Under the pieces are notes generated by a model. That model did no database searches. It saw only the letters and a program-made list of their open reading frames with translations, and had not been told where the DNA came from. From positions 124,001-188,000 of the forward strand of contig JAGWMG010000004.1 in the NCBI GenBank assembly GCA_028871795.1: DNA of 64,000 nucleotides. Direction: 5' to 3'. This document shows, piece after piece, positions 1 to 64,000 of this stretch. The translations under genes and the position numbers were made by a program. Each line of letters starts with the position of its first letter. Within the stretch, counting starts at the first letter, position 1. This stretch comes from Alphaproteobacteria bacterium. GTDB taxonomy: Bacteria > Pseudomonadota > Alphaproteobacteria > Micropepsales > Micropepsaceae.

Positions 1-429
1 CAGGCGGCGCATGTGCCGGAATGTGCCCGGTCGCTTGACGGCGTCGGCGAGGGAATAGCCGTCCAACACCTCAAGGAAGGCGAGCAAGGCCTCTTCGAGC
101 GGCCCGCGCAGGCCGCAGCCCGCGGCGAGGACACAGCGGTTGCGTTCGCGGTCGAAGCATTCCACAAGCGCAAAATTGTCCTCCGTCGCCCGCACGACCG
201 CACCAAGATTGATGTCGTCCGGTTGCCTGGTCAGGCGCAAGCCGCCGCCGCGCCCGCGCAGGCTCTCCACGAAACCGGCCTTGACGAGCCGATGCGCCAC
301 CTTGGTCAGGTGATGGCGCGAGATGGCGTAGCGCCGCGCGGTCTCCGCCACGGTGTGAAGTTCGTCCGGTTCCACGGCCAGCAACATCAGCAGGCGCAAC
401 GCGAAGTCCGTATACAGCGTCAAGCGCAT
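1..429 (-). CDS. Rrf2-family transcriptional regulator, NsrR-like (partial, cut by window edge)
   Basis: Reading from an ATG at 429 towards the left edge gives 143 codons with no stop, so the C-terminus is outside the window. The N-terminus (MRLTLYTDFALRLLMLLA) and the following winged-helix segment (ISRHHLTKVAHRLVKAGFV, GRGGGLRL) are typical of the Rrf2 family. Three cysteines at residues 91, 99 and 105 (C-x7-C-x5-C) match the spacing that holds the Fe-S cluster in NsrR-type nitric-oxide sensors. NO sensing is therefore a reasonable inference, but the target genes are not visible. A short inverted repeat lies 21 bases upstream and may be its own operator. The next gene is divergent. Confidence 0.85.
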   Translation of the reverse strand, partial: MRLTLYTDFALRLLMLLAVEPDELHTVAETARRYAISRHHLTKVAHRLVKAGFVESLRGRGGGLRLTRQPDDINLGAVVRATEDNFALVECFDRERNRCVLAAGCGLRGPLEEALLAFLEVLDGYSLADAVKRPGTFRHMRRL

Positions 430-449
430 GGCAACGCACCCACGAATTA

Positions 450-464
450 GGTATCCGATATACC
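450..464. promoter_or_regulatory. Candidate Rrf2 operator: inverted repeat GGTAT-N5-ATACC
   Basis: A perfect 5-base inverted repeat, GGTAT at 450-454 and ATACC at 460-464, is separated by five bases. It sits 21 bases upstream of the Rrf2-family start codon and about 100 bases upstream of the divergent mscS-like gene. Rrf2 regulators usually bind dyad sites that overlap their own promoter, so autoregulation is an inference from position and symmetry only. Confidence 0.4.
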
Positions 465-536
465 GCGATTGCAAACGGCGCCGCAAACCGATTCGCACGG
501 TTCGCGAAACGGGCAGGGCGGCGCGCACCCGGCGGC

Positions 537-1901
537 TTGAACGATACGACGCCGGGGAAGATGATGGCGCCGTCAACGCAGCGATCGATCATGCAATCAT
601 TCGTCCAGATTTGGGGCTTGGATCGCCTTCTGCCGATCGTGCCCGGCACATTCCTCTCGTGGATCGAGACCCCCATTTTCCTGAGCCAGTTCGGCATGAT
701 TGCGGCCTCCGGCGCCATCGCCTTCTGGCTCGGAACGAGAGCCCGGCCGCAGTTGACGAAGCTGGCTCTTCATTCGCTGCCGCGGAGCTGGGCGGCGACC
801 TTCGTCAGAGTGGCGGTGTCGGTCGCGCCGCCCTTGATCTGGCTGCTGGCGCTTTGGTCCGCGGCCGTGATCGCGAAGCTTGCGGGCGTTGCTCTACCGC
901 TGGTGAACGCGGGAATCGCTCTTCTGGTCGCCTGGGTCTTCATTCGGTTGCTGTCGTTCTTCGTCCGCAGCCCGCTGGCATCGGCCACGATCTCCGTCGT
1001 CGCCTGGAGCATCGCCGCGCTGAGCATCCTTGGGCTGCTCGATCCGCTGGTGCGCCAGCTCGATGCGTCGGCGATCCGTGTGGGGACCTACCGCCTTTCG
1101 GCTCTGACCGCCTTCAATGCGCTGTTCGCACTGGCCGCGCTGCTGTGGCTGACGACGATCCTGTTCCGCTTCCTGCACCGGCAGATCGCCCGCGCGGAGT
1201 CGCTCACCCCGTCCTTGCAGGTCCTGCTCGTCCAACTGCTGCAGATTTTCCTTCCGGCGCTTGCGGTCGTCATCGCCTTGGCGACCGCCGGCATCGACCT
1301 CACGGCGCTGACCGTCGTTTTCGGCGCCGTCGGCCTGGGCGTCGGCCTCGGCCTGCAGCGGCTGGTGTCGAACCTCGTCGCCGGCTTGACGCTTCTGGCC
1401 GGCAAGACGATCAAGCCCGGCGACATCATCGAATACAAGAACAGCTACGGCTGGGTGACGGCCATGGGCGCGCGCTACGTCACCTTGCGCACGCGCGACG
1501 GTGTCGAGCATCTGGTGCCGAACGATTACTTCCTTGAGAACGGCGTCGAGAACTGGTCCTATTCGGACGTCCGCCTCAGGCTTCACGTGCCGGTGGGCAT
1601 CTCCTACGACTCCGACGTGCGACAGGCGATCGCCCTGTGCGTAGACGCCGCGAAAAGCGTGCAGCGCGTCCTAGAACGCCCCGAACCTTTGTGCCTGGTC
1701 AACGCCTTCGGCGACAGTTCCATCAACCTCGAGATCCGAGTGTGGATCGAGGATGCGCGCAACGGCACTCATAACGTCAAAAGCGAAGTCCTGCTGGCGG
1801 TGTGGGACCGCTTCAAGGAAGCGGGCATCAAATTTCCATTCCCGCAACGCGACGTTCATATCGTCTCCGGGCCGCCCGCCGGCGAAGCGATACGGCCGTG
1901 A
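537..1901 (+). CDS. MscS-family mechanosensitive ion channel
   Basis: Protein of about 450 residues for the inner membrane. It has several hydrophobic segments in the first 270 residues, then a glycine/alanine-rich pore helix (GAVGLGVGLGLQRLVSNLVAG) followed by the MscS beta domain (KPGDIIEYKNSYGWVTAMG, VPNDYF). These are the hallmarks of small-conductance mechanosensitive channels that release solutes on osmotic downshift. The extra N-terminal helices make it longer than classic MscS (about 290 aa), as in MscK- or YbdG-like members. The start is uncertain: TTG at 537, or ATGs at 561 and 564 next to a GGGGAAG. The stop overlaps the GTG start of the next gene by four bases (GTGA), so the two are probably translated together. 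Confidence 0.85.
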   Translation: MNDTTPGKMMAPSTQRSIMQSFVQIWGLDRLLPIVPGTFLSWIETPIFLSQFGMIAASGAIAFWLGTRARPQLTKLALHSLPRSWAATFVRVAVSVAPPLIWLLALWSAAVIAKLAGVALPLVNAGIALLVAWVFIRLLSFFVRSPLASATISVVAWSIAALSILGLLDPLVRQLDASAIRVGTYRLSALTAFNALFALAALLWLTTILFRFLHRQIARAESLTPSLQVLLVQLLQIFLPALAVVIALATAGIDLTALTVVFGAVGLGVGLGLQRLVSNLVAGLTLLAGKTIKPGDIIEYKNSYGWVTAMGARYVTLRTRDGVEHLVPNDYFLENGVENWSYSDVRLRLHVPVGISYDSDVRQAIALCVDAAKSVQRVLERPEPLCLVNAFGDSSINLEIRVWIEDARNGTHNVKSEVLLAVWDRFKEAGIKFPFPQRDVHIVSGPPAGEAIRP

Positions 1902-3169
1902 ACGCCGGCATTCCGCCGCTGGAACTGGCCTGGCGGCTTGCTCTTGTCGCCGCGCTCGGCATTTTCCTGGGGCTTGCGTTCGAGGAAACCTACAAGCGCG
2001 AAGACCGCACGAGCCCGGGCGGAATTCGCACTTTTCCGATGCTCGCGCTTTGCGGTTCCATGCTCTACCTCGTCGAGCCGCATTACGCCCTTGCCTTCGT
2101 CGGCGGGCTGCTGGTGCTTGCACTCTGGCTTTACGGCGCCATGCGCGCCGTCTCGGAGCGCGAGCCGGGGCCGACGCTGATGATCCCCGCGAGCAATCTT
2201 CTGGCCTACGTGCTCGGCCCGATCGGGCTGACCCAGCATTCTTGGATCGTGGTCGCCGTTTCCGTGATCGCGGCGCTGTTGCTGGGCGCGCGCCAGCGCC
2301 TTCACGAACTGACGAAGCAACTCCCGCAAGAAGAGATTCTAACCGCCGGGAAGTTCCTGATCCTGGTGGGCGTGGTCTTGCCGCTCGTTCCCAACCGGCC
2401 GTGGACGGGCATTGTCCCGCTGACGCCATACCAGGTCTGGCTCGCCGTCGTGGCCGTCTGCGCTTTGTCCTACATGAGTTATCTGATCCAGAAGTATGTC
2501 CGGATCCGCAACGCCGCGTTGCTGCCGGCGATCCTCGGAGGGATTTACTCGTCCACCGCCACGACCATCGTTCTCGCCAAGCAGCTTCGAGATGCGCGCG
2601 GAGCCAGACCGGAATTGACGGCCGGAATCGTCGCGGCCACGGCGATCATGTACGTGCGGCTGGGCATCATCGTCGCGCTCTTCAATCTCCGTTTCGCCTT
2701 GACGCTTTCGCCTGCGCTGGGGGCGCTGTTTCTTGCAGGAGCGGCAATATCCGCCTTCGAGTGGCGAAGAATTCCCAGGTCGAACCAGGACATCGGCCTC
2801 GGCATCACGGCGAGCAATCCCCTTCAAATATCCGCCGCCGCGATTTTTGCGGCGCTGTTTGTCATCATCTCGGTGGTTTCCGCATGGGCGAAGACGGCGC
2901 TGGGCCCCCTCGGCCTCTTTGCGGTCGCCGCGGCGGTGGGCGTCGCGGACATCGACCCCTATGTCATCAATATCGCGCAGGGCGGCGTGCCGGGCATGAC
3001 GCCCGACACGCTGTCGGCGGCGGTCCTGATCGCGGCCTCGTCAAACAATATCCTCAAAGCGGTCTACTCCGCGGCTTTCGGAGGGTGGGCGTCGGCATGG
3101 CGAGCCTCGCTCCTGCTGCTGGTGCTCGCCGTGCCGGGTTTCGTCGCCGCCTACATCTACGTCGCTTGA
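1898..3169 (+). CDS. MgtC/SapB-DUF4010 family multi-pass membrane protein
   Basis: Protein of 423 residues made almost entirely of hydrophobic helices. The N-terminus (LALVAALGIFLGLAFEE) and the GGIRTFPMLALCG segment resemble the MgtC/SapB N-terminal domain. The C-terminal half (NPLQISAAAIFAALF, IDPYVINIAQGG, SNNILKAVY) is the DUF4010 domain. Its function is unknown; MgtC relatives affect magnesium and membrane energetics. The GTG start at 1898 overlaps the stop of the MscS-like gene (GTGA), which supports an operon. An upstream in-frame extension from 1802 lies inside mscS and is not needed. Its stop is one base from the stop of the convergent peptidase gene. Confidence 0.75.
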   Translation: MNAGIPPLELAWRLALVAALGIFLGLAFEETYKREDRTSPGGIRTFPMLALCGSMLYLVEPHYALAFVGGLLVLALWLYGAMRAVSEREPGPTLMIPASNLLAYVLGPIGLTQHSWIVVAVSVIAALLLGARQRLHELTKQLPQEEILTAGKFLILVGVVLPLVPNRPWTGIVPLTPYQVWLAVVAVCALSYMSYLIQKYVRIRNAALLPAILGGIYSSTATTIVLAKQLRDARGARPELTAGIVAATAIMYVRLGIIVALFNLRFALTLSPALGALFLAGAAISAFEWRRIPRSNQDIGLGITASNPLQISAAAIFAALFVIISVVSAWAKTALGPLGLFAVAAAVGVADIDPYVINIAQGGVPGMTPDTLSAAVLIAASSNNILKAVYSAAFGGWASAWRASLLLLVLAVPGFVAAYIYVA

Positions 3170-3170
3170 C

Positions 3171-5345
3171 TCAATGCATCGGCCGCCACGTCATGCCGAG
3201 TTGATCGAACAGGAAGCCGAGTTCGTCGGTCTGTTCGGCGATACGCTCCGACAGGGAGCTGCCGATGCCGTGGCCCGACGTCATGTTGGTGCGAAGCAGG
3301 ACCGGATAGCCCGACGAACTCGCCGCCTGCAGCGCCGCCGTGAACTTGCGCGAGTGCCACGGCTTGACGCGGTCGTCGGTGGCGCCGGTCAGCATCAGGA
3401 CCGCGGGATAGGGCGTCTTCGCCGTGACGTGGTGATAAGGCGAATAGGCGTAGAGCGCCTTGAACTGGTCCGCGTTCTTCACCGTGCCGAATTCGGTCAC
3501 GTTGAAGGCGCCGTTCGTGTCGTTCTCCACGCGGATCATGTCGTAGATGCCGACGGCCGACACCACCGCGCGGGCTAGCGCCGGATGCTGCGTAATCTCC
3601 GCGCCCATCAGCAGGCCGCCGTTCGAACCGCCCATCAGTGCCAGCTTGGCGTGTGAAGTGTAGCGCTTGTCCACCAGATATTCCGCCGCCGCGGCGAAAT
3701 CGTCGAACACGTTTTGCTTGCGCGTCAGCATGCCCTCCTGGTGCCAGCGCTCGCCGTATTCCGATCCGCCGCGGATGTTGGCGATCGCGTAGATGCCACC
3801 CGCGTCGAGCCAGAGCCGCCGGAACGAGCCGAGAAATCCCGGCGTCTGGCTGATGCCGTAGCCGCCGTAGCCGTAGAGCAGCACGGGATTGGCGCCGTCG
3901 AGCTTGGTGCCCTTCTTCATAACGATATTGACGGGAACCCTGGTGCCGTCCTTCGAGGTGGCGAAGACGCGCGTGACCTCCGCGTCGGCGAAGGAGATCG
4001 GCGAGACGACTTTGAGGCCGCTCTCGCTGGTCTTGCCGGTCTTCGGATTCCACATCGCGTAATAGCGCGGGCGCAGATAGGTCGACACGTCGAACAACAC
4101 TTTGCCGTCCGCCAGGGTTACGATCTCGTTGTTGGACGCGACGTCGGGCAGCGGCAGCGTGCCCATGGGCTTGCCGTTCAGATCGAATACGCGCACCTGA
4201 TTGGGACCGCCGACGATGTCGCGCACGAACAATGCGCCTTTGCTGAACGCGAGGTCGGAAACCTGTTGTTCCGCGCCGCCGGAAAGGATGGCGACGCTGC
4301 TTTCGGGCACGATGACTTTTGCGCTCGCCAAGCCGTCTGGCGTTGGCGCATCCAGTTTCACGATCTTCCCGTTGGAGCTGTTCTTGCGCGAGATGGCGTA
4401 GATCGCGCCGTTGGGACCGAGGCCGGCGAACACGATTTCGTCGCCGTAGTTTCCCACGCGCACCGGGGCCGCGCCTTGCCTCAGCACATAGAAAGCCCAG
4501 ATGTTGCCGTCGCCGCGCTGGACCATCGCCATGACCGTGGGCAGGTTGAACCGATTGTCGAGAAAGACCTCGGAGACTTTCTCCAGCCCGTCGTTCTTTC
4601 CGAGCGCCAGCGGATCGGACTTCCAGTCGCTGCCAAGCTTGTGGAAGTAGACCTGCATGTAGAATTTTCGGTCGGCATCCGGCACCGCCGGGCCGGGATA
4701 GCGCGTATAGTAGAAGCCAGTGCCGCCGGCCGCCCAGGCCAGGCTTCCGCCCGCTGTGGCGTATTGCACTTCCGGGATCGCAGCGCCGATCTCCTTGCCG
4801 CTCGCTACGTCGTAAACATGAAGCGTCCCGGCCTCGCTGCCGTTCTTCGACAAGGAAACGGCGATTTTGGTGCCGTCGCCCGAGGCGACGAACCAGTCGA
4901 TAGCCGTGTGGCCGCCCGCATCGAGCGCGTTGGGATCGAGCAATATTTTGCGGCTCTTTGGATCGGCGGCGGCATTCAACGTTACGATCATCGGCTGCTG
5001 CTTCGCGGGATCGCTGTAATAGGCAAATACCCGCGCGCCCTTGGCGGAAAGCGCGTAATAGGCGGGCGACGTCGCGGTCACCAACTTCAACAACTCTGCC
5101 TTGATCGGCGTTTGGCTCTTGAGCCTGTCCAGGTAACCCCGCGCATATTTGTTCTGGGTGTCGCTCCAGGCCTTCACTTTGGGATCGTCCCAGTTCTCCA
5201 GCCAGCGATACGGATCGGCGATCTTGACGCCCTGGACGGTATCGACGGTCGAATCCGTTGGCGTAGCCGGCGGCGGCATGATCGCTGCGCCGGCCGCAAC
5301 AATGCCGATCGCGCAGACAAGCGCAAAGCGCAGGACATATTTCAT
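3171..5345 (-). CDS. Exported prolyl oligopeptidase (peptidase family S9A)
   Basis: Protein of 724 residues beginning with a signal peptide (MKYVLRFALVCAIGIVAAGAA), so it acts in the periplasm or outside the cell. Residues up to about 440 form the beta-propeller part and the rest is the alpha/beta hydrolase. The catalytic triad can be read: Ser574 in GGSNGG, Asp657/658 in ATDDRVKPWHS and His692 in SGHGIG. Family members cut short proline-containing peptides after proline. The 724-residue length is normal for the family with a leader. It is convergent with the DUF4010 gene, one base apart, and is followed upstream by a gene-poor gap. Confidence 0.93.
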   Translation of the reverse strand: MKYVLRFALVCAIGIVAAGAAIMPPPATPTDSTVDTVQGVKIADPYRWLENWDDPKVKAWSDTQNKYARGYLDRLKSQTPIKAELLKLVTATSPAYYALSAKGARVFAYYSDPAKQQPMIVTLNAAADPKSRKILLDPNALDAGGHTAIDWFVASGDGTKIAVSLSKNGSEAGTLHVYDVASGKEIGAAIPEVQYATAGGSLAWAAGGTGFYYTRYPGPAVPDADRKFYMQVYFHKLGSDWKSDPLALGKNDGLEKVSEVFLDNRFNLPTVMAMVQRGDGNIWAFYVLRQGAAPVRVGNYGDEIVFAGLGPNGAIYAISRKNSSNGKIVKLDAPTPDGLASAKVIVPESSVAILSGGAEQQVSDLAFSKGALFVRDIVGGPNQVRVFDLNGKPMGTLPLPDVASNNEIVTLADGKVLFDVSTYLRPRYYAMWNPKTGKTSESGLKVVSPISFADAEVTRVFATSKDGTRVPVNIVMKKGTKLDGANPVLLYGYGGYGISQTPGFLGSFRRLWLDAGGIYAIANIRGGSEYGERWHQEGMLTRKQNVFDDFAAAAEYLVDKRYTSHAKLALMGGSNGGLLMGAEITQHPALARAVVSAVGIYDMIRVENDTNGAFNVTEFGTVKNADQFKALYAYSPYHHVTAKTPYPAVLMLTGATDDRVKPWHSRKFTAALQAASSSGYPVLLRTNMTSGHGIGSSLSERIAEQTDELGFLFDQLGMTWRPMH

Positions 5346-6016
5346 AAGCGAGACTCCCCAGGCGAAGTTTTCCCGCGCATCTTGTCAGGCTAAGGCGCCG
5401 GCGGCGAGTGGCTTTCGCGATCGCGCGGAACGCTGCGTCAACGCTCCCGGCGAAATATTCCGCGGGGAGCTTGTTCGACCAATTTTCGTCCCCATATCTT
5501 TTCTATGGCTTTGGCGATTCGCTCGAAGGCAGCGGTGCGGGTGGATACCCGAGATGTCGAAAACAATTCGATGTGGCCGCCGCTACGCGAACCCCAAGAC
5601 GTGGTGGCGGGTGGGCGGATACCTTCTTCAATCCCGATCGACCGTGCTAATATGAGGCGCTCGGTGCGCCGCGCGTCGCGGACGTCGATGAAGGCCCGTT
5701 GTATGCCGCGTGCTTTCGAGATTCGGAAGGCCGGACGGATCGCAGGCAGCGAATGGGAACCCGTGCCATTCCATTACAGTTCATCTGTTCCGCATTCGCC
5801 GCTGCTTCTTGTCTTCGGCCTCCCTCCCAGGGCTCGCCGATTGTTGCGGCGTGACACGGGATTGCGGGCGCGATTGATCCGCCGTTCATCTTTTTCGGAT
5901 TTGATGTCCGCCGACCCGTTGAGGTCGACGCATGTCAAAGTCTTTCGCGTTGGGGCCGACACATCCTAATATGGAACCCCGCCGGGGGCGTCATCCACTC
6001 AGGCAGGAGTATGAGC
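5346..6016. other. Gene-poor intergenic stretch (671 bp)
   Basis: No convincing protein or stable RNA gene was found. A sequence resembling a heat-shock (RpoH) promoter, CTTGTT at 5470-5475, 14 bases, then CCCCATAT at 5490-5497, points to the right. An open frame of 154 codons starts at 5505, but its composition (many Arg/Ser, no domain) looks like chance. A TAATAT at 5967-5972 could be the -10 element for the following gene, with no good -35 box. The stretch may hold the promoter of the prolyl oligopeptidase at its left end. Confidence 0.5.
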
Positions 6017-6913
6017 ATGTCTGCCAGACAAGAAATCACATGGATTGCGGTTTTGGACGGCGCGCAGGCGCGTTTCTTCGCGCTGCGCAAAAACGGAGAC
6101 GGAATGGTTTTCGAAGCGGCGGCGGAGGCGCTAAGCGCGGACTTGCCGCGTTATTCGCGCGACGAACGCAGCGACAGACCGGCGCGCGCGTTCGCCGTGG
6201 GCAAGGCGCGCGGCGCCGTGGAGCCGCGCCACGATTACAATAAACTCGCGAAGCACAATTTCACGCGCGAAGTCGCAATTGCGCTCGAAGTCGCGTTCGC
6301 CGAGGGCCGCTACGACCAGCTTGTGCTCGTAGCGCCGCCGCGCAGCCTTGGCGAACTGCGTGAGCTGCTGTCGGAACGGCTGTTGGCGAGCCTGGCACAC
6401 GAGGTGCCAAAAAACCTGACGAATCTTGGTACCGACGCTCTGAGGAAAAAATTGTCCGCCCTTCTGGTGAAGGCGGCCACCCCGCTTGGCGGTCCGGTTC
6501 CGCGCGCCGAACAGAAGCCGAAGGCCGACGTCTCATTGCCGGTATCGGTCGTCTTCCGGAACATGGAAGCTTCGCCGGCCGTTCATGCGACCGCCCTCAA
6601 ATACGTGGCCAAGCTCGACCGCAAGTTCGGGCGTATCGTCAAATGCCGGGTGACGGTCGAAGCGCCGCACCGCCATCACCGCAAGGGCCGACTGTTCCGC
6701 GCCAACGTCGATCTGGTCCTGCCGGGTCGCGAGATCACGACCAAACGCAGCGGCGAGAGCAATCACGCGCACGAAGACGTCAACGTGGCGTTACGCGACG
6801 CGTTCGACGCGGCGACGCGCCAGTTGCAGGATTATTTCAAACGGAAGCAGGGCAGCGCTCCGCAGACGCGCCGCGGCCCGGCGTTCGTCATGCGCGGGGC
6901 GGAAGAGGCATAG
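6017..6913 (+). CDS. Host_attach domain fused to ribosome hibernation factor (HPF/S30AE-like) domain
   Basis: Protein of 298 residues with two recognisable parts. Residues about 7-147 match the Host_attach family (ITWIAVLDGAQARFFAL, RSDRPARAF, LVLVAPPRSLGELRELL), whose fold is related to archaeo-eukaryotic peptide release factors. Residues about 175-277 resemble the hibernation promoting factor domain (VSVVFRNMEASPAV, RKFGRIVKCRVTVE, EDVNVALRDAFDAATRQLQDYF), which binds the 30S decoding region. A charged linker joins them. A role on stalled or resting ribosomes is inferred. An ATG at 6011 is too close to the GGAG at 6006-6009; the ATG at 6017 has 7-base spacing and is preferred. The protein is cytoplasmic, with no signal peptide. 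Confidence 0.8.
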   Translation: MSARQEITWIAVLDGAQARFFALRKNGDGMVFEAAAEALSADLPRYSRDERSDRPARAFAVGKARGAVEPRHDYNKLAKHNFTREVAIALEVAFAEGRYDQLVLVAPPRSLGELRELLSERLLASLAHEVPKNLTNLGTDALRKKLSALLVKAATPLGGPVPRAEQKPKADVSLPVSVVFRNMEASPAVHATALKYVAKLDRKFGRIVKCRVTVEAPHRHHRKGRLFRANVDLVLPGREITTKRSGESNHAHEDVNVALRDAFDAATRQLQDYFKRKQGSAPQTRRGPAFVMRGAEEA

Positions 6914-6922
6914 CGCCGGCCG

Positions 6923-8200
6923 TCAGGCCAGGAACCGGTACGACAGGACGTCTTCCCAGGTGAGGCGGTACATGCCGTGCGGTTCGTCGCAGGCCGGTGC
7001 GATCGCCGGACCGCTCAGTTGCTGGATGTTGGCGTTGTAGGCCGGCTTCAGGGTGTCGATGTTCTTGACGTCGGCGACGAAGGTTCCCAGCTTCATCATC
7101 TTGGCGACATTTGCCAGATGGGCGAGGTCTTCGTGTCGGAAATCCTGGCGGTTGGCGAACTCGCGCTTGGCGATGCCGATGGCGCGAAGCCCGATGTCTC
7201 CGTAGGCAATAAAGTCCCGCGAACCTGGCGCCACCGTCGCCGACACACCGCGTGCGAACGGCCGCAGCGTATTGGCCAGATCGTTGAGCCTCGTTTGCGC
7301 GACGCCGTGCGGCACGCCCGTCAAGGTGAACTCGATGTATTGGCGGTACTCGAACGACAAATCATGGCAAATCGAGAGCAACTCCATGCGTCCCACCGGC
7401 GAGCCGAGAACGTCGAACGAGACCATGACGCCGAGCAGAAACCGGTCGCCTCTCCGCACCTGCCTCGCGAGCTGCGCCGCCCCGACCCGTAGACACGAAA
7501 GTTCGACTTGGGCGCGCTCCTTCGCCGTCAATTGCCCCGGTGTCAGATACCTTTGAGAAGCTTGCGCGGTTGTGATCGACTTCGGTTCGCACACGTATGT
7601 CGTGATGACGCCGCTGGGCACGGACCACACGGGAACGTAGTGGTGCTCCACAATCAGCGAGGACGCCGTGGGTTCGGGAAGCGCAGCGCCGCCGCTGGAT
7701 ACGACCGAACGGTTCGCCGGAGCGGAAAGCTCGTCGTCCAGGCCGATCTTCCGAAGATGCTGCGGCAGGCTGAAGTCCTGGATACCGGCTTTTTCGGCCA
7801 AGACGGCGAGGCGCTCGATGGGCAACGGATGCAACGCGAGGGTGTTTTCGCCGCCATCCGATGCCGTGCTTACGTGAATGTTTCCGATGTCGCATTGCCC
7901 GAGAAAGCTCGTGTACAAATCGTGGGCGACCCTGAGGCACACAACGTTGACGTCTTCCGGATCCGTCGAAGGCATGGTCACGAGGTACGCGTTTTCGTTT
8001 ATCCTGGCGAAGAAATCGGTCGGCCCAAGTTTCTGCCGGAGCAACATTTCCATGCGCGCGTAGACGCCGTCGCGAATGCGCGCCCAGCGCGAGCCTGCCT
8101 GCTGTCTGAGGGCGTCGAGGGTGATGACGTTGACGCAGCCGCGCTCCAAGAGCGCAGGCGATGCCGCGCCCCTGAACTCGACCGGAGTCTGCTGCAACAC
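6923..8200 (-). CDS. Degenerate GGDEF/EAL-like protein
   Basis: Protein of 425 residues with no membrane segment. Residues about 25-130 follow the GGDEF-domain pattern (GPTDFFARINENAYLVTMPS) but the GGDEF signature itself is absent, replaced by RINENAY. The C-terminal part resembles an EAL fold: LAHLANVAKMMKLGTFVADV followed by SGPAIAP recalls the LGL..VAEGVE..GYLFSKP end of EAL domains. The EAL catalytic motif is not seen. It probably neither makes nor cleaves cyclic di-GMP and may bind a nucleotide or partner. The start is GTG at 8200 behind AAGGGAAA. It is convergent with the Host_attach-HPF gene. Assignment is from pattern only. Confidence 0.55.
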   Translation of the reverse strand: MLQQTPVEFRGAASPALLERGCVNVITLDALRQQAGSRWARIRDGVYARMEMLLRQKLGPTDFFARINENAYLVTMPSTDPEDVNVVCLRVAHDLYTSFLGQCDIGNIHVSTASDGGENTLALHPLPIERLAVLAEKAGIQDFSLPQHLRKIGLDDELSAPANRSVVSSGGAALPEPTASSLIVEHHYVPVWSVPSGVITTYVCEPKSITTAQASQRYLTPGQLTAKERAQVELSCLRVGAAQLARQVRRGDRFLLGVMVSFDVLGSPVGRMELLSICHDLSFEYRQYIEFTLTGVPHGVAQTRLNDLANTLRPFARGVSATVAPGSRDFIAYGDIGLRAIGIAKREFANRQDFRHEDLAHLANVAKMMKLGTFVADVKNIDTLKPAYNANIQQLSGPAIAPACDEPHGMYRLTWEDVLSYRFLA

Positions 8201-8319
8201 GAGTCGTTTCCCTTCGTGCTCAAGGGTAGCAATGTGGTGTAACCAGCAAGTTTAAATTGGTAGCAAATATGCGCTATTGCGGCATACGCTTTCTTTACCA
8301 AGAAAGCGGGATTTGGCCG

Positions 8320-9900
8320 TCACGTGCCCTGTTGCACAAACGGAACCTTTTCGAACAGCCGGCGCTGTTCTCCGCGCGGGTCGTTCTCCAGGTGCGGCGG
8401 CCGGTCGAACACCATCGTCTCCCGTTTGGGCAGGGTGTAGGGCTTCCATAGGGGAAAATCCTTATGATTGGGATCCCCCGTCATGGCGAAGGCTATGAAG
8501 GCCTCGCTTACAATCGAAGCCATCGCCCGCGCGCCTTCCCCATTGCCGGTGATGGCGCCCTCCTTGTCGGTGTTGTCGAACGCCAGCGGGATGTCGATCA
8601 TGTGTTGCGCGCGGCGCTTGCCGAGCGGCGAAGCCCAGTCCATCTGATAGGCGAAAGCGGGCGTACCGGCCTGGGCGCGCAACTCGGCTTCGATGATCGC
8701 GGCGCGCCAGGACCTTGCCGCAGTCGTTGCAAGAAAGAACAGCTCGCTCGGCGATACGCCGGGAAACCAAGCCTTGTATTTGTCGATGACCAGCGACGGC
8801 AGAATGTCCACGCGCATGTCGGCGGCCAGGCGCGCCGGCAGCTCGTCCCAGGTCAGTTTGTAAGCCCAATCGTCGGTGATGAAAGCGCGCGTCTCGTCGT
8901 GCGTATTGCCAATCATCATCGGAATGCCCGCGGATTGGGCGGGCGCATCGGGATAGAACGGATGACGCGTCAGCGTGCGTTCGTCGAGAACGGGCCCGAA
9001 ATACACGCTGCCCGAACCGATGATCGGGTCCGGGGTTCCGAGCGCCTCCACCAGCTTGTCCGTTGGCACCTCCTTGATGGCGTCGAGATTGCTCTTCGAA
9101 ACGCCGAGCGCTGCAAGGTAGGTTTCGCTGCGCTGGGTGGCGTGCAGTGGACCCGACGCGGTGATTTGCTGGCCGCTCATCGTCGCGGCGCGGTGGAACA
9201 GGCCCTTCGCCACCGGCATCGCCATCATGGTCGCAATTTTGGCGCCGCCGCCGGACTGGCCGAATACCATCACCCTGTCCGGGTCGCCGCCGAATTCCGC
9301 GATGTTGTCACGTATCCATTCGAGCGCGAGCACCAGATCGAGTTGTCCGGCATTGCCGGAATCGGCGAATTCCGCGCCGCCAAGCGTTGCCAGATAGAGA
9401 TAGCCGAAGGCATTGAGGCGGTGATTGAGCGTGACCACGACGACATTGCCGCGTTTGCAGAGATTGACGCCGTCATAGATGTTCGCCGAACCCGATCCGG
9501 TGGCGTAGGCGCCGCCGTGGATATAGACCATCACCGCGCGCTTGCCGCCGTCGCGCAACGCCGGCGTCCAGACGTTCAGGAACAGGCAATCTTCGCTGGA
9601 TTTCTCGGTGGCGCGGGCCTGCGGGCACGACGGTCCATAGGCGAGGGCGTCATGGATTCCGCTCCAGCGCTTGGGGCGCAGCGGCGCCATGAAACGGCGA
9701 GGCCTGGTGTCGGCGCCATAGCGGATGCCCTTGAAGGCGGCGATGCCGGAATCGGTGGCGCCGCGCACGTGGCCGTAGGTCGTGCGCGCGACGGGCGCCG
9801 CGTGACGGTGGACGGCAAGGCTTGCCGGGACCGCGATTGCGGCCATTGTGGAAACCGATGCCAGCAATATGTCGCGCCGGGAATTGGAAACCGGTATCAT
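8320..9900 (-). CDS. Exported carboxylesterase, type B family
   Basis: Alpha/beta hydrolase of 526 residues. It starts with a Tat-like leader (SRRDILLASVSTMAAIAVPAS), suggesting export of the folded enzyme. The oxyanion-hole HGG is at 128-130, the nucleophile Ser216 is in GQSGGGA, the acid is probably the Glu in GNTHDETRAF, and the histidine lies in GDPNHKDFP. EDCLFLNVWTP is the second family signature. Type B esterases hydrolyse carboxylic esters, but the substrate cannot be told from sequence. It is followed closely on the same strand by nothing related; the DUF2842 gene upstream is only 22 bases away and may share a transcript. Confidence 0.92.
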   Translation of the reverse strand: MIPVSNSRRDILLASVSTMAAIAVPASLAVHRHAAPVARTTYGHVRGATDSGIAAFKGIRYGADTRPRRFMAPLRPKRWSGIHDALAYGPSCPQARATEKSSEDCLFLNVWTPALRDGGKRAVMVYIHGGAYATGSGSANIYDGVNLCKRGNVVVVTLNHRLNAFGYLYLATLGGAEFADSGNAGQLDLVLALEWIRDNIAEFGGDPDRVMVFGQSGGGAKIATMMAMPVAKGLFHRAATMSGQQITASGPLHATQRSETYLAALGVSKSNLDAIKEVPTDKLVEALGTPDPIIGSGSVYFGPVLDERTLTRHPFYPDAPAQSAGIPMMIGNTHDETRAFITDDWAYKLTWDELPARLAADMRVDILPSLVIDKYKAWFPGVSPSELFFLATTAARSWRAAIIEAELRAQAGTPAFAYQMDWASPLGKRRAQHMIDIPLAFDNTDKEGAITGNGEGARAMASIVSEAFIAFAMTGDPNHKDFPLWKPYTLPKRETMVFDRPPHLENDPRGEQRRLFEKVPFVQQGT

Positions 9901-9922
9901 GTGCTGGCATTCCTTTGCTTCG

Positions 9923-10150
9923 TTACTCTGCTCGGGTCTTCGGTTCGCGGTACATCCAGGGCAGCATCAAGCCGACTGGGACAATCCATAATGTACCCGC
10001 GATCAGGTAGTAGAAAAGCTCCACCAGCCAATTCGCATGGGGCAGGACGCGGACCGCGACGCTCATGGCGATCAAGGCATAGGCGACCAGCCACACCAGC
10101 ATGATCAGAGTGCCGATCAGCTTCTTGAAGTGTGGCGACAACGGACGCAT
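9923..10150 (-). CDS. DUF2842 family small membrane protein
   Basis: Protein of 75 residues with two predicted membrane helices (LIGTLIMLVWLVAYALIAMSVAV and LFYYLIAGTLWIVPVGLMLPW), starting MRPLSPHFKKLIG. This size and layout match the DUF2842 family, found mainly in alphaproteobacteria and of unknown function. The ATG at 10150 has an AGAGG ribosome site a few bases upstream, so the longer frame extending to 10378 across ctaA is not needed. It is divergent from ctaA with 55 bases between the start codons. Confidence 0.8.
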   Translation of the reverse strand: MRPLSPHFKKLIGTLIMLVWLVAYALIAMSVAVRVLPHANWLVELFYYLIAGTLWIVPVGLMLPWMYREPKTRAE

Positions 10151-10205
10151 CTGGACCTCTTTGACCCCGAGAGCTATCAAGCGGGTGCCTCGAAGCGGGA
10201 ACCGA

Positions 10206-11282
10206 ATGGACATTCTATCCGCCTTGGTGCCGCAGTCCCAGTCCGGCCGGCGCGCTGCCGGACTTTGGCTGCTGGCGGTCGCGGCGCTCATCGTCGCCAT
10301 GCTCGCCGTCGGCGGGCTGACGCGGCTGACGGGCTCCGGCCTGTCGATCACCCAATGGGACCCGATCGTCGGTGCCATTCCGCCCCTGGGCGATGCCGCT
10401 TGGCATGACGCCTTCGCGAAGTACCAGCAGATTCCGCAGTACCGGCTCGAGAATCACGGCATGAGCCTTGAAGGCTTCAAGGCGATCTTCTGGTGGGAGT
10501 GGGCGCACCGCTTCCTCGGACGGGCGATCGGATGCGTCTTCTTCGTGCCGTTCGTCTGGTTCGCGTGGAGCGGCGCCATCGGACGCAAGGACTGGCCGCG
10601 CATGGTGCTGCTGCTGGCGCTGGGCGGCCTGCAAGGATTCGTCGGCTGGTGGATGGTGGAAAGCGGACTGGAAACGCGCGTCTCGGTCAGCCAGTACCGC
10701 CTCGCGATCCACCTCGGCGTCGCGGTCATCCTCTTGGGCGCGATTCTGTGGACGGCGCTGGAGTATTTGCGGGCCCCCTCACCCGGAGCACTGCGTGCTC
10801 CGGCCTTTCCCGCGAGGGGAGAGGCGAAGATGGCGTTCGTCTTCGTCGCGCTGGTCTTTGTCCAGATGCTGCTCGGCGCGCTGGTGGCGGGCTTGCACGC
10901 GGGGCACATCGACAATACCTGGCCGTTGATGGACGGGCGATTGACGCCGGAACATCCGTTCCTTTTGTCTCCCCGGTGGATCAATTTCTTTGAGAACCCC
11001 GGTGTCGTGCAGTTCGATCACCGGATCGTGGCCTATCTCGTAGCGGGCGGTGCGTTCACGCTGTGGTCGTGGGGCAGACGCATCGGCCTGACCGGTTTGG
11101 CCCGGCGCAGCAGCGATGCCGTGCTGTACATCACGTTGATTCAGGTTGTACTGGGCATCGCGACGCTGCTGCTGGAAGTGCCCATAGCGCTGGCGGCGCT
11201 GCATCAGGTCGTGGCGGCGCTGCTGTTCTGCGCGGCGGTTTGGCACGCATTCGAGCTGCGCTACGCCGCCTCCAACCCCTGA
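10206..11282 (+). CDS. ctaA: Heme A synthase (COX15/CtaA)
   Basis: Inner-membrane protein of 358 residues with about eight helices that oxidises the C8 methyl of heme O to give heme A for aa3 cytochrome oxidases. Family motifs are clear: GGLTRLTGSGLSITQWDP near residue 35, WWEWAHRFLGRAIG, FVGWWMVESGLE, QYRLAIHLGVAV, FDHRIVAYLV and ALHQVVAALLF; the histidines in these are heme ligands or catalytic. A 17-residue Pro/Ala-rich stretch near residue 195 is encoded by a palindromic repeat at 10773-10823. The ATG at 10206 follows AGCGGGA. The last 22 bases overlap the convergent sulfhydrylase gene. Confidence 0.95.
   Translation: MDILSALVPQSQSGRRAAGLWLLAVAALIVAMLAVGGLTRLTGSGLSITQWDPIVGAIPPLGDAAWHDAFAKYQQIPQYRLENHGMSLEGFKAIFWWEWAHRFLGRAIGCVFFVPFVWFAWSGAIGRKDWPRMVLLLALGGLQGFVGWWMVESGLETRVSVSQYRLAIHLGVAVILLGAILWTALEYLRAPSPGALRAPAFPARGEAKMAFVFVALVFVQMLLGALVAGLHAGHIDNTWPLMDGRLTPEHPFLLSPRWINFFENPGVVQFDHRIVAYLVAGGAFTLWSWGRRIGLTGLARRSSDAVLYITLIQVVLGIATLLLEVPIALAALHQVVAALLFCAAVWHAFELRYAASNP
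10773..10823. repeat. Palindromic repeat element read in frame inside ctaA
   Basis: Nested inverted repeats: inner arms CCGGAGCAC (10783-10791) and GTGCTCCGG (10795-10803) with a three-base loop, and outer arms CCCCTC (10775-10780) and GAGGGG (10814-10819). The segment encodes a Pro/Ala/Arg-rich loop (APSPGALRAPAFPARGEAK) between two membrane helices of CtaA. It keeps the frame open and looks like a dispersed intergenic-type repeat that has entered the gene. A related, larger element is found in the uracil-DNA glycosylase gene near 50 kb. Confidence 0.7.
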
Positions 11283-12535
11283 TCCAGATCGGCGACGATG
11301 TCCTCGGCGTTCTCGATGCCGATGGACAGCCGCACCACGTCGTCGCCGGCGCCGGCCCTGGCGCGGTCCGCCGCTTCGAGCTGGCGGTGCGTCGTGGAAG
11401 CCGGATGGATGATGAGGCTGCGCGTGTCGCCGATGTTCGCCAGATGGCTGATGAGGCGCACGGAATTCACCAGCTTCATGCCGGCCTCGTAGCCGCCCTT
11501 GACGCCGAAGGTGAAGACGCTGCCGGCGCCCTTGGGGCAATATTTTGCATGTAGCGCATACGATGGATTGTCTTCCAGCCCCGCATAATTCACCCAGGCG
11601 ACTTTCGGATGGTCCTTCAACCAACGCGCCACGGCGAGCGCGTTGTCGCAATGCTTCTGCATCCGCAGCGCCAGCGTTTCGATGCCTTGCAGCACCAGAA
11701 AGGCGTTCATCGGCGACAGCGCCGGGCCGAGATCGCGCAACGCCAGCACGCGGCAGGCGATGGCGTAGGCCATGTCGCCGAAGGTCTCCCACAGCTTCAT
11801 GCCGTGATAGGACGGGCAGGGCTCCGACAGGGTGGGATATTTGCCGCCGCCCCAATCGAACTTGCCGCCGTCCACGATCAGCCCGGCCATCGAATTGCCG
11901 TGGCCGCCGAGGAACTTCGTCGCCGAATGCAGCACGATGTCCGCGCCCCATTCGAAGGGACGGATCAGGTAGGGCGTCGCCAAGGTGTTGTCGACGATCA
12001 GCGGCACGCCGGCGCCGTGCGCGATCTTCGCGATCGCCTCGATGTCGGTGACGATGCCGCCGGGGTTGGCGATGCTCTCGATGAACATCGCTTTCGTCTT
12101 CGCCGACAGCGCGGCCTTGAAGCTGTCGGGCTTAGTACCGTCGGCCCATTTCACATGCCAGTCGAACTTGGCGAAGGAATGGTTGAACTGGTTGATCGAA
12201 CCGCCATAAAGCTGGCGCGCGGCCACGATCTCGTCGCCGGGCCCCATCAGCGTGTGCAGCGCGACGAGCTGCGCGGCGTGGCCCGACGCGACCGACAGAC
12301 CGGCGCGCCCGCCTTCCAGCGCGGCGATGCGCTCCTCCAGCACCGCGTTGGTGGGGTTCATAATGCGGCTGTAGATGTTGCCGAAGACCTGGAGATTGAA
12401 CAGCGCCGCGGCGTGATCGGCATCCTCGAACACGAAGGCCGTCGTCTGGTAGATCGGCGTGGCGCGCGCGCCGGTCGCCGGATCGGGTTGCGCGCCCGCG
12501 TGAACGCTCAGCGTGTCGAAGCCGTAGTCGGTCAC
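11261..12535 (-). CDS. metY: O-acetylhomoserine sulfhydrylase (aminocarboxypropyltransferase)
   Basis: PLP enzyme of 424 residues of the Cys/Met metabolism family. [16 protein letters not shown] at the start, the glycine-rich SGHAAQ segment and the PLP-lysine motif [16 protein letters not shown] identify it. The long form and the [17 protein letters not shown] insert fit O-acetylhomoserine sulfhydrylase, which makes homocysteine (or methionine from methanethiol), rather than cystathionine enzymes. The GTG start at 12535 overlaps the upstream CoA-binding gene's stop by four bases (GTGA). The gene ends inside the 3' end of convergent ctaA. It is probably translated as the third gene of an echA-CoA-binding-metY operon. 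Confidence 0.9.
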
Positions 12536-13065
12536 GATTTTTCTCCCTTCATAACGCGCTTCAGCGATCCGCCTTTGCCGAACAGCAGCGGCTTGCGGTT
12601 GTCGATGAGCTTGCGGTTGACGCCCACCCAACTGATCTCTCCCGACAGCCGCCCGTATTCGATCTTGGGGCAGCGGTCCATGACGACGGTAAGGCCCGCT
12701 TCGCGCGCCTTCGCCGCCGCCTCTTCGTTGACGACGCCCAATTGCATCCAGATCACCTTCACGCCCAGGCGATCCTTTTCGGCCAGCGCTTCGTCGACGA
12801 TGGCAGGCGCGGCGTCGGAGGCGCGGAAAATGTCGACCATGTCGGCGGGGGCGGGAACCTCGCGGAGCGAGGCGTAGACCTTCCGCCCGAGGATTTCCTT
12901 GCCCGCCATGCCCGGATTGACCGGATGGATAAGGTAGCCCTTGTCGAGGAGGTATTTCATGGCGAAGTAGCTCGGCCGCATCTCGTTGCCGCTGGCGCCC
13001 ACCATGGCGATCACCTTGACGGAACGCAGGATGGATTTGATGAGGTCGTCGGGATAAACGGGCAT
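12532..13065 (-). CDS. CoA-binding domain (YccU-like) protein
   Basis: Small Rossmann-fold protein of 177 residues: KVIAMVGASGNEMRPSYFAM near the start, HPVNPG and VIWMQLGVVNEEAAAKA, ending with a catalytic-looking cysteine in VVMDRCPKIEY. It is the CoA_binding_2 family, related to the CoA-binding part of succinyl-CoA synthetase but without the ligase. In many bacteria it neighbours O-acetylhomoserine sulfhydrylase, as here; its role there is not established. The ATG at 13065 shares one base with the upstream stop (TAATG) and has GGAG five bases before it, so it is preferred over an ATG at 13080. Confidence 0.85.
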   Translation of the reverse strand: MPVYPDDLIKSILRSVKVIAMVGASGNEMRPSYFAMKYLLDKGYLIHPVNPGMAGKEILGRKVYASLREVPAPADMVDIFRASDAAPAIVDEALAEKDRLGVKVIWMQLGVVNEEAAAKAREAGLTVVMDRCPKIEYGRLSGEISWVGVNRKLIDNRKPLLFGKGGSLKRVMKGEKS

Positions 13066-13871
13066 TACGGCTCCGGCCATTTCGGTTCGCGCTTCTCAAG
13101 AAACGCGCCGATGCCTTCCTCTGCCTCGGAATGCAGCATGTTTTCCGTCATCACGCGGCTGGCATAATCGTAGGCCTCGCTCAGGCCAAGCTCGAGCTGG
13201 CGGTAGAAAGTTTCCTTCCCGATCTTCACGGCGGCGCGCGGTTTCGAGGCGATCAGCGACGCCAGTTCCATGGTCTCGGCTTTCAAGGCGTCGGGCTTCG
13301 CCACGCGGTTGACCAGTCCCATGTGCCATGCCTGGGCGGCGGAGACCATTTCGCCCGTGAGCAGCATCTCCATCGCCTGCTTGCGCGCCAGGTTGCGCGA
13401 CAGCGCCACCATCGGCGTCGAACAGAACAATCCGATGTTCACGCCCGGCGTGGCGAATCTCGCTTCGGCGGAGGCGACGGCGAGATCGCAGCTCGCCACG
13501 AGTTGGCAGCCCGCGGCGGTCGCCACACCCTGCACCTCGGCGATCACCGGCTTGGGATGGCGCACGATCGTTTGCATCAGTTTGGAGCACTGCGCGAACA
13601 ACGCCGCAAAGGCGGCCTTGCCCTTGTCAGCGTCCCGGCGGCGCGCCGTCATCTCCTTCAGGTCGTGACCGGCGCAGAAGGCGGCTCCGGCGGCGGCGAT
13701 CACGACGACGCGGGCGGACTTGTCATGCGCCGCCGCATCGAGCGCGGCTTGCAGCGCTGCCATCAGGCCAGCGCTCAAGGCGTTGCGCGCGCCGGCGCGG
13801 TTCAGGGTCAGCCGCAGTACGGGGCCGTCGTGAAGGGCTGTGGCCAGCGGTTCGGAAACGGGACTGCTCAT
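13065..13871 (-). CDS. Enoyl-CoA hydratase/isomerase family protein
   Basis: Crotonase-fold enzyme of 268 residues, of normal family length. Landmarks are LRLTLNRAGARNALSAGLM, the oxyanion-hole segment AFCAGHDLKEM, EVQGVATAAGCQLVASCDLAVA, and GVNIGLFCSTPMVALSR. The glutamates of classic hydratases are replaced around GVATAAGCQLV and GLFCST, as in the ECHDC3-like subgroup, so the exact reaction is unclear. The start ATG at 13871 gives MSSPVSE; the open frame upstream has no family similarity. The gene is first of a tightly coupled minus-strand operon with the CoA-binding and sulfhydrylase genes. Confidence 0.88.
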   Translation of the reverse strand: MSSPVSEPLATALHDGPVLRLTLNRAGARNALSAGLMAALQAALDAAAHDKSARVVVIAAAGAAFCAGHDLKEMTARRRDADKGKAAFAALFAQCSKLMQTIVRHPKPVIAEVQGVATAAGCQLVASCDLAVASAEARFATPGVNIGLFCSTPMVALSRNLARKQAMEMLLTGEMVSAAQAWHMGLVNRVAKPDALKAETMELASLIASKPRAAVKIGKETFYRQLELGLSEAYDYASRVMTENMLHSEAEEGIGAFLEKREPKWPEP

Positions 13872-13901
13872 GCCGGCCAATCTAGTCTTTTTGCCACGGC
13901 A

Positions 13902-13942
13902 CGACACTCCGGCCGCGTTGACGGGCGGCCGGAGCCGTGTCG
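13902..13942. terminator. Strong hairpin between DUF805 and enoyl-CoA hydratase genes
   Basis: Perfect 10-base arms CTCCGGCCGC (13907-13916) and GCGGCCGGAG (13925-13934) flank an 8-base loop. The stem extends by CGACA/TGTCG past a three-base bulge. It lies between the DUF805 stop (13960) and the next minus-strand start (13871), a terminator position, but the minus strand lacks a T-run after it, so it may be Rho-dependent or a processing structure. Confidence 0.5.
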
Positions 13943-13959
13943 CGCGGATCTCCCTGCGG

Positions 13960-14343
13960 TTATGCCGTAGCGCGAGGATCCGGGCCGAAACGGTTGTCGC
14001 CCTGCGTTCCCTTGGTGCAGTACCAAACGATGAGCAGGATTGCGCCCAGGAAAGGCACCAGGGCAATGAACACCCACCAGCCCGATCGGTTGGTGTCGTG
14101 CAGCCGCCGCACGGTCACCGCGAGTCCGGGAAGAAAATTGACCAGCACGACCACGATATAGACGATTCCGACGGCATACGGCACGCCGGCAGCCGGCGGG
14201 TCGACGAACCGATCCACGACCATCGCGGCAACTGCCGCCAGAAACGCGTACAAAGTAAAAAACCAGAACTCGGAGCGCCGTGCGCGCCCGGTGAAGGTCA
14301 CGTATTTTTGAAACCCCGTCGCGACGGCTGTCGTAAAGCCCAT
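13960..14343 (-). CDS. DUF805 family membrane protein
   Basis: Protein of 127 residues with four hydrophobic segments. FQKYVTFTGRARRSEFWFFTLY, VTVRRLHDTNRSGWW and the C-terminal CTKGTQGDNRFGPDP are the DUF805 signature. Function is unknown; members are inner-membrane proteins of about 110-130 residues. The ATG at 14343 has GGAGG with five-base spacing; a longer frame from 14370 is less likely. It is divergent from rplM and stands alone between hairpins and promoters. Confidence 0.9.
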   Translation of the reverse strand: MGFTTAVATGFQKYVTFTGRARRSEFWFFTLYAFLAAVAAMVVDRFVDPPAAGVPYAVGIVYIVVVLVNFLPGLAVTVRRLHDTNRSGWWVFIALVPFLGAILLIVWYCTKGTQGDNRFGPDPRATA

Positions 14344-14466
14344 ATGAGCCTCCCCAGTTATGCTCAACAAGGTTAATCGCGCTGCAAGCGGGCGTCCATC
14401 GATTCGCCGGGTTTATACGGTAATATAATACCACATCGTATAAATATCGGAAAACTTGCATTTCCC

Positions 14467-14495
14467 TTGACGGCCCGCGCGCAACCCCCTATACG
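14467..14495 (+). promoter_or_regulatory. Sigma-70-type promoter for rplM-rpsI
   Basis: TTGACG at 14467-14472 and TATACG at 14490-14495 are separated by exactly 17 bases, a good match to the alphaproteobacterial housekeeping promoter. The predicted start of transcription near 14502 leaves a leader of about 20 bases before the rplM ATG at 14525. The region just upstream (about 14415-14460) is AT-rich, which could act as an UP-like element. Confidence 0.75.
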
Positions 14496-14524
14496 GCCCG
14501 CCGGTTCAGACGGATTTTGCAGCC

Positions 14525-15031
14525 ATGAAAACCTACTCGGCCAAGGCCTCCGAAATCGAGAAGAAGTGGGTGGTGATCGACGCCGACGGACTGGTCGTCG
14601 GCCGCCTCGCTTCGCTCATCGCGCTGCGCCTGCGCGGCAAGCACAAGCCCAGCTTCACGCCCTACATGGATTGCGGCGACAACGTCATCGTCGTCAATGC
14701 GGCCAAGGCGCTGCTGACCGGCGATAAGCTGAAGAAGAAGGTCTATTACCACCACACCGGCTACATCGGCGGCGTCAAGGAGCGCACGGCGGGCCAGATC
14801 ATGGCCGGCAAGTTCCCCGAGCGGATCGTCGAAAAGGCGGTCGAGCGGATGCTGCCGCGCGGGCCGTTGGGCAAGCGCCAGCTCGCCAATCTGCGGGTCT
14901 ATCCGGGGGCGGAGCATCCCCACGAGGCGCAGCAGCCCGAGAAGATCGACATCGCCGGCATGAACCCCAAGAACACCAACTATCGCTCCGCGCGCGTTGC
15001 GCGCAACGTAAAGAACACGAAGGCGGCTTGA
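14525..15031 (+). CDS. rplM: 50S ribosomal protein L13
   Basis: Protein of 168 residues. [47 protein letters not shown] and the signature segment [30 protein letters not shown] are diagnostic of L13, an early-assembling protein of the large subunit. It is about 20 residues longer than E. coli L13 because of a C-terminal tail, usual in alphaproteobacteria. It is followed one base later by rpsI, the standard L13-S9 operon, and preceded by a clear promoter. Confidence 0.98.
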
Positions 15032-15032
15032 C

Positions 15033-15530
15033 ATGGCGGAAGAGGTAAAGAGCTTCGGCGACCTGAAAACGACGCTGATAAAGGCGAAGCCGCAGACGCC
15101 CGCCGCGCAAGCCGCGGAACTCGGTGCTTCCAAGAAGGATGCGAAGGGCAGGGCCTATGCCACCGGCCGCCGCAAGGACGCGGTCGCGCGCGTCTGGATC
15201 AAGCCGGGCAGCGGTCGCATTACGATCAACGACAAAGAAGAGAAGATTTATTTCGCACGGCCGGTGTTGCGCATGATCGTGCGCCAGCCGTTGATCGCGG
15301 CCAATCGCGACGGGCAGTTCGACGTCATCGTTACCGTTTCGGGCGGCGGACTTTCCGGCCAGGCCGGCGCCGTGCGTCACGGCATCAGTCGCGCCCTGGT
15401 GAACTATGAGCCGGGGCTGCGCGCCGTATTGAAGCCGGGCGGCTTCCTCACCCGCGATCCGCGCGCCGTCGAGCGCAAGAAGTACGGCCGGCCCAAGGCG
15501 CGGCGCAGCTTCCAATTCTCGAAGCGGTAG
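15033..15530 (+). CDS. rpsI: 30S ribosomal protein S9
   Basis: Protein of 165 residues. An acidic/variable N-terminal extension of about 35 residues precedes the S9 fold: [40 protein letters not shown], and the C-terminal [25 protein letters not shown] whose basic tail reaches the P-site tRNA. The extension is common in this class. It starts one base after the rplM stop, so it is cotranscribed with L13. The convergent beta-barrel gene ends 33 bases downstream. Confidence 0.98.
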
Positions 15531-15563
15531 CAAGTTACCACATTTTCGGCTAACGGTGCCGCC

Positions 15564-17405
15564 TCAGAACTTGAACTGATGCGGGCCCATAAGCCCCGTG
15601 CGCTGACGGTCGACCAGCGTGCTCACGCCTTGGCCGTTGACGTAGAGCCGCAAGCCCACGAACACGGTATCGACATGATAGCTGCCGGAATAATCGCTGC
15701 GCGTATAGCCCGCGAAGAGCGAGACGGGCGTCGTCTCTGAGAACAGATATTCGCCGCCGACGGTGTAATCGACTTCGTCGGAGCCGCCGAAGCTCGTCCA
15801 GCGCGTATAGTCGATGCCGCCGTTGAACGCGAAATCGGGCGTGGCGTACCATTTGCCAGAACCGCCGAGATAGAAGCCGTCGGACGTGCCGCTACCCGAG
15901 AATCCCCCGCCCTTGACGAAGGCGGTGACGCTGTCGCAGGCGAACCATTCGGCGAAGCCGCCATAGTTCCATGTGTGCGACGAGAAACCGCTCGACGAAC
16001 TTGATTGGAAGCCGAACGCAGGGCCGAAGCGCCATTGTGGCGCGAACCAGATGAGCGATCCGCCGGTATTCCAAAGGTCGGTATTAAAGCCCGTGCTCGT
16101 CGCATGATGATAGGCGGCCGTGAGTTCGAGCGCTGGCGCGGCAATGCCACCGCCTTGCGCAGGCAACGGATTTGCGCCTGTTATGTTGTCGTCCAGTCTT
16201 AGCGGATTGGTCCCGCCGGTATCGCCGGAGAACGGATTGGTCAAAATGCCGGTGGAAAAGCCATACTGGTTCTCGTTTGCTCCCGCGCTCGGGCTGAAGT
16301 TCGCATAATCGACCGTGAGGAGCGCCGCGCGGAAATTGACGCTGCCGACCTGGAACGCCGGCGGTGGATTGATATGCAGCCCCGAATAGGTTGGCGTGCG
16401 CACTGGAGGTGGGGGCGGCAGCACCGGAGGCTGCGGTGGCGGCGGCGGAGGTGGCGGAGGTGGTGTGACCGGAGGCGGCACACATCGCTCGGCGGCCTTC
16501 TTGGCGGCGTCGGCGTCCGACCGGGCTTGGCGTGCGGCGCGCAGGGCCGCATTCTTCGCATCGATTACGGCGCCCTGATCTGCCTGGATATGGCGGGCGG
16601 CGTTATAGGCGTCTTGCGTGGAGCGGTCTGCATCATCGTAGCTGTTGATGGCTTCCTGGCGAATCTGGTTGACCGTTGAGGCAGCGGAATTGGCGCTCTG
16701 GGCGGATGCCACGGCATCCTGAAAATAGCTGTAGTTGGCGTCGTTGATGCGTACATTGCCATCGCCGGTACTCTTGCCGACATCGGACATGGTCGGGCCC
16801 TTGCCAAAGGCGCCCGCCACGGCATCGGAGGCAGCCTTTGCCGCCGTGTCCGCTGCTGCATAGGCGTCCACGGCGCCCTGAGCGGCTGCGTGGGCACGAT
16901 GCGCTGCGTTGAGAGCATCGGCCTTGGCTTTGTCGGCAATTGCGGCATCTGTTTTCGTGGATTGCAGATTTGCGTTGATGGCATCGGCACTTTTTTCTGC
17001 AGCCGCAGCCGCGCGCTCGGCCGCAGCCGCGGCGGCCTTCGCTTCGGCACATTGACCGGCGCGGGCCGCGGCCTCCGCCTCGGCGCGCGCTTTGGCCGCT
17101 GCGGCTGCATCTGATTGCGCCTCCGAAAGGGTTTGTGTTGCTTTCGCCTTAGCCTGATCTGCGTCGTTGGATGCTTGTAAGGCCCGGGTCATGGCGGCTT
17201 TGGCATCGCTGGCGGCGGCCTGGGTGTTCTGCAAGGCGGTGCTGGCTGCAGGAATCTGCGCCGAAGCCTGGTCGGCATAGGCCTTGACCGTTCTGGCGAC
17301 AGCGGCAGCGGCACTGACGTCGTCAGCTGCGGCCGGCGTTGCCGAGGAGATCAGTCCAAGCAATAGCCATGCTACGGCAGAGCGCACCAAGAACAATTTG
17401 CGCAT
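15564..17405 (-). CDS. Outer-membrane protein: signal peptide, Ala-rich coiled coil, Pro linker, beta barrel
   Basis: Protein of 613 residues. Residues 1-27 form a Sec signal peptide ending ATPAAA. Residues about 30-305 are extremely rich in Ala, Asp, Lys and Gln and should form a long coiled coil. Residues 309-335 are a polyproline linker. Residues about 345-613 have alternating hydrophobic/aromatic strands ending in Phe (HQFKF), as expected of a beta barrel inserted by the BAM machine. A periplasmic spacer or cell-wall tether joined to a barrel is inferred; no named family was recognised. The ATG at 17405 with its signal peptide was chosen over an upstream extension to 17582; eight Gs precede it. 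Confidence 0.8.
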   Translation of the reverse strand: MRKLFLVRSAVAWLLLGLISSATPAAADDVSAAAAVARTVKAYADQASAQIPAASTALQNTQAAASDAKAAMTRALQASNDADQAKAKATQTLSEAQSDAAAAAKARAEAEAAARAGQCAEAKAAAAAAERAAAAAEKSADAINANLQSTKTDAAIADKAKADALNAAHRAHAAAQGAVDAYAAADTAAKAASDAVAGAFGKGPTMSDVGKSTGDGNVRINDANYSYFQDAVASAQSANSAASTVNQIRQEAINSYDDADRSTQDAYNAARHIQADQGAVIDAKNAALRAARQARSDADAAKKAAERCVPPPVTPPPPPPPPPPQPPVLPPPPPVRTPTYSGLHINPPPAFQVGSVNFRAALLTVDYANFSPSAGANENQYGFSTGILTNPFSGDTGGTNPLRLDDNITGANPLPAQGGGIAAPALELTAAYHHATSTGFNTDLWNTGGSLIWFAPQWRFGPAFGFQSSSSSGFSSHTWNYGGFAEWFACDSVTAFVKGGGFSGSGTSDGFYLGGSGKWYATPDFAFNGGIDYTRWTSFGGSDEVDYTVGGEYLFSETTPVSLFAGYTRSDYSGSYHVDTVFVGLRLYVNGQGVSTLVDRQRTGLMGPHQFKF

Positions 17406-17986
17406 AATACTTTCCCCCCCCAATGAAGCCAATCTTCCCTGGTTCGACCACTTGCCTTCCATTCGGAAAGTTAACACCATAATCCTGTTTGGGGAAGGCA
17501 GGAGCCATGGTAGCTCAGAGTCTTGTTCTGAAATTGGAATACACGACGATGTTCCGTATCTTTCTGGATCACGCTCAGGCACCAGCCGAACGGCGTGACC
17601 CTACTCGATGACTTTACACGACGGGTGTTGGAAGGGGGACTCGGACGCTCCTTGCGGAAACGCCCAGATGCTCTCATGCATGACGAATTCGCACGTATGG
17701 CTGTCCGGAATACGAAACAACCACTCCATCTTCAAGTGAACCGGTCCCGAGACGTTGTTGAAGAACAGCGTGTTGTTTTCGATCAGGAACAGGTCGGTTC
17801 CGATCTTCATGGCCGTTGCCGTCCCCCTGCGGCCGCTATGAGCAGCGCGCGCCTGACTGTTAGCCCGTTGAGAATCTTCTTCATTGCATTAAGCCCCGTC
17901 GCAGTTCGCAGATCACCATTATTCTTTATTATTCGAGCGCCAAGGCCGATCTTAAAGGGGTTACCCTCTCTGTACATGATGAGCTA
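17406..17986. other. AT-richer intergenic stretch with only doubtful small ORFs
   Basis: This 581-base region separates the outer-membrane protein from the Sel1 gene and is clearly less GC-rich than the flanks. Apart from the small frame at 17601-17810 described separately, a 25-codon frame at 17807-17884 (minus, starting MKKILNGLTVRRALLIAAAG) precedes it and overlaps its start by ATGA. Neither has a recognised domain. The run of Gs just upstream of 17405 on the minus strand is the leader of the outer-membrane gene. No promoter was confidently identified. Confidence 0.5.
17601..17810 (-). CDS. Doubtful small hypothetical protein
   Basis: A 69-codon frame beginning MKIGTDLFLIENNTLFFNN and ending SCKVIE. 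The family is not recognised and no signal peptide or helix is evident. In its favour: a non-random-looking sequence, and a 25-codon frame whose stop overlaps its ATG (ATGA), which could couple translation. Against: only a distant GGGGGA (11 bases) upstream of the ATG, and a location in an atypical AT-rich stretch near mobile-element remains. It could be a fragment of a decayed gene. Confidence 0.25.
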   Translation of the reverse strand: MKIGTDLFLIENNTLFFNNVSGPVHLKMEWLFRIPDSHTCEFVMHESIWAFPQGASESPFQHPSCKVIE

Positions 17987-18811
17987 TCAATCGCAATTAT
18001 TGTAATTTGAAGCCTGACATTTTGCAGCGAGTGCTTGCGCTTCTGCGATTTGAGCGGGTGTCATTTTTGCTGCTACTTGGTTACGAGCATCTGAATACTT
18101 TTTGTTGTCGTAACCAGTAGTGTGTGAAGCAGCAAGATTCATCCACATATGCGCTTTGACATAGTCCTGCGGTACACCTTCACCGTACAAGTAATTGTAA
18201 CCGAGATTAAGTTGCGCGTCTGCGTCACCTTGATGTGCTGCTAAGCGGAACCACTTCGCTGCTTCAGCGTAGCTCTGCGGTAAAATTTTACCTTCCAAGT
18301 ACAGCACACCAAGATTGTACTGGGCGGATGCGTATCCCTGTTGCGCTGATAATTGATACCACTTGAGCGCTTCATCGTAGTTTTGCGGTACACCTTCACC
18401 GTTGAAGTACAGCACTCCGAGTTTGTCCTGCGCAATCGCATTTCCGTGTTTTGCGGACAAACGGTACCACTTCTCCGCCTCGGTAAAATTTTGTGTAACC
18501 CCTAGTCCTTTGTCGTAAATCATACCGAGATCGCGCTGTGCAGTTGCATTGCCTTGTTCCGCTGCTAAACGGTACCACTTTGCTGCTTCAGTATAGTTTT
18601 GCGTAACTCCTATTCCTCCCAAATACATCGCACCGAGATTGTACTGCGCAATTGCGTTTCCTTGTTGTGCGAGAGGCGTAAAAAGCGTCAGAGCAGTCGC
18701 ATAGTCGCCGCGCTTGAAAGCGGCCACCGCATCATCAAAAGGCGCGGCATTCGCAATCGATGTTATGAAAACCGACAGCAGCAGCACAGCAGCAGTAAGT
18801 GCATTTTTCAT
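17987..18811 (-). CDS. Exported Sel1-repeat (TPR-like) protein
   Basis: Protein of 274 residues with a signal peptide (MKNALTAAVLLLSVFITSIANA). Five consecutive 36-residue Sel1 repeats follow, each built as AxAQxxLGxxYxxGxGVxQNYxEAxKWYxLAAxQGN. Such arrays form solenoids that scaffold proteins, often in the envelope or in host interaction; the partner is unknown. The coding DNA is visibly less GC-rich than its neighbours and the 108-base repeats are similar at the nucleotide level, so recent duplication or horizontal origin is plausible. The ATG at 18811 begins the signal peptide; the extension to 18838 is not needed. A transposase remnant lies just upstream, divergent. Confidence 0.85.
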   Translation of the reverse strand: MKNALTAAVLLLSVFITSIANAAPFDDAVAAFKRGDYATALTLFTPLAQQGNAIAQYNLGAMYLGGIGVTQNYTEAAKWYRLAAEQGNATAQRDLGMIYDKGLGVTQNFTEAEKWYRLSAKHGNAIAQDKLGVLYFNGEGVPQNYDEALKWYQLSAQQGYASAQYNLGVLYLEGKILPQSYAEAAKWFRLAAHQGDADAQLNLGYNYLYGEGVPQDYVKAHMWMNLAASHTTGYDNKKYSDARNQVAAKMTPAQIAEAQALAAKCQASNYNNCD

Positions 18812-18898
18812 TGATCCGACATTCCCCAGATGAACCAAGTTCGCTCGGACTATAACCGAATTCCGAGACGCTCGAAAGTCTCGGCGGCCGATTTGTCA

Positions 18899-18943
18899 GT
18901 AGCAGACGAGTTGTCCGGATTAGGTAGCACACGAGTTGACCGG
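18899..18943 (+). repeat. Two direct 20-bp repeats at the left end of the transposase remnant
   Basis: GTAGCAGACGAGTTGTCCGG at 18899-18918 recurs at 18924-18943 with two mismatches, a period of 25 bases. They lie 29 bases upstream of the transposase start, the position expected for the left end of an insertion sequence, and are probably transposase-binding repeats. No matching right end was found in the window, consistent with truncation of the element. Confidence 0.6.
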
Positions 18944-18971
18944 TTTTCTGGCCCGCGAGAGAGGCGGGACG

Positions 18972-19632
18972 ATGAACCGGACGACATGGCTACAGGATCG
19001 CAGGATGGCGAAGTTCGCAGGCGTGCTAAGCCGCTGGCAAAGCAAGCAGCTTTCGGCGGCGGAAGCGGGGGAGATTTTGGGAATGTCGGAGCGGACGTTC
19101 CGCCGGTTTCGGCAACGCTACGACGACGAAGGCGAGGCTGGCCTGGCGGACAAACGCGTCGGTAAGGCTTCGCCCAGGCGCGTGCCCGTGGATCGGATCG
19201 AGTGGATGTTGGAGCTTTATCGCAGCCAATATCGGGGCTGGAACGTGAAGCATTTTCACGAGCATCTGGTGAAGCGTTTCGGCTTCGACTGGGGCTATAG
19301 CTGGACGAAGCTGCAGCTTCAGGCATCGGGGTTGATCGAGCGGGCGCCCCATCGTGGCGCACACCGCCGCAAGCGGGCGCGCAAACCCTGTGAGGGCATG
19401 ATGCTACACCAGGACGGCAGCCGCCATGCCTGGCTCGCGGACGAAGCGCCGTTCGACCTGATTGTCACGTTGGACGACGCGACGAGCAAAATTTATTCGG
19501 CGTTTCTCATTGAAGAGGAAGGTACGGTATCGACGTTTCGGGCCTTGCTGGAGGTGTTCACGACTCAAGGATTGCCTTGCAGCCTCTATACCGATCGCGG
19601 CAGCCATTATTTCTTCACGCCGAAGGCGGGTT
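18972..19632 (+). pseudogene. Truncated ISNCY/IS481-like DDE transposase
   Basis: From the ATG at 18972 about 220 codons match an insertion-sequence transposase: an N-terminal helix-turn-helix (KQLSAAEAGEILGMSERTFRRF), a basic linker, then the start of the RNase-H-like core (DGSRHAWL, LIVTLDDATSKIY and YTDRGSHYFFTPKAG) with the first two catalytic Asp residues. The third acidic residue and the whole C-terminus are missing. Similarity stops at about 19632, where the reading runs into a hairpin near xthA and continues as meaningless codons to 20057. The element cannot be active without a helper. The upstream direct repeats mark its left end. Confidence 0.85.
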
Positions 19633-19680
19633 CGCCGCGGGCCGAAAGATCGGCCGCTCGCGAAACCCGCCTTCGGTTTT
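19620..19680 (+). terminator. Terminator-like hairpin at the transposase/xthA junction
   Basis: Long arms CCGAAGGCGGGTTCGC (19620-19635) and GCGAAACCCGCCTTCGG (19660-19676) pair with one bulged base, enclosing a second perfect hairpin GGCCGA-AAGA-TCGGCC (19640-19655). TTTT follows at 19677-19680, so it looks Rho-independent for plus-strand transcription. It lies 56 bases beyond the xthA stop on the other strand, where it is preceded by the complementary A-run, so it was probably a bidirectional terminator of xthA. Its left arm is also the last part of the transposase coding sequence. Confidence 0.7.
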
Positions 19681-19731
19681 GGGGCCCCGGTTCATGCCGT
19701 CCGGGCGGATCGCGGCGAAGGATGCGGCAGG

Positions 19732-20514
19732 TCATACGGACACTTCGCACCACACCGGCACGTGGTCGGAGGGTTTGTCGCGGCCGCGCACCCGCTTGTC
19801 GATGGCGCACGCCGTCAGCCGGTCCAACGCCTGCGGCGACAGCAGGATGTGGTCGATGCGGATGCCGTGGTCCTTCTGCCAGGCGCCCGCCTGATAGTCC
19901 CAGAAGGTGTACTGGTAAGGCTGCGCGTTGCAGGCGCGGAACGCATCCTGATAGCCGAGGTTTTCGACGCGCCGCAGCGCCGCGCGCGATTCCGGCTGGA
20001 ACAGCGCGTCCTGGGCCCAGGCGACGGGATCGTGGCAATCCTCGGGCGTCGGGATGACGTTGTAGTCGCCCATCAGCGCCGCCGGTTCCTCGAACGCCAG
20101 CAGCGCCGCCGCGCGCCGGCGCAGGCGCTCCAGCCACGCGAGTTTGTACGCGAACTTCTCCGTGCCGACGGGGTTGCCGTTCGGCGCATAGACGGACGCC
20201 ACCCGCAGCACGCTCTTGTCGCCGGGCACCAGCGCCTCGAGGTAGCGGGCGTGCTCGTCGGCTTCGCCGCCGGGCAGGCGGGGCGTGACGTCCTCCAGCG
20301 GACGCTTCGACAGGATCGCCACGCCGTTGTAGGTCTTTTGTCCGTGTACGGCGCAATTATAACCTAGCTCCTCGAAGGCGGCGGCCGGGAAGGTGTCGTC
20401 CGTGCATTTGATCTCCTGCAGGCAGACGACGTCGGGCACGGCTTCCTTCAGCCAGGCCGTGGCGGCTTCGAGGCGCGCCTTCACCGAGTTCACGTTCCAG
20501 GTGGCGATCTTCAT
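19732..20514 (-). CDS. xthA: Exodeoxyribonuclease III
   Basis: Repair enzyme of 260 residues that cleaves DNA at abasic sites and degrades 3' ends. Motifs of the endonuclease/exonuclease/phosphatase fold are complete: ATWNVNSVKAR (Asn ligand), CLQEIKCTD (metal Glu), YAPNG, GDYNVIPT (Asp/Asn), and the C-terminal GIRIDHILLS and SDHVPVW (catalytic His). Length is normal. It is a single gene between the transposase remnant and an unknown membrane-anchored protein, and its downstream terminator was the site where the insertion sequence fragment ends. Confidence 0.96.
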   Translation of the reverse strand: MKIATWNVNSVKARLEAATAWLKEAVPDVVCLQEIKCTDDTFPAAAFEELGYNCAVHGQKTYNGVAILSKRPLEDVTPRLPGGEADEHARYLEALVPGDKSVLRVASVYAPNGNPVGTEKFAYKLAWLERLRRRAAALLAFEEPAALMGDYNVIPTPEDCHDPVAWAQDALFQPESRAALRRVENLGYQDAFRACNAQPYQYTFWDYQAGAWQKDHGIRIDHILLSPQALDRLTACAIDKRVRGRDKPSDHVPVWCEVSV

Positions 20515-20559
20515 GGCGGGTCCGTGTTTTTCGGAGTCATTCTAGACGGAGTCGCGGGG

Positions 20560-21126
20560 TTATTTGGAATAATGCGGCATCTTGTCGGGGTCGTAGCCGT
20601 TCTGAAGCACGTCGGCGATACAGAACAGAGTCTCGAAGGGATTGCCCGTCGGCGACGCGCAGGGCAGCAAGAGCGGCGTCTGCTTGATCAGCAGCTCCCG
20701 TTCCCAACGCTTTCCGTTCTTGTAGTCGGGCGTCAGTCCTACCGCTCCCGGATTGGCGGCGACGGCGAAGCCGATGCGGCGGCAGGCGGCGCGAACCTCG
20801 TTGGACTCCATCTCCAGCTTCTCCGGCGCGCAGGACGACAAGGCGAGGTTCAGCCCCTCGAGTGCGGGCGCTTCGACCGGCGGCAAGGGGTGTTCGAAGT
20901 GATAGAAGGTGCGGGAAACGCCGGCCGGTCCAGGCGTGGCCCGGCGCGCGGCGCGCGGCGGGAGCTTCGGTTCCGGCGTCAGCGGAATGATCGTTTCGCG
21001 CTCCCGGTCCGTGCGCGGGAAGAATTTCGGAATGGCGTTCAAGAAGACGGCAACGATCGCGATTTGACAAAGGACGGCTGCCAACGCCGCGGGAAGCCGG
21101 TCGCGCAAACTCCTGACGGTCGGCAT
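20560..21126 (-). CDS. Hypothetical membrane-anchored protein
   Basis: Protein of 188 residues, family not recognised. One hydrophobic helix near the N-terminus (AALAAVLCQIAIVAVFLNAI) is followed by a Pro/Arg-rich segment (LTPEPKLPPRAARRATPGP) and a C-terminal domain with four cysteines, consistent with an inner-membrane anchor and a periplasmic domain with possible disulfides. GAGG stands seven bases before the ATG at 21126; a GTG at 21129 is an alternative. It is upstream of xthA on the same strand with 45 bases between. Confidence 0.7.
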   Translation of the reverse strand: MPTVRSLRDRLPAALAAVLCQIAIVAVFLNAIPKFFPRTDRERETIIPLTPEPKLPPRAARRATPGPAGVSRTFYHFEHPLPPVEAPALEGLNLALSSCAPEKLEMESNEVRAACRRIGFAVAANPGAVGLTPDYKNGKRWERELLIKQTPLLLPCASPTGNPFETLFCIADVLQNGYDPDKMPHYSK

Positions 21127-21174
21127 CACGCGGCCTCGAAGCGACGCCGTAGCCTAGCAACTCACGCAGAAGTG

Positions 21175-21200
21175 GGACAGCACGCGAAGCTCGTGCTGCC
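21175..21200. terminator. Hairpin downstream of erpA
   Basis: Arms GGACAGCACG (21175-21184) and CGTGCTGCC (21192-21200) form a stem of about nine pairs with a short loop. It lies between the erpA stop at 21230 and the next minus-strand start at 21126, so it could end erpA transcription. No T-run follows on the minus strand, which lowers confidence. Confidence 0.45.
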
Positions 21201-21229
21201 TTAAGGTTATTTCATGGGGCGAGGCGACG

Positions 21230-21571
21230 CTACACCGAAAAGCTCGTGCCGCAGCCGCAGGACGATGTGGCGTTCGGATTGTTGACCTTGAACGAGGCGC
21301 CGATCAGATCGTCGGCAAAATCGATCTCAGCGCCCTTGAGGAATTCCAGCGAGGTGGAATCGATCAACACGGTCACGCCGCCTTCCTCGACGACCAGGTC
21401 GTCGCAGGCCGCGGCATCGTCCAGCGCGAAATTGTACTGGAAGCCCGAGCAGCCGCCCCCGGTCACCGCCAGGCGCAGCATCATCGGCTTGCCTTCGGCG
21501 GCGATAATCTGCGCGATCCGCTTGGCGGCGCGCGGAGAAACCGTGACGGGTAGGGCTGTTTGCGTGCTCAT
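21230..21571 (-). CDS. erpA: Iron-sulfur cluster insertion protein, A-type carrier (ErpA/IscA family)
   Basis: Protein of 113 residues. VTVSPRAAKRIAQII, LRLAVTGGGCSGFQYNF and the C-terminal SSCGCGTSFSV carry the three cysteines that bind and transfer [Fe-S] clusters in A-type carriers. The conserved LIDSTSLEFLKGAEIDF segment is also present. ErpA is the likelier subtype for a stand-alone alphaproteobacterial gene, but IscA or SufA cannot be excluded by eye. AAGGA is five bases before the ATG at 21571; an ATG at 21577 would overlap the ribosome site. It is divergent from dgt, and the shared 71 bases must hold both promoters. Confidence 0.9.
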   Translation of the reverse strand: MSTQTALPVTVSPRAAKRIAQIIAAEGKPMMLRLAVTGGGCSGFQYNFALDDAAACDDLVVEEGGVTVLIDSTSLEFLKGAEIDFADDLIGASFKVNNPNATSSCGCGTSFSV

Positions 21572-21642
21572 GGACATCCTTTGCGTGCCATAATCATAGC
21601 GAGTCCTATGGTGGTATGCGAATGGCAAGCGCAAAGGCCGCA

Positions 21643-22848
21643 ATGACAGAGAAACCGCCCGCCGGGCGGCTCTTGGGCCATATCTATGCGCCCCCCACCG
21701 AGCGCGCGCCGTTCGCGACCATGCCCGCCGCGAGCCGCGGGCGTCTTTACCGGGAACCCGAAAGCGCCACGCGCACCTGCTATCAGCGCGACCGCGACCG
21801 CATCCTGCATTCCACGGCCTTCCGCAGGCTAAAGCACAAGACCCAGGTCTTCGTGCAGCACGAAGGCGACTATTACCGCACGCGGATGACGCACTCCCTG
21901 GAGGTGGCGCAAATCGCGCGCTCGGTCGCGCGCGTGCTGGCGCTGGACGAGGACCTCGCCGAGGCGGTGTCGCTGGCGCACGATATGGGCCACACGCCGT
22001 TCGGGCACGCGGGCGAAGAGGCTCTGGCGGCGGCTACGAGTTCCATCGGCGGCTTCGATCATAACGCGCACGCGCTGCGGCTGGTGACCAAGCTGGAGCA
22101 TCGCTACGCCGCTTTCGACGGGTTGAACCTGACCTGGGAAACGCTGGAGGGGCTGGTAAAACACAACGGCCCGATCCCGCCGCCCGTGCCGACGCCGATC
22201 GCCGGCTTCGACGCCCGCTGGCCGCTCGAACTCTCGACCTGGCCCGGGCTGGAGGCGCAGATCGCCGCGCTGGCCGACGACATCGCCTATCTCACCCACG
22301 ACATCGACGACGGTCTGCGCGCCGGCCTGTTCTCCATCGCCGATCTGGCGGAGGCGCCGCTGGCCGGTCCCACCGTGCAAGCGATCAACGCGCGCTACGG
22401 CACGCTCGAGACGAGCCGCTTCATCGGCGAACTCGTCCGTACACTGATCGGGGCCATGGCCGACGATCTGCTGGCCGCGACGGGCGGGAGCCTGTCCCGG
22501 TCGCGGCCAGCCTGTGCCGCCGAAGTGCGGGCGGCGCGTCAGCCGACAGCGGGATTCTCGCCGAAAATGGCCGCCGAGGTTGCCGCGCTCAGGCAATTCC
22601 TGTTCGCGCGGATGTATCGTCATGCGCGTGTCATGTCCTCCATGGACAAGGCAAAGACCGTTGTGGAAGAGTTGTTCCGGGCCTTGTCGCGCGACCCGTC
22701 GCTGCTGCCCACAGATTGGGCGGCGGGCTGCGGCCAGCCGGGCGACACCGCTACGGCTGGTATCGTGCGCGATTACATCGCCGGCATGACGGACCGCTTT
22801 GCGCTACAGGAATATCGTCGCATATTCCACAAGGAGATTGCCCTTTAA
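21643..22848 (+). CDS. dgt: Deoxyguanosinetriphosphate triphosphohydrolase-like protein
   Basis: HD-domain phosphohydrolase of 401 residues that removes triphosphate from dNTPs. Family landmarks are CYQRDRDRILHSTAFRRLKHKTQVF, the metal-binding HSLEVAQIAR and SLAHDMGHTPFGHAGEEAL (His-Asp pair), and ADDIAYLTHDIDDGLRAG. It belongs to the shorter type-2 Dgt group of alphaproteobacteria. The ATG at 21643 has AAAGG six bases upstream; ATGs at 21616 and 21622 give a longer N-terminus and cannot be excluded. It is divergent from erpA. Confidence 0.92.
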   Translation: MTEKPPAGRLLGHIYAPPTERAPFATMPAASRGRLYREPESATRTCYQRDRDRILHSTAFRRLKHKTQVFVQHEGDYYRTRMTHSLEVAQIARSVARVLALDEDLAEAVSLAHDMGHTPFGHAGEEALAAATSSIGGFDHNAHALRLVTKLEHRYAAFDGLNLTWETLEGLVKHNGPIPPPVPTPIAGFDARWPLELSTWPGLEAQIAALADDIAYLTHDIDDGLRAGLFSIADLAEAPLAGPTVQAINARYGTLETSRFIGELVRTLIGAMADDLLAATGGSLSRSRPACAAEVRAARQPTAGFSPKMAAEVAALRQFLFARMYRHARVMSSMDKAKTVVEELFRALSRDPSLLPTDWAAGCGQPGDTATAGIVRDYIAGMTDRFALQEYRRIFHKEIAL

Positions 22849-22929
22849 TAGCTAATACCCGCCGTGATTCGGCCGGGAGCCGGTGCTAGGTTGAGGCCTT
22901 GAGATTCGAAACAGGCTGGAGTGAGGCGC

Positions 22930-23727
22930 ATGGCCAACTACGAACGCGGATCGGTCGAGCCGGACGACGTGCGCGTCTTTGACGGCGGCCACGATGACGA
23001 AGACGAGGGTGGTTCGCATCTTCCGGTGGTGATCGTCATTTCGCTGCTGGTGCTGGCGGCCTTCGGCGGCGTGGTCTGGCTTGCCTACAACAACGGCGTC
23101 GCGCGCGGCCGTGCCGATGTTCCTTCTGCCACAGCAGCGCGGAATGCTGCCGGCGAGCAGCAGGCGGTGGCGCCGGGCAGCGGCGCGATTCCCACCAAGC
23201 AGATCAAGATTTATCAACAGCCGGCGAGTGCTGATGAGAACGTCGAGCCGGTGATCGCCACGCCCGCGCCGACCCGGATGGCCGCTACCGCTCCGCCGGC
23301 CCAGTTAGTCAAGCCCCCGCCCGCGTTGCGCTCGCAGCCGATGGACACCAAACCGGCGCCCGCGGTCCAGGCTCCGCCTGCGCACGCAGTCTCCGTCGCT
23401 GCGCCGAAATCTTCCGCAGTGGCGCAAGCGGCACTGGCGCCGCCTGCCGCGGTGATCGCAGTGGCGCCAAAGGTCGTAACGGGCGCTTTCGTGCTGCAAA
23501 TCGGCGCCTACAAGTCGCAAAGCGACGCCGACGACGCCTGGAAGACCTACCAAGCCAAACATGCGGCGCTGCTTTCCGGCTTCGGGGAGAGCGTCCAGAA
23601 AGCCGATCTCGGCGACAAGGGCACATGGTACCGCCTGCGCGTGGGGTCGTTCGCCGACAAAAGCGCCGCCGCCGGATTGTGCGACCGGCTGAAAGCGGAA
23701 GGCGGCGCGTGCTTCCTGGCGAAGTAA
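22930..23727 (+). CDS. SPOR-domain inner-membrane protein
   Basis: Protein of 265 residues: an acidic cytoplasmic N-terminus, one membrane helix (LPVVIVISLLVLAAFGGVVWL), a long Pro/Ala-rich periplasmic linker, and a C-terminal SPOR domain of about 80 residues (GAFVLQIGAYKSQSDADDAW, WYRLRVGSFADKSAAAGLCDRL). SPOR domains bind glycan strands stripped of peptides and bring proteins to the division septum. The ATG at 22930 follows GTGAGG. It is first in the row SPOR-nagZ-scpA-scpB, an arrangement common in alphaproteobacteria that joins cell-wall and chromosome functions. Confidence 0.92.
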   Translation: MANYERGSVEPDDVRVFDGGHDDEDEGGSHLPVVIVISLLVLAAFGGVVWLAYNNGVARGRADVPSATAARNAAGEQQAVAPGSGAIPTKQIKIYQQPASADENVEPVIATPAPTRMAATAPPAQLVKPPPALRSQPMDTKPAPAVQAPPAHAVSVAAPKSSAVAQAALAPPAAVIAVAPKVVTGAFVLQIGAYKSQSDADDAWKTYQAKHAALLSGFGESVQKADLGDKGTWYRLRVGSFADKSAAAGLCDRLKAEGGACFLAK

Positions 23728-23752
23728 GCGCCCAGAACGGATAGCAGGGGTC

Positions 23753-24766
23753 ATGCGCACACGCGTCATTTTCGGATGCTCCGGCCGTGAGCTGGGAGCG
23801 GAGGAGCGCGCATTCTTCCGCGACAGCCAGCCGTGGGGGTTCATTCTCTTCGCCCGGAACATTGCGGATCGCGGACAGCTGCGCCTGCTGGTCGACTCCT
23901 TGCGCGAGGCCGTCTGCGATGCGCGCGCGCCCGTGCTGATCGACCAGGAAGGCGGACGCGTGGCGCGGCTGAGGCCGCCCAACTGGCGCGAGCGTCCGCC
24001 CGCCGCCCGTTTCGGACAGCTCTACGCGAACTCGAACGACGTGGCGGCGGAGGCCGCCTATCTCAATGCGCGGTTGATCGCCGCCGATCTCACCGAGATC
24101 GGCGTCAATGTCGATTGCCTGCCGGTGCTGGACGTGCCGGTGGACGGCGCCGACGCCGTCATCGGAGACCGCGCTTTCGCGCGCGATCCCGCCGCGGTGA
24201 TCGCTTTGGGACGTGCCGTCATCGAAGGGCTTCTCGAAGGCGGCGTCTTGCCGGTGATGAAGCACATCCCCGGTCACGGGCGTGCAACAGCGGATTCCCA
24301 TCTGGCGCTGCCGCGCGTGGCCACCTCCGCGGAAGAATTGAGCGCCACGGACTTCGTGACCTTCCGCGGCCTGAACCAGTGCCCGATGGCGATGACGGCC
24401 CATGTCGTTTACGAAGCCATCGATCCGCAGCGCCCGGCGACGACAAGTCCGAAGGTGATTCGCGACGTGATTCGCGGCGAGATCGGTTTCGACGGCCTTC
24501 TGATGTCGGACGATGTGTCGATGGGGGCGCTGGAAGGGCCGATTTCCGTGCGCACCAAGGCGGCACTGTTCGCCGGCTGCGATGTCGTGCTTCACTGCAA
24601 CGGCAAGATGGAAGAGATGAAAGACGTGGCGGATGAAGCCAAGCCGCTCGAAGGTCCGGCGCTCAAGCGCGCCGAGCACGCGCTCGGGCTTTTGAGCCCG
24701 TCCGATCCGTTCGATCCCGCCGATGCGGAGGTTCGCCTGACGGAGCTTATGGGGACGTCCGCGTGA
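23753..24766 (+). CDS. nagZ: Beta-N-acetylhexosaminidase (NagZ)
   Basis: Glycoside hydrolase family 3 enzyme of 337 residues. DQEGGRVARLRPP near the start, the signature KHIPGHGRATADSHLALP (with the mobile-loop His and catalytic Asp-His pair) and the nucleophile Asp in LLMSDDVSMGAL are all present. There is no signal peptide, so it works in the cytoplasm, removing N-acetylglucosamine from recycled muropeptides. The TGA overlaps the GTG of scpA (GTGA). It is 25 bases after the SPOR gene. Confidence 0.96.
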   Translation: MRTRVIFGCSGRELGAEERAFFRDSQPWGFILFARNIADRGQLRLLVDSLREAVCDARAPVLIDQEGGRVARLRPPNWRERPPAARFGQLYANSNDVAAEAAYLNARLIAADLTEIGVNVDCLPVLDVPVDGADAVIGDRAFARDPAAVIALGRAVIEGLLEGGVLPVMKHIPGHGRATADSHLALPRVATSAEELSATDFVTFRGLNQCPMAMTAHVVYEAIDPQRPATTSPKVIRDVIRGEIGFDGLLMSDDVSMGALEGPISVRTKAALFAGCDVVLHCNGKMEEMKDVADEAKPLEGPALKRAEHALGLLSPSDPFDPADAEVRLTELMGTSA

Positions 24767-25554
24767 GCGAGCCGCTCGAAGACTTCGATGCATCCGGCAT
24801 TTCGCCGGACGAGGCGCTGGTGGTGACCGTCGACGGGTTCGAAGGGCCGCTGGACCTGCTGCTGAACCTGGCGCGCAACCAGAAGGTCGATATCGCGAAA
24901 ATCTCGATCCTCAAGCTGGCGGACCAGTATCTGGAGTTCATCGAATCCGCCACGCGGATGAACCTGGAGGTGGCGGCGGATTATCTGGTGATGGCTGCCT
25001 GGCTCGCTTACTTGAAATCGCGCCTGATCCTGCCGCAGCCCGAAGGCGCCGACGGCGAGCCGACCGCCGACGAAATGGCCTCACGCCTGCGTTGGCGCCT
25101 GCAGCGGCTGGAGGCGATGCGCGAGGCCGCCGGCAGGCTGATGGCGCGCGATCGGCTGGGGCGCGAAATCTTCGCCCGCGGCGCACCCGAACCGGTGAAC
25201 GTGGTGAAGCTGAGGACCTATACGGATTCGCTATACGATCTGCTCACGGCGTATGCCACCGAGCGGGTCAGGAAACTGCGCGGCAAAAGCTATACGCCGC
25301 TGTCGTCGCCCGTTCTCCTGATCGAGGAGGCTCGCGAGCGGCTGGGGCGCATGTTGGGCCGCATCCCCGATTGGAGAAGTCTCACGATGCTGCTGCCATT
25401 CGAGTGGTCGGGGGGTGCGAGGCGGCGTTCGGCGCTTGCGAGCACGTTGCTGGCATGCCTAGAACTGGCCAGGGACGGACGCGTAGAGATTCGTCAGCTT
25501 GCGCCGTTCGACGAGATTTATGTCAAGGACCGCGCCAGCGAGGCTGTAACATGA
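24763..25554 (+). CDS. scpA: Segregation and condensation protein A
   Basis: Kleisin subunit of 263 residues that bridges Smc heads with ScpB in chromosome condensation. Typical segments: FEGPLDLLLNLARNQKVDIAKISI, LVMAAWLAYLKSRLILPQ near residue 80, and a C-terminal winged helix (RSLTMLLPF, LASTLLACLELARDGRVEIRQ). The GTG start at 24763 overlaps nagZ by four bases and its stop overlaps scpB by four (ATGA), so translation is coupled. Its partner smc lies about 10 kb away on the other strand. Confidence 0.96.
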   Translation: MSEPLEDFDASGISPDEALVVTVDGFEGPLDLLLNLARNQKVDIAKISILKLADQYLEFIESATRMNLEVAADYLVMAAWLAYLKSRLILPQPEGADGEPTADEMASRLRWRLQRLEAMREAAGRLMARDRLGREIFARGAPEPVNVVKLRTYTDSLYDLLTAYATERVRKLRGKSYTPLSSPVLLIEEARERLGRMLGRIPDWRSLTMLLPFEWSGGARRRSALASTLLACLELARDGRVEIRQLAPFDEIYVKDRASEAVT

Positions 25555-26306
25555 ACCGCGTTCTGCAGTTGAGGGAAGCCCTGGCCGAAGCAATCGCCGA
25601 GGGCGAGATCGGGTCCGTGGCGGAAGGAAGCGAACAGGCGGTGTCCGGCGTCAACATCGAGCATTTGCGGATGGCCGAAGCGTTGCTGTTTGCCGCCTCG
25701 GAACCCTTGAGCATCGATGCCCTGGCGAGTTCGCTGCCGGAAGGAGCGGACGTCGGCAGCCTCCTTGGCGAACTTCAACGCATGTATGAGGGACGAGGCG
25801 TAACCCTTGTCTGTGTCGCGGAAAAATGGCAATTCCGAACTGCGCCCGATCTGTCCTTCCTGCTACGCCGGGAAAAGCCCGAGCAAAAGCGCTTGTCACG
25901 CGCGGCGATCGAGACCTTGTCCATCATCGCCTATCACCAGCCGGTCACCCGCGCCGAGATCGAGGACATCCGCGGCGTCATGCTGTCCAAAGGCACCGTC
26001 GATACCCTGATGGAAGTCGGTTGGGTCAAGATCCGGGGCCGCAAGCGTACGCCGGGCCGGCCGGTCACTTACGGCACCACGGAGGCGTTCCTGGTCCAAT
26101 TTGGGCTGGAGAACATCGGCGATCTGCCGGGGCTCGACGAGCTGAAGGCCGCCGGCTTCCTGGAAGCCATGCCGCCGTCCGGATTCGACGTCCCGTCGCC
26201 CAGCGACCGGCTTGGCCCGGACGAGGACCCGTTCGAGGGCGAAGAGCCGGGCGATCTGGCCACCGGAAGCAACGACCCATTTGCTCCCGCCAACGCTGAC
26301 GAATAA
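25551..26306 (+). CDS. scpB: Segregation and condensation protein B
   Basis: Protein of 251 residues with the tandem winged helices of ScpB: LRMAEALLFAASEPLSIDAL, KWQFRTAPDLSFLL, LSRAAIETLSIIAYHQPVTRAEIEDIRGV and GRKRTPGRPVTYGTTEAFLVQFGLENIGDLPGLDEL. About 38 residues before the first domain and an acidic tail of about 40 are lineage additions. It dimerises on the ScpA kleisin. The ATG at 25551 overlaps the scpA stop (ATGA); the frame continues upstream inside scpA but is not coding there. Confidence 0.95.
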   Translation: MNRVLQLREALAEAIAEGEIGSVAEGSEQAVSGVNIEHLRMAEALLFAASEPLSIDALASSLPEGADVGSLLGELQRMYEGRGVTLVCVAEKWQFRTAPDLSFLLRREKPEQKRLSRAAIETLSIIAYHQPVTRAEIEDIRGVMLSKGTVDTLMEVGWVKIRGRKRTPGRPVTYGTTEAFLVQFGLENIGDLPGLDELKAAGFLEAMPPSGFDVPSPSDRLGPDEDPFEGEEPGDLATGSNDPFAPANADE

Positions 26307-26405
26307 CGCCCGCGCAACATTGAGCGACGGCACTGGATGAGCAAGAATGCTCTCGCAGGGGCATGGGGCTGCGCGCTGGCGTCGTCCCGAACGAAGGAGC
26401 AGACG

Positions 26406-26777
26406 ATGAAGATCGTTCTGAGCGGAATGGCGTCCCTGATCGGCTTGGCGTTCGGCCAAGCGGCCTATGCCGATCCACCCCCGCCGCCGATGCACAACAG
26501 CGTGTGCTTGAGCGCCGGGTCTATCGACCACACCTCGTATCCGGACGACCGCACCGTCTTGTTCTATATGAATTCCGGCAAGGTGCGCGTCTGGCGCAAC
26601 GACCTGCCGCACGAATGCCCGGGCCTGAAATTCGAGCAGGGCATCGCCTACGAAATCCGCGGCGGAGAGATCTGTTCGAACATGCAGATCGTCTACGTGC
26701 TCCACCGCTGGACGCCGTGCTTCTTGGGTGCGTTCACGCCTTACGAGAAGCCGATGCCGGCTCCTCCGCCGCCCTGA
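26406..26777 (+). CDS. Small secreted protein, DUF6491-like
   Basis: Protein of 123 residues with a signal peptide (MKIVLSGMASLIGLAFGQAAYA) and a Pro-rich start of the mature part. The pattern C-L-x10-12-DDRTVLFYMNSGKVRVWRN, LPHECPGLKF and GGEICS, with paired cysteines, resembles DUF6491-type periplasmic proteins of unknown function. GAAGGAG lies upstream of the ATG at 26406. It stands alone between scpB and the convergent rnd gene. Family assignment is by pattern and is tentative. Confidence 0.65.
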   Translation: MKIVLSGMASLIGLAFGQAAYADPPPPPMHNSVCLSAGSIDHTSYPDDRTVLFYMNSGKVRVWRNDLPHECPGLKFEQGIAYEIRGGEICSNMQIVYVLHRWTPCFLGAFTPYEKPMPAPPPP

Positions 26778-26825
26778 GCGAATAGGGAATGGCGAATGGA
26801 GGTCTCTCTATTCGCTGCTCGCTAT

Positions 26826-27983
26826 TTAATCTTCCAGCTCCACCACTACCGCTTCGCCGTTTTCCAGTGCGATGGCGAGCGTGCCCTTGCGCAACGCAAC
26901 AGCGTCCTTGCCGAACACCTCGTTGCGCCAACCGTGCAGAGCCGCGACGCCGTCGTCGCCGCCGGCGGCCAAGCGTTCGATGTCGTCGCTGTTGGCGATC
27001 AGCCGCGGCGCCACGCCGGCTTCTTCGGCTCTGAGCTTGAGCAACGTCTTCAGCAGATCGACTGTCGCAGGCGAAGGCTCCTGTCTGAGCCGTTTGCGTT
27101 CCGGCTGGTCGGGAACGTCGGGCGGCGGCGTTTTCAGGCCGTCCGCCACAGCCTCCAGCAGACTCTTGCCCATGCGCGAAGCGGCGAAGCCTCTGGGCAC
27201 GGCGCGGATACGTTCCAGGGCCTCGGCGCCGTCGGGCGGCTGGGCGGCGATTTCCAGCAGAACTTCGTCCTTGACGACGCGGTTGCGCGGAATATCGCGA
27301 CTCTGCGCTTCGCGTTCGCGCCAGGCGGCAACGGCCGCCAGAGTGGCGAGGAACCGCTTGTTGTTGGTGCGCGGCTTCAGGCGTTTCCAAGCGTGGACGG
27401 GATCGAGCGCATACAATTCCTCGCATTTGAGCGCGGCGATTTCCTCGGCGACCCAGCTTTCGCGATGACTCTTCGCGAGTTGGGCCGAGAGCGCCTCGTA
27501 AATCGTGCACAGATGGGTCACGTCGGCGAGTGCATAATCGAGCTGGCGCTTTGTCAGCGGACGGCGCGCCCAATCCGTGAAGCGTGCCGATTTGTCGATC
27601 TGGGTATGGGCGATCTTGCGCGCCAGGGTTTCGTACGACGCCGCTTCGCCGAAGCCGCAAACCATTGCCACGATCTGGGTGTCGAAAAGGGGATCAGGTA
27701 TGACGCGCCCCTGGTGCCAGAAGATCTCGATGTCCTGCCGCCCGGCGTGCAGCACCTTGACGATGCGCGGGTCCTTGAGCAGCGGGAAGAACGCCGACAT
27801 CTCGATGCCGTCCGCCAGCGGATCGACGATGGCCGCAACACCGGGTGCCGCGATCTGCAACAGGCAGAGCTTCGGCCAATAGCTCGAGTCGCGCATGAAC
27901 TCGGTGTCGAGGGCGAGATAAGGCGTGCCCTTAAGCTCGTCCGTCAACGCCTTCAAATCCGCAGTAGTTTCCACGATCCGCAT
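26826..27983 (-). CDS. rnd: Ribonuclease D
   Basis: Exoribonuclease of 385 residues that trims tRNA 3' ends. The DEDDy catalytic set can be read: LALDTEFMR (Asp, Glu), VLHAGRQDIEIF (Asp), and LDYALADVTHL (Tyr, Asp). A helical HRDC domain follows (SRDIPRNRVVKDEVLLEIA, RIRAVPRGFAASRMGKSLL), and the C-terminal region is lineage-typical. Length is normal. It ends 48 bases from the convergent small secreted protein and starts just beyond the exported phosphatase-like gene on the same strand, 40 bases apart. Confidence 0.95.
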   Translation of the reverse strand: MRIVETTADLKALTDELKGTPYLALDTEFMRDSSYWPKLCLLQIAAPGVAAIVDPLADGIEMSAFFPLLKDPRIVKVLHAGRQDIEIFWHQGRVIPDPLFDTQIVAMVCGFGEAASYETLARKIAHTQIDKSARFTDWARRPLTKRQLDYALADVTHLCTIYEALSAQLAKSHRESWVAEEIAALKCEELYALDPVHAWKRLKPRTNNKRFLATLAAVAAWREREAQSRDIPRNRVVKDEVLLEIAAQPPDGAEALERIRAVPRGFAASRMGKSLLEAVADGLKTPPPDVPDQPERKRLRQEPSPATVDLLKTLLKLRAEEAGVAPRLIANSDDIERLAAGGDDGVAALHGWRNEVFGKDAVALRKGTLAIALENGEAVVVELED

Positions 27984-28023
27984 GGCATGTTGATAACGGA
28001 TTCGGACGCGGTTCGCGCAAAAT

Positions 28024-29853
28024 TCAGTGGCGTAAAAGCCCTACGACCCGCCCCGGCACGCCTGCCGCGTCGAAATAGCGCGTGGAACCAACCTCTTGCA
28101 GGTCGAGGATCGTCCGGACCCCGTTCGCGGCCTTGGCCGACGCGATCGTCCGACGGGCCACTTTGGGCGTCTTGCCGCCCTTGAGGGCTTCGGCAATTAC
28201 ACGGCCCCTGAGTCTGCCCGGCCCGGACAGATTCACGCCCAGGATACGCGCCAGCGTCGGCGCGACGTCGGTGTTGCCGACCGGCGTTTTGTCGACGAAT
28301 TTGGTTTTGAAGTCCGGGCCGATGGCGGCCATGAAGTTTCGCGTGTCCGTGCGGCTGAAACTGCCGTGCATGCCCTGGCCGGTATGCAGGGTGGAGTCGG
28401 CGATTTCGGCCGTACACATCTGTTCGCCGAGTTTGCAGCCTTTTACGACGAACGAGCGGAAGCCGATGACGAAGGTCGGCCGCGGCACATTCGAGGAGCC
28501 GATCAGGTTGACCGCGCTCATCGGCAGGGCGCCGGCAAAGTCCTTGGGATTTCCACCCTTCAGCAGAGCGTCGTTGACGAACAGCGCGCCGACATAGGGG
28601 GCGCCGACCAGCTTGGCAAAGATGCGTTTGGCTGTGGCCCGCGCATCAGGCCCGTCCGCAACGTAGATGAAATCCGAGCCGCCGTTCGCGGCCACGACCG
28701 CCATCGGGGCTTCGGGCGTGGGACCGATTAGGGCGTTGCCGTTCTGCGGATGCTCGCCGCTCGACAAATCGAGCTCCGCGTTCGAACGGTCGGGATCGAA
28801 GATTTTCTGGCCGTCGAGCCAGCCGGCCACGTCCACCGCCAGGAAACCGCCGGGGAGAGTGGAGCGTTCCAATCTGCCGTCGGGCGTGGGAATGCCGGCG
28901 GCGATGGTCGAGAAGCCGTGATCGGCGATCACGAACACGTCGGTGTTGGTGGCCAAACCCCATTGGCTGAGCGCGTCCAGGATGCCTCTCAGGTCATTGT
29001 CGGCGTTGCGGATGGCGGCGCGCCCGCTGGTGCTGTTGATGCCGGGAACGAGCTTGCCGTCGCTGTCGGTTGCCGCGTGCTGGGTGGTGTCGGGATCGCG
29101 CGACCAGAACATCATCGCGAAAGGTCTTCCGGATTTCTGAAGGTTGGGAATCAGCACTTGGGTGGTCGCCGACAGCAGATAGTCCTGCTGGACCAGATTG
29201 GGGGCGCTGGTGAACGCAGGGGAGTCCGCGCCGGTGGCGCGGAAGACGTCCGAGGCCAGCAGGCCGTGCAGCATCGTGCTCTTGGTGGGCGTGCCGTCGT
29301 GGTTCGTGGCGTGGTTGGTCGCCTCGTCGATAAAAATGCCCAATGGTCCGCCGACGCTTTCGTCGCTGCTGTCCAGCGCTCCCAGGAACTGAATGGCGGA
29401 CGGGCCTTTCTTGCCGACGACGACCGTATTGAAACCCGTCGCACGTGCCGCCTGCATCAGCGTGGTCTGGCCCAAGTAGCCGTCGCCGAAATGCTGCTTG
29501 AGATCGCGCAGGATGCAATCGTCTTCCAGAAACACGACGTTCGCGCCCAGCCGGCAGGGGACCGGGAAGCCGGTGTACAGCGTGTTGGCATAATCGCCCG
29601 TATCGCCGAGGAAATGGCCGGTGGCGATGGCCGAGGCGTTGGCGGTGGTCAGCGTCGGATACACCGCATGGCTGTTGACGAAGTCGACGCCAGAGCGGCG
29701 GAGCTTGGTCATGGTGGGCGCCGTTTCGGGCGTCACGCTCGAATAGCGCAGGCCGTCGGCGACGAAGATCACGATGTTCCGGGCGGCTGAAGCGGGCGTG
29801 GCCGCGGCAACCAGGCATAGGGCAAGGGCGACGGCGAACCGCGGAATGGTCAT
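28024..29853 (-). CDS. Exported alkaline phosphatase superfamily protein (phosphodiesterase/nucleotide pyrophosphatase-like)
   Basis: Protein of 609 residues with a signal peptide ([23 protein letters not shown]). The metal-enzyme fold is recognised from [15 protein letters not shown] (metal Asp), the nucleophile region [20 protein letters not shown] (Thr), [14 protein letters not shown] (Asp/His ligands) and [11 protein letters not shown] (Asp-His), with a final His in [10 protein letters not shown]-like [13 protein letters not shown]. This is the arrangement of type I phosphodiesterase/NPP and related enzymes; the substrate is unknown. The ATG at 29853 begins the signal peptide. It is divergent from aspS, 138 bases away. 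Confidence 0.87.
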
Positions 29854-29991
29854 AGGCCTGGAATCCCCTTGAAAAGCGCGGGCAAGCCTAAGCATTCTTT
29901 GCGACAGTTAAAGCATAATCGGCCGTCCGATTCGGCTCTTGACCCGGCCCCCGCCAGTCCGCCACATACCGCGTTTTTCGAAGGATTTGCC

Positions 29992-31884
29992 ATGCACGCC
30001 TATCGCACCCACACCTGCGGCGAATTGCGCAAGAGGGACGTGGGCAGCCATGTCCGGCTGTCCGGCTGGGTCAACCGGCGGCGCGATCATGGCGGATTGC
30101 TGTTCATCGACCTGCGCGACCATTACGGCATCACCCAGTGCGTGATCGAACCGGACGCCGCCGCCTTTGCCGAGGCCGACAAGGCGCGCTCGGAATGGGT
30201 CCTGACGCTGACCGGCAAGGTGATGGCGCGCTCAGACGACACCATCAATTCCGATATGCCGACCGGCGAGGTCGAACTGCGCATCAAGGAGGCCGTGGTC
30301 CAGTCGGTGGCGCAAGAGCTTCCGATCCCGGTGTTCGGCGACCTCGATTATCCCGAGGACACGCGGCTGAAATACCGCTTCCTCGATCTGCGCCGCGAGC
30401 GCCTGCACGAAAACGTCGCGCTGCGCTCGAAAGTGATTTCGTCGATCCGCCGCCGGATGATCGAGCAGGGCTTCACCGAATTCCAGACACCGATCCTGAC
30501 CGCCTCTTCGCCCGAGGGCGCACGCGATTTCTTGGTGCCCTCGCGGCTGCATCCGGGCAAGTTCTACGCGCTGCCCCAGGCGCCGCAGCAGTTCAAGCAG
30601 CTCATCATGGTGGCGGGCTTTGACCGCTATTTCCAGATCGCGCCCTGCTTCCGCGACGAGGATGCCCGCGCCGACCGCTCGCCGGGCGAATTCTACCAGC
30701 TCGACCTGGAGATGAGCTTCGTCACGCAGGACGACGTGTTCGCCGCCGTCGAGCCGGTGCTGCACGGCGTGTTCGAGGAGTTCGCGGAGGGGCGCAGCGT
30801 CTCGCCCGCGCCGTTCCCGCGCATCGCCTACGACGAGGCGATGCTCAAATACGGCGTCGACAAGCCGGATCTGCGAAACCCCATCGTCATCGCCGACGTG
30901 ACGGACGTCTTCGCGCGGGCCGACGTGGCCTTCAAGGCGTTCAAGGAAAAGACGGTGCGGGCGATTCCCGCGCCGGGCGCTGCCGCGCAGCCGCGCTCCT
31001 GGTTCGACAAGATGGACGGCTGGGCGCGATCCGACATGGGCGCGCCGGGGCTGGGCTACATCGTGTTTGAGGAGGAGGCGGTGAATACGCCCGATTCTAT
31101 CCCCGCAGCCATCGCAAATGCGATGGAGACACATGGTGTCGCCAAAAAAAGTGAATTGAAACACCTTCGCTTTTTAAGGGGTAAGGGGCCCATTGCGAAG
31201 TTTCTTACTGAAGAAGCGATTCAAGAATTAGCTCGGTTAGCGAACGTGAAGGCCGGCGATGCGCTGTTCTTTTCGGCCGATGCCAAGAAGAACCGCGCCG
31301 CGTTACTGGCGGGCGCGGCGCGCACCCGCCTCGGCCGCGAGCTTGGGCTGATCCCCGAAGGCCAGTTCAAGTTCTGCTGGATCGTCGATTTCCCGATGTA
31401 CGAATGGAACGAGGACGAGAAGAAGATCGAATTCTCGCACAACCCGTTCTCCATGCCGCAGTACGACCGCGAGAAGTTCCTGGCGCTGGACGCGAAGGAC
31501 CGCGACGCGATCCTCGGGATGAAGGCCTACCAGTACGACATCGTCTGCAACGGCATCGAGTTGTCGAGCGGCGCCATCCGCAACCACGATCCCGACGTGA
31601 TGCTCAAGGCCTTCGAGATCGCCGGCTACGCGCGCGAGGAGACCGAGCGGAAATTCGCCGGGATGCTCAACGCCTTCCGCTACGGGGCTCCGCCGCACGG
31701 CGGCACCGCGCCGGGCATCGACCGCATCGTCATGCTGATCGCGGGCGTGGAGAATCTGCGCGAGGTCACCATGTTCCCGATGAACCAGCAGGCCCAGGAC
31801 CTGATGATGAACGCGCCGAGCGAAGCCTCGCTCAAGCAACTTCGCGAGCTGCACATCCGCGTGGTGTTGCCGGAAACGAAATGA
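29992..31884 (+). CDS. aspS: Aspartate-tRNA ligase (probably non-discriminating AspRS)
   Basis: Class II synthetase of 630 residues. The N-terminal OB fold binds the anticodon ([28 protein letters not shown]). Motif 2 is [24 protein letters not shown] and motif 3 is [14 protein letters not shown], with the bacterial GAD insertion between. AspRS of this type in bacteria with GatCAB often charges both tRNA-Asp and tRNA-Asn. AAGGA precedes the ATG at 29992. An unusual patch at 31141-31250 uses TTA, AGG, AGT and GGT codons unlike the rest. It is convergent with the atpF end. Confidence 0.97.
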
Positions 31885-31887
31885 CAA

Positions 31888-32472
31888 TCAGTTCAGATTG
31901 TCCGGCAATTCCTTGATGCTCTCTTCGACAAGCGCAGCGGAGCGCTTTTCGTCCAGCCGCGCCGCGATGAGCTTCTCGGCGGCGGCGACGGCCGCATCGG
32001 CGGCAAGAGCGCGGATTTCGTTCAGCGCGGCAGTTTCGGCCTGTTCGATCTTTTCCTTCGCCATCTGGGCGCGCCGGTCGATCTGGGCGCGAAGCTGCGT
32101 GCGGGTTTCCTTGGCAAAGCGTTCGGCCTCGGCCCTGGCCTCGGCGACGATCGCGGCCGCTTCGTTGTCGGCATTCGCGGTCTTCTGCACATAGCCGGCG
32201 AGCAGAGCGGCGGCTTCCTCGCGCAGGCGCTTGGCTTCGTTCAGTTCGTCGGCGATGGCGGCGGCGCGCGCGTCGAGCATCTTGGCCAGCATCCCCGGCA
32301 CCCGCAGGCGCAGGAAGATCGCCAACACGATGGCAAAGCCGACAGCCACCCAGAACTCGGGATTTTGGAAAAGCGTCATCGTGATACCCGGAACCTCGGC
32401 GCGATGGATGACAAGCAGGAAGACCACCAACCCGACCGCGAGCGCAGAAGTCGCGAGACGAAAAGTCGACAT
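31888..32472 (-). CDS. atpF: ATP synthase F0 subunit b
   Basis: Peripheral-stalk subunit of 194 residues. A membrane helix (NPEFWVAVGFAIVLAIFL) near residue 50 is followed by a long charged alpha-helix rich in Ala, Glu and Lys that dimerises with b' and reaches F1 delta. Unusually, about 31 residues containing a second hydrophobic segment (ATSALAVGLVVFLLVIH) precede the usual start MTLFQNPEFW. The ATG at 32472 has GGGAG four bases away; an internal ATG at 32379 would give the canonical form. It is the last gene of the F0 operon, 19 bases after b'. Confidence 0.93.
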   Translation of the reverse strand: MSTFRLATSALAVGLVVFLLVIHRAEVPGITMTLFQNPEFWVAVGFAIVLAIFLRLRVPGMLAKMLDARAAAIADELNEAKRLREEAAALLAGYVQKTANADNEAAAIVAEARAEAERFAKETRTQLRAQIDRRAQMAKEKIEQAETAALNEIRALAADAAVAAAEKLIAARLDEKRSAALVEESIKELPDNLN

Positions 32473-32491
32473 GACGCTCCCTTTCCCACCG

Positions 32492-33025
32492 TCAGGCACC
32501 CAACGCCCTGACGGCCGCCTCGGCCTCCTGCGGCGAAACCTTATCGCCGGTCAGCCGCGCGACGATAGCCGCGGCGGCATCTTGCGCCGCAATTGTGACA
32601 TGTCCTGCAGCCTCCCGGCGCATGGCCGCAATCCCGGCTTCAGCCTTGGCGGCAGCTTCCTTGGCCTCGGCGTCCGCAGCCGCCTTGGCTTTTTCGATCT
32701 CGTCGGTCACGAACTTGCGCAGCTCTTCGGCGACTTTCTGGCCACGCGCGTGGGCCTCGGCAAGGGCCGATCGATACCCGGCAAGCGCCCTTTCGGCATC
32801 CTGGCGGTGTTTGTCGGCGGTTGCCAGATCGCCGTCGATCCGCCCTTTGCGTTCGCCGATGACCGTGCCGATGCGCGGTCCAACGATGCGCCACATCACC
32901 ACGAACAGGACGGTGAACGTGATCGCGAGCCAGAAAAGCTGGCTCGGGAAAGTGTCCGTCTTGAAGGGAGGGAATTCGGCGCCTTGCGGCACCGCAGTTC
33001 CCGTGGTGGCGGGCTGGGCGGGCAT
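32492..33025 (-). CDS. atpG: ATP synthase F0 subunit b'
   Basis: Second b-type stalk subunit of 177 residues, typical of alphaproteobacteria and photosynthetic bacteria. FPSQLFWLAITFTVLFVVMWRIVGPRI is the single membrane helix and RKGRIDGDLATADKHRQDAERALAGY begins the coiled coil. A Pro/Ala-rich N-terminus of about 20 residues comes first. The ATG at 33025 shares a base with the atpE stop (TGATG), giving coupled translation. The symbol atpG is used for b' in this class but for gamma in others; atpF2 or atpX are alternatives. Confidence 0.93.
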   Translation of the reverse strand: MPAQPATTGTAVPQGAEFPPFKTDTFPSQLFWLAITFTVLFVVMWRIVGPRIGTVIGERKGRIDGDLATADKHRQDAERALAGYRSALAEAHARGQKVAEELRKFVTDEIEKAKAAADAEAKEAAAKAEAGIAAMRREAAGHVTIAAQDAAAAIVARLTGDKVSPQEAEAAVRALGA

Positions 33026-33249
33026 CAGGTGAACAGAATGATGAGAGCGATCACCAGGCCGTAGAGACCTGTCGCTTCGCACAGCGCGAAGCCGAGCAGC
33101 ACGTTGGTGAACTGCGCCGGGGCCGCGGCCGGATTGCGCAGCGCGCCTTGCAGATAGCTGCCGAACACGATGCCGATGCCGTTACCGGCGCCGGCGAGCG
33201 CAATACAGGCAAGGCCCGCGCCGATCATTTTTGCCGCATGAAGATCCAT
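33025..33249 (-). CDS. atpE: ATP synthase F0 subunit c
   Basis: Proteolipid of 74 residues forming the rotor ring. Two membrane helices flank the polar loop LRNPAAAP. The first has the tight-packing GAGNGIGIVFG motif and the second carries the ion-binding Glu58 in LCEATGLYGLVIAL. Absence of the extra polar ligands of Na+ types suggests proton coupling. A ribosome site GAGAAG-like (AAGGAGCTTCTCC) precedes the ATG. It is 21 bases from atpB and overlaps b' by one base. Confidence 0.97.
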   Translation of the reverse strand: MDLHAAKMIGAGLACIALAGAGNGIGIVFGSYLQGALRNPAAAPAQFTNVLLGFALCEATGLYGLVIALIILFT

Positions 33250-33270
33250 TTGGAGAAGCTCCTTGGTTTT

Positions 33271-34023
33271 TCAGTGATGTTCGTGGAGGTGCAAGGCTTC
33301 GTTCAGATAGATGCAGGTGAGAACTGAGAAGACATAGGCCTGCAGGAACGCAACCAGCAGTTCGAGTGTAACGATGAAGATAATCATAAACATCGGCGTG
33401 ATGGATAGTGCCGATAGAATTCCCCCTGCGGCGCCCAGCGCTACCACGAAGCTGGCGAACACCGCCAGCATTGTGTGTCCCGCCAGCATGTTGGCGAACA
33501 GACGGACGGAGAGGCTGACCAGCCGCGTCAGGAACGAGATGACCTCGATCGGCACCAGCAGTGGCAGGAGGTACCACGGCGCCTTGGGCACGAACAGCAT
33601 CAGGAATTTGAAACCGTGCTTGGCGAAGCCGACCACCACCACCGTGAGCATCACCAGCGCGGTGAGGGCGAAGGTCACGATGATTTGGCTGGTCACCGTG
33701 AAGGCACCGGGGATCAAGCCCAGGAAATTGCTGAACAGCACGAACATGAAAATGGCGAAGACAAAGGGGAAGAACACGAGCCCTTTGTCGCCTGCGGTCG
33801 AGCGGATCATGCCGGCGACGAATTCGTAGGACAGCTCGGCCATGGATTGCGTGCGCGACGGCACCAGGCGGCGGCCAGACATGGCGAAGGTGAGGAATAG
33901 CGTCACCGCCGCCACGACGATGCACATGAACAACGACTGGTTGGTGAAGGAGACGTCGTAAGGCCCGATGTGCAGCGGCACGATAGGTCTCACCTCGAAT
34001 TGCTCCATGGGGTTCATGGCCAC
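33271..34023 (-). CDS. atpB: ATP synthase F0 subunit a
   Basis: Inner-membrane protein of 250 residues forming the proton half-channels. The essential arginine is Arg174 in LVSLSVRLFANMLAGH. Other family segments are FFPFVFAIFMFVLFSNFLGLIPG and the C-terminal helix VTLELLVAFLQAYVFSVLTCIYLNEALH, which ends with a His-rich tail. The start is GTG at 34023, ten bases after GGAG, or ATG at 34017. It begins five bases after the atpI stop, so it belongs to the same transcript. Confidence 0.96.
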   Translation of the reverse strand: MAMNPMEQFEVRPIVPLHIGPYDVSFTNQSLFMCIVVAAVTLFLTFAMSGRRLVPSRTQSMAELSYEFVAGMIRSTAGDKGLVFFPFVFAIFMFVLFSNFLGLIPGAFTVTSQIIVTFALTALVMLTVVVVGFAKHGFKFLMLFVPKAPWYLLPLLVPIEVISFLTRLVSLSVRLFANMLAGHTMLAVFASFVVALGAAGGILSALSITPMFMIIFIVTLELLVAFLQAYVFSVLTCIYLNEALHLHEHH

Positions 34024-34027
34024 GGTG

Positions 34028-34357
34028 CTATTTCTCCACGTCTTTTTCCGCCATCCCGGCGTTCAATTCCTGCGCCGCGCGCATCACGTTGCGGATGCCC
34101 GCCGTAGCGCCCAGCACAAACAGTACAACCATTCCCCACGGTCGCGTATGGAACGGCGACCAATGGTCGAATGCCCAATCGACACTCCATCCCAAACCGG
34201 CGCCCACTGCGACCGCCGCGACCATTTCCCCACCGAAACGGAAGGCGATCCCCAGCGGCGTCGGCGGCGCAGCCTTGACCGACTGCGAACGCTGCTGCTC
34301 GGCCTCGTCGATCCGTTCGCCCAGACGCCTAAGATCGTCGGGTTGAGGAGGAGGCAT
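34028..34357 (-). CDS. atpI: F0F1 ATP synthase assembly protein I (AtpI/AtpQ-like)
   Basis: Protein of 109 residues with two hydrophobic segments (FGGEMVAAVAVGAGLGWSVDW and GMVVLFVLGATAGIRNVM) after a charged N-terminus (RRLGERIDEAEQQRS). This fits the AtpI family, which helps assemble the c-ring or supplies magnesium, and its position first in the F0 operon is standard. The ATG at 34357 follows GGGGAG at eight bases. A promoter with a perfect 17-base spacer lies 52-80 bases upstream. Confidence 0.85.
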   Translation of the reverse strand: MPPPQPDDLRRLGERIDEAEQQRSQSVKAAPPTPLGIAFRFGGEMVAAVAVGAGLGWSVDWAFDHWSPFHTRPWGMVVLFVLGATAGIRNVMRAAQELNAGMAEKDVEK

Positions 34358-34408
34358 GTGAACGGCTCCCCGCTTCGCCGTCGGGCGGCTTGTTTCGAAA
34401 ACGGGCGG

Positions 34409-34437
34409 ACCATAGGGGCAGGACAAAAACGCGTCAA
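34409..34437 (-). promoter_or_regulatory. Sigma-70-type promoter of the F0 ATP synthase operon
   Basis: On the minus strand TTGACG (34437-34432) and TATGGT (34414-34409) are separated by exactly 17 bases, with a T-run early in the spacer. It faces atpI, and the expected transcript start near 34402 leaves a 45-base leader. The same TTGACG box is used at rplM, suggesting the housekeeping sigma factor. Confidence 0.7.
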
Positions 34438-34527
34438 GCGTGCGCGAATTGCCGCAACGCCTTGGAAAAATTGACCGAATCACTCCCGCGGCGAAATGGA
34501 CGCGCTTGGTCGGCGCATAATCGCCAG

Positions 34528-35124
34528 TCACGCTTCGGGCGCATCGTGTTCCTCTTTTGCGGCCATCCAGATTTCGCGTGCAGCGCCGGCATTGATGGCG
34601 GCAATGCCGATGCCGACGGCCAGATCGGGCCATATCGACCTCGTGAGTGCGGTCGCCAGGCCGGCGGCGATGATGGCCATATTCGCCAGCACGTCGTTAC
34701 GGGCTGACAGGAATGCAGCCTTGGTCAAACTTCCGCTGTGGTGGCGGAAACGAACCAGCAGGAGCGCGCAGGTCAGATTGACGGCGAGCGCCCCGAGACC
34801 TGTCAACGACAACGGCAACGGCTGGGGCACCACCGGGACGCTGAATTTCTCCCAGGCGGTCCAAAGAGTCGCGAGGCCTGGAACGAGCAGCACCGCCGCG
34901 AGGCCCATGGCGACGCGGGCGCGCGCCCTTGCCGGCCAGCTCAGCGCCAGCAGGATCAGGATATTGACGGACGCGTCTTCCAGGAAATCGATGCTGTCGG
35001 CGAATAGCGAGACCGATCCGATGGTCAGCGCGACGGCGAACTCGATGCCGAAATAGGCGATGTTCGCGAAAGCGACAAAGCGGATCGCGGAGCGTAGCGC
35101 TCTCTCTGGGCGGAAGGAATTCAA
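34528..35124 (-). CDS. Cation diffusion facilitator (CDF) family transporter
   Basis: Inner-membrane protein of 198 residues with about five or six helices. The CDF metal-site motif is seen in SVSLFADSIDFLEDASVN (helix II) and its partner in LSARNDVLANMAIIAAG (helix V). Such proteins export divalent metals such as zinc, cobalt or iron in exchange for protons. It lacks the C-terminal cytoplasmic domain of classic CDFs (about 300 aa), so it is a short form. It starts 13 bases after the smc stop and is probably cotranscribed; the metal cannot be predicted. Confidence 0.82.
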   Translation of the reverse strand: MNSFRPERALRSAIRFVAFANIAYFGIEFAVALTIGSVSLFADSIDFLEDASVNILILLALSWPARARARVAMGLAAVLLVPGLATLWTAWEKFSVPVVPQPLPLSLTGLGALAVNLTCALLLVRFRHHSGSLTKAAFLSARNDVLANMAIIAAGLATALTRSIWPDLAVGIGIAAINAGAAREIWMAAKEEHDAPEA

Positions 35125-35137
35125 TGCAAACAGGCTC

Positions 35138-38100
35138 TCACTCCGCCGCCACGCGTTCCGCTTCCGCCAGCGTGACCGACACCAGTTGACTGACGCCGCG
35201 TTCGGCCATCGTGACGCCGAACAGCCGGTGCATCCGTGACATGGTCAGCGCGTGGTGGGTGATGACCAGGAAACGCGTGTCGGTGATGCGGACCATCTCG
35301 TCGAGCAGGTTGCAGAAGCGCTCGACATTGGCGTCGTCCAGCGGCGCGTCCACTTCGTCCAGGACGCAAACCGGCGCCGGATTCACCAGGAACACGGCAA
35401 AGATCAGGGCCAGCGCCGTCAGCGCCTGTTCGCCGCCGGACAACAGCGAAAGGGATTGCAGCCGCTTGCCCGGCGGACGCGCGAAAATCTCCAGCCCCGC
35501 TTCCAGCGGATCCTCGGATTCGGTGAAGGTGAGTTTGGCCTCGCCGCCGCCAAACAGCTTGGCGAACAGGGTATGGAAGTTCGCATTCACCTTCTCGAAG
35601 GATGCCAGCAGACGCTCGCGGCCTTCGCGGTTCAGGCTCTGGATGCCGCGGCGCAAGCGTTCGATGGCGCCGGTGAGATCGTCGCGGTCCCCGGTCAGCG
35701 AAGCAAGGCGCTGTTCGTGTTCGTTGGCTTCTTCTTCGGCGCGCAGATTGACGCCGCCCAGCTGCTCGCGCTCCTGCTTGAGTTTTTCGACGCGCTTTTC
35801 GGCCTGTTCGAGCGGCGGCAGCTCTTCGTCGTCCTCGATCTCCGCGCGTTCGGCCAATTCGTCGGGCGCGATCTCCAGCTCGTCGCGGATGCGGTCGCGC
35901 AATTCGCCGATGCGGGCCTCGGCGCCTTCCAGCAAGGCTTCTTCGCGGGCGCGTTCCTCGCGGGCGACCGACAGCGCTTGGTCCGCCGCCTTGGCGATCT
36001 TGTCCGCATCGGCGAGGCGGGTTTCCGCTTCGGCGCGCGCGTCGGCCGCCATGTCGCGCGCCTTCTGTGCGACTCCGATCGCGTCCAGCAGCGCGCCGCG
36101 CTTTTGGGCGATGGCCTGCGGCAGCGCTTCCGCGGCATCCAATTCACCGCCAAGCTCGACCGAACGGCCGTCCAGCTCGGCGATATGATCGGCGGCAGCG
36201 GTGCGGCGGACGTCCCACCGCGACCGATCTTCGCCGATCGCCGACAGCCGCCGGAGGCGAGCCTCGCCGTCGCGCTTCAGACCGTCGAGCGCGGCACGGG
36301 CATTGGAACTCGTCGCGCGGGCTTCGCTCATCCGTTCGCGCGCGTTGGCCACGCTTTGGGCGAGGGCCGTGCCGTCGCCGAGTTCCGCCAGCGCCTGGGC
36401 GGCTTGCCGCTCGGCTTCGCGCGCCGTGTCGCGAGACTGCGCCAGGCGGCGGATTTCGGCTTCGAGAGAGGCTAGACGGGATGTGCGTTCGGCCGCCGCG
36501 CGCACGGCTTTGGTCGATATTTCCTGGGCGTCGATGATGGCGCGCTCGTGGCGGCGTTCTTCCTGTTCGGCATGGCGCGCGGCGTCGCGGGCCGTTTCGA
36601 CGGCCGCATTGGCTGCCGAGTGTTCGCCAGCCGCCGCGGCCCGGGATTTTATGGCGTCGTCGATCCGTTCTTCCAGCGCCGCCAGCCGGTTTTTCTGCGA
36701 CAGCCGCACGGCTGCGGCGGAGGGGGCGTCGGCCGAGGCACGATAGCCATCCCAGCGCCACAGATCGCCGCGCGGCGATACCAGGCGCTGACCGGCTCTC
36801 AAATCCTTTTGCAGGACCACGCCTTGATCGGGAAACACGACGCCGGTCATCGTCAGCCGCCGGGACAGCGCCGCGGGCGCCGTGACGAAATCGGCGAGCG
36901 GTTTGGCGCCCAGCGGCAGGGGTGCCGTTTCGTCGAACGCACCCAGATCGCGCCAATGGTGCGGCGCGGTTTCGTCGAGCGGAGCCTGCAGATCGTCGCC
37001 TAGCGCGGCGGCGAGCGCGGCCTCGTAGCCCGGCTGAACGGTAATGGCATCGACCAGCGGCGGCCACGTGCTCTGCCCTTCGGGGCGCAGCAACTCGCCC
37101 AGGGCTTTGGCTTCGGCCGACAGACGCTGCACGTCGCGCTCGCGCTCCTCAAGAGGGCCGCGCGCCTGCTGTTCGGCCAGCTCCGCCTCGGTCAGCTTGG
37201 CGCGCGCTTCGGCGGCGGCGGCTGCGGCGGTCAGCGCCTGCACGCGGGCATCCGCCGCAGCGCTCTCGGCGCCGCGCTCGTCGGGCATCTGTGCCACGCC
37301 TTCTATGGCGACGGCCAGCCGTGCTTCGGCCTCGCCGAGTTGCAGAGCACTCGCGTCGGCCAATTCCGCGGCAACCATGCGCGAGCGTTCCAGGCTCGAC
37401 TGGCGGGCATTGCGCTCGGCCAGTTCGGCGGTCAGACGCTCAAGCAGGCGCTCCGCTTGCGCCAGCGCTTCGTTCAATTCGAATGCGCGCGTCTGCGCCT
37501 CGACGATGTCTTGGTCGGCGCGTTCCTGGGCGGATTCGAGTTCATTCGCCTCGGTCGCGAGAGCCGCCAACGCGGTTTCGGCGTCGCCGTGCAGTGTGCG
37601 TTCGCGTTCGATGTCCTGGGCTGTTTGGGTGATGCGCTGGCGCAGCGACTGGGCGAGTTCGCGCGCGCGCGATTCTTCGGCGTCCAGCGCTTCACGTTCC
37701 AGCACCAAACGATGCAGCGCGGCGGATTTCTCAGCCTCGGTCTGGCGCAGGGGCGGCAAGGCGGCAGCCGTATCGGCCTGCACGGTCGAGGCTTGTGCGG
37801 CTTTCTCTGTGCAGGCGGCAACCACGGCGGCTGCAGCGGCCAATGCCTCGGCCGCGGCCTTGGCGCGAACTTGCGCGGCCGTCCAACGCAGATAATGCGC
37901 CAGCGCCTCAGCGCGTCGGATGTGGCCGGAGAGATTGCGGTAGCGCGATGCTTGCCGCGCTTGCCGCTTCAGGCTCTGCAACTGCCCTTCGACTTCGCGG
38001 ATGACGTCATCGAGACGGGACAGATTGGCCTCGGCGGCGCGCAGCCGAAGCTCGGCTTCGTGGCGACGCTGGTGCAGGCCGGTAATGCCCGCCGCTTCTT

Positions 38101-38593
38101 CCAGAATGGCGCGGCGTGCGAGCGGCTTCTGGCCAATCAACTGGCTGATCAGTCCCTGGCGGACGAAGGCGGTGGACGAAGCGCCCGAAGAGGCGTCGGC
38201 GAAGAAGATCTGCACGTCCCGCTGGCGCACATCGCGCCCGTTCATGCGGTAAACCGAACCCGCTTCGCGTTCGATGCGCCGCGACACCTCGATGGTGTCG
38301 AAATGGTCGTAAGGCGGATTGGCGGTACGGTCGGAATTGTCGATCGCGAGCGTCACCTCTGCCACATTACGCGCCGGCCGCGCGGCGGAACCCGCGAAGA
38401 TGACGTCGTCCATTTCGGTGCCACGCACCGAAGTCGGCCGCGCCTCGCCCATCACCCAACGCAGAGCGTCGAACAGATTGGACTTGCCGCAGCCGTTCGG
38501 GCCGACGATCGCGGTCAACCCGGGTTCGATGATGAGCTCGGTCGGCTCCACGAACGACTTGAAACCGGAAAGCCTGAGTCTGTCGAATTTCAA
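35138..38593 (-). CDS. smc: Chromosome segregation protein SMC
   Basis: ATPase of 1151 residues that extrudes DNA loops with ScpAB. The Walker A motif GPNGCGKSNLFDALRWVMGE begins at residue 31. Two long coiled coils rich in Ala, Glu and Arg flank a hinge near residues 490-640 (TWPPLVDAITVQPGYEAALAAALGD). The ABC signature LSGGEQALTAL and Walker B VCVLDEVDAPLDDANV are near the C-terminus. Length and layout are normal. The smc gene follows the YqeY-DsbA fusion gene by 35 bases and is followed by a CDF transporter. Confidence 0.97.
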   Translation of the reverse strand: MKFDRLRLSGFKSFVEPTELIIEPGLTAIVGPNGCGKSNLFDALRWVMGEARPTSVRGTEMDDVIFAGSAARPARNVAEVTLAIDNSDRTANPPYDHFDTIEVSRRIEREAGSVYRMNGRDVRQRDVQIFFADASSGASSTAFVRQGLISQLIGQKPLARRAILEEAAGITGLHQRRHEAELRLRAAEANLSRLDDVIREVEGQLQSLKRQARQASRYRNLSGHIRRAEALAHYLRWTAAQVRAKAAAEALAAAAAVVAACTEKAAQASTVQADTAAALPPLRQTEAEKSAALHRLVLEREALDAEESRARELAQSLRQRITQTAQDIERERTLHGDAETALAALATEANELESAQERADQDIVEAQTRAFELNEALAQAERLLERLTAELAERNARQSSLERSRMVAAELADASALQLGEAEARLAVAIEGVAQMPDERGAESAAADARVQALTAAAAAAEARAKLTEAELAEQQARGPLEERERDVQRLSAEAKALGELLRPEGQSTWPPLVDAITVQPGYEAALAAALGDDLQAPLDETAPHHWRDLGAFDETAPLPLGAKPLADFVTAPAALSRRLTMTGVVFPDQGVVLQKDLRAGQRLVSPRGDLWRWDGYRASADAPSAAAVRLSQKNRLAALEERIDDAIKSRAAAAGEHSAANAAVETARDAARHAEQEERRHERAIIDAQEISTKAVRAAAERTSRLASLEAEIRRLAQSRDTAREAERQAAQALAELGDGTALAQSVANARERMSEARATSSNARAALDGLKRDGEARLRRLSAIGEDRSRWDVRRTAAADHIAELDGRSVELGGELDAAEALPQAIAQKRGALLDAIGVAQKARDMAADARAEAETRLADADKIAKAADQALSVAREERAREEALLEGAEARIGELRDRIRDELEIAPDELAERAEIEDDEELPPLEQAEKRVEKLKQEREQLGGVNLRAEEEANEHEQRLASLTGDRDDLTGAIERLRRGIQSLNREGRERLLASFEKVNANFHTLFAKLFGGGEAKLTFTESEDPLEAGLEIFARPPGKRLQSLSLLSGGEQALTALALIFAVFLVNPAPVCVLDEVDAPLDDANVERFCNLLDEMVRITDTRFLVITHHALTMSRMHRLFGVTMAERGVSQLVSVTLAEAERVAAE

Positions 38594-38628
38594 CGAATAC
38601 GCGCCGTCCTACGCTGCTGCGCTGTCCG

Positions 38629-39651
38629 TCATTTATGCTTGGACAGCAAGGAATCGAACTTTGCCTGTAACCCCGGCCACGTCACGTTTTCCACGACCTC
38701 GCCATCGATCACGATGGTCGGGGTGCCCTGGATGTTATATTTCTGCTCGCCGTCCTGGGCGACTTGATTGATTCGGTCAATCTGGTTCTTGTCCGCAAGG
38801 CATTGATCAAACTTCTCAACCGTCATCCCGGCGACTTTCGCCTGCCGGATGAGAGCGCCGCGAATGTCCATTATGCCGTATTCCGGATCCCATGATTTCT
38901 GATTCCGGAACAGAAGGTCAATGAACCAGAAATACTTATCCGCAGGCAAACAACGGGCGACCGCCTCGGCCGCGCCGTCGGCTGGACCGTTGCCCTCAAG
39001 CGGGAAGACGCGGAAAATGTAAAAAACCTTGCCCGTGTCGATGTAATTCTGCCTGATCAGCGGAAAAACGGTCATGTCGAAACGGGCGCAGACCGGGCAG
39101 GTTGGCGCCGCGTATTCCAGCATCTTGATTGGAGCATTGGGCGAGCCGAGCGTGCGATCGTCTTTGTACACCTGGATCTGCGTATTCTGCCCGCCGGCGA
39201 CCATCATCGAGTTGTCGGACCCCGGATTGAAGACAAAGAAATAGAGAATTCCCACGACGATCAGGCTCCCCACCGCGGCCGCCGCGATGATCATTTGGAT
39301 CCGCGAGAAGAGAGGGGCGGGCGCGCCGGTTAGCGGCTTGTCGGCCGCTTTTGGTGTCTTCTTCGCCGGGCCGGCCGGCTGGGAAACCCCGGGCGCGCGC
39401 AGGAAGGCACGCAGGGCATCGATCTCGAAGCGTTCGGCCTTTGCCAGGTCGGTCTGCCCCGCCGCGCTAAACGAGGCAGCCTTCTGCTCACGCTCCGCAA
39501 TGGCTTTGGCGATGATGACGTGGACGTCGGCGTCGGTAGCGCCTTGGTGCGCCTCGACTGCCTCCAAAATCTCGCGCAACGTCGCAAGGCGGCGCGCGTT
39601 GTCGGCGGGCGTCGAATTCAAGGCATCCTTGAGCAGGTCCCTGAGGGCCAT
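38629..39651 (-). CDS. YqeY-like domain fused by one membrane helix to a DsbA-family thioredoxin
   Basis: Protein of 340 residues. Residues 1-88 match the N-terminal helical half of YqeY/GatB-like proteins (ARRLATLREILEAV, DADVHVIIAKAIAEREQKAASF, GQTDLAKAERFEIDALRAFL). After a Pro/Lys linker, residues about 119-141 are a membrane helix. Residues 155-340 form a DsbA/DsbG-like thioredoxin domain with the redox motif Cys185-Pro-Val-Cys188 and the cis-Pro loop IQGTPTIVIDG. The first domain should be cytoplasmic and the second periplasmic. GGAG is six bases before the ATG at 39651; a TTG at 39669 is weaker. It stands between dciA and smc, where many alphaproteobacteria have a plain exported thioredoxin. 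Confidence 0.85.
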   Translation of the reverse strand: MALRDLLKDALNSTPADNARRLATLREILEAVEAHQGATDADVHVIIAKAIAEREQKAASFSAAGQTDLAKAERFEIDALRAFLRAPGVSQPAGPAKKTPKAADKPLTGAPAPLFSRIQMIIAAAAVGSLIVVGILYFFVFNPGSDNSMMVAGGQNTQIQVYKDDRTLGSPNAPIKMLEYAAPTCPVCARFDMTVFPLIRQNYIDTGKVFYIFRVFPLEGNGPADGAAEAVARCLPADKYFWFIDLLFRNQKSWDPEYGIMDIRGALIRQAKVAGMTVEKFDQCLADKNQIDRINQVAQDGEQKYNIQGTPTIVIDGEVVENVTWPGLQAKFDSLLSKHK

Positions 39652-39689
39652 CCTAGTCTCCACATCCAAGAAGTGAGTCGGGCAGGGTG

Positions 39690-40184
39690 TCAGCTACCCA
39701 TATTAGTCCGACTCCGGCGGATGCGGGCAAGGTTCCTCAACGCCTCACGCAAGCCTTCAGGGCCGTGATATTTTTCCACCGGATCGGCAGGGGGGATGGT
39801 CCCCGGAAGCGTTCTGTGCATGGACGGAGCATGACGAGGGATAAGGGGACCCTGCACGAACCGCAGGCGCGAGACGGCGGGCCGGCCCAGATAGGCGTTG
39901 ATACGCTCGCATAGCGGGCGGGTCTCGTGCTGCAGGAACAGGGCTGCGCCGGGTTCGGCCTTGAGGGTCAGGACGCCACCGTTCGGTCCTTCCGACAAGC
40001 GGACGGGCCGGGCCAGCCGTGCCGTCTCCGGGCCGGCGATTTCGTCCCACCGCAGCACCAGGGTCGGGTCGCTGAAACCCGCACGGGTGAAGGCGGTTCG
40101 GGCTGCGGTTGAGGCATCCGGAGCCAGTGGCGATACCCAATTGCGCCGTTTCGGCTGTTGTCCGTCATCCGAAGATCGGGTCAT
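39690..40184 (-). CDS. DciA-like protein (DUF721)
   Basis: Protein of 164 residues. The C-terminal two thirds match DUF721 in DciA (FSDPTLVLRWDEIAGPETARLARPVRL, GGVLTLKAEPGAALFLQHETRPLCERINAYLGR, VSRLRFVQGP). DciA loads the replicative helicase DnaB in bacteria lacking DnaC. The ATG at 40184 has no clear ribosome site, and it overlaps or nearly touches the divergent mutY start, so a leaderless or weakly translated message is possible. Position next to mutY and upstream of the thioredoxin and smc genes is typical of the class. Confidence 0.85.
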   Translation of the reverse strand: MTRSSDDGQQPKRRNWVSPLAPDASTAARTAFTRAGFSDPTLVLRWDEIAGPETARLARPVRLSEGPNGGVLTLKAEPGAALFLQHETRPLCERINAYLGRPAVSRLRFVQGPLIPRHAPSMHRTLPGTIPPADPVEKYHGPEGLREALRNLARIRRSRTNMGS

Positions 40185-40194
40185 GGTGGGGATT

Positions 40195-42380
<2,186 letters not shown>

Positions 42381-42389
42381 TTATCCACA
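42381..42389 (+). promoter_or_regulatory. DnaA box (TTATCCACA)
   Basis: A perfect match to the high-affinity DnaA box TTATCCACA, 13 bases upstream of the ccrM start codon. At this position bound DnaA would lie in the leader or at the promoter, so repression or timing of ccrM is a plausible inference. Three further TCCACA cores lie within 120 bases. Confidence 0.7.
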
Positions 42390-42404
42390 GAGGACGACGA
42401 CAGT

Positions 42405-42471
42405 GATTCGTGTGAGTCCACACGTCAAGAGTCTTATGAATCAATATGTTATATGGGATTCAGATTGAGTC
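42405..42471. promoter_or_regulatory. Cluster of six GANTC methylation sites
   Basis: GATTC 42405-42409, GAGTC 42414-42418, GAGTC 42429-42433, GAATC 42438-42442, GATTC 42457-42461 and GAGTC 42467-42471. Random sequence would give about one per 256 bases. All are substrates of the CcrM enzyme encoded next door, so the promoter should pass from full to hemi-methylation as the fork passes, which is the known feedback logic of ccrM in Caulobacter (there with fewer sites). Confidence 0.85.
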
Positions 42472-42487
42472 CACAGGATTTGATACA

Positions 42488-42501
42488 CACAACATGTTGT
42501 G
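42488..42501. promoter_or_regulatory. 14-bp perfect palindrome CACAACATGTTGTG
   Basis: A fully symmetric 14-mer in the ccrM upstream region. It lies inside a wider inverted repeat formed by GTCCACA (42469-42475) and TGTGGAC (42498-42504). It could be a dimeric regulator site or form a hairpin; no regulator is identified. Confidence 0.5.
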
Positions 42502-42634
42502 GACAGGCGCAAAGCTGCGGCGGTGGTGCGGGCAGGATCTTCCCGCCAAGGCGGCCAGGAAGCGGACATTCGGCCGTCCGCTGAAGCGTGAAGGCCGTTG
42601 AGTTGAGCCGGGCAGAGGTTGTTCGTTCGCACCG

Positions 42635-43486
42635 CTACATCTTGGTCAACGTGTCGAGGGCGAGGGCTTTGCCCTTCCGCCACACCGTCACGGAGGTCAC
42701 GGCTGTCTTTGACAAAAGGGTCTTCGCCGCTTCCAGATCGGTGATCTTGGTGCCGTTGATCTCCAAGAGGTAGTCGCCTTCCACAACGCCCAATTTCGCA
42801 GCAGGTGAATCCGCATCGACGGCCCCGACATAGAGTCCGGCATCGACGGTGGCTGCGGCCTTCTCGTCCGCATTCAGATCGCGCGCCGATATTCCGAACG
42901 GCACCGGTGTGCTGCGATCAACGATTGTGAGTTTACCTGCACCTACCGCGGCCAGGGTTGCGAACGCGTCGGTAATTGTTTCCGCGGTATTGAGGTTCAG
43001 CGCGCGCAACCACTGAAACTTTGCCGGGAAGTTGCCGATCTTGTGAACGATCTTGACGGCTACGGGGAAGGGCTCGCCTTTCAATTCGGGGTCCACATAG
43101 ATCTCGACCGCGGTGATATCCGCCGTGTCGAGCGACATTTCAATGCGCGGCGTATTATTGGTGTCGGATACGCCCCAGAATTCGAGATGGGTGCGTGAGA
43201 GATTCATTTTCGCCACCCGGCCGCCGGCGAGAAGATTGTAACGACTGACCGTGTTTGTCGACGGGTCTTCAAAGCCCCAATAGGCGAAACTGCCGCGGGT
43301 GGTTTGCAGGGCCTTGGCGATGTCGTCCAGGGACGCCAGCATTTTGGGCTGGTAGGCGATCGGCGCCGAATCCAGATCGTCCGGGCTTATATCGGCCAAT
43401 GCAGCCGATTGCGGGCACAGGCTCAGGCAAGCGACGAACAGGAGCACACCGAAGCAAACGCGGAACAGAATCCCCCGATCGATCAT
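42635..43486 (-). CDS. Exported PDZ-domain protein
   Basis: Protein of 283 residues with a signal peptide (VCFGVLLFVACLSLCPQSAALA). The middle part (residues about 40-190) has no recognised family. The C-terminal about 65 residues form a PDZ domain (AGLYVGAVDADSPAAKLGVVEGDYLLEINGTKI, VTVWRKGKALAL) of the periplasmic type that binds peptide C-termini. There is no protease domain, so it is probably an adaptor or scaffold. It lies between rnhB and ccrM on the same strand with gaps at both ends, so it may have its own promoter. Confidence 0.75.
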   Translation of the reverse strand: MIDRGILFRVCFGVLLFVACLSLCPQSAALADISPDDLDSAPIAYQPKMLASLDDIAKALQTTRGSFAYWGFEDPSTNTVSRYNLLAGGRVAKMNLSRTHLEFWGVSDTNNTPRIEMSLDTADITAVEIYVDPELKGEPFPVAVKIVHKIGNFPAKFQWLRALNLNTAETITDAFATLAAVGAGKLTIVDRSTPVPFGISARDLNADEKAAATVDAGLYVGAVDADSPAAKLGVVEGDYLLEINGTKITDLEAAKTLLSKTAVTSVTVWRKGKALALDTLTKM

Positions 43487-43624
43487 GTCGAACCCTCCCT
43501 GGTTCGTGCGGGATTATAGCGATATTGCGTTGCTAAAGTAGCACCGGGGCCTTCGGGCGCGCGATGTCCGGCCCAACATGCATTTGCGACACAAAATCGC
43601 GAAGCCGCCGTCCGCAGCGCTGGT

Positions 43625-44266
43625 TTACCAAAGACCGGCGTTCGAGTCCTTAATAGCCATGCCCTGCAGAACATGGAGGACAGGCGCAAAGCTGCGGCGG
43701 TGATGCGGGGTGGGTCCGTGCCGTTCCAGCGCCAAAAGGTGCTCCGGCGTGCCGTAGCCCTTGTTGGACGCCCAGCCGTAAAGCGGGTGCAATTCGTGCA
43801 GCACCGCCATCGTCCGGTCGCGCGTCACCTTGGCGATGATGGAGGCGGCGGCGATGGAGAGCGAAAACGCGTCGCCGCCGACGATGGTGTCGCACGGGCA
43901 GGGCAACGCCGGCGCGTCGTTGCCGTCGATGAGCGCGAACGCCGGCGCCGGCACCAGCGCACGCACGGCCCGCGCCATCGCCAGATGCGTCGCCCGGCGG
44001 ATGTTGACAAGGTCGATTTCGTCGACGCCGGCTTCACCGACGCCCACCGCAATCGCCTTGTCCATGATGCGCGCGTAAAGGTCCTCGCGCACTGCGGCGG
44101 AGAGTTTCTTGGAATCGTCGAGGCCTTTTGGGATGCGCCTTTTTTGGAAAATAACCGCGGCGGCGACGACCGGACCGGCCAGCGGACCGCGCCCGGCTTC
44201 GTCCACGCCGGCGACGTGGCCCGCGATGCGGGCCAGGACACGCGTCTCGTGGGCGAAATTCGGCAC
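43625..44266 (-). CDS. rnhB: Ribonuclease HII
   Basis: Enzyme of 213 residues that cuts RNA in RNA-DNA hybrids, including single ribonucleotides in DNA. The catalytic carboxylates are in GVDEAGRGPLAGPVVAAAV (Asp-Glu), LIDGND (Asp) and the later Asp of VTRDR after SIAAASIIAKV; HPLYGWASNKGYGTPEH is the conserved C-terminal motif. Length is normal. In Caulobacter-like genomes rnhB is next to ccrM; here a PDZ gene lies between. Confidence 0.96.
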   Translation of the reverse strand: MPNFAHETRVLARIAGHVAGVDEAGRGPLAGPVVAAAVIFQKRRIPKGLDDSKKLSAAVREDLYARIMDKAIAVGVGEAGVDEIDLVNIRRATHLAMARAVRALVPAPAFALIDGNDAPALPCPCDTIVGGDAFSLSIAAASIIAKVTRDRTMAVLHELHPLYGWASNKGYGTPEHLLALERHGPTPHHRRSFAPVLHVLQGMAIKDSNAGLW

Positions 44267-44287
44267 CGCGCAGTTATAGCGCGGAGG

Positions 44288-44575
44288 TTACAGCCGCGAG
44301 AACTGTTTTTCCAGAAACAGCGTGAGAACGATGGCGCCGGCGGCAAGACTCACCGCCGTCGAACTCGCGGTCTGGCCAATTGCGATGTCCAGCTGCGCCC
44401 CAATGCTCTGCATGGGCAGCAGCAGGAACGCCGACACGACGCCGGCGGCGATGACCGCGGCAGCGACGAGCATCCGGCGGCGTTCCATCGCGCCAAGGCG
44501 GGCCATGACGCGTTCGGAGAAGCCGTCATCGGCGACGGAGGTCAGCGGCTGTTTCAGAAGATCGTCGGGGTTCAT
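44288..44575 (-). CDS. Small two-helix membrane protein, probable anti-sigma partner
   Basis: Protein of 95 residues with a short cytoplasmic N-terminus (LLKQPLTSVADDGFSERVMARLG) and two hydrophobic helices (MLVAAAVIAAGVVSAFLLLP and TAVSLAAGAIVLTLFLE). No zinc-finger anti-sigma motif (HxxxCxxC) is present. Its ATG overlaps the sigma factor stop by four bases (ATGA), the usual arrangement for an ECF sigma factor and its membrane inhibitor, so an anti-sigma role is inferred from context only. Confidence 0.65.
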   Translation of the reverse strand: MNPDDLLKQPLTSVADDGFSERVMARLGAMERRRMLVAAAVIAAGVVSAFLLLPMQSIGAQLDIAIGQTASSTAVSLAAGAIVLTLFLEKQFSRL

Positions 44576-45108
44576 GGCACGGCCTTATTACGCCACGCAT
44601 CCAGCATGGCTGCAAGTTTTTCGCGCCCGCGGTTAACATGGGATTTCAGCGTACCCAGCGGCATGTTCAGCGTCGCCGCCGCCTCCTCATGCGAAAGGCC
44701 GAGCGCGAAACACAGCGTCAACGCCGCGCGCTGGGCGGGAACAAGCCGCGCCATCGTCTTTTCGAGATCCAGCCTGGCGAGGCTTGCGGTTTCCGGCTCG
44801 GGCGCGCCGTCCGCGATCTCGTCCGCTTCGTCCAGGTTTTCCAGCTTGCGCTTGCGCGCCTCCATCAGGTAGCGCGAATAGGCGATGGCGCAGAGCCAGC
44901 CGAAGAACGATCCGGCGCCGAATTGCCCTATCTTGCGGAAGGCTTCGAGGAACGTCTCCTGCGCCAGATCGTCGGCCAGCGCGTGATTGCCGCGTGTCAT
45001 GCGCAGCAGGAAACCGCGTAGCTTCGACTGGTGCCGCCGCACCAGCACACCGAAGGCCGCGGCGTCTCCCGCCGCCGCTGCGCGCGCCAACAGTTCGCTC
45101 TCGTTCAT
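44572..45108 (-). CDS. ECF-type RNA polymerase sigma factor
   Basis: Sigma-70 family protein of 178 residues with only regions 2 and 4. Region 2 is LVRRHQSKLRGFLLRMTRGNHALADDLAQETFLEAFRKIG; the core-binding and -10 recognition segments are visible. Region 4 (RAALTLCFALGLSHEEAAATLNMPLGTLKSHVNRGREKL) is the -35 helix-turn-helix. The regulon is unknown. It is cotranscribed and coupled with a small membrane protein that probably restrains it. Alternative-promoter motifs upstream were not identified. Confidence 0.9.
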   Translation of the reverse strand: MNESELLARAAAAGDAAAFGVLVRRHQSKLRGFLLRMTRGNHALADDLAQETFLEAFRKIGQFGAGSFFGWLCAIAYSRYLMEARKRKLENLDEADEIADGAPEPETASLARLDLEKTMARLVPAQRAALTLCFALGLSHEEAAATLNMPLGTLKSHVNRGREKLAAMLDAWRNKAVP

Positions 45109-45127
45109 GCGGACCGATCATAGCGCC

Positions 45128-45538
45128 TCACTTGGGCGGACGCCTGTCTGTCAAGCCGCCGAGCAGCCGCGCCAAGCCAAGCATGAAGGGAAAAATCCCG
45201 ATTACCGGCAGCCAGTAGGGGCCGTTTGGGGTTCCGAACATTCCGCCGCCGCCATTCACCGCCCAGAAGAACACGGCCAGCGCGATGCCGATGCACATCA
45301 GGAATATCCCGGACTGGATGGGGCTGCGATGGCCTAATCCTCGGCCATTGCCGATGCCAATACTGACGCTGTGAAGCAGCTCCGGGGAAATGGTTTGTCC
45401 CTTCTCCGCCAATTTTTCGATCATCTTGTATCTGGCTGCGCGCGAGAAGTACCCGGAAATGCTGGTCACGATGCAAATGAGGACGATCGCTCCCCAGAAC
45501 ACCACCGACGACGAAATCCAATGATCGCCAAAGAACAT
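45128..45538 (-). CDS. DUF6249-like membrane protein
   Basis: Protein of 136 residues with three hydrophobic segments (SSVVFWGAIVLICIVTSISGYF, SGIFLMCIGIALAVFFWAV and WLPVIGIFPFMLGLARLLGGL). The middle IEKLAEKGQTISPELLHS is characteristic of DUF6249-type proteins, often encoded near ECF sigma factors. Function is unknown. The ATG at 45538 has GAGAGGG six bases upstream; a GTG at 45565 is an alternative. It lies 19 bases upstream of the sigma-factor gene on the same strand and may be part of its operon. Confidence 0.75.
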   Translation of the reverse strand: MFFGDHWISSSVVFWGAIVLICIVTSISGYFSRAARYKMIEKLAEKGQTISPELLHSVSIGIGNGRGLGHRSPIQSGIFLMCIGIALAVFFWAVNGGGGMFGTPNGPYWLPVIGIFPFMLGLARLLGGLTDRRPPK

Positions 45539-45606
45539 TTTGAACCCTCTCAATGTTGCCTTCACCCACTAAGATGCACGCAGCAGCGGGTTTGGATGCA
45601 GGCGGG

Positions 45607-46707
45607 CTAGAATAAAGCCAGCTGGCCGCTCGCGCGCGGCGGCCTGAACAGATCGGTGCGCAATGTCCTCAATTCCTTGTTCAGGCCCAGCCGCTTGACC
45701 GCCATGGCGAAGCGCCGCGCGATCATCTCGGCGTAAGGCCCGGTGCCGCGCATGCGGATGTGCCACTGGGCGTCGTAATCCTTGCCGCCGCGCATCTGAC
45801 GGATCAGCGACATCACATGGCGCGCGCTGTCCGGCCGGTTTGCCTCCAGCCATTCGCGGAACAGGTCCTTGATCTCCAACGGCAGGCGCAGAAGCACATA
45901 GCCGGCGGAGCGCGCGCCGGCATCCTTCGCCGCGGCGAGCACGCTTTCCAACTCCTCGTCGTTCAGCGCCGGAATCACCGGCGCAAACATCACGGCGGCG
46001 GGAATACCAACGCCGCTCAGCGCTTTGACGGTTTCCAGACGGCGCGCGGGCGTTCCGGCGCGAGGCTCCATGGCGCGCGCCAGCTTGCGGTTAAGCGTGG
46101 TGATCGACAGCGCCACCCGCGCCAGCCCCATCTCGGCCATCTCGCCCAAGATGTCGGCGTCGCGCAGAACCAGCGGCGATTTGGTGACGATGCCGACCGG
46201 ATGGCGGAAATCGCGCAGCACCTCCAGGATCGCGTGCGTGATCCGCAGCTTCTTCTCGATGGGCTGATAGGGGTCGGTGTTGGTGCCCATGGCGATGGTG
46301 TTCGCCACGTACCCGGGCGCGGACAATTCCTTGGCCAAAAGCTGTGCCGCGTTCGGTTTGGCGAACAGGCGGGATTCGAAATCCGCGCCGGGCGACATGC
46401 CGAGCCAGGCGTGGGTGGGCCGCGCGTAGCAATAGATGCAGCCGTGCTCGCAGCCGCGATAGGGGTTGATCGAACGGTCGAAGGAAATGTCCGGCGACTG
46501 GTTGCGGGCGATGATCGTTCGCGTGGCATCGGCGATGACCTCGGTGCGCAGGGGCGGGGGCGCGTCGTCGCCCTCGCGCCATCCATCGTCCCAGCCGTCG
46601 TCGATCAGCACGCGCCCGTGGCGCTCGTAGCGCCCGGCGGCATTGGAAACCGCGCCTCTTCCGCGCAAAAGCCGCGGATCGGCGGTTCTGTCTAGGACCG
46701 TTGTCAT
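45607..46707 (-). CDS. PA0069-family radical SAM protein
   Basis: Protein of 366 residues. The radical-SAM cluster motif is C-x3-C-x2-C in YRGCEHGCIYCYARPTH, and GTNTDPYQPIEKKLRITHAIL and VTKSPLVLRDADIL are typical of this family, related to spore photoproduct lyase. Its reaction is unknown, though DNA repair has been suggested for relatives. The extreme C-terminus reads SGQLALF, which fits the consensus for binding the DNA polymerase sliding clamp (QL[SD]LF). It is transcribed away from moaB, and the upstream 186 bases are AT-rich and should hold its promoter. Confidence 0.88.
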   Translation of the reverse strand: MTTVLDRTADPRLLRGRGAVSNAAGRYERHGRVLIDDGWDDGWREGDDAPPPLRTEVIADATRTIIARNQSPDISFDRSINPYRGCEHGCIYCYARPTHAWLGMSPGADFESRLFAKPNAAQLLAKELSAPGYVANTIAMGTNTDPYQPIEKKLRITHAILEVLRDFRHPVGIVTKSPLVLRDADILGEMAEMGLARVALSITTLNRKLARAMEPRAGTPARRLETVKALSGVGIPAAVMFAPVIPALNDEELESVLAAAKDAGARSAGYVLLRLPLEIKDLFREWLEANRPDSARHVMSLIRQMRGGKDYDAQWHIRMRGTGPYAEMIARRFAMAVKRLGLNKELRTLRTDLFRPPRASGQLALF

Positions 46708-46893
46708 CGTGGGAGGAATATAGGGGTATTACAAGAACATATAAAGTACAAATAGTGGTCAACAATCATGCGCCGCGCAATAAACCGCCTCTGCAATCCC
46801 AGGACAGGAAATTTATTTGCGTAACGCGCGAGCGGTGAGCAAGGTGGGCGTACCGGCGCGGCCGGGGTGATTCCTCGGCCCCTGTAGGAGCGA

Positions 46894-47427
46894 TTATTTT
46901 TCCTTCAACCTCGGCATGATCTCGACGAAGTTGCAGGGCTTGTGGCGACGATCGAGCTGCCATTTCAGGATTCCGTCCCAGCCGTCCTTCACCGCGCCGG
47001 GCGAACCGGGCAGGGCGAACAGGTAGGTGCCGTTGGCCACGCCGGCGCAGGCGCGCGACTGGATCGTGGAGGTGCCGATTTTCTCGAACGAGATCCGGTG
47101 GAAGAGCACGGAGAATCCGTCGATCTCCTTCTCGAACACGGAGCGGAACGCTTCCACCGTCACGTCGCGCCCGGTCAGGCCGGTGCCGCCGGTGGAAATC
47201 ACCGCGTCGATCGCGGGATCGTCGATCCAGGCGCGAAGCTGCGCGGCGATGCGCGTCCGGTCGTCCGGCAGGATCGTCCGTGCGGCGAGAACGTGCCCGG
47301 CATCCGCGATGCGCGCCACCAGCGTATCGCCGGAGGTGTCGTTGGACGCGTCGCGCGTGTCCGAAACGGTCATCACCGCGATGCGGACCGGAACGAAGGC
47401 AACCGTTTCGTCAAGTTGATGGGCCAT
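46894..47427 (-). CDS. moaB: Molybdenum cofactor biosynthesis protein MoaB
   Basis: Protein of 177 residues of the MogA/MoaB fold, which adenylylates molybdopterin before metal insertion. VRIAVMTVSDTR, the loop ISTGGTGLTGRDVTVEA, and the C-terminal ALPGSPGAVKDGWDGILKWQLD are diagnostic. Length is normal for the short MoaB type. Its start overlaps the end of the lytic transglycosylase gene by 17 bases, so the two are translated in sequence although their functions are unrelated. Confidence 0.94.
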   Translation of the reverse strand: MAHQLDETVAFVPVRIAVMTVSDTRDASNDTSGDTLVARIADAGHVLAARTILPDDRTRIAAQLRAWIDDPAIDAVISTGGTGLTGRDVTVEAFRSVFEKEIDGFSVLFHRISFEKIGTSTIQSRACAGVANGTYLFALPGSPGAVKDGWDGILKWQLDRRHKPCNFVEIMPRLKEK

Positions 47428-49213
47428 TGGAAGAATCGTCGTTGTCGTCCTCGTCGGGTTCGGCCGGCGGCGGCGGCGGCGCGGACTGCTGCGGCGGACG
47501 GTAGATCGGCCAGGCGCCGTGCGCCACTTCGTCGAGGCTCGGCGCGGCGTCGTCGCTGCGTCTGTGGTACATCCAATAATAGGTCAGGAGCCGCTTGACA
47601 TAGGCGCGGGTCTCCGGTGCGCGCATACTCTCGATGAACATCAGCGCGTCGTCTTCCTTGCCGTCGCGCGCGGCGGTCCACTCGCTGACCTTGCCCGGAC
47701 CGGCGTTGTAGGCCGCTGCCAGCTGCACCAGACTGCCATTGTAGCGGTCGAGCAACTGGGCGATGAAGCGCTGTCCGAGCGACATGTTGTAGCTGGGATC
47801 GAACAGCCGGCTCGACGCTCCCGCGCCGCCGATATGCGCCGCCGTGGACGGCATCAGCTGCATCAGGCCCTTGGCGCCGGCGGGCGAGACGGCCTGCGCC
47901 TGAAAGCGCGTTTCGATGCGCACGAACGCCAGCACCAGCGAGGGATCGATGGTGTACCCGCCGAGCGGCTTGTATTGGGGAATGGGAAACAGACCGGTCA
48001 ACAGCAGCCCGCGCGAAGCGCTGGTTTCGCTGGCGCGCAGTTCGAGGTTGGGCACGTCGAGCGCGCGGGCCAGCGCGGCGAATGCGGCGTCCAGCTTCAA
48101 GCTGGCGGACTCGCCGAAGGCGCGGTTCAGTTCCGCATTGACGAAATTGTCGTAACCCTTCTCTTCGATCTGCCACAGCGCCACCGCGCGATGGGCCGGC
48201 AAGAGTTGCATGATGCGGTCGAAGTCTCCCGGCAGCAGGACCGGATCGGCAAAACCGGTTTCCGTATCCTCCCCCAACAGGCGCTCCGCCAGCAGGCTGT
48301 AGAACGTCGGCTTGTTGCGCGCCGCGAAGGTGAGAAGGGTGACGACGCGGCTCGGATCGCCCGCGCGCATATAGGCTCGCGCCGCCCAGAAGGCGGCGGC
48401 ACCGCGAGTCCAGTTCGGCATCGAGCCGACCTGCGCCAGAATCTCGAAATGCCTCGCCGCATCCTGGTATTTCTGCAGCCGGAAGGCCGCAAGCCCCGCG
48501 CACCAATCCAGCAGAGGCGCATCCCTGCGTCCGGCATCGGCGGCGCCGTCGCCAAGCGCGTAGGCTTTGTCGTCCATCCCCTCGGCGAGATAGGAATAGC
48601 AGACTCGCTGAGACAGGCGCGAAATATCGGAGGCTGGAGCCGTGTTGGCGGCGATCAAGGTCTGCAGTGTGGCGTAGGCTTGGTCGGGACTGTCGTCGTG
48701 GATGTCGGCGAGAACCTGCTCCAGCACCGCGCGTGCAGCATCCGAAACGATCGGCGGGTCCGGCGGATCGGAATCCTCGTAACCGCCGCCGCGAGGATGC
48801 GCCGCGGTCGGCGCCGGAACCGTGGTGGTCATCACAGTGACGACACGATGATGGCGCTTGTGAATCTTCTTGGTAGCGCGCCTGATCGCGAGCTTGTACA
48901 CGCGATAGGCGATCGGCAGATCGCCGTAACCGCGCAGCCAGGTCTTCATCTCGGAGATCGGCACGCGTCCCGAATGCGGCGACAGCATATGCTCGGCCAG
49001 CACGTAGCCCTTCAGCGAAGTGTCGTCGAGCTTCTCGTAAAGCGCCTGTGCCTTGCCGAATTTGCCGGCGCGTTCGGCCGCGATGATGTCGCGGTAATGC
49101 CTGACATCGTCCTGCGACAGCACACTGGGAGCGAATTGCGGCTGGGCTTCGTCGGCTCGCGCCGCAACGGCTCCGACAACAAAAAACATCAACACGATCG
49201 CGAAACGGCGCAT
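47411..49213 (-). CDS. Periplasmic lytic transglycosylase (Slt70-like)
   Basis: Protein of 600 residues with a signal peptide (MRRFAIVLMFFVVGAVAARA). A large helical superhelix forms the first 400 residues, as in Slt70. The catalytic SLT domain follows: SLVLAFVRIETRFQAQAVSPAGAKGLMQLMPSTA (catalytic Glu in RIETRF), SYNMSLGQRFIAQLL and LAAAYNAGPGKV. It cleaves glycan strands with 1,6-anhydro products. A Pro-rich acidic tail ends the protein. The ATG at 49213 starts the signal peptide, and the C-terminus overlaps moaB. Confidence 0.93.
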   Translation of the reverse strand: MRRFAIVLMFFVVGAVAARADEAQPQFAPSVLSQDDVRHYRDIIAAERAGKFGKAQALYEKLDDTSLKGYVLAEHMLSPHSGRVPISEMKTWLRGYGDLPIAYRVYKLAIRRATKKIHKRHHRVVTVMTTTVPAPTAAHPRGGGYEDSDPPDPPIVSDAARAVLEQVLADIHDDSPDQAYATLQTLIAANTAPASDISRLSQRVCYSYLAEGMDDKAYALGDGAADAGRRDAPLLDWCAGLAAFRLQKYQDAARHFEILAQVGSMPNWTRGAAAFWAARAYMRAGDPSRVVTLLTFAARNKPTFYSLLAERLLGEDTETGFADPVLLPGDFDRIMQLLPAHRAVALWQIEEKGYDNFVNAELNRAFGESASLKLDAAFAALARALDVPNLELRASETSASRGLLLTGLFPIPQYKPLGGYTIDPSLVLAFVRIETRFQAQAVSPAGAKGLMQLMPSTAAHIGGAGASSRLFDPSYNMSLGQRFIAQLLDRYNGSLVQLAAAYNAGPGKVSEWTAARDGKEDDALMFIESMRAPETRAYVKRLLTYYWMYHRRSDDAAPSLDEVAHGAWPIYRPPQQSAPPPPPAEPDEDDNDDSSNGPST

Positions 49214-49238
49214 CTCGGCCCCTCGGGTTGGCAGAGTG

Positions 49239-50135
49239 TTAGCGGACCAGGGCCTTGCGCTCAAGCAACCCCAGCGAAATGAATTTTTGTTCAGCAGCCT
49301 GAAGATCTCGCCAAACCAGTTTCTTGTGGGCGGGCTGGCGCAGGAGATAGGCCGGATGCAGCGTCGGCATCACTGCCACCATGTGGTCGCCGACGCGATA
49401 TTCCAGCCAGCGCCCGCGTAATTTCATAATACCCTCGGAAAAGCCCATCACATGGCGCGCCGCCACGGCGCCGAGCAGGATGATAATCCCCGGATCGACC
49501 AGTTCGATATGCCGGCGCAGGAACGGCAGGCACATGGCCGCTTCCTCGGGCGAAGGGTCGCGGTTTTCCGGTGGCCGCCAGTTCAAGACATTCGTGATGT
49601 AGGCGCTCGAACGATCCAGATGGATCGCGGCCAGCATCTTGTCGAGGAGTTTTCCCGCGCGGCCGACGAACGGCAGGCCCATGCGGTCTTCGTCGCGGCC
49701 GGGCGCCTCGCCGATGAACATGATGCGCGAAGCCGGATTGCCGTCGGCGAAAACGGTGTTCATGGCGGAGCGTTTCAAGGCGCAACCGTCAAAACGTTCC
49801 AGCGCGGCCTTCAACTCCGCGAGCGAGGTCGCAGTAGCAGCGAGGGACTGCGCCGTGCCGATGGAGTCTTCTTCCTTCCCTCCCCCCATGAGGGGGAGGC
49901 TGTTCATCGGTGGCATTGCCGGCGATGAACGGGTGGGGGGTGATGGAGAAGTTTGGGCAATACCCCCCACCGATTCATTCCTTCGCTGCGCTCGGAATGA
50001 ATCTGCCTCCCCCTCAAAGGGGGAGGCGAGCGGTGCCTTCTTTGCAAACCTGTCCACGGGCTCGTCGCCGGTGGCGTCGTCCGCTCCGGCTTCGACGAGC
50101 CAGGCAAGAGCGGCGAGGGGGTCCGGATCGGCCAT
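49239..50135 (-). CDS. Uracil-DNA glycosylase, family 4-like, with a repeat-encoded linker
   Basis: Protein of 298 residues. The catalytic domain (about residues 90-298) shows MFIGEAPGRDEDRMGLPFVGRAGKLLDKML (uracil-binding) and PTLHPAYLLRQPAHKKLVWRDL (C-terminal motif). Two of the four cysteines that hold the Fe-S cluster in family 4 are replaced: the first pair is CALK and the third position is Trp in NVLNWRPP. Residues about 36-86 are an insert encoded by the palindromic repeats at 49879-50027, between a short N-terminal segment and the domain. ATG at 50135 gives MADPDPL. It is divergent from the ETF-QO gene. Confidence 0.88.
   Translation of the reverse strand: MADPDPLAALAWLVEAGADDATGDEPVDRFAKKAPLASPFEGEADSFRAQRRNESVGGIAQTSPSPPTRSSPAMPPMNSLPLMGGGKEEDSIGTAQSLAATATSLAELKAALERFDGCALKRSAMNTVFADGNPASRIMFIGEAPGRDEDRMGLPFVGRAGKLLDKMLAAIHLDRSSAYITNVLNWRPPENRDPSPEEAAMCLPFLRRHIELVDPGIIILLGAVAARHVMGFSEGIMKLRGRWLEYRVGDHMVAVMPTLHPAYLLRQPAHKKLVWRDLQAAEQKFISLGLLERKALVR
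49879..50027. repeat. Composite palindromic repeat element inside the UDG coding sequence
   Basis: Five successive perfect inverted repeats can be read: CCTCCCCC/GGGGGAGG (49879-49886, 49892-49899), GTTCATCG/CGATGAAC (49902-49909, 49923-49930), GGTGGGGGGT/ACCCCCCACC (49932-49941, 49962-49971), GATTCATTCC/GGAATGAATC (49972-49981, 49994-50003) and GCCTCCCCCT/AGGGGGAGGC (50005-50014, 50018-50027). The two ends carry near-identical CCTCCCCC palindromes. It is translated on the minus strand without a stop. This modular structure resembles dispersed intergenic repeats of alphaproteobacteria. Confidence 0.85.
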
Positions 50136-50179
50136 GACGGCACCATACGGCAGAGCCACTTCTGGCGCGACACATTCGG

Positions 50180-50209
50180 TTGACCGCGCCGCTTGGCCAG
50201 CCGCATAAC
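50180..50209 (+). promoter_or_regulatory. Putative sigma-70 promoter of ETF-QO gene
   Basis: TTGACC at 50180-50185 and CATAAC at 50204-50209 are separated by 18 bases. It is directed at the ETF-QO start at 50239, with a leader of about 23 bases. The -10 box is only a moderate match. Confidence 0.5.
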
Positions 50210-50238
50210 CTGTGGGGAATTGAATCTCGGGTCGCGAC

Positions 50239-51897
50239 ATGGCCGTCCAGCGCGAAAGCATGGCGTACGACGTGGTTATCGTGGGCGGCGGGCCGGCAGG
50301 CCTGTCCGCCGCGATCCGGCTGAAACAGCTTGCGGCCACGGACGGGGGCGAGGTCAGCGTTTGCATTCTCGAAAAAGGCTCCGAGATCGGCGCGCATATT
50401 TTGTCGGGAGCGGTGATCGATCCGATTGCGCTCAACGAACTGATCCCCGACTGGAAACAACAAGGCGCGCCGGTCGATACGCCGGTCGTCGAGGACCGTT
50501 TTTATTTCCTCACCGAGAAATCGGGGATCCGCCTGCCCAATTTTATGATGCCGCCGCTGATGAGCAATCGCGGTGCTTACATTGTCAGCCTTGGAAACCT
50601 GTGCCGCTGGTTGGCGACTGTGGCGGAAGCGCTGGGTGTCGAAATCTATCCGGGATTTCCGGCGGCCGATCTGGTCTATGGCGAGCGGGGCGAAGTGAAG
50701 GGAGTCGTCACCGGCGATCTCGGCGTGGCGCGTGACGGCCATCACAAGGATACGTTCACGCCGGGCATGGAATTGCACGGGAAGTACACGCTGTTCGCGG
50801 AAGGCGCGCGCGGTTCGCTGTCGAAGCGGCTTTGCGAGCGCTACGCGCTGCACCACGGCCGCGACGTGCAGAAGTTCGGCATCGGACTGAAAGATCTCTG
50901 GGAACTCGCCCCGGAAAAGCATCGACGCGGCTTGGCGATGCATACGATGGGCTGGCCGCTCTCGAACGAAACCGGAGGCGGCTCGTTCATGTACCATTGG
51001 GGCGAGCGCTTCTGCTCCATCGGCTTCGTGGTCCACCTCAACTACAAGAACCCGTATCTTTCGCCGTTTGACGAGTTCCAGCGCCTGAAGGAGCACCCCC
51101 GCATCCGCTCATTCCTGGAAGGCGGCAAGCGCATCGGCTACGGCGCCCGCGCCTTGACCGAGGGAGGCTTTCAGTCGGTGCCCAAGCTGAGCTTCCTGGG
51201 CGGTGCACTCATCGGTTGTGCGGCCGGGTTTATGAACGTGCCGCGCATCAAAGGCAGCCACAATGCCATGAAGTCGGGAATGCTGGCTGCGGAAGCCGCC
51301 TTCGCGGCGCTGTCCCAAGGCAGGGAGGGCGACGCGCTCGAGTCCTACGAACGGGCCTATCGCCGGAGCCATATCTACGCGGACTTGAAAAAGGTACGTA
51401 ACGTCAAGCCGTTGTGGTCCATGCTGGGCACCGCTCTGGGCGTGCCGCTGGGCGCCTTCGACATGTGGACCAACCAACTGTTCGGCCTCAGTTTTCTTGG
51501 CACGCTGGGGCACGGCAAGCCCGACTATGCGACCTTAAGGAAGGCACGGAACAAAGACCGGATTGCTTACGCGAAGCCGGACGGCGCGATCAGTTTCGAC
51601 AAACTTTCGAGCGTGTTTCTTTCGAATACTAACCATGAGGAAGATCAGCCTATTCATTTGAAGTTGACCGATCCGACACTTCCGCTTCGGGTCAATCTGC
51701 CCGAATATGCAGAGCCGGCTCAGCGCTACTGTCCGGCAGGTGTGTATGAGATTGTGGGTGAAGGCGGCGACATGCGTTTCCAGATCAACGCCCAGAATTG
51801 CGTGCACTGCAAAACTTGCGACATAAAGGACCCGTCGCAAAACATTACATGGGTGACGCCGGAAGGTGGCGGCGGCCCGAATTATTCGAATATGTAA
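50239..51897 (+). CDS. Electron transfer flavoprotein-ubiquinone oxidoreductase
   Basis: Protein of 552 residues that passes electrons from ETF (fatty and amino acid oxidation) to ubiquinone at the inner membrane. The FAD site is YDVVIVGGGPAGLSAAIRLKQL near the start; GAHILSGAVIDPIALNEL and GCAAGFMNVPRIKGSHNAMKSGM are family segments. The C-terminal [4Fe-4S] ferredoxin loop is CPAGVYEIV then NAQNCVHCKTCDIKDPSQNITW. ATG at 50239 or 50260 (MAYDVV). It precedes the TPR lipoprotein gene by ten bases. It fits with the enoyl-CoA hydratase elsewhere in the window, though not linked. Confidence 0.96.
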   Translation: MAVQRESMAYDVVIVGGGPAGLSAAIRLKQLAATDGGEVSVCILEKGSEIGAHILSGAVIDPIALNELIPDWKQQGAPVDTPVVEDRFYFLTEKSGIRLPNFMMPPLMSNRGAYIVSLGNLCRWLATVAEALGVEIYPGFPAADLVYGERGEVKGVVTGDLGVARDGHHKDTFTPGMELHGKYTLFAEGARGSLSKRLCERYALHHGRDVQKFGIGLKDLWELAPEKHRRGLAMHTMGWPLSNETGGGSFMYHWGERFCSIGFVVHLNYKNPYLSPFDEFQRLKEHPRIRSFLEGGKRIGYGARALTEGGFQSVPKLSFLGGALIGCAAGFMNVPRIKGSHNAMKSGMLAAEAAFAALSQGREGDALESYERAYRRSHIYADLKKVRNVKPLWSMLGTALGVPLGAFDMWTNQLFGLSFLGTLGHGKPDYATLRKARNKDRIAYAKPDGAISFDKLSSVFLSNTNHEEDQPIHLKLTDPTLPLRVNLPEYAEPAQRYCPAGVYEIVGEGGDMRFQINAQNCVHCKTCDIKDPSQNITWVTPEGGGGPNYSNM

Positions 51898-51907
51898 GGA
51901 GAGCAAG

Positions 51908-53629
51908 GTGCGTATTCTACCGCTCGTCGCCATATTGAGCCTGTCAACCTTCGTCGCAGGCTGCACCGAGGCGGAAGGCAGGCTCCTCGCGGCCTTGTCG
52001 TTCGGCGGCACCACCACGCCGGCCGCCGGGGAACTTTCGGAGGGTTACGGCGATTATCTTTCCGCGCGTTTTGCAGCCGACCATCACGATCTTGCCGAGG
52101 CGGCAAAATACTTCCGCGCCAGTCTGGATCGCGACCCCCAGAATCCGCAGCTTCTCACATTTGCGTTTTTTTACGCCGCCAGCGCCGGCCAGGTCGATCA
52201 GGCGGCCGACTATGCCAATCGTCTCGCGGCTATCACACCGGGCGACCGCGCCGCTCGCCTGACTCTCTCGGTCGCGGCATTGAAGCATCGCGACTACAAG
52301 GCAGCGCGCACGCAGATCGCGAAATCCGCCAACGGACCGTTCACCTTGTTCACCGTCGCGCTGATCGATGCCTGGGCGGCGGCTGGGACGGGCGACGACG
52401 CAGCGGCCCAAACGGAGTTGAAGAGCCTGCACGCCCAAGCCGGCGCGGATGCGTTGACATATTTCAACGAAGCGCTGCTCGCGGAATTCATCGGCCAGAG
52501 GGACCAGGCGGACGCGCTATATACTACAGAACTGAAATCCGCCGGACCATCCCCGCGCGTCGTCGATGCGTACGGCCGGTTCCTGGAGCGGAACGGGCGC
52601 GCAAGAGACGCCGAAGCGCTGTACGCGAAGCTGGCAGCGGACAATGCCTATAGCCCAATCACCCAGGCGGGTCTGGCGCGCATCGCCGCGGGAAAGATTC
52701 CCGATCCGCTGATCCAGAATCCGGAAGAGGGCGCGGCCGAAGCCCTGTTTGGCATCGCTGCTTCGCTCAATGACGAAGCCAGCCGGGACATTTCCGTCCT
52801 GTATCTTCGCTTGGCGCTCTATCTGCAGCCCAACCTCGATCTGGCCAAGCTGTTGCTGGCGGACCGTTTCGAAGCCCTTGAGAAATACGACAACGCCATC
52901 GAGGTCTTTAACAGCATCGGCAGGGAAAGTCCGTACTACCGTGTCGCCGCGGTTCAAAGCGCAGTGGACCAAGCACGCTCCGACAAGGTGAAGGAGGCCA
53001 TCGCGAGCCTGAATGCATTGACTGCGGCTTATCCTGCCGACGTCGAAACCTGGACCGCGCTTGGTGACGCCTATCGCGAATCGCAGAAATACTCCGACGC
53101 CGCCAAGGCCTATGACCGGGCAATCCAGTCGACGGGTGCGCCGTCGAAAAAAGACTGGCCGCTCTATTACGCCCGCGCCATCACCGAACAGGAATCGAAC
53201 AATTGGAAGGCTGCGGAGACCGATCTCCAGCAGGCGCTCAAGCTCAGCCCGGACGAACCGCAGGTGCTGAACTATCTTGGGTACAGCTGGGTCGATCAGC
53301 ACCGCAACATTCCCCAAGCCCTGGCCATGCTCGAGAAGGCGACGGCGCTAGCGCCGGAGGACGGTTACATCATCGACAGCGTCGGCTGGGCTTACTACCG
53401 GCTCGGCCGCTACGGCGACGCTGCCAAGACGCTCGAAAAGGCCATCCAGCTCGTGCCTGGCGATCCGACCATCAACGATCATCTGGGTGACGCCTATTGG
53501 AAGGTGGGCCGCAAAGTCGACGCGCGCTTCCAGTGGAACCACGCCCTTGCCTTCGGTGCGGAGAACGGGGAAAAAACGAAGATTATGAAGAAGCTGGAGG
53601 TCGGGTTGACCGGTGACAACCGTTCCTGA
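51908..53629 (+). CDS. TPR-repeat lipoprotein
   Basis: Protein of 573 residues with a lipoprotein signal ending in the lipobox FVAGC (Cys18). Many tetratricopeptide-like helices follow: ADHHDLAEAAKYFRASLDRDP, AALGDAYRES-type ALGDAYRESQKYSDAAKAYDRA, NYLGYSWVDQHRNIPQALAMLEKA and WAYYRLGRYGDAAKTLEKAIQLVPGDP. The C-terminal half resembles the large TPR proteins common in alphaproteobacteria, whose role is probably scaffolding in the outer membrane. AAGGAGA stands five bases before the GTG at 51908. It overlaps ispE by 17 bases. Confidence 0.88.
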   Translation: MRILPLVAILSLSTFVAGCTEAEGRLLAALSFGGTTTPAAGELSEGYGDYLSARFAADHHDLAEAAKYFRASLDRDPQNPQLLTFAFFYAASAGQVDQAADYANRLAAITPGDRAARLTLSVAALKHRDYKAARTQIAKSANGPFTLFTVALIDAWAAAGTGDDAAAQTELKSLHAQAGADALTYFNEALLAEFIGQRDQADALYTTELKSAGPSPRVVDAYGRFLERNGRARDAEALYAKLAADNAYSPITQAGLARIAAGKIPDPLIQNPEEGAAEALFGIAASLNDEASRDISVLYLRLALYLQPNLDLAKLLLADRFEALEKYDNAIEVFNSIGRESPYYRVAAVQSAVDQARSDKVKEAIASLNALTAAYPADVETWTALGDAYRESQKYSDAAKAYDRAIQSTGAPSKKDWPLYYARAITEQESNNWKAAETDLQQALKLSPDEPQVLNYLGYSWVDQHRNIPQALAMLEKATALAPEDGYIIDSVGWAYYRLGRYGDAAKTLEKAIQLVPGDPTINDHLGDAYWKVGRKVDARFQWNHALAFGAENGEKTKIMKKLEVGLTGDNRS

Positions 53630-54482
53630 ACCAGTTTTTGTTTCCGCTCCCGCCAAGATCAATTTGTTCCTGCATATCGGGCAACGGCGCGCCGACGGTT
53701 TTCACGCGCTGGAGAGCCTGGTCGTTTTCGCGGGCGCGAGTGACAAACTCGCTTTAGAGGCCGCCGGGGGGCTTTCGCTCGCAATAGACGGTCCATTCGC
53801 GAATGCCCTGAAGCCCGATGCGGACAATCTGGTGCTCAAGGCCGCGCGCGCATTGGCCGAACAAGCGGGTGTCCGCAAAGGTGCGCGCATCGTCCTAACC
53901 AAAAACCTTCCTGTCGCCTCGGGCATCGGCGGCGGTTCAGCCGATGCGGCGGCGGCGCTGCGCGGGTTGGCGCGCTTGTGGAACTTGAACATCACGCAGG
54001 AACGGCTCCGCGGGATCGGCGCGACGCTCGGTTCGGACGTTCCTGTTTGCATCGACAGCACGCCCGCCTGGATGGAAGGCCGCGGCGAGAAGGTGACGGC
54101 GCTTGGGGGCATTCCGGGGGTGGCGATGGTGCTCGTCAATCCGGGCGTGGGCGTGCCGACGGGAAAAGTCTTCGCCGCGTTGAAAGAGCGCCGTGGCGTG
54201 GGGTTGCCGCTTCCGCCTGCCATGAGGAACGGCACCGGTCTCGTCGCCTATTTGAAAACCACAGCCAACGATCTGGAAGCGCCCGCGCGCGAAATCGCGC
54301 CGGTCATCGACGATGTGCTTGATGCGCTCGGATCGCAACCCGGAGCACTGCTCGCGCGCATGTCGGGCAGCGGCGCAACGTGTTTCGCACTGTTCGGCGA
54401 AACGGAGGCAGCCGAGAACACCGCAATGGAAATAGGTTCGCTCAATTCCGGCTGGTGGGTCGTCGCGACGACGACCGCCTAA
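53613..54482 (+). CDS. ispE: 4-diphosphocytidyl-2-C-methyl-D-erythritol kinase
   Basis: GHMP kinase of 289 residues catalysing the fourth step of the non-mevalonate isoprenoid pathway. APAKINLFLHIGQRRADGFHALES is the N-terminal family signature, LPVASGIGGGSADAAAALRGL is the ATP-binding motif, and ARMSGSGATCFALF is motif 3. The start is GTG at 53613, within the TPR gene. The gene ends four bases inside the convergent polyprenyl synthase gene, whose product uses isoprenoid units made by this pathway. Confidence 0.96.
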   Translation: MTTVPEPVFVSAPAKINLFLHIGQRRADGFHALESLVVFAGASDKLALEAAGGLSLAIDGPFANALKPDADNLVLKAARALAEQAGVRKGARIVLTKNLPVASGIGGGSADAAAALRGLARLWNLNITQERLRGIGATLGSDVPVCIDSTPAWMEGRGEKVTALGGIPGVAMVLVNPGVGVPTGKVFAALKERRGVGLPLPPAMRNGTGLVAYLKTTANDLEAPAREIAPVIDDVLDALGSQPGALLARMSGSGATCFALFGETEAAENTAMEIGSLNSGWWVVATTTA

Positions 54483-55504
54483 TACGCCCGCTCGACGCAG
54501 AAATCGGCGATGTCCGCCAGCACGTCGCGGGTCTCGCACGGCGCCACCGCGGCCAGGGCTTGGCGCGCCCGGTCGGCGTAGGCGCGGGCCCGCGCCATGG
54601 TCTCGGAAATCGCACCGGTTTCCTCCACCAAGGTGACGGCACGGTCGAGATCGCTTTCGCTCTGCGGGCCGGTTTCGATCGCACGCTTCCAGAAGCGGCG
54701 CGCGCTGTCGTCGGCACGGGCAACAGCCAGGATCACGGGCAGCGTCACCTTGCACTCGCGGAAATCGTCGCCGACGGATTTTCCCATCAGTGCCTGGCGG
54801 CCGGAATAGTCGAGGGCGTCGTCAACAAGCTGAAAGGCGATGCCGAGATTGTCGCCATAGCAGCGCAGCGCCGCGACATAATCGGCGGAGCGTTTCGCCA
54901 GCACCGCCCCGGCTTCTGCGGCGGCGGCAAACAGCGCCGCCGTCTTGGCGCTGACGACGCTCAGATAGTGCTGTTGCGTGGCCGCAAGGTTGTTCGCCGA
55001 CTTGAGCTGCATCACTTCGCCTTCGGCGATGACCGCCGACGCCCCGGCCAGGATGTTTAGGACCGCAAACTCGCCGGTCTCCACCATCAACTGGAAAGCG
55101 CGGCTGAAAAGGTAATCGCCGACCAGCACGCTCGGTTTATTCCCCCAGACGATGTTGGCGGAGACCTTGCCCCGACGAAGCGAACTTTCGTCCACGACAT
55201 CGTCGTGCAGCAGGGTCGCGGTGTGGATGAACTCGACGGCGGCGGCGAGCTTGACATGGTCGGAGCCGCCGTATCCCCCCATCCGGGCGGCGGCCAGGGT
55301 CAACAGCGGACGCAGGCGTTTGCCGCCCGAATCGATCAGATGACGCGCCACGTCGGGGATGAGGAGCACGGCGCTACCCAGCCGGTCGTGGATGAGCGCG
55401 TCGGTGGCCTGCATGTCTGCGCAGACGAGGGTCAGCAGACGCTCGACGGGCGAAACGCCCGCATCCTGCGTTGCATTCGACCTGCGGAGCTCTGGCGCGA
55501 GCAT
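54479..55504 (-). CDS. ispB: Polyprenyl diphosphate synthase (octaprenyl/decaprenyl type)
   Basis: Protein of 341 residues that makes the long isoprenoid side chain of ubiquinone. The two aspartate motifs are LLHDDVVDE (first, DDxxD) and LVDDALDYSG (second), with GGKRLRPLLTLAAA as the substrate-binding start. Small residues (AVEFIHTAT) before the first motif suggest a long-chain product. Chain length cannot be read for certain. The ATG at 55504 gives MLAPELRR; a longer frame to 55540 is unlikely. It is convergent with ispE and divergent from the DUF2007 gene. Confidence 0.92.
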   Translation of the reverse strand: MLAPELRRSNATQDAGVSPVERLLTLVCADMQATDALIHDRLGSAVLLIPDVARHLIDSGGKRLRPLLTLAAARMGGYGGSDHVKLAAAVEFIHTATLLHDDVVDESSLRRGKVSANIVWGNKPSVLVGDYLFSRAFQLMVETGEFAVLNILAGASAVIAEGEVMQLKSANNLAATQQHYLSVVSAKTAALFAAAAEAGAVLAKRSADYVAALRCYGDNLGIAFQLVDDALDYSGRQALMGKSVGDDFRECKVTLPVILAVARADDSARRFWKRAIETGPQSESDLDRAVTLVEETGAISETMARARAYADRARQALAAVAPCETRDVLADIADFCVERAY

Positions 55505-55625
55505 GGCGGACCGTCCTCGAAACGACCTTGCCGGACACACCCGGACCCTGCGACATTGGAAGGCCGCGCCAGCGCGGTCAAGCGGGCAGTGCTAAGCTAT
55601 CACCGTCCTGTGACATCGAGTACCC

Positions 55626-55844
55626 ATGCGCGCGATCCTGAAAACAACAAATCCGGTAGTGTTGAATTTCGCGGAGGTCTTGCTGGCAGATGCCGGGGTG
55701 CAGTCGGTCGTGTTCGACGGCGAGATGAGCATCATGGACGGCAGTGTCGGTATTCTGCCGCGCCGGCTGATGGTTTCCGATGAAGATTTTGCCCGCGCCG
55801 TAGGGTTACTGCATGACGGGATCGAAGGGTACAGGCGGCCTTGA
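55626..55844 (+). CDS. DUF2007 domain protein
   Basis: Protein of 72 residues. LKTTNPVVLNFAEVLLADAGVQSVVFDG followed by VGILPRRLMVSDEDFARAVGLL is the DUF2007 pattern (a small ferredoxin-like domain related to signal-transducing PII-like folds). Function is unknown. In alphaproteobacteria it is commonly paired with the methyltransferase that follows, as here, where the two overlap by 32 bases. Confidence 0.85.
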   Translation: MRAILKTTNPVVLNFAEVLLADAGVQSVVFDGEMSIMDGSVGILPRRLMVSDEDFARAVGLLHDGIEGYRRP

Positions 55845-56589
55845 GAGCAGGGTGAACGACATCAGCGAAGACAAATTCCTTGGCGGACGCGTGCTGATAC
55901 GTCAGCCGGACGACGGGTTTCGCGCCGGTCTCGACGCGGTGATGCTAGCCGCGGCCGTCCCAGCGCGTTCCGGCGAGGCGGCGTTGGAGTTGGGCGCCGG
56001 GGCCGGCACGGCCAGTCTGTGCTTGGCACAAAGAGTCGAGAACCTGACCAACGCCGGATTGGAGATCGATGAACGCCTGGCCAATATCGCCAACAGCAAC
56101 GCCGCCGCGAATGACATGGACGGGCGTGTCCTGTTCATTGCCGGCGACGCGCTCGACCCGCCCGCGGCGCTGCGCCGCCCCTTCGATCATGTCTTCTGCA
56201 ATCCGCCGTTCCACGGCGACGAGGGCGAGGTGTCGCCCGACCCGAACCGCGCCCGCGCATTGCAAGACGGCGGGCGGTTGGCCGATTGGCTTGCCGCGGG
56301 TCTGAAACGGACCGCGCCGGGAGGAACCTTCACGGCGATTCTGCGAAGCGATCGGCTGGGTGAGGCGCTGGCCGCGCTGCCGCAGCGCGGGGTCGCGATA
56401 TTCCCGCTGTGGAAGCGTGTTGGGGAACCGGCAAAGCGGGTCATCATCCAGGTGCGCAACGGGTCGCGTATGCCGCTCCGGCTTCTTGCGGGGCTGGCAT
56501 TGCACGCGCCGGAGGGCCACTACACGCCCGAGGCCGACGCCGTTCTGCGCGACGGTGCTTCGCTTGCCCTGGATTCGCGCAGCCTATAG
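55813..56589 (+). CDS. TrmN6-like (tRNA1Val adenine-N6) methyltransferase
   Basis: SAM-dependent methyltransferase of 258 residues. The SAM-binding motif is ALELGAGAGTASLCLAQRV, and the catalytic HVFCNPPFHG (NPPF) identifies a class that methylates N6 of adenine or the amino group of glutamine. YfiC/TrmN6, modifying A37 of tRNA-Val, is the closest recognised group. TAGGG is seven bases before the ATG at 55813, which overlaps the DUF2007 gene; a GTG at 55852 is an alternative. It is 30 bases upstream of glyQ. Confidence 0.85.
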   Translation: MTGSKGTGGLESRVNDISEDKFLGGRVLIRQPDDGFRAGLDAVMLAAAVPARSGEAALELGAGAGTASLCLAQRVENLTNAGLEIDERLANIANSNAAANDMDGRVLFIAGDALDPPAALRRPFDHVFCNPPFHGDEGEVSPDPNRARALQDGGRLADWLAAGLKRTAPGGTFTAILRSDRLGEALAALPQRGVAIFPLWKRVGEPAKRVIIQVRNGSRMPLRLLAGLALHAPEGHYTPEADAVLRDGASLALDSRSL

Positions 56590-56619
56590 GTTCCGCGTCG
56601 TTTCGAAGAAAGTCGAATC

Positions 56620-57519
56620 GTGGCCAAGACTTTCCAGGACCTGATCCTGACGCTTCAGAATTACTGGGCCGGGCAGGGATGCCTGATCCTGCAGCCCTAT
56701 GACGTGGAGATGGGCGCGGGCACCTTCCATCCGGCGACGACCCTGCGGGCGCTCGGCCCGCGGCCTTGGCGTGCCGCCTACGTGCAGCCCTCTCGCCGGC
56801 CCAAGGACGGGCGCTATGGCGAGAACCCCAACCGCCTCCAGCACTATTATCAGTATCAGGTGATCCTGAAGCCGGCGCCCGACGACGTGCAGGAGCTGTA
56901 CCTCGGGTCCATCCGGGCGATCGGCCTCGACCTCGCGAAGCACGACATCCGCTTCGTGGAAGACGACTGGGAAAGCCCCACGCTGGGCGCCTGGGGGCTG
57001 GGCTGGGAAGTCTGGTGCGACGGGATGGAGATCACCCAGTTCACCTATTTCCAGCAGGTCGGTGGCATCGACTGCGATCCGGTGTCGGCCGAGATCACCT
57101 ACGGCCTTGAGCGGCTGGCGATGTACGTGCAAGGCGTGGAGTTCGTCTATGACCTCGCCTTCAACGAGCGCCCCCGCCCGGAGGGCGGAAAGCAAATAGT
57201 GCGCTACGGCGAAGTCTTTCACCAAAGCGAGCGCGAATTCTCCGTTTTCAATTTCGAGGCCGCGGATACGGCGCTGCTGTTCCGCCATTTCGAGGATGCG
57301 GAAAAGGAATGCCGGGCGCTGGCGGAGGCCAAACTGGCGCTGCCCGCCTACGACCAGTGCATTAAGGCCAGCCACTGCTTCAATCTGCTCGATGCGCGCG
57401 GCGTGATTTCGGTGACCGAACGCGCCGCCTATATCGGCCGGGTGCGGGCGCTGGCCAAGGCCTGCTGCGAAGGCTGGCTGGCGAGCCCGATGGGCGACTA
57501 CAAGCCGAGGGTTGGCTGA
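56620..57519 (+). CDS. glyQ: Glycine-tRNA ligase alpha subunit
   Basis: Protein of 299 residues of the bacterial alpha2-beta2 type. Extremely conserved segments are present: [59 protein letters not shown] and [22 protein letters not shown]. It contains the class II catalytic core for glycyl-adenylate formation. The start is GTG at 56620. glyS follows one base later, and both are needed for activity. Confidence 0.98.
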
Positions 57520-57520
57520 T

Positions 57521-59806
57521 ATGCCCGATCTTCTGCTCGAACTCTTCTCCGAGGAAATTCCCGCGCGGATGCAGGGCCAAGCTGCGAAGGATTTGGAGCG
57601 TCTCGTCGTCGGGGCGTTGTCGGATCGCGGTTTGCTGTTCGACGGCGCCAAAGCGTTCGCGGGGCCGCGACGGCTGACGCTGGCGGTCGCCGGACTCCCC
57701 GCCAAACAGCCCGACGTCAGCGAGGAAAAGAAGGGTCCGCGCGTCGGCGCTCCCGAAAAGGCGGTCGAAGGGTTCCTGCGCTCGGCCGGGTTGAAGCTTG
57801 AACAATGCGAGAAACGCGACGACGGCAAAGGCGAGTTCTACGTCGCAGTGATCGCGCGGGCGGGCCGCGCGACCGCCGAGGTGCTGGCGGAGATCCTACC
57901 CGAAACGATCGCCAAGCTACCTTGGCCGAAATCGATGCGCTGGCCGGAAAGCACGTGGCGAGAACCTATGTTAACGGAGAAAGGGGGAGATGTTATCTTC
58001 GTAGAGGAAGGTAAGCCCCTTGAGGTCGAACAATCGGCGCGATGGATACGGCCTTTGCGTTCTATTGTTTGCACCTTCAACGGCGAGATCGTGCCATTCA
58101 CATTTACGAGTTTGAAGAGTGGAAACACCACTTTTGGCCATCGCTTCCTGTCGCAAGGCGGGATCGAAGTGCGCCGCTTCGACGACTACGTGAAGGCGCT
58201 GTGGGACGCGCATGTGGTGCTGGACGGGGCCGAGCGCGAGGCAATCATCCTGCACGAGGCCAAACAAAAAGCCTTCGCGCTCGGCCTCGAACTGGTCGAG
58301 GACGAGGGGCTGCTGGAAGAGGTGGCGGGGCTGGCGGAATGGCCGGTGGTGCTGATCGGCACCATCGAAGACCGGTTCATGGACCTGCCGCCGGAAATCC
58401 TGCAGACCTCCATGCGCACGCACCAGAAGTATTTTTCGCTGCGCGATGCCAAGACAGGCCGGCTCGCGAACCGCTTTGCCGTCGTCTCCAACATGGTCAC
58501 GGGCGGCAAGGAAATCGTTGCCGGCAACGAGCGCGTGCTGCGCGCGCGTCTGTCGGACGCGAAATTCTTCTGGGACCAGGATCGCAGGACGAAACTGGCG
58601 GATCGCGTCGCGGCGTTGAAGGATGTCGTCTTCCACGCCAAAGCCGGCACGATGCAGGATCGCGTGGACCGCATCACCTTCGTAGCCATGGTCCTGACCA
58701 AACTGCTTGGCACGGATTTCGAAAATACGAAGCGTGCCGCATTATTGGCGAAAGCGGACCTGACGACGGGCGTGGTCGGCGAATTCCCCGAGCTTCAGGG
58801 CGTGATGGGCCGCTATTATGCATTGCATGACCATGAACCGCGCCAAGTCGCGGACGCCATCCGCGATCACTATCGGCCGCTCGGTCCAAATGACAAGGTT
58901 CCCACCTCGCCCGTCTCGATGACCTTAGCGCTGGCCGACAAGATCGACAATCTAGTGACACTATGGCGAGCGGGCGAAAAGCCTACGGGATCGAAAGACC
59001 CGTTCGCGTTGCGCCGCGCGGCACTGGGGATCATCCGCATCATCTTGGAGAACAAGCTAAGGGTCGAACTACTTATTCCGATCTTTACGGCTATCGGGGC
59101 CGCAAAGCCGCGCGAGGAGCGAGCTTGGGAAAAGCGTCTGCGCGAAGTGTTCACGAGCAACGTGCTGCTTGCGCATCTTACAGACGACCTTCTGACGGCG
59201 GCGCGCCGTCGCCGGGACGTTGAAACGATCGCGAGCAGCGGTTCGTTGGAGGGCTTCTCCAAGGCCGACGAAAAAGCCATCTCCGAGGTCCTCGAGTTCC
59301 TCGCCGACCGTCTGAAGGTGGCGCTGCGCGAAAAGGGAACCCGCCACGATCTGATCGATGCGGTGTTCAGTCTGGGCCACGAGGACGACTTGGTACGTTT
59401 GGTCGCGCGCGTGGAGGCCCTGCAAAGGTTCCTCGCTTCGGACGACGGCGCCAATCTGCTGGTTGCTTACCGCCGGGCGGCAAACATTCTGAAGGCGGAA
59501 GAGAAGAGGGACAAGACTGTTTATGACGGTGCGCCCGATCCGGGCGCCTTCACCCTGCCGGAAGAGAAGGCGCTTTATGTCGAACTGGCGACTGCGGGCG
59601 AGTTGGTCCGCGCCGAGATCGCGCGCGAGCGCTTTGTCGAGGCGATGGGTGTGATGTCGCGGCTGCGCAAGCCGGTCGACGCCTTCTTCGACAAAGTGAC
59701 GGTCAACGACAAAGACCCGAGCCGGCGCCAGAATCGCCTGCTGCTGCTGTCCCGCTTGCGCACGGCGCTGCATCTGGCGGCGGACTTTTCGAAGATCGAG
59801 GGCTAA
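57521..59806 (+). CDS. glyS: Glycine-tRNA ligase beta subunit
   Basis: Protein of 761 residues that binds tRNA-Gly. [22 protein letters not shown] at the start, [19 protein letters not shown], and the HD-like middle domain ([57 protein letters not shown]) are typical; a DALR-type anticodon domain ends the protein. The ATG at 57521 was chosen; a TTG at 57512 adds three residues. Patches at about 57968-58143 and 58920-59095 use TTA, CTA, AGT, GTA and ATA codons unlike the rest of the gene. It overlaps convergent MAPEG by four bases. Confidence 0.97.
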
Positions 59807-60216
59807 GGCCGCACGAAGAATGCCACCCACAAGGCGATCACGGGGACGTTGCTGAGCCCGAAAAATGCCAACCGATGGCGGACATTATTGTAGGTGAGGT
59901 GGATCAGGCTGTGCACGAGGCGCAGGACCACGTAAGCCCAGGCAAGCAACAAGACGAGTGTGTCGACCCGACCACTGACATAGAACATCAGGCCCACGAC
60001 GTAGAACAGCACCGGCATTTCGAGCAGGTTCATGTAGTTCCTGTTGGGGATCGATACCTCGCCGGGTACTCGCGCCGACTCGCCGTACTTGAAGTCGTTG
60101 GGTCCGACCTTGCCTGCAAAAGCGGCACGGAAGCGGCGCAACGGAATGAGAAACAGGACGAAGAACGTCCAAAACGCCAGCACGCCTATTGGTAAGAATA
60201 TTTCACTCTGCGGCAT
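59803..60216 (-). CDS. MAPEG-family membrane protein
   Basis: Protein of 137 residues with four predicted helices. The conserved EMPVLFYVV segment with the upstream NRNYMNLLE, and [29 protein letters not shown], are typical of MAPEG (membrane-associated eicosanoid/glutathione) proteins; the Arg/His/Asn region binds glutathione in eukaryotic relatives. The bacterial role is unknown. It is convergent with glyS, four bases overlapping. Confidence 0.9.
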
Positions 60217-60644
60217 GATGCCCTCGTTCGGTCGTAACTCCGGAAATCGGAGCCAATCGTGCGGCGACCATACTATGGGCGGGCGGAATGACGTATTTTA
60301 GAAGCTATTAAGATGGCAGCGCTCCCCGGAACCCGCTGGACACCCATTCGTTCGATGTCGGCCCTAAGACAAGGATTTGATTTTAAGCAAAAAATAGCCG
60401 ATCTATTTCGCGCCTGCTTGTCACATTGCATCCCCTTAGGGAGTTCCCGAAAATCAAATTGTTGAGAGTCTCTCGCGTCTTGGGAATGTCATGGTCCACG
60501 AATACCGACCGCCTGATAAACTATTCCGGCGGCAAGGCATCGCGGGAAACTACTTTTGTAAAAGCGAGTTCGTTTCCAACCAAATGGCCCGCATTCGCTG
60601 GCTATGACGATGATGGCGAGAACGTAAGCTAGGGCAGGGCAGCA
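60217..60644. other. Intergenic region between MAPEG and ppdK
   Basis: This 428-base stretch must hold the promoters of the MAPEG gene (leftward) and ppdK (rightward). It is AT-rich around 60370-60410. A small symmetric element GAGAG-T-CTCTC at 60464-60474 includes a GANTC site. A 68-codon frame at 60426-60632 starts with TTG and has no domain. No convincing -35/-10 pair was found. Confidence 0.5.
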
Positions 60645-63320
60645 ATGGCAAAGTGGGTTTATTCGTTCGGAAACGGCAAAGCCGATGGCGAAGCCAAAAT
60701 GAAGAATCTGCTCGGCGGCAAGGGTGCGAACCTCGCCGAAATGAGCAATCTCGGACTTCCCGTCCCCCCCGGGTTCACCATCACCACTGCGGTCTGCACA
60801 TATTATTACACTAACGGCGAGACCTATCCCTCCGATCTGGAGAAGGAAGTCAACCTGGCGATCGACAGGATCAGCAAGCTGACGGACACTAGGCTGGGCA
60901 ATCCCGAACGTCCGATGCTCGTGTCGGTGCGTTCCGGTGCGCGCGTTTCGATGCCGGGCATGATGGACACGGTCCTAAACCTCGGTCTCAACCCCGAAAC
61001 GGTTGAAGGTCTGGTCAAACTCACGGGCAACCCGCGTTTCGCATACGACTCCTATCGCCGCTTCGTGCAGATGTACTCGAACGTCGTGCTCGGGCTCGAT
61101 CATGCCGATTTCGAAGAAATCATCGAAAGCGCCAAGGAAAGCAAAGGTGTCGAGCTGGACACCGAGCTGAACGCCGACGACCTCAAAAAGATCGCGGCCG
61201 AGTTCAAGGAAGTGGTCAAGAAGAAACTCGGCAAGCCGTTCCCCGACAACGTGAAAGATCAGCTGTGGGGAGCCATCGGCGCGGTGTTCGGCTCGTGGCA
61301 GGTTCCGCGCGCGAAGACCTATCGCCGCCTGAACAAGATTCCGGAAGACTGGGGTACGGCGGTCAACGTGCAGACGATGGTCTTCGGCAATCGCGGCGAT
61401 ACCAGCGCGACCGGGGTCGCCTTCACGCGCGATCCGGGCACCGGCGAGAAACTGCTCTATGGCGAGTTCCTGATCAATGCGCAAGGCGAAGACGTGGTGG
61501 CCGGCATCCGCACGCCGCAGCCGATCACCAAGATCGTACGCGAGCGCCAGGGCGGCAAGAAACCGTCGATGCAAGAAGCCTTGCCGGCGATGTACATGGA
61601 ACTCCTGCGCATCTGCGGCGCGCTGGAAGACCACTTCCGCGAGATGCAGGACGTGGAATTCACCATCCAGGAAGGCAAATTGTACATGCTCCAGTGCCGC
61701 ACCGGAAAGCGCACTGCGAAAGCCGCACTCAAGATTGCCATCGACTTGGTGAGCGAAGGCCTGATCGACAAGAAGACCGCGATCAACCGCGTTGATCCGG
61801 CGGCTCTCGATCAAATGCTGCATCCGATGCTCGATCCGAGCGCCGCCAAGGTGGAGATCGCCGCCGGTCTGGCGGCCTCTCCGGGCGCTGCGGTCGGCGA
61901 GGTCGCTTTTACGGCCGACGAAGCCGAAAAGCGCGCCGGCGAAGGCCGTGACGTCATCCTGGTCCGCACCGAAACGAGTCCGGAAGACATCCACGGCATG
62001 CATGCCGCCAAGGGCATTCTGACGGCGCGCGGCGGCATGACCAGCCACGCGGCGGTGGTTGCGCGCGGCATGGGCCGTCCGTGCGTAGCCGGCGCCGGCG
62101 CGCTGCGTATCGATGCGGATGCGGGCGTTATGACGGCAGGTTCCGTGACGATCAGGCGCGGCGAAGTCATCACTCTGGACGGGACTTCGGGCAAGATCTT
62201 CAAGGGCCGCGTACCGATGCGCCAGCCCGAACTGACCGGCGATTTCAACAAGCTGATGGCCTGGGCCGACGAAGTGCGCGTCCTCAAGGTCCGCACCAAT
62301 GCCGACACTCCGGCGGATGCGGTGACCGCCGTCCGCTTCGGTGCCGAAGGTATCGGACTGTGCCGCACTGAGCACATGTTCTTCAACGACGACCGCATCA
62401 TCGCGGTGCGGGAGATGATCCTGGCGGACGACAAGCCGGCGCGCGAAGCCGCCTTGGCGAAGTTGTTGCCGATGCAACGCAGCGATTTCGAAGCGATCTT
62501 CAAAACGATGTCGGGTCTGCCCGTCACCATCCGTCTGCTCGATCCGCCGCTGCACGAATTCCTGCCCCACAAGGAAGAGGAATTCGCCGATGTGGCGAGG
62601 GCTTGCGGCGCAACGGTCGCTAAGCTGCGCTCGAAAGCCAACGCGCTTCACGAATCCAACCCGATGCTGGGGCATCGCGGCTGCAGGCTGGGCGTGACCT
62701 TCCCGGAAATCTACGAAATGCAGGCGCGTGCGATCCTCGAAGCGGCGCTGAATGTGGAAGCGGCCGGCACCAAGGTGCATCTCGAAATTATGATACCCCT
62801 GGTCGCCTTCAAGACCGAATTGGACATGATGAAGGATCGCATCGATGCCGTGGCTGCAGGCATCAAGAAGGAGCGCGGCAGGGTGCCGTCCTACATGATC
62901 GGCACCATGATCGAACTGCCCCGCGCGGCATTGCGGGCGGCGGAGATCGCCGAGACGGCGGAATTCTTCTCCTTCGGCACCAACGACCTGACCCAGACGA
63001 CCTTGGGTCTGAGCCGCGACGACGCCGGCATGTTCCTGCCGGAGTATCTGACAAAAGGCGTGCTCAAGGTCGATCCGTTCGTTTCGATCGATCGCGATGG
63101 CGTCGGTGAATTGATCAAGATCGCGGCCAAGCGCGGGCGTTCGACGCGTGTGAAGCTCAAGCTCGGTATCTGCGGCGAGCACGGCGGCGACCCGGATTCG
63201 ATCCAGCTCTGCCATGAAGCGGGACTCGATTATGTGTCTTGTTCGCCGTTCCGCGTGCCTGTGGCGCGGCTTGCCGCTGCACAGGCCGCACTCAAGCAAA
63301 CAACCGAACGCGACGTGTGA
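60645..63320 (+). CDS. ppdK: Pyruvate, phosphate dikinase
   Basis: Enzyme of 891 residues interconverting pyruvate, ATP and phosphate with phosphoenolpyruvate, AMP and pyrophosphate. The N-terminal ATP-grasp domain begins LLGGKGANLAEMSNLGLPVPPGFTI. The phosphohistidine domain has GGMTSHAAVVARGMGRPC with the catalytic His. The C-terminal TIM barrel shows EGIGLCRTEHMFF, RLLDPPLHEFLP and FGTNDLTQTTLGLSRDD. It likely serves gluconeogenesis or PEP balance. A purine-rich AGGGCAGGG precedes the ATG. A strong terminator follows. Confidence 0.97.
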   Translation: MAKWVYSFGNGKADGEAKMKNLLGGKGANLAEMSNLGLPVPPGFTITTAVCTYYYTNGETYPSDLEKEVNLAIDRISKLTDTRLGNPERPMLVSVRSGARVSMPGMMDTVLNLGLNPETVEGLVKLTGNPRFAYDSYRRFVQMYSNVVLGLDHADFEEIIESAKESKGVELDTELNADDLKKIAAEFKEVVKKKLGKPFPDNVKDQLWGAIGAVFGSWQVPRAKTYRRLNKIPEDWGTAVNVQTMVFGNRGDTSATGVAFTRDPGTGEKLLYGEFLINAQGEDVVAGIRTPQPITKIVRERQGGKKPSMQEALPAMYMELLRICGALEDHFREMQDVEFTIQEGKLYMLQCRTGKRTAKAALKIAIDLVSEGLIDKKTAINRVDPAALDQMLHPMLDPSAAKVEIAAGLAASPGAAVGEVAFTADEAEKRAGEGRDVILVRTETSPEDIHGMHAAKGILTARGGMTSHAAVVARGMGRPCVAGAGALRIDADAGVMTAGSVTIRRGEVITLDGTSGKIFKGRVPMRQPELTGDFNKLMAWADEVRVLKVRTNADTPADAVTAVRFGAEGIGLCRTEHMFFNDDRIIAVREMILADDKPAREAALAKLLPMQRSDFEAIFKTMSGLPVTIRLLDPPLHEFLPHKEEEFADVARACGATVAKLRSKANALHESNPMLGHRGCRLGVTFPEIYEMQARAILEAALNVEAAGTKVHLEIMIPLVAFKTELDMMKDRIDAVAAGIKKERGRVPSYMIGTMIELPRAALRAAEIAETAEFFSFGTNDLTQTTLGLSRDDAGMFLPEYLTKGVLKVDPFVSIDRDGVGELIKIAAKRGRSTRVKLKLGICGEHGGDPDSIQLCHEAGLDYVSCSPFRVPVARLAAAQAALKQTTERDV

Positions 63321-63348
63321 GACGGTTCGTCCGTATACTGATAAAAAC

Positions 63349-63388
63349 GGGAATCTTTGGAAAATATCCAGGGATTCCCTATTTTTTT
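63349..63388 (+). terminator. Rho-independent terminator of ppdK
   Basis: Arms GGGAATC (63349-63355) and GATTCCC (63373-63379) with an inner TGGA/TCCA pair around AAATA form the stem-loop, followed by T-A-TTTTTTT (63380-63388). It lies 28 bases after the ppdK stop on the same strand. It is the clearest intrinsic terminator in the window. Confidence 0.85.
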
Positions 63389-63548
63389 GAACGCAAGCGT
63401 GACGGAGTGTCACGTTCTATGAATTTTGTATTTGACGATTCGGATTTTCTTCGCCACAAGGCGCGACGTTCGATAGGGGGACTGATGGGGATCTTTCGGT
63501 ATTAACGCCGTGCTTGTTCGAAACGAAATCCGAAGAGAGTCAATCCCG

Positions 63549-64000
63549 ATGAACCAGAAATCCAGAGATGCACTGTTGCGGTCTGACCGCATTCTGGTCG
63601 GAGCGCTGGCGATTGTGCTTGCAGCAGTGAGCGCCGCCGTTGGTGCCGCCGCTGCATATCGTCCGCATACGGATCAGGTCAAAACCGCGGTGATGATAGC
63701 CGGGCCGGCGATGCCTGCTGCGGCGGTCCAAGCGTCGCCCGTGGCGGTGCGGCCGGCGGACAGATCGCTGGTCGAAGAGCTCATTATGAACAAACTCAAG
63801 GTGGAGCATCGCTGCCTGTCCGAGGTGCTGTACTACGAAGCGCGCGGCGAGGGCACCAAAGGCCAGAAGGCGATCGCCGAGGTTGTTTTCCACCGCATGC
63901 GGACCGGAAATTATGGCCACTCGATCTGCGCCGTCGTCTATGAGGGCGCGGACAGGCCCGGCTGCCAGTTCTCCTTCACCTGCGATGGCGAGTTGAGGCA
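63549..64000 (+). CDS. SleB-like cell-wall hydrolase (partial, cut by window edge)
   Basis: The 150 codons visible start MNQKSRDALLRSDRI, with one membrane helix or uncleaved signal (LVGALAIVLAAVSAAVGAAAAY), a Pro/Ala-rich linker, and then the Hydrolase_2/SleB domain from about residue 95: HRCLSEVLYYEARGEGTKGQKAIAEVVFHRM, with the catalytic-type Glu in YYEARGE, and GCQFSFTCDG. Such enzymes cleave peptidoglycan in spores or, in alphaproteobacteria, during growth. GAAGAGAG precedes the ATG at 63549. The C-terminus is outside the window. Confidence 0.88.
   Translation, partial: MNQKSRDALLRSDRILVGALAIVLAAVSAAVGAAAAYRPHTDQVKTAVMIAGPAMPAAAVQASPVAVRPADRSLVEELIMNKLKVEHRCLSEVLYYEARGEGTKGQKAIAEVVFHRMRTGNYGHSICAVVYEGADRPGCQFSFTCDGELR

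Follow-up and report, generated by a model that had tools for sequence, protein, structure and literature searches.

RaiA and HPFcold occupy the mRNA channel and the tRNA sites of the 30S subunit (PMC13392368, PMC11317432). Balon, reported in 2024 on the same ribosome as RaiA, adjoins the peptidyl-transferase centre with its middle domain and can sit beside RaiA, in contrast to aeRF1 and Pelota, which are excluded by a collision of their N domains with RaiA (PMC10901736). Furthermore, the Balon gene is often located adjacent to a RaiA/HPF gene (PMC10901736). Conserved baeRF/HPF gene neighbourhoods and the proposal of an A-site plug date from 2019: for baeRF families with a poorly kept loop, no Gln, and a kept Arg, Burroughs and Aravind proposed insertion into the A site (PMC6514570). 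HPF-type proteins also occur joined to further modules, e.g., the archaeal HibA, in which an HPF/RaiA domain is combined with a CBS module and which is argued to hold the subunits together (PMC13324472). For HPFcold and HPF-SigE fusions, PMC13392368 cites a 2025 preprint of Chan et al.

The gene described here encodes a Host_attach/baeRF family 12 domain followed by a Ribosomal_S30AE domain, which is a new domain combination among ribosome hibernation factors, a known kind of system. Like Balon, the fusion has the fold of the middle domain (up to Z 14.2 in VIA) and lacks GGQ. Balon, however, comprises in addition a decoding-centre domain at its N-terminus and an EF-Tu domain at its C-terminus and works next to a separate RaiA, whereas the fusion contains the middle domain only, covalently joined to an HPF domain. 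Further hallmarks of Balon are the bL27 trap and the A2602 lasso of its middle domain at the peptidyl-transferase centre. HPFcold (S30AE plus cold-shock domain; PDB 9T0Z) is the best PDB sequence match to the S30AE half (E 2.9e-15); in the fusion, the cold-shock domain is absent and a Host_attach domain is situated at the N-terminus instead. As in core-only families of the baeRF-1 clade (e.g., family 12), an RNase H-like core occurs alone and without a conserved Gln, and several baeRF families have HPF as neighbour, as reported in PMC6514570. A covalent fusion to S30AE, which distinguishes our protein from these families, is unmentioned in the passages of PMC6514570 examined. HibA follows the same logic of an HPF domain plus a module for the other subunit, but its partner domain is unrelated, and the protein is archaeal. 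In the HibA study, bacterial HPF proteins were screened for additional domains, and its section on evolution is without a Host_attach fusion (PMC13324472). In case of long HPF, the S30AE domain is the common element; its C-terminal dimerisation domain was not found in the fusion, and nothing therefore points to HPF-driven 100S dimers. In the literature searched, we found no account of S30AE being fused to a Host_attach or baeRF domain. On the Host_attach family itself, our searches retrieved next to nothing, with PF10116 occurring in a single paper. The protein is a natural Rosetta-stone fusion, since it unites the counterparts of two proteins found together on hibernating Psychrobacter ribosomes.

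Gene, domains and predicted folds

The window, i.e., the whole analysed stretch of 64,000 nt, is located on contig C8 of a soil bacterium (assembly of 2.98 Mb, 22 contigs, 95.6% complete). The ORF of the fusion protein spans 6011-6913 (+) and comprises 300 aa counted from the first ATG. A Shine-Dalgarno-like AGGAG (6005..6009, +) precedes this ATG by only 1 nt, compared to 7 nt for the second ATG at 6017. Furthermore, Met 3 of the 300-aa form, which corresponds to ATG 6017, is invariant in an alignment of five fusions, three of which start at this position. Due to the AGGAG spacing and the invariant Met 3, ATG 6017 is the better start, in agreement with the choice of the sequence-only reading, and the gene is placed at 6017..6913 (+; 298 aa plus stop codon, alternative start 6011). 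The 298-aa protein is basic (pI 10.2), and neither a signal peptide nor a membrane segment was seen on inspection by eye. Two genes fused by a frameshift were considered and rejected, as a single open frame is present in the window (352 codons) and in six other genomes (271-313 codons).

The fusion gene stands alone at its locus. Upstream, a prolyl oligopeptidase gene (3171-5345, -) is situated on the opposite strand, and downstream, a gene encoding 425 aa without Pfam match (6923-8200, -) is convergent with the fusion gene. An EcfG-like promoter common to the fusions was not found in the eight upstream stretches scanned; one loose EcfG-like motif occurs at -261 in the window and one, with a different pattern, in fen_915.

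In the 300-aa numbering, which is used for all Pfam positions, residues 11-148 match PF10116 Host_attach over its entire length (profile positions 1-138 of 138, E 6.2e-30, 105 bits versus a cut-off of 26.7). The same domain (6041..6454, +), which has the aeRF1 middle-domain, RNase H-like fold, matches baeRF_family12 PF18856 (positions 2-138 of 138, E 2.3e-28, 100 bits versus 27.7). Residues 179-279 match PF02482 Ribosomal_S30AE (positions 2-87 of 88, E 1.2e-12, 48.8 bits versus 23.7), and this HPF/RaiA-type domain (6545..6847, +) is also indicated by fold searches and residue conservation: most S30AE positions conserved in 54 non-fused rows are kept in the fusions. Hence the two domains read by eye from the sequence are present, the Host_attach domain complete and the S30AE domain behind the linker near-complete, and both exceed the Pfam cut-offs in all five further fusions scanned. 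In NCBIfam, no model exceeded its cut-off for the fusion protein; since the YfiA equivalog TIGR00741 reached 17.7 bits, under its cut-off of 40.9, the S30AE half is a divergent member. A cold-shock domain was matched neither in the window protein nor in five other fusions; the position that it holds in HPFcold relatives is taken by a short Arg-containing C-terminal tail (6857..6910, +). Similarly, no Pfam match to the dimerisation domain of long HPF was obtained, and just 21 residues follow the S30AE match. The N-terminal and C-terminal domains of aeRF1 are missing from the Pfam list of the window protein.

An AlphaFold2 model was built on five fusions (300-aa numbering). The whole-chain model is moderately confident (mean pLDDT 63.8, pTM 0.39), with a domain orientation that is not reliable; modelled alone, the Host_attach half reaches pLDDT 72.6 and pTM 0.64. 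Residues 155-174 (6473..6532, +), with pLDDT <50, constitute a low-confidence interdomain linker that we take as disordered. For residues 178-281, the order beta-alpha-beta-beta-beta-alpha was predicted, so that the S30AE half, besides passing its profile cut-off, shows the beta-alpha-beta fold expected of it. A Foldseek search of the whole chain against the PDB placed the Balon protein Msmeg1130 (8v9l) at rank 1, E. coli HPF at rank 2, and 8rd8 chain D at rank 3. The latter chain (105 aa) is presumably the RaiA of the Balon+RaiA ribosome. In VIA comparisons, residues 176-284 align to 8rd8_D with Z 16.0 and residues 6-160 to the central portion of Rv2629, a Balon homologue, with Z 13.5. For the Host_attach half alone (residues 1-155), Balon scored Z 14.2, eRF1 13.2, and Pelota 11.4, with the first unrelated chain at 8.1; Balon and eRF1 are tied within the margin of the fold comparison. 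The relation to release factors suggested by the sequence-only reading is therefore borne out in the predicted model. The solved folds nearest to this half are Balon, eRF1, aRF1, and then Pelota, all of which are A-site proteins. According to these models, a single chain corresponds to the two factors of the solved Balon+RaiA ribosome: its N half resembles the Balon/eRF1 middle domain and its C half HPF/RaiA.

Distribution and selection

A contig scan with three fusions as query revealed five loci, four of which are fusions, namely REEB149, fen_915, nzgw541, and the isolate Rhizomicrobium electricum DSM 21034. In the genus of the window, 7 out of 69 genomes contain one match spanning both halves, the six besides the window being these four, G420, and G422. 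How widely such a fusion occurs had been raised by the sequence-only reading. In the class and phylum scans, for which the best six candidates per genome were scored, it was observed in at least 2 of 385 genomes (its own genome and G080) and at least 1 of 398 (its own genome), respectively, and the fusion is thus rare in both samples. Each of the six other fusions in the genus has a neighbour in common with the window locus, which fits vertical descent at one locus: the heme A synthase gene ctaA (named by Pfam) in fen_915, nzgw541, G420, and R. electricum, and the 425-aa gene in REEB149 and G422. The product of the latter gene, for which a faint GGDEF likeness was noticed by eye, is 66% identical in REEB149 and 52% in G422. 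Carriage by phages or plasmids was rejected: no phage record matches, no viral contig was confirmed in three scans, and among 72,556 plasmid records, 13 match, all of them over less than 80% of the query.

Purifying selection, as judged from substitution patterns, acts on both halves. In all five pairs compared (out of 21 possible, with dS near saturation in the wider pairs), dN is smaller than dS in both halves, e.g., 0.080/0.465 for the Host_attach half and 0.025/0.517 for the S30AE half of nzgw541 versus R. electricum. In the four wider pairs, dN of the linker and tail is near dS or approximately half of dS; in the closest pair, nzgw541 and R. electricum, linker and tail are conserved as well.

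Except for G420, which encodes a second S30AE protein besides the fusion, a single S30AE domain (PF02482) was found in each of the fusion genomes (6 out of 7), including that of the window; in the same scan, 57 of the 69 genus genomes contain at least one. All seven fusion genomes are at least 92% complete, so that an overlooked second S30AE protein is possible but unlikely in all six genomes. Due to its being the sole S30AE protein found in these six, the fusion has probably taken the place of the ordinary HPF in its hosts. In R. electricum, which appears to encode no other S30AE protein, the role of the Host_attach domain is directly testable in a single cultured organism.

Loop region and possible action on the ribosome

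The region aligned with the aeRF1 catalytic loop (6125..6259, +) comprises 45 aa without Gln and without GGQ, and its last dozen residues form a helix in the model. Among the fusions, its length ranges from 23 to 48 residues, two relatives having a much shorter loop. GGQ is absent from the equivalent region of all eight fusions, four of which lack any Gln there, and peptidyl-tRNA hydrolysis is therefore unlikely. In the helix following the loop, 7 out of 8 fusions have an Arg (window sequence FTREVA), G422 being the exception; this is the pattern that Burroughs and Aravind describe for the baeRF families proposed to insert into the A site (PMC6514570). Directly behind strand 1 of the model, an Asp (D14 in the 298-aa numbering) is invariant in the seven fusions aligned and may speak against a purely passive role. 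Of 20 non-fusion Host_attach rows, two contain the letters GGQ in the loop. These are standalone Host_attach genes of the same genus (L009 and L074 in G034 and G432), with the letters in the equivalent of the release-factor loop; at the corresponding region, L013 and L076 read GGT and HGQ, respectively.

With a modest lean, we consider it probable that the fusion is a single-chain ribosome hibernation factor that plugs the 30S decoding/mRNA channel and the 50S A site. In the manner of HPF, RaiA, and HPFcold, the S30AE half would bind across the A and P sites in the decoding/mRNA channel. The Host_attach/baeRF12 half, which is related to the aeRF1/Balon middle domain and putatively without catalytic activity, would enter the 50S A site near the peptidyl-transferase centre, as in Balon. 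Together, the halves would fill the two active centres and hold the subunits together as an inactive 70S ribosome, with the S30AE domain taking over the 30S anchoring that is accomplished in Balon by the N-terminal domain. Since the fusion lacks the aeRF1 N domain and brings its own RaiA-like domain, one chain could fill both centres, and due to the absence of the EF-Tu-binding C-terminal domain, EF-Tu should not be needed for loading. In favour of this reading are also the lack of a second S30AE protein in six of the seven fusion genomes, the selection on both halves, the absence of GGQ, and the proximity of unfused Host_attach and S30AE genes. From the domains and folds we infer ribosome binding, placement in the A site, and a role in starvation. 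To this extent the sequence-only reading holds in its idea that a single protein acts on idle ribosomes, in its alternative of a blocked A site, and in its view that the name "host attachment" misleads; its suggestion of chemistry on a stalled peptidyl-tRNA does not agree with the GGQ-free, length-variable loop. The main doubt concerns the linker, which would have to bridge the 30S site and the 50S A site and, with about 20 residues, let both halves sit as their relatives do; it measures approximately 20-22 residues in the model and up to 4 fewer in relatives. Due to the much shorter loop of two relatives, the contact to the peptidyl-transferase centre may be weak or absent. The rarity of the fusion, the second S30AE protein of G420, the moderate confidence of the model, an invariant Asp that a nuclease or NTPase could use, and a Host_attach half that is as close to eRF1 as to Balon speak against the plug as well.

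The short linker and the length-variable loop would also suit a protein whose S30AE half sits on the 30S subunit, while the Host_attach domain docks elsewhere or binds tRNA, EF-Tu, or an rRNA helix, adding affinity or protection outside the A site. Such arrangements have precedents: HibA ties its HPF domain to a large-subunit-binding module and occurs in several conformations (PMC13324472), and the extra domain of HPFcold covers the anti-SD and not the A site (PMC13392368). We regard this explanation as unlikely, albeit worth serious consideration, given that the nearest solved folds all belong to A-site proteins. The RNase H-like fold could alternatively indicate a nuclease, an NTPase, or a role in tRNA or rRNA maturation, the S30AE half serving only to target the ribosome. 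Further down the Foldseek list, Ppx/GppA, RuvC, and actin-like ATPases do occur, and the invariant D14 is near the usual place of the catalytic acid in nucleases and NTPases with this fold. However, these matches are far weaker than the aeRF1-type ones, and aeRF1-type domains are said to lack the strand-1 catalytic residue (PMC6514570), which may or may not be the place of D14; we presume this explanation to be improbable.

An active rescue or release factor that docks on stalled ribosomes and hydrolyses peptidyl-tRNA appears slightly less probable still. The aeRF1-like fold and the GGQ letters of the two standalone relatives would fit, but none of the fusions has GGQ, half of them have no Gln in the loop region, and an S30AE domain in the decoding/mRNA channel is a poor fit with a translating ribosome. 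Nothing but the Pfam name speaks for a protein of the cell surface or of host attachment, or for an artefact of annotation or assembly; with the S30AE fusion at a shared locus in 7 of 69 genus genomes, an isolate included, no secretion or membrane signals by eye, and dN below dS in both halves, we assign hardly any probability to it.

Origin and unfused relatives

In a tree of the S30AE domain (62 rows), the genus fusions form one clade (98*), and their sister is the unfused S30AE protein of the congener G029 (97*). In this genome (L006/L105), the stop codon of a Host_attach gene lies 23 nt before a gene encoding an HPFcold-type S30AE plus cold-shock-domain protein, and this pair likely represents the pre-fusion state. 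The Host_attach tree (28 rows) also recovers the genus fusions as one clade (99*); eight congeners including G029 adjoin it, with a support of 84 only, and G029 is not singled out. As simplest history, a neighbouring Host_attach-HPFcold pair fused and the cold-shock domain was lost. The fusion of G080 may be a second, independent event: one clade for all eight fusions is marginally disfavoured by the Host_attach tree (AU p 0.0475), whereas the S30AE tree does not reject it (p 0.595). Both trees were computed quickly, from few columns, and leave many forks open. In G122, the Host_attach and S30AE genes are situated in the same frame with a single TAA between them.

Genes of unfused Host_attach and S30AE proteins were compared in 61 genomes which, among the matches listed in the genus, class, and phylum scans, contain both domains as separate genes, fusions being left out. 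Among these matches, the two genes are located at most 5 kb apart in 8 genomes and not in the other 53, compared to 0.21 genomes expected by uniform placement (Poisson 8e-11, kinship ignored; rows picked by eye). Judged by group code, the eight genomes represent 6 families. A cold-shock domain is present in the S30AE partner of G029, G404, and G255; with G661, which is under the cut-off (21.3 versus 27 bits), the neighbour is of HPFcold type in 4 out of 8 genomes, G102 and G123 being outside the cold-shock scan. The sister of the fusions' S30AE domain, that of G029, is among these four. The S30AE partner of G437 has no cold-shock domain, and the frame of G122 is too short for one.

Host_attach PF10116 was found in many Proteobacteria of the class and phylum samples, and the fusion suggests that this widespread "host attachment" family really works on ribosomes; the family is probably misnamed. 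In a wider reading, to which we give slightly less than an even chance, the fusion would be a minimal Balon, reduced to the middle domain and welded to HPF, that plugs both centres independently of EF-Tu and tethers the subunits, and the Host_attach family would consist of hibernation factors working with HPF proteins, often HPFcold. If true, this would be another case of hibernation factors evolving by the addition of a module to HPF, be it a dimerisation, cold-shock, CBS, or aeRF1-type domain.

In case of G437 (L106 2701-6723), genes for a CBS protein, S30AE, Host_attach, Usp (universal stress protein), and a nitroreductase occur in a row, which may place stress-type genes around the unfused pair. 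The stop codon of S30AE and the start codon of Host_attach overlap as ATGA, and this S30AE is divergent (21.9 bits, just below the Pfam cut-off of 23.7). At L107 5816-9349 (G122), a multi-rhodanese protein, Host_attach, S30AE, and a metallo-beta-lactamase-fold protein are encoded in one run. L066 of the Rickettsiales bacterium AM-377-L16 contains a Host_attach-like gene, the matched frame of which is without S30AE. In G661 and G255 (L125 and L129), members of two different families, P-type cation ATPase genes are situated beside or between the Host_attach and the S30AE cold-shock genes.
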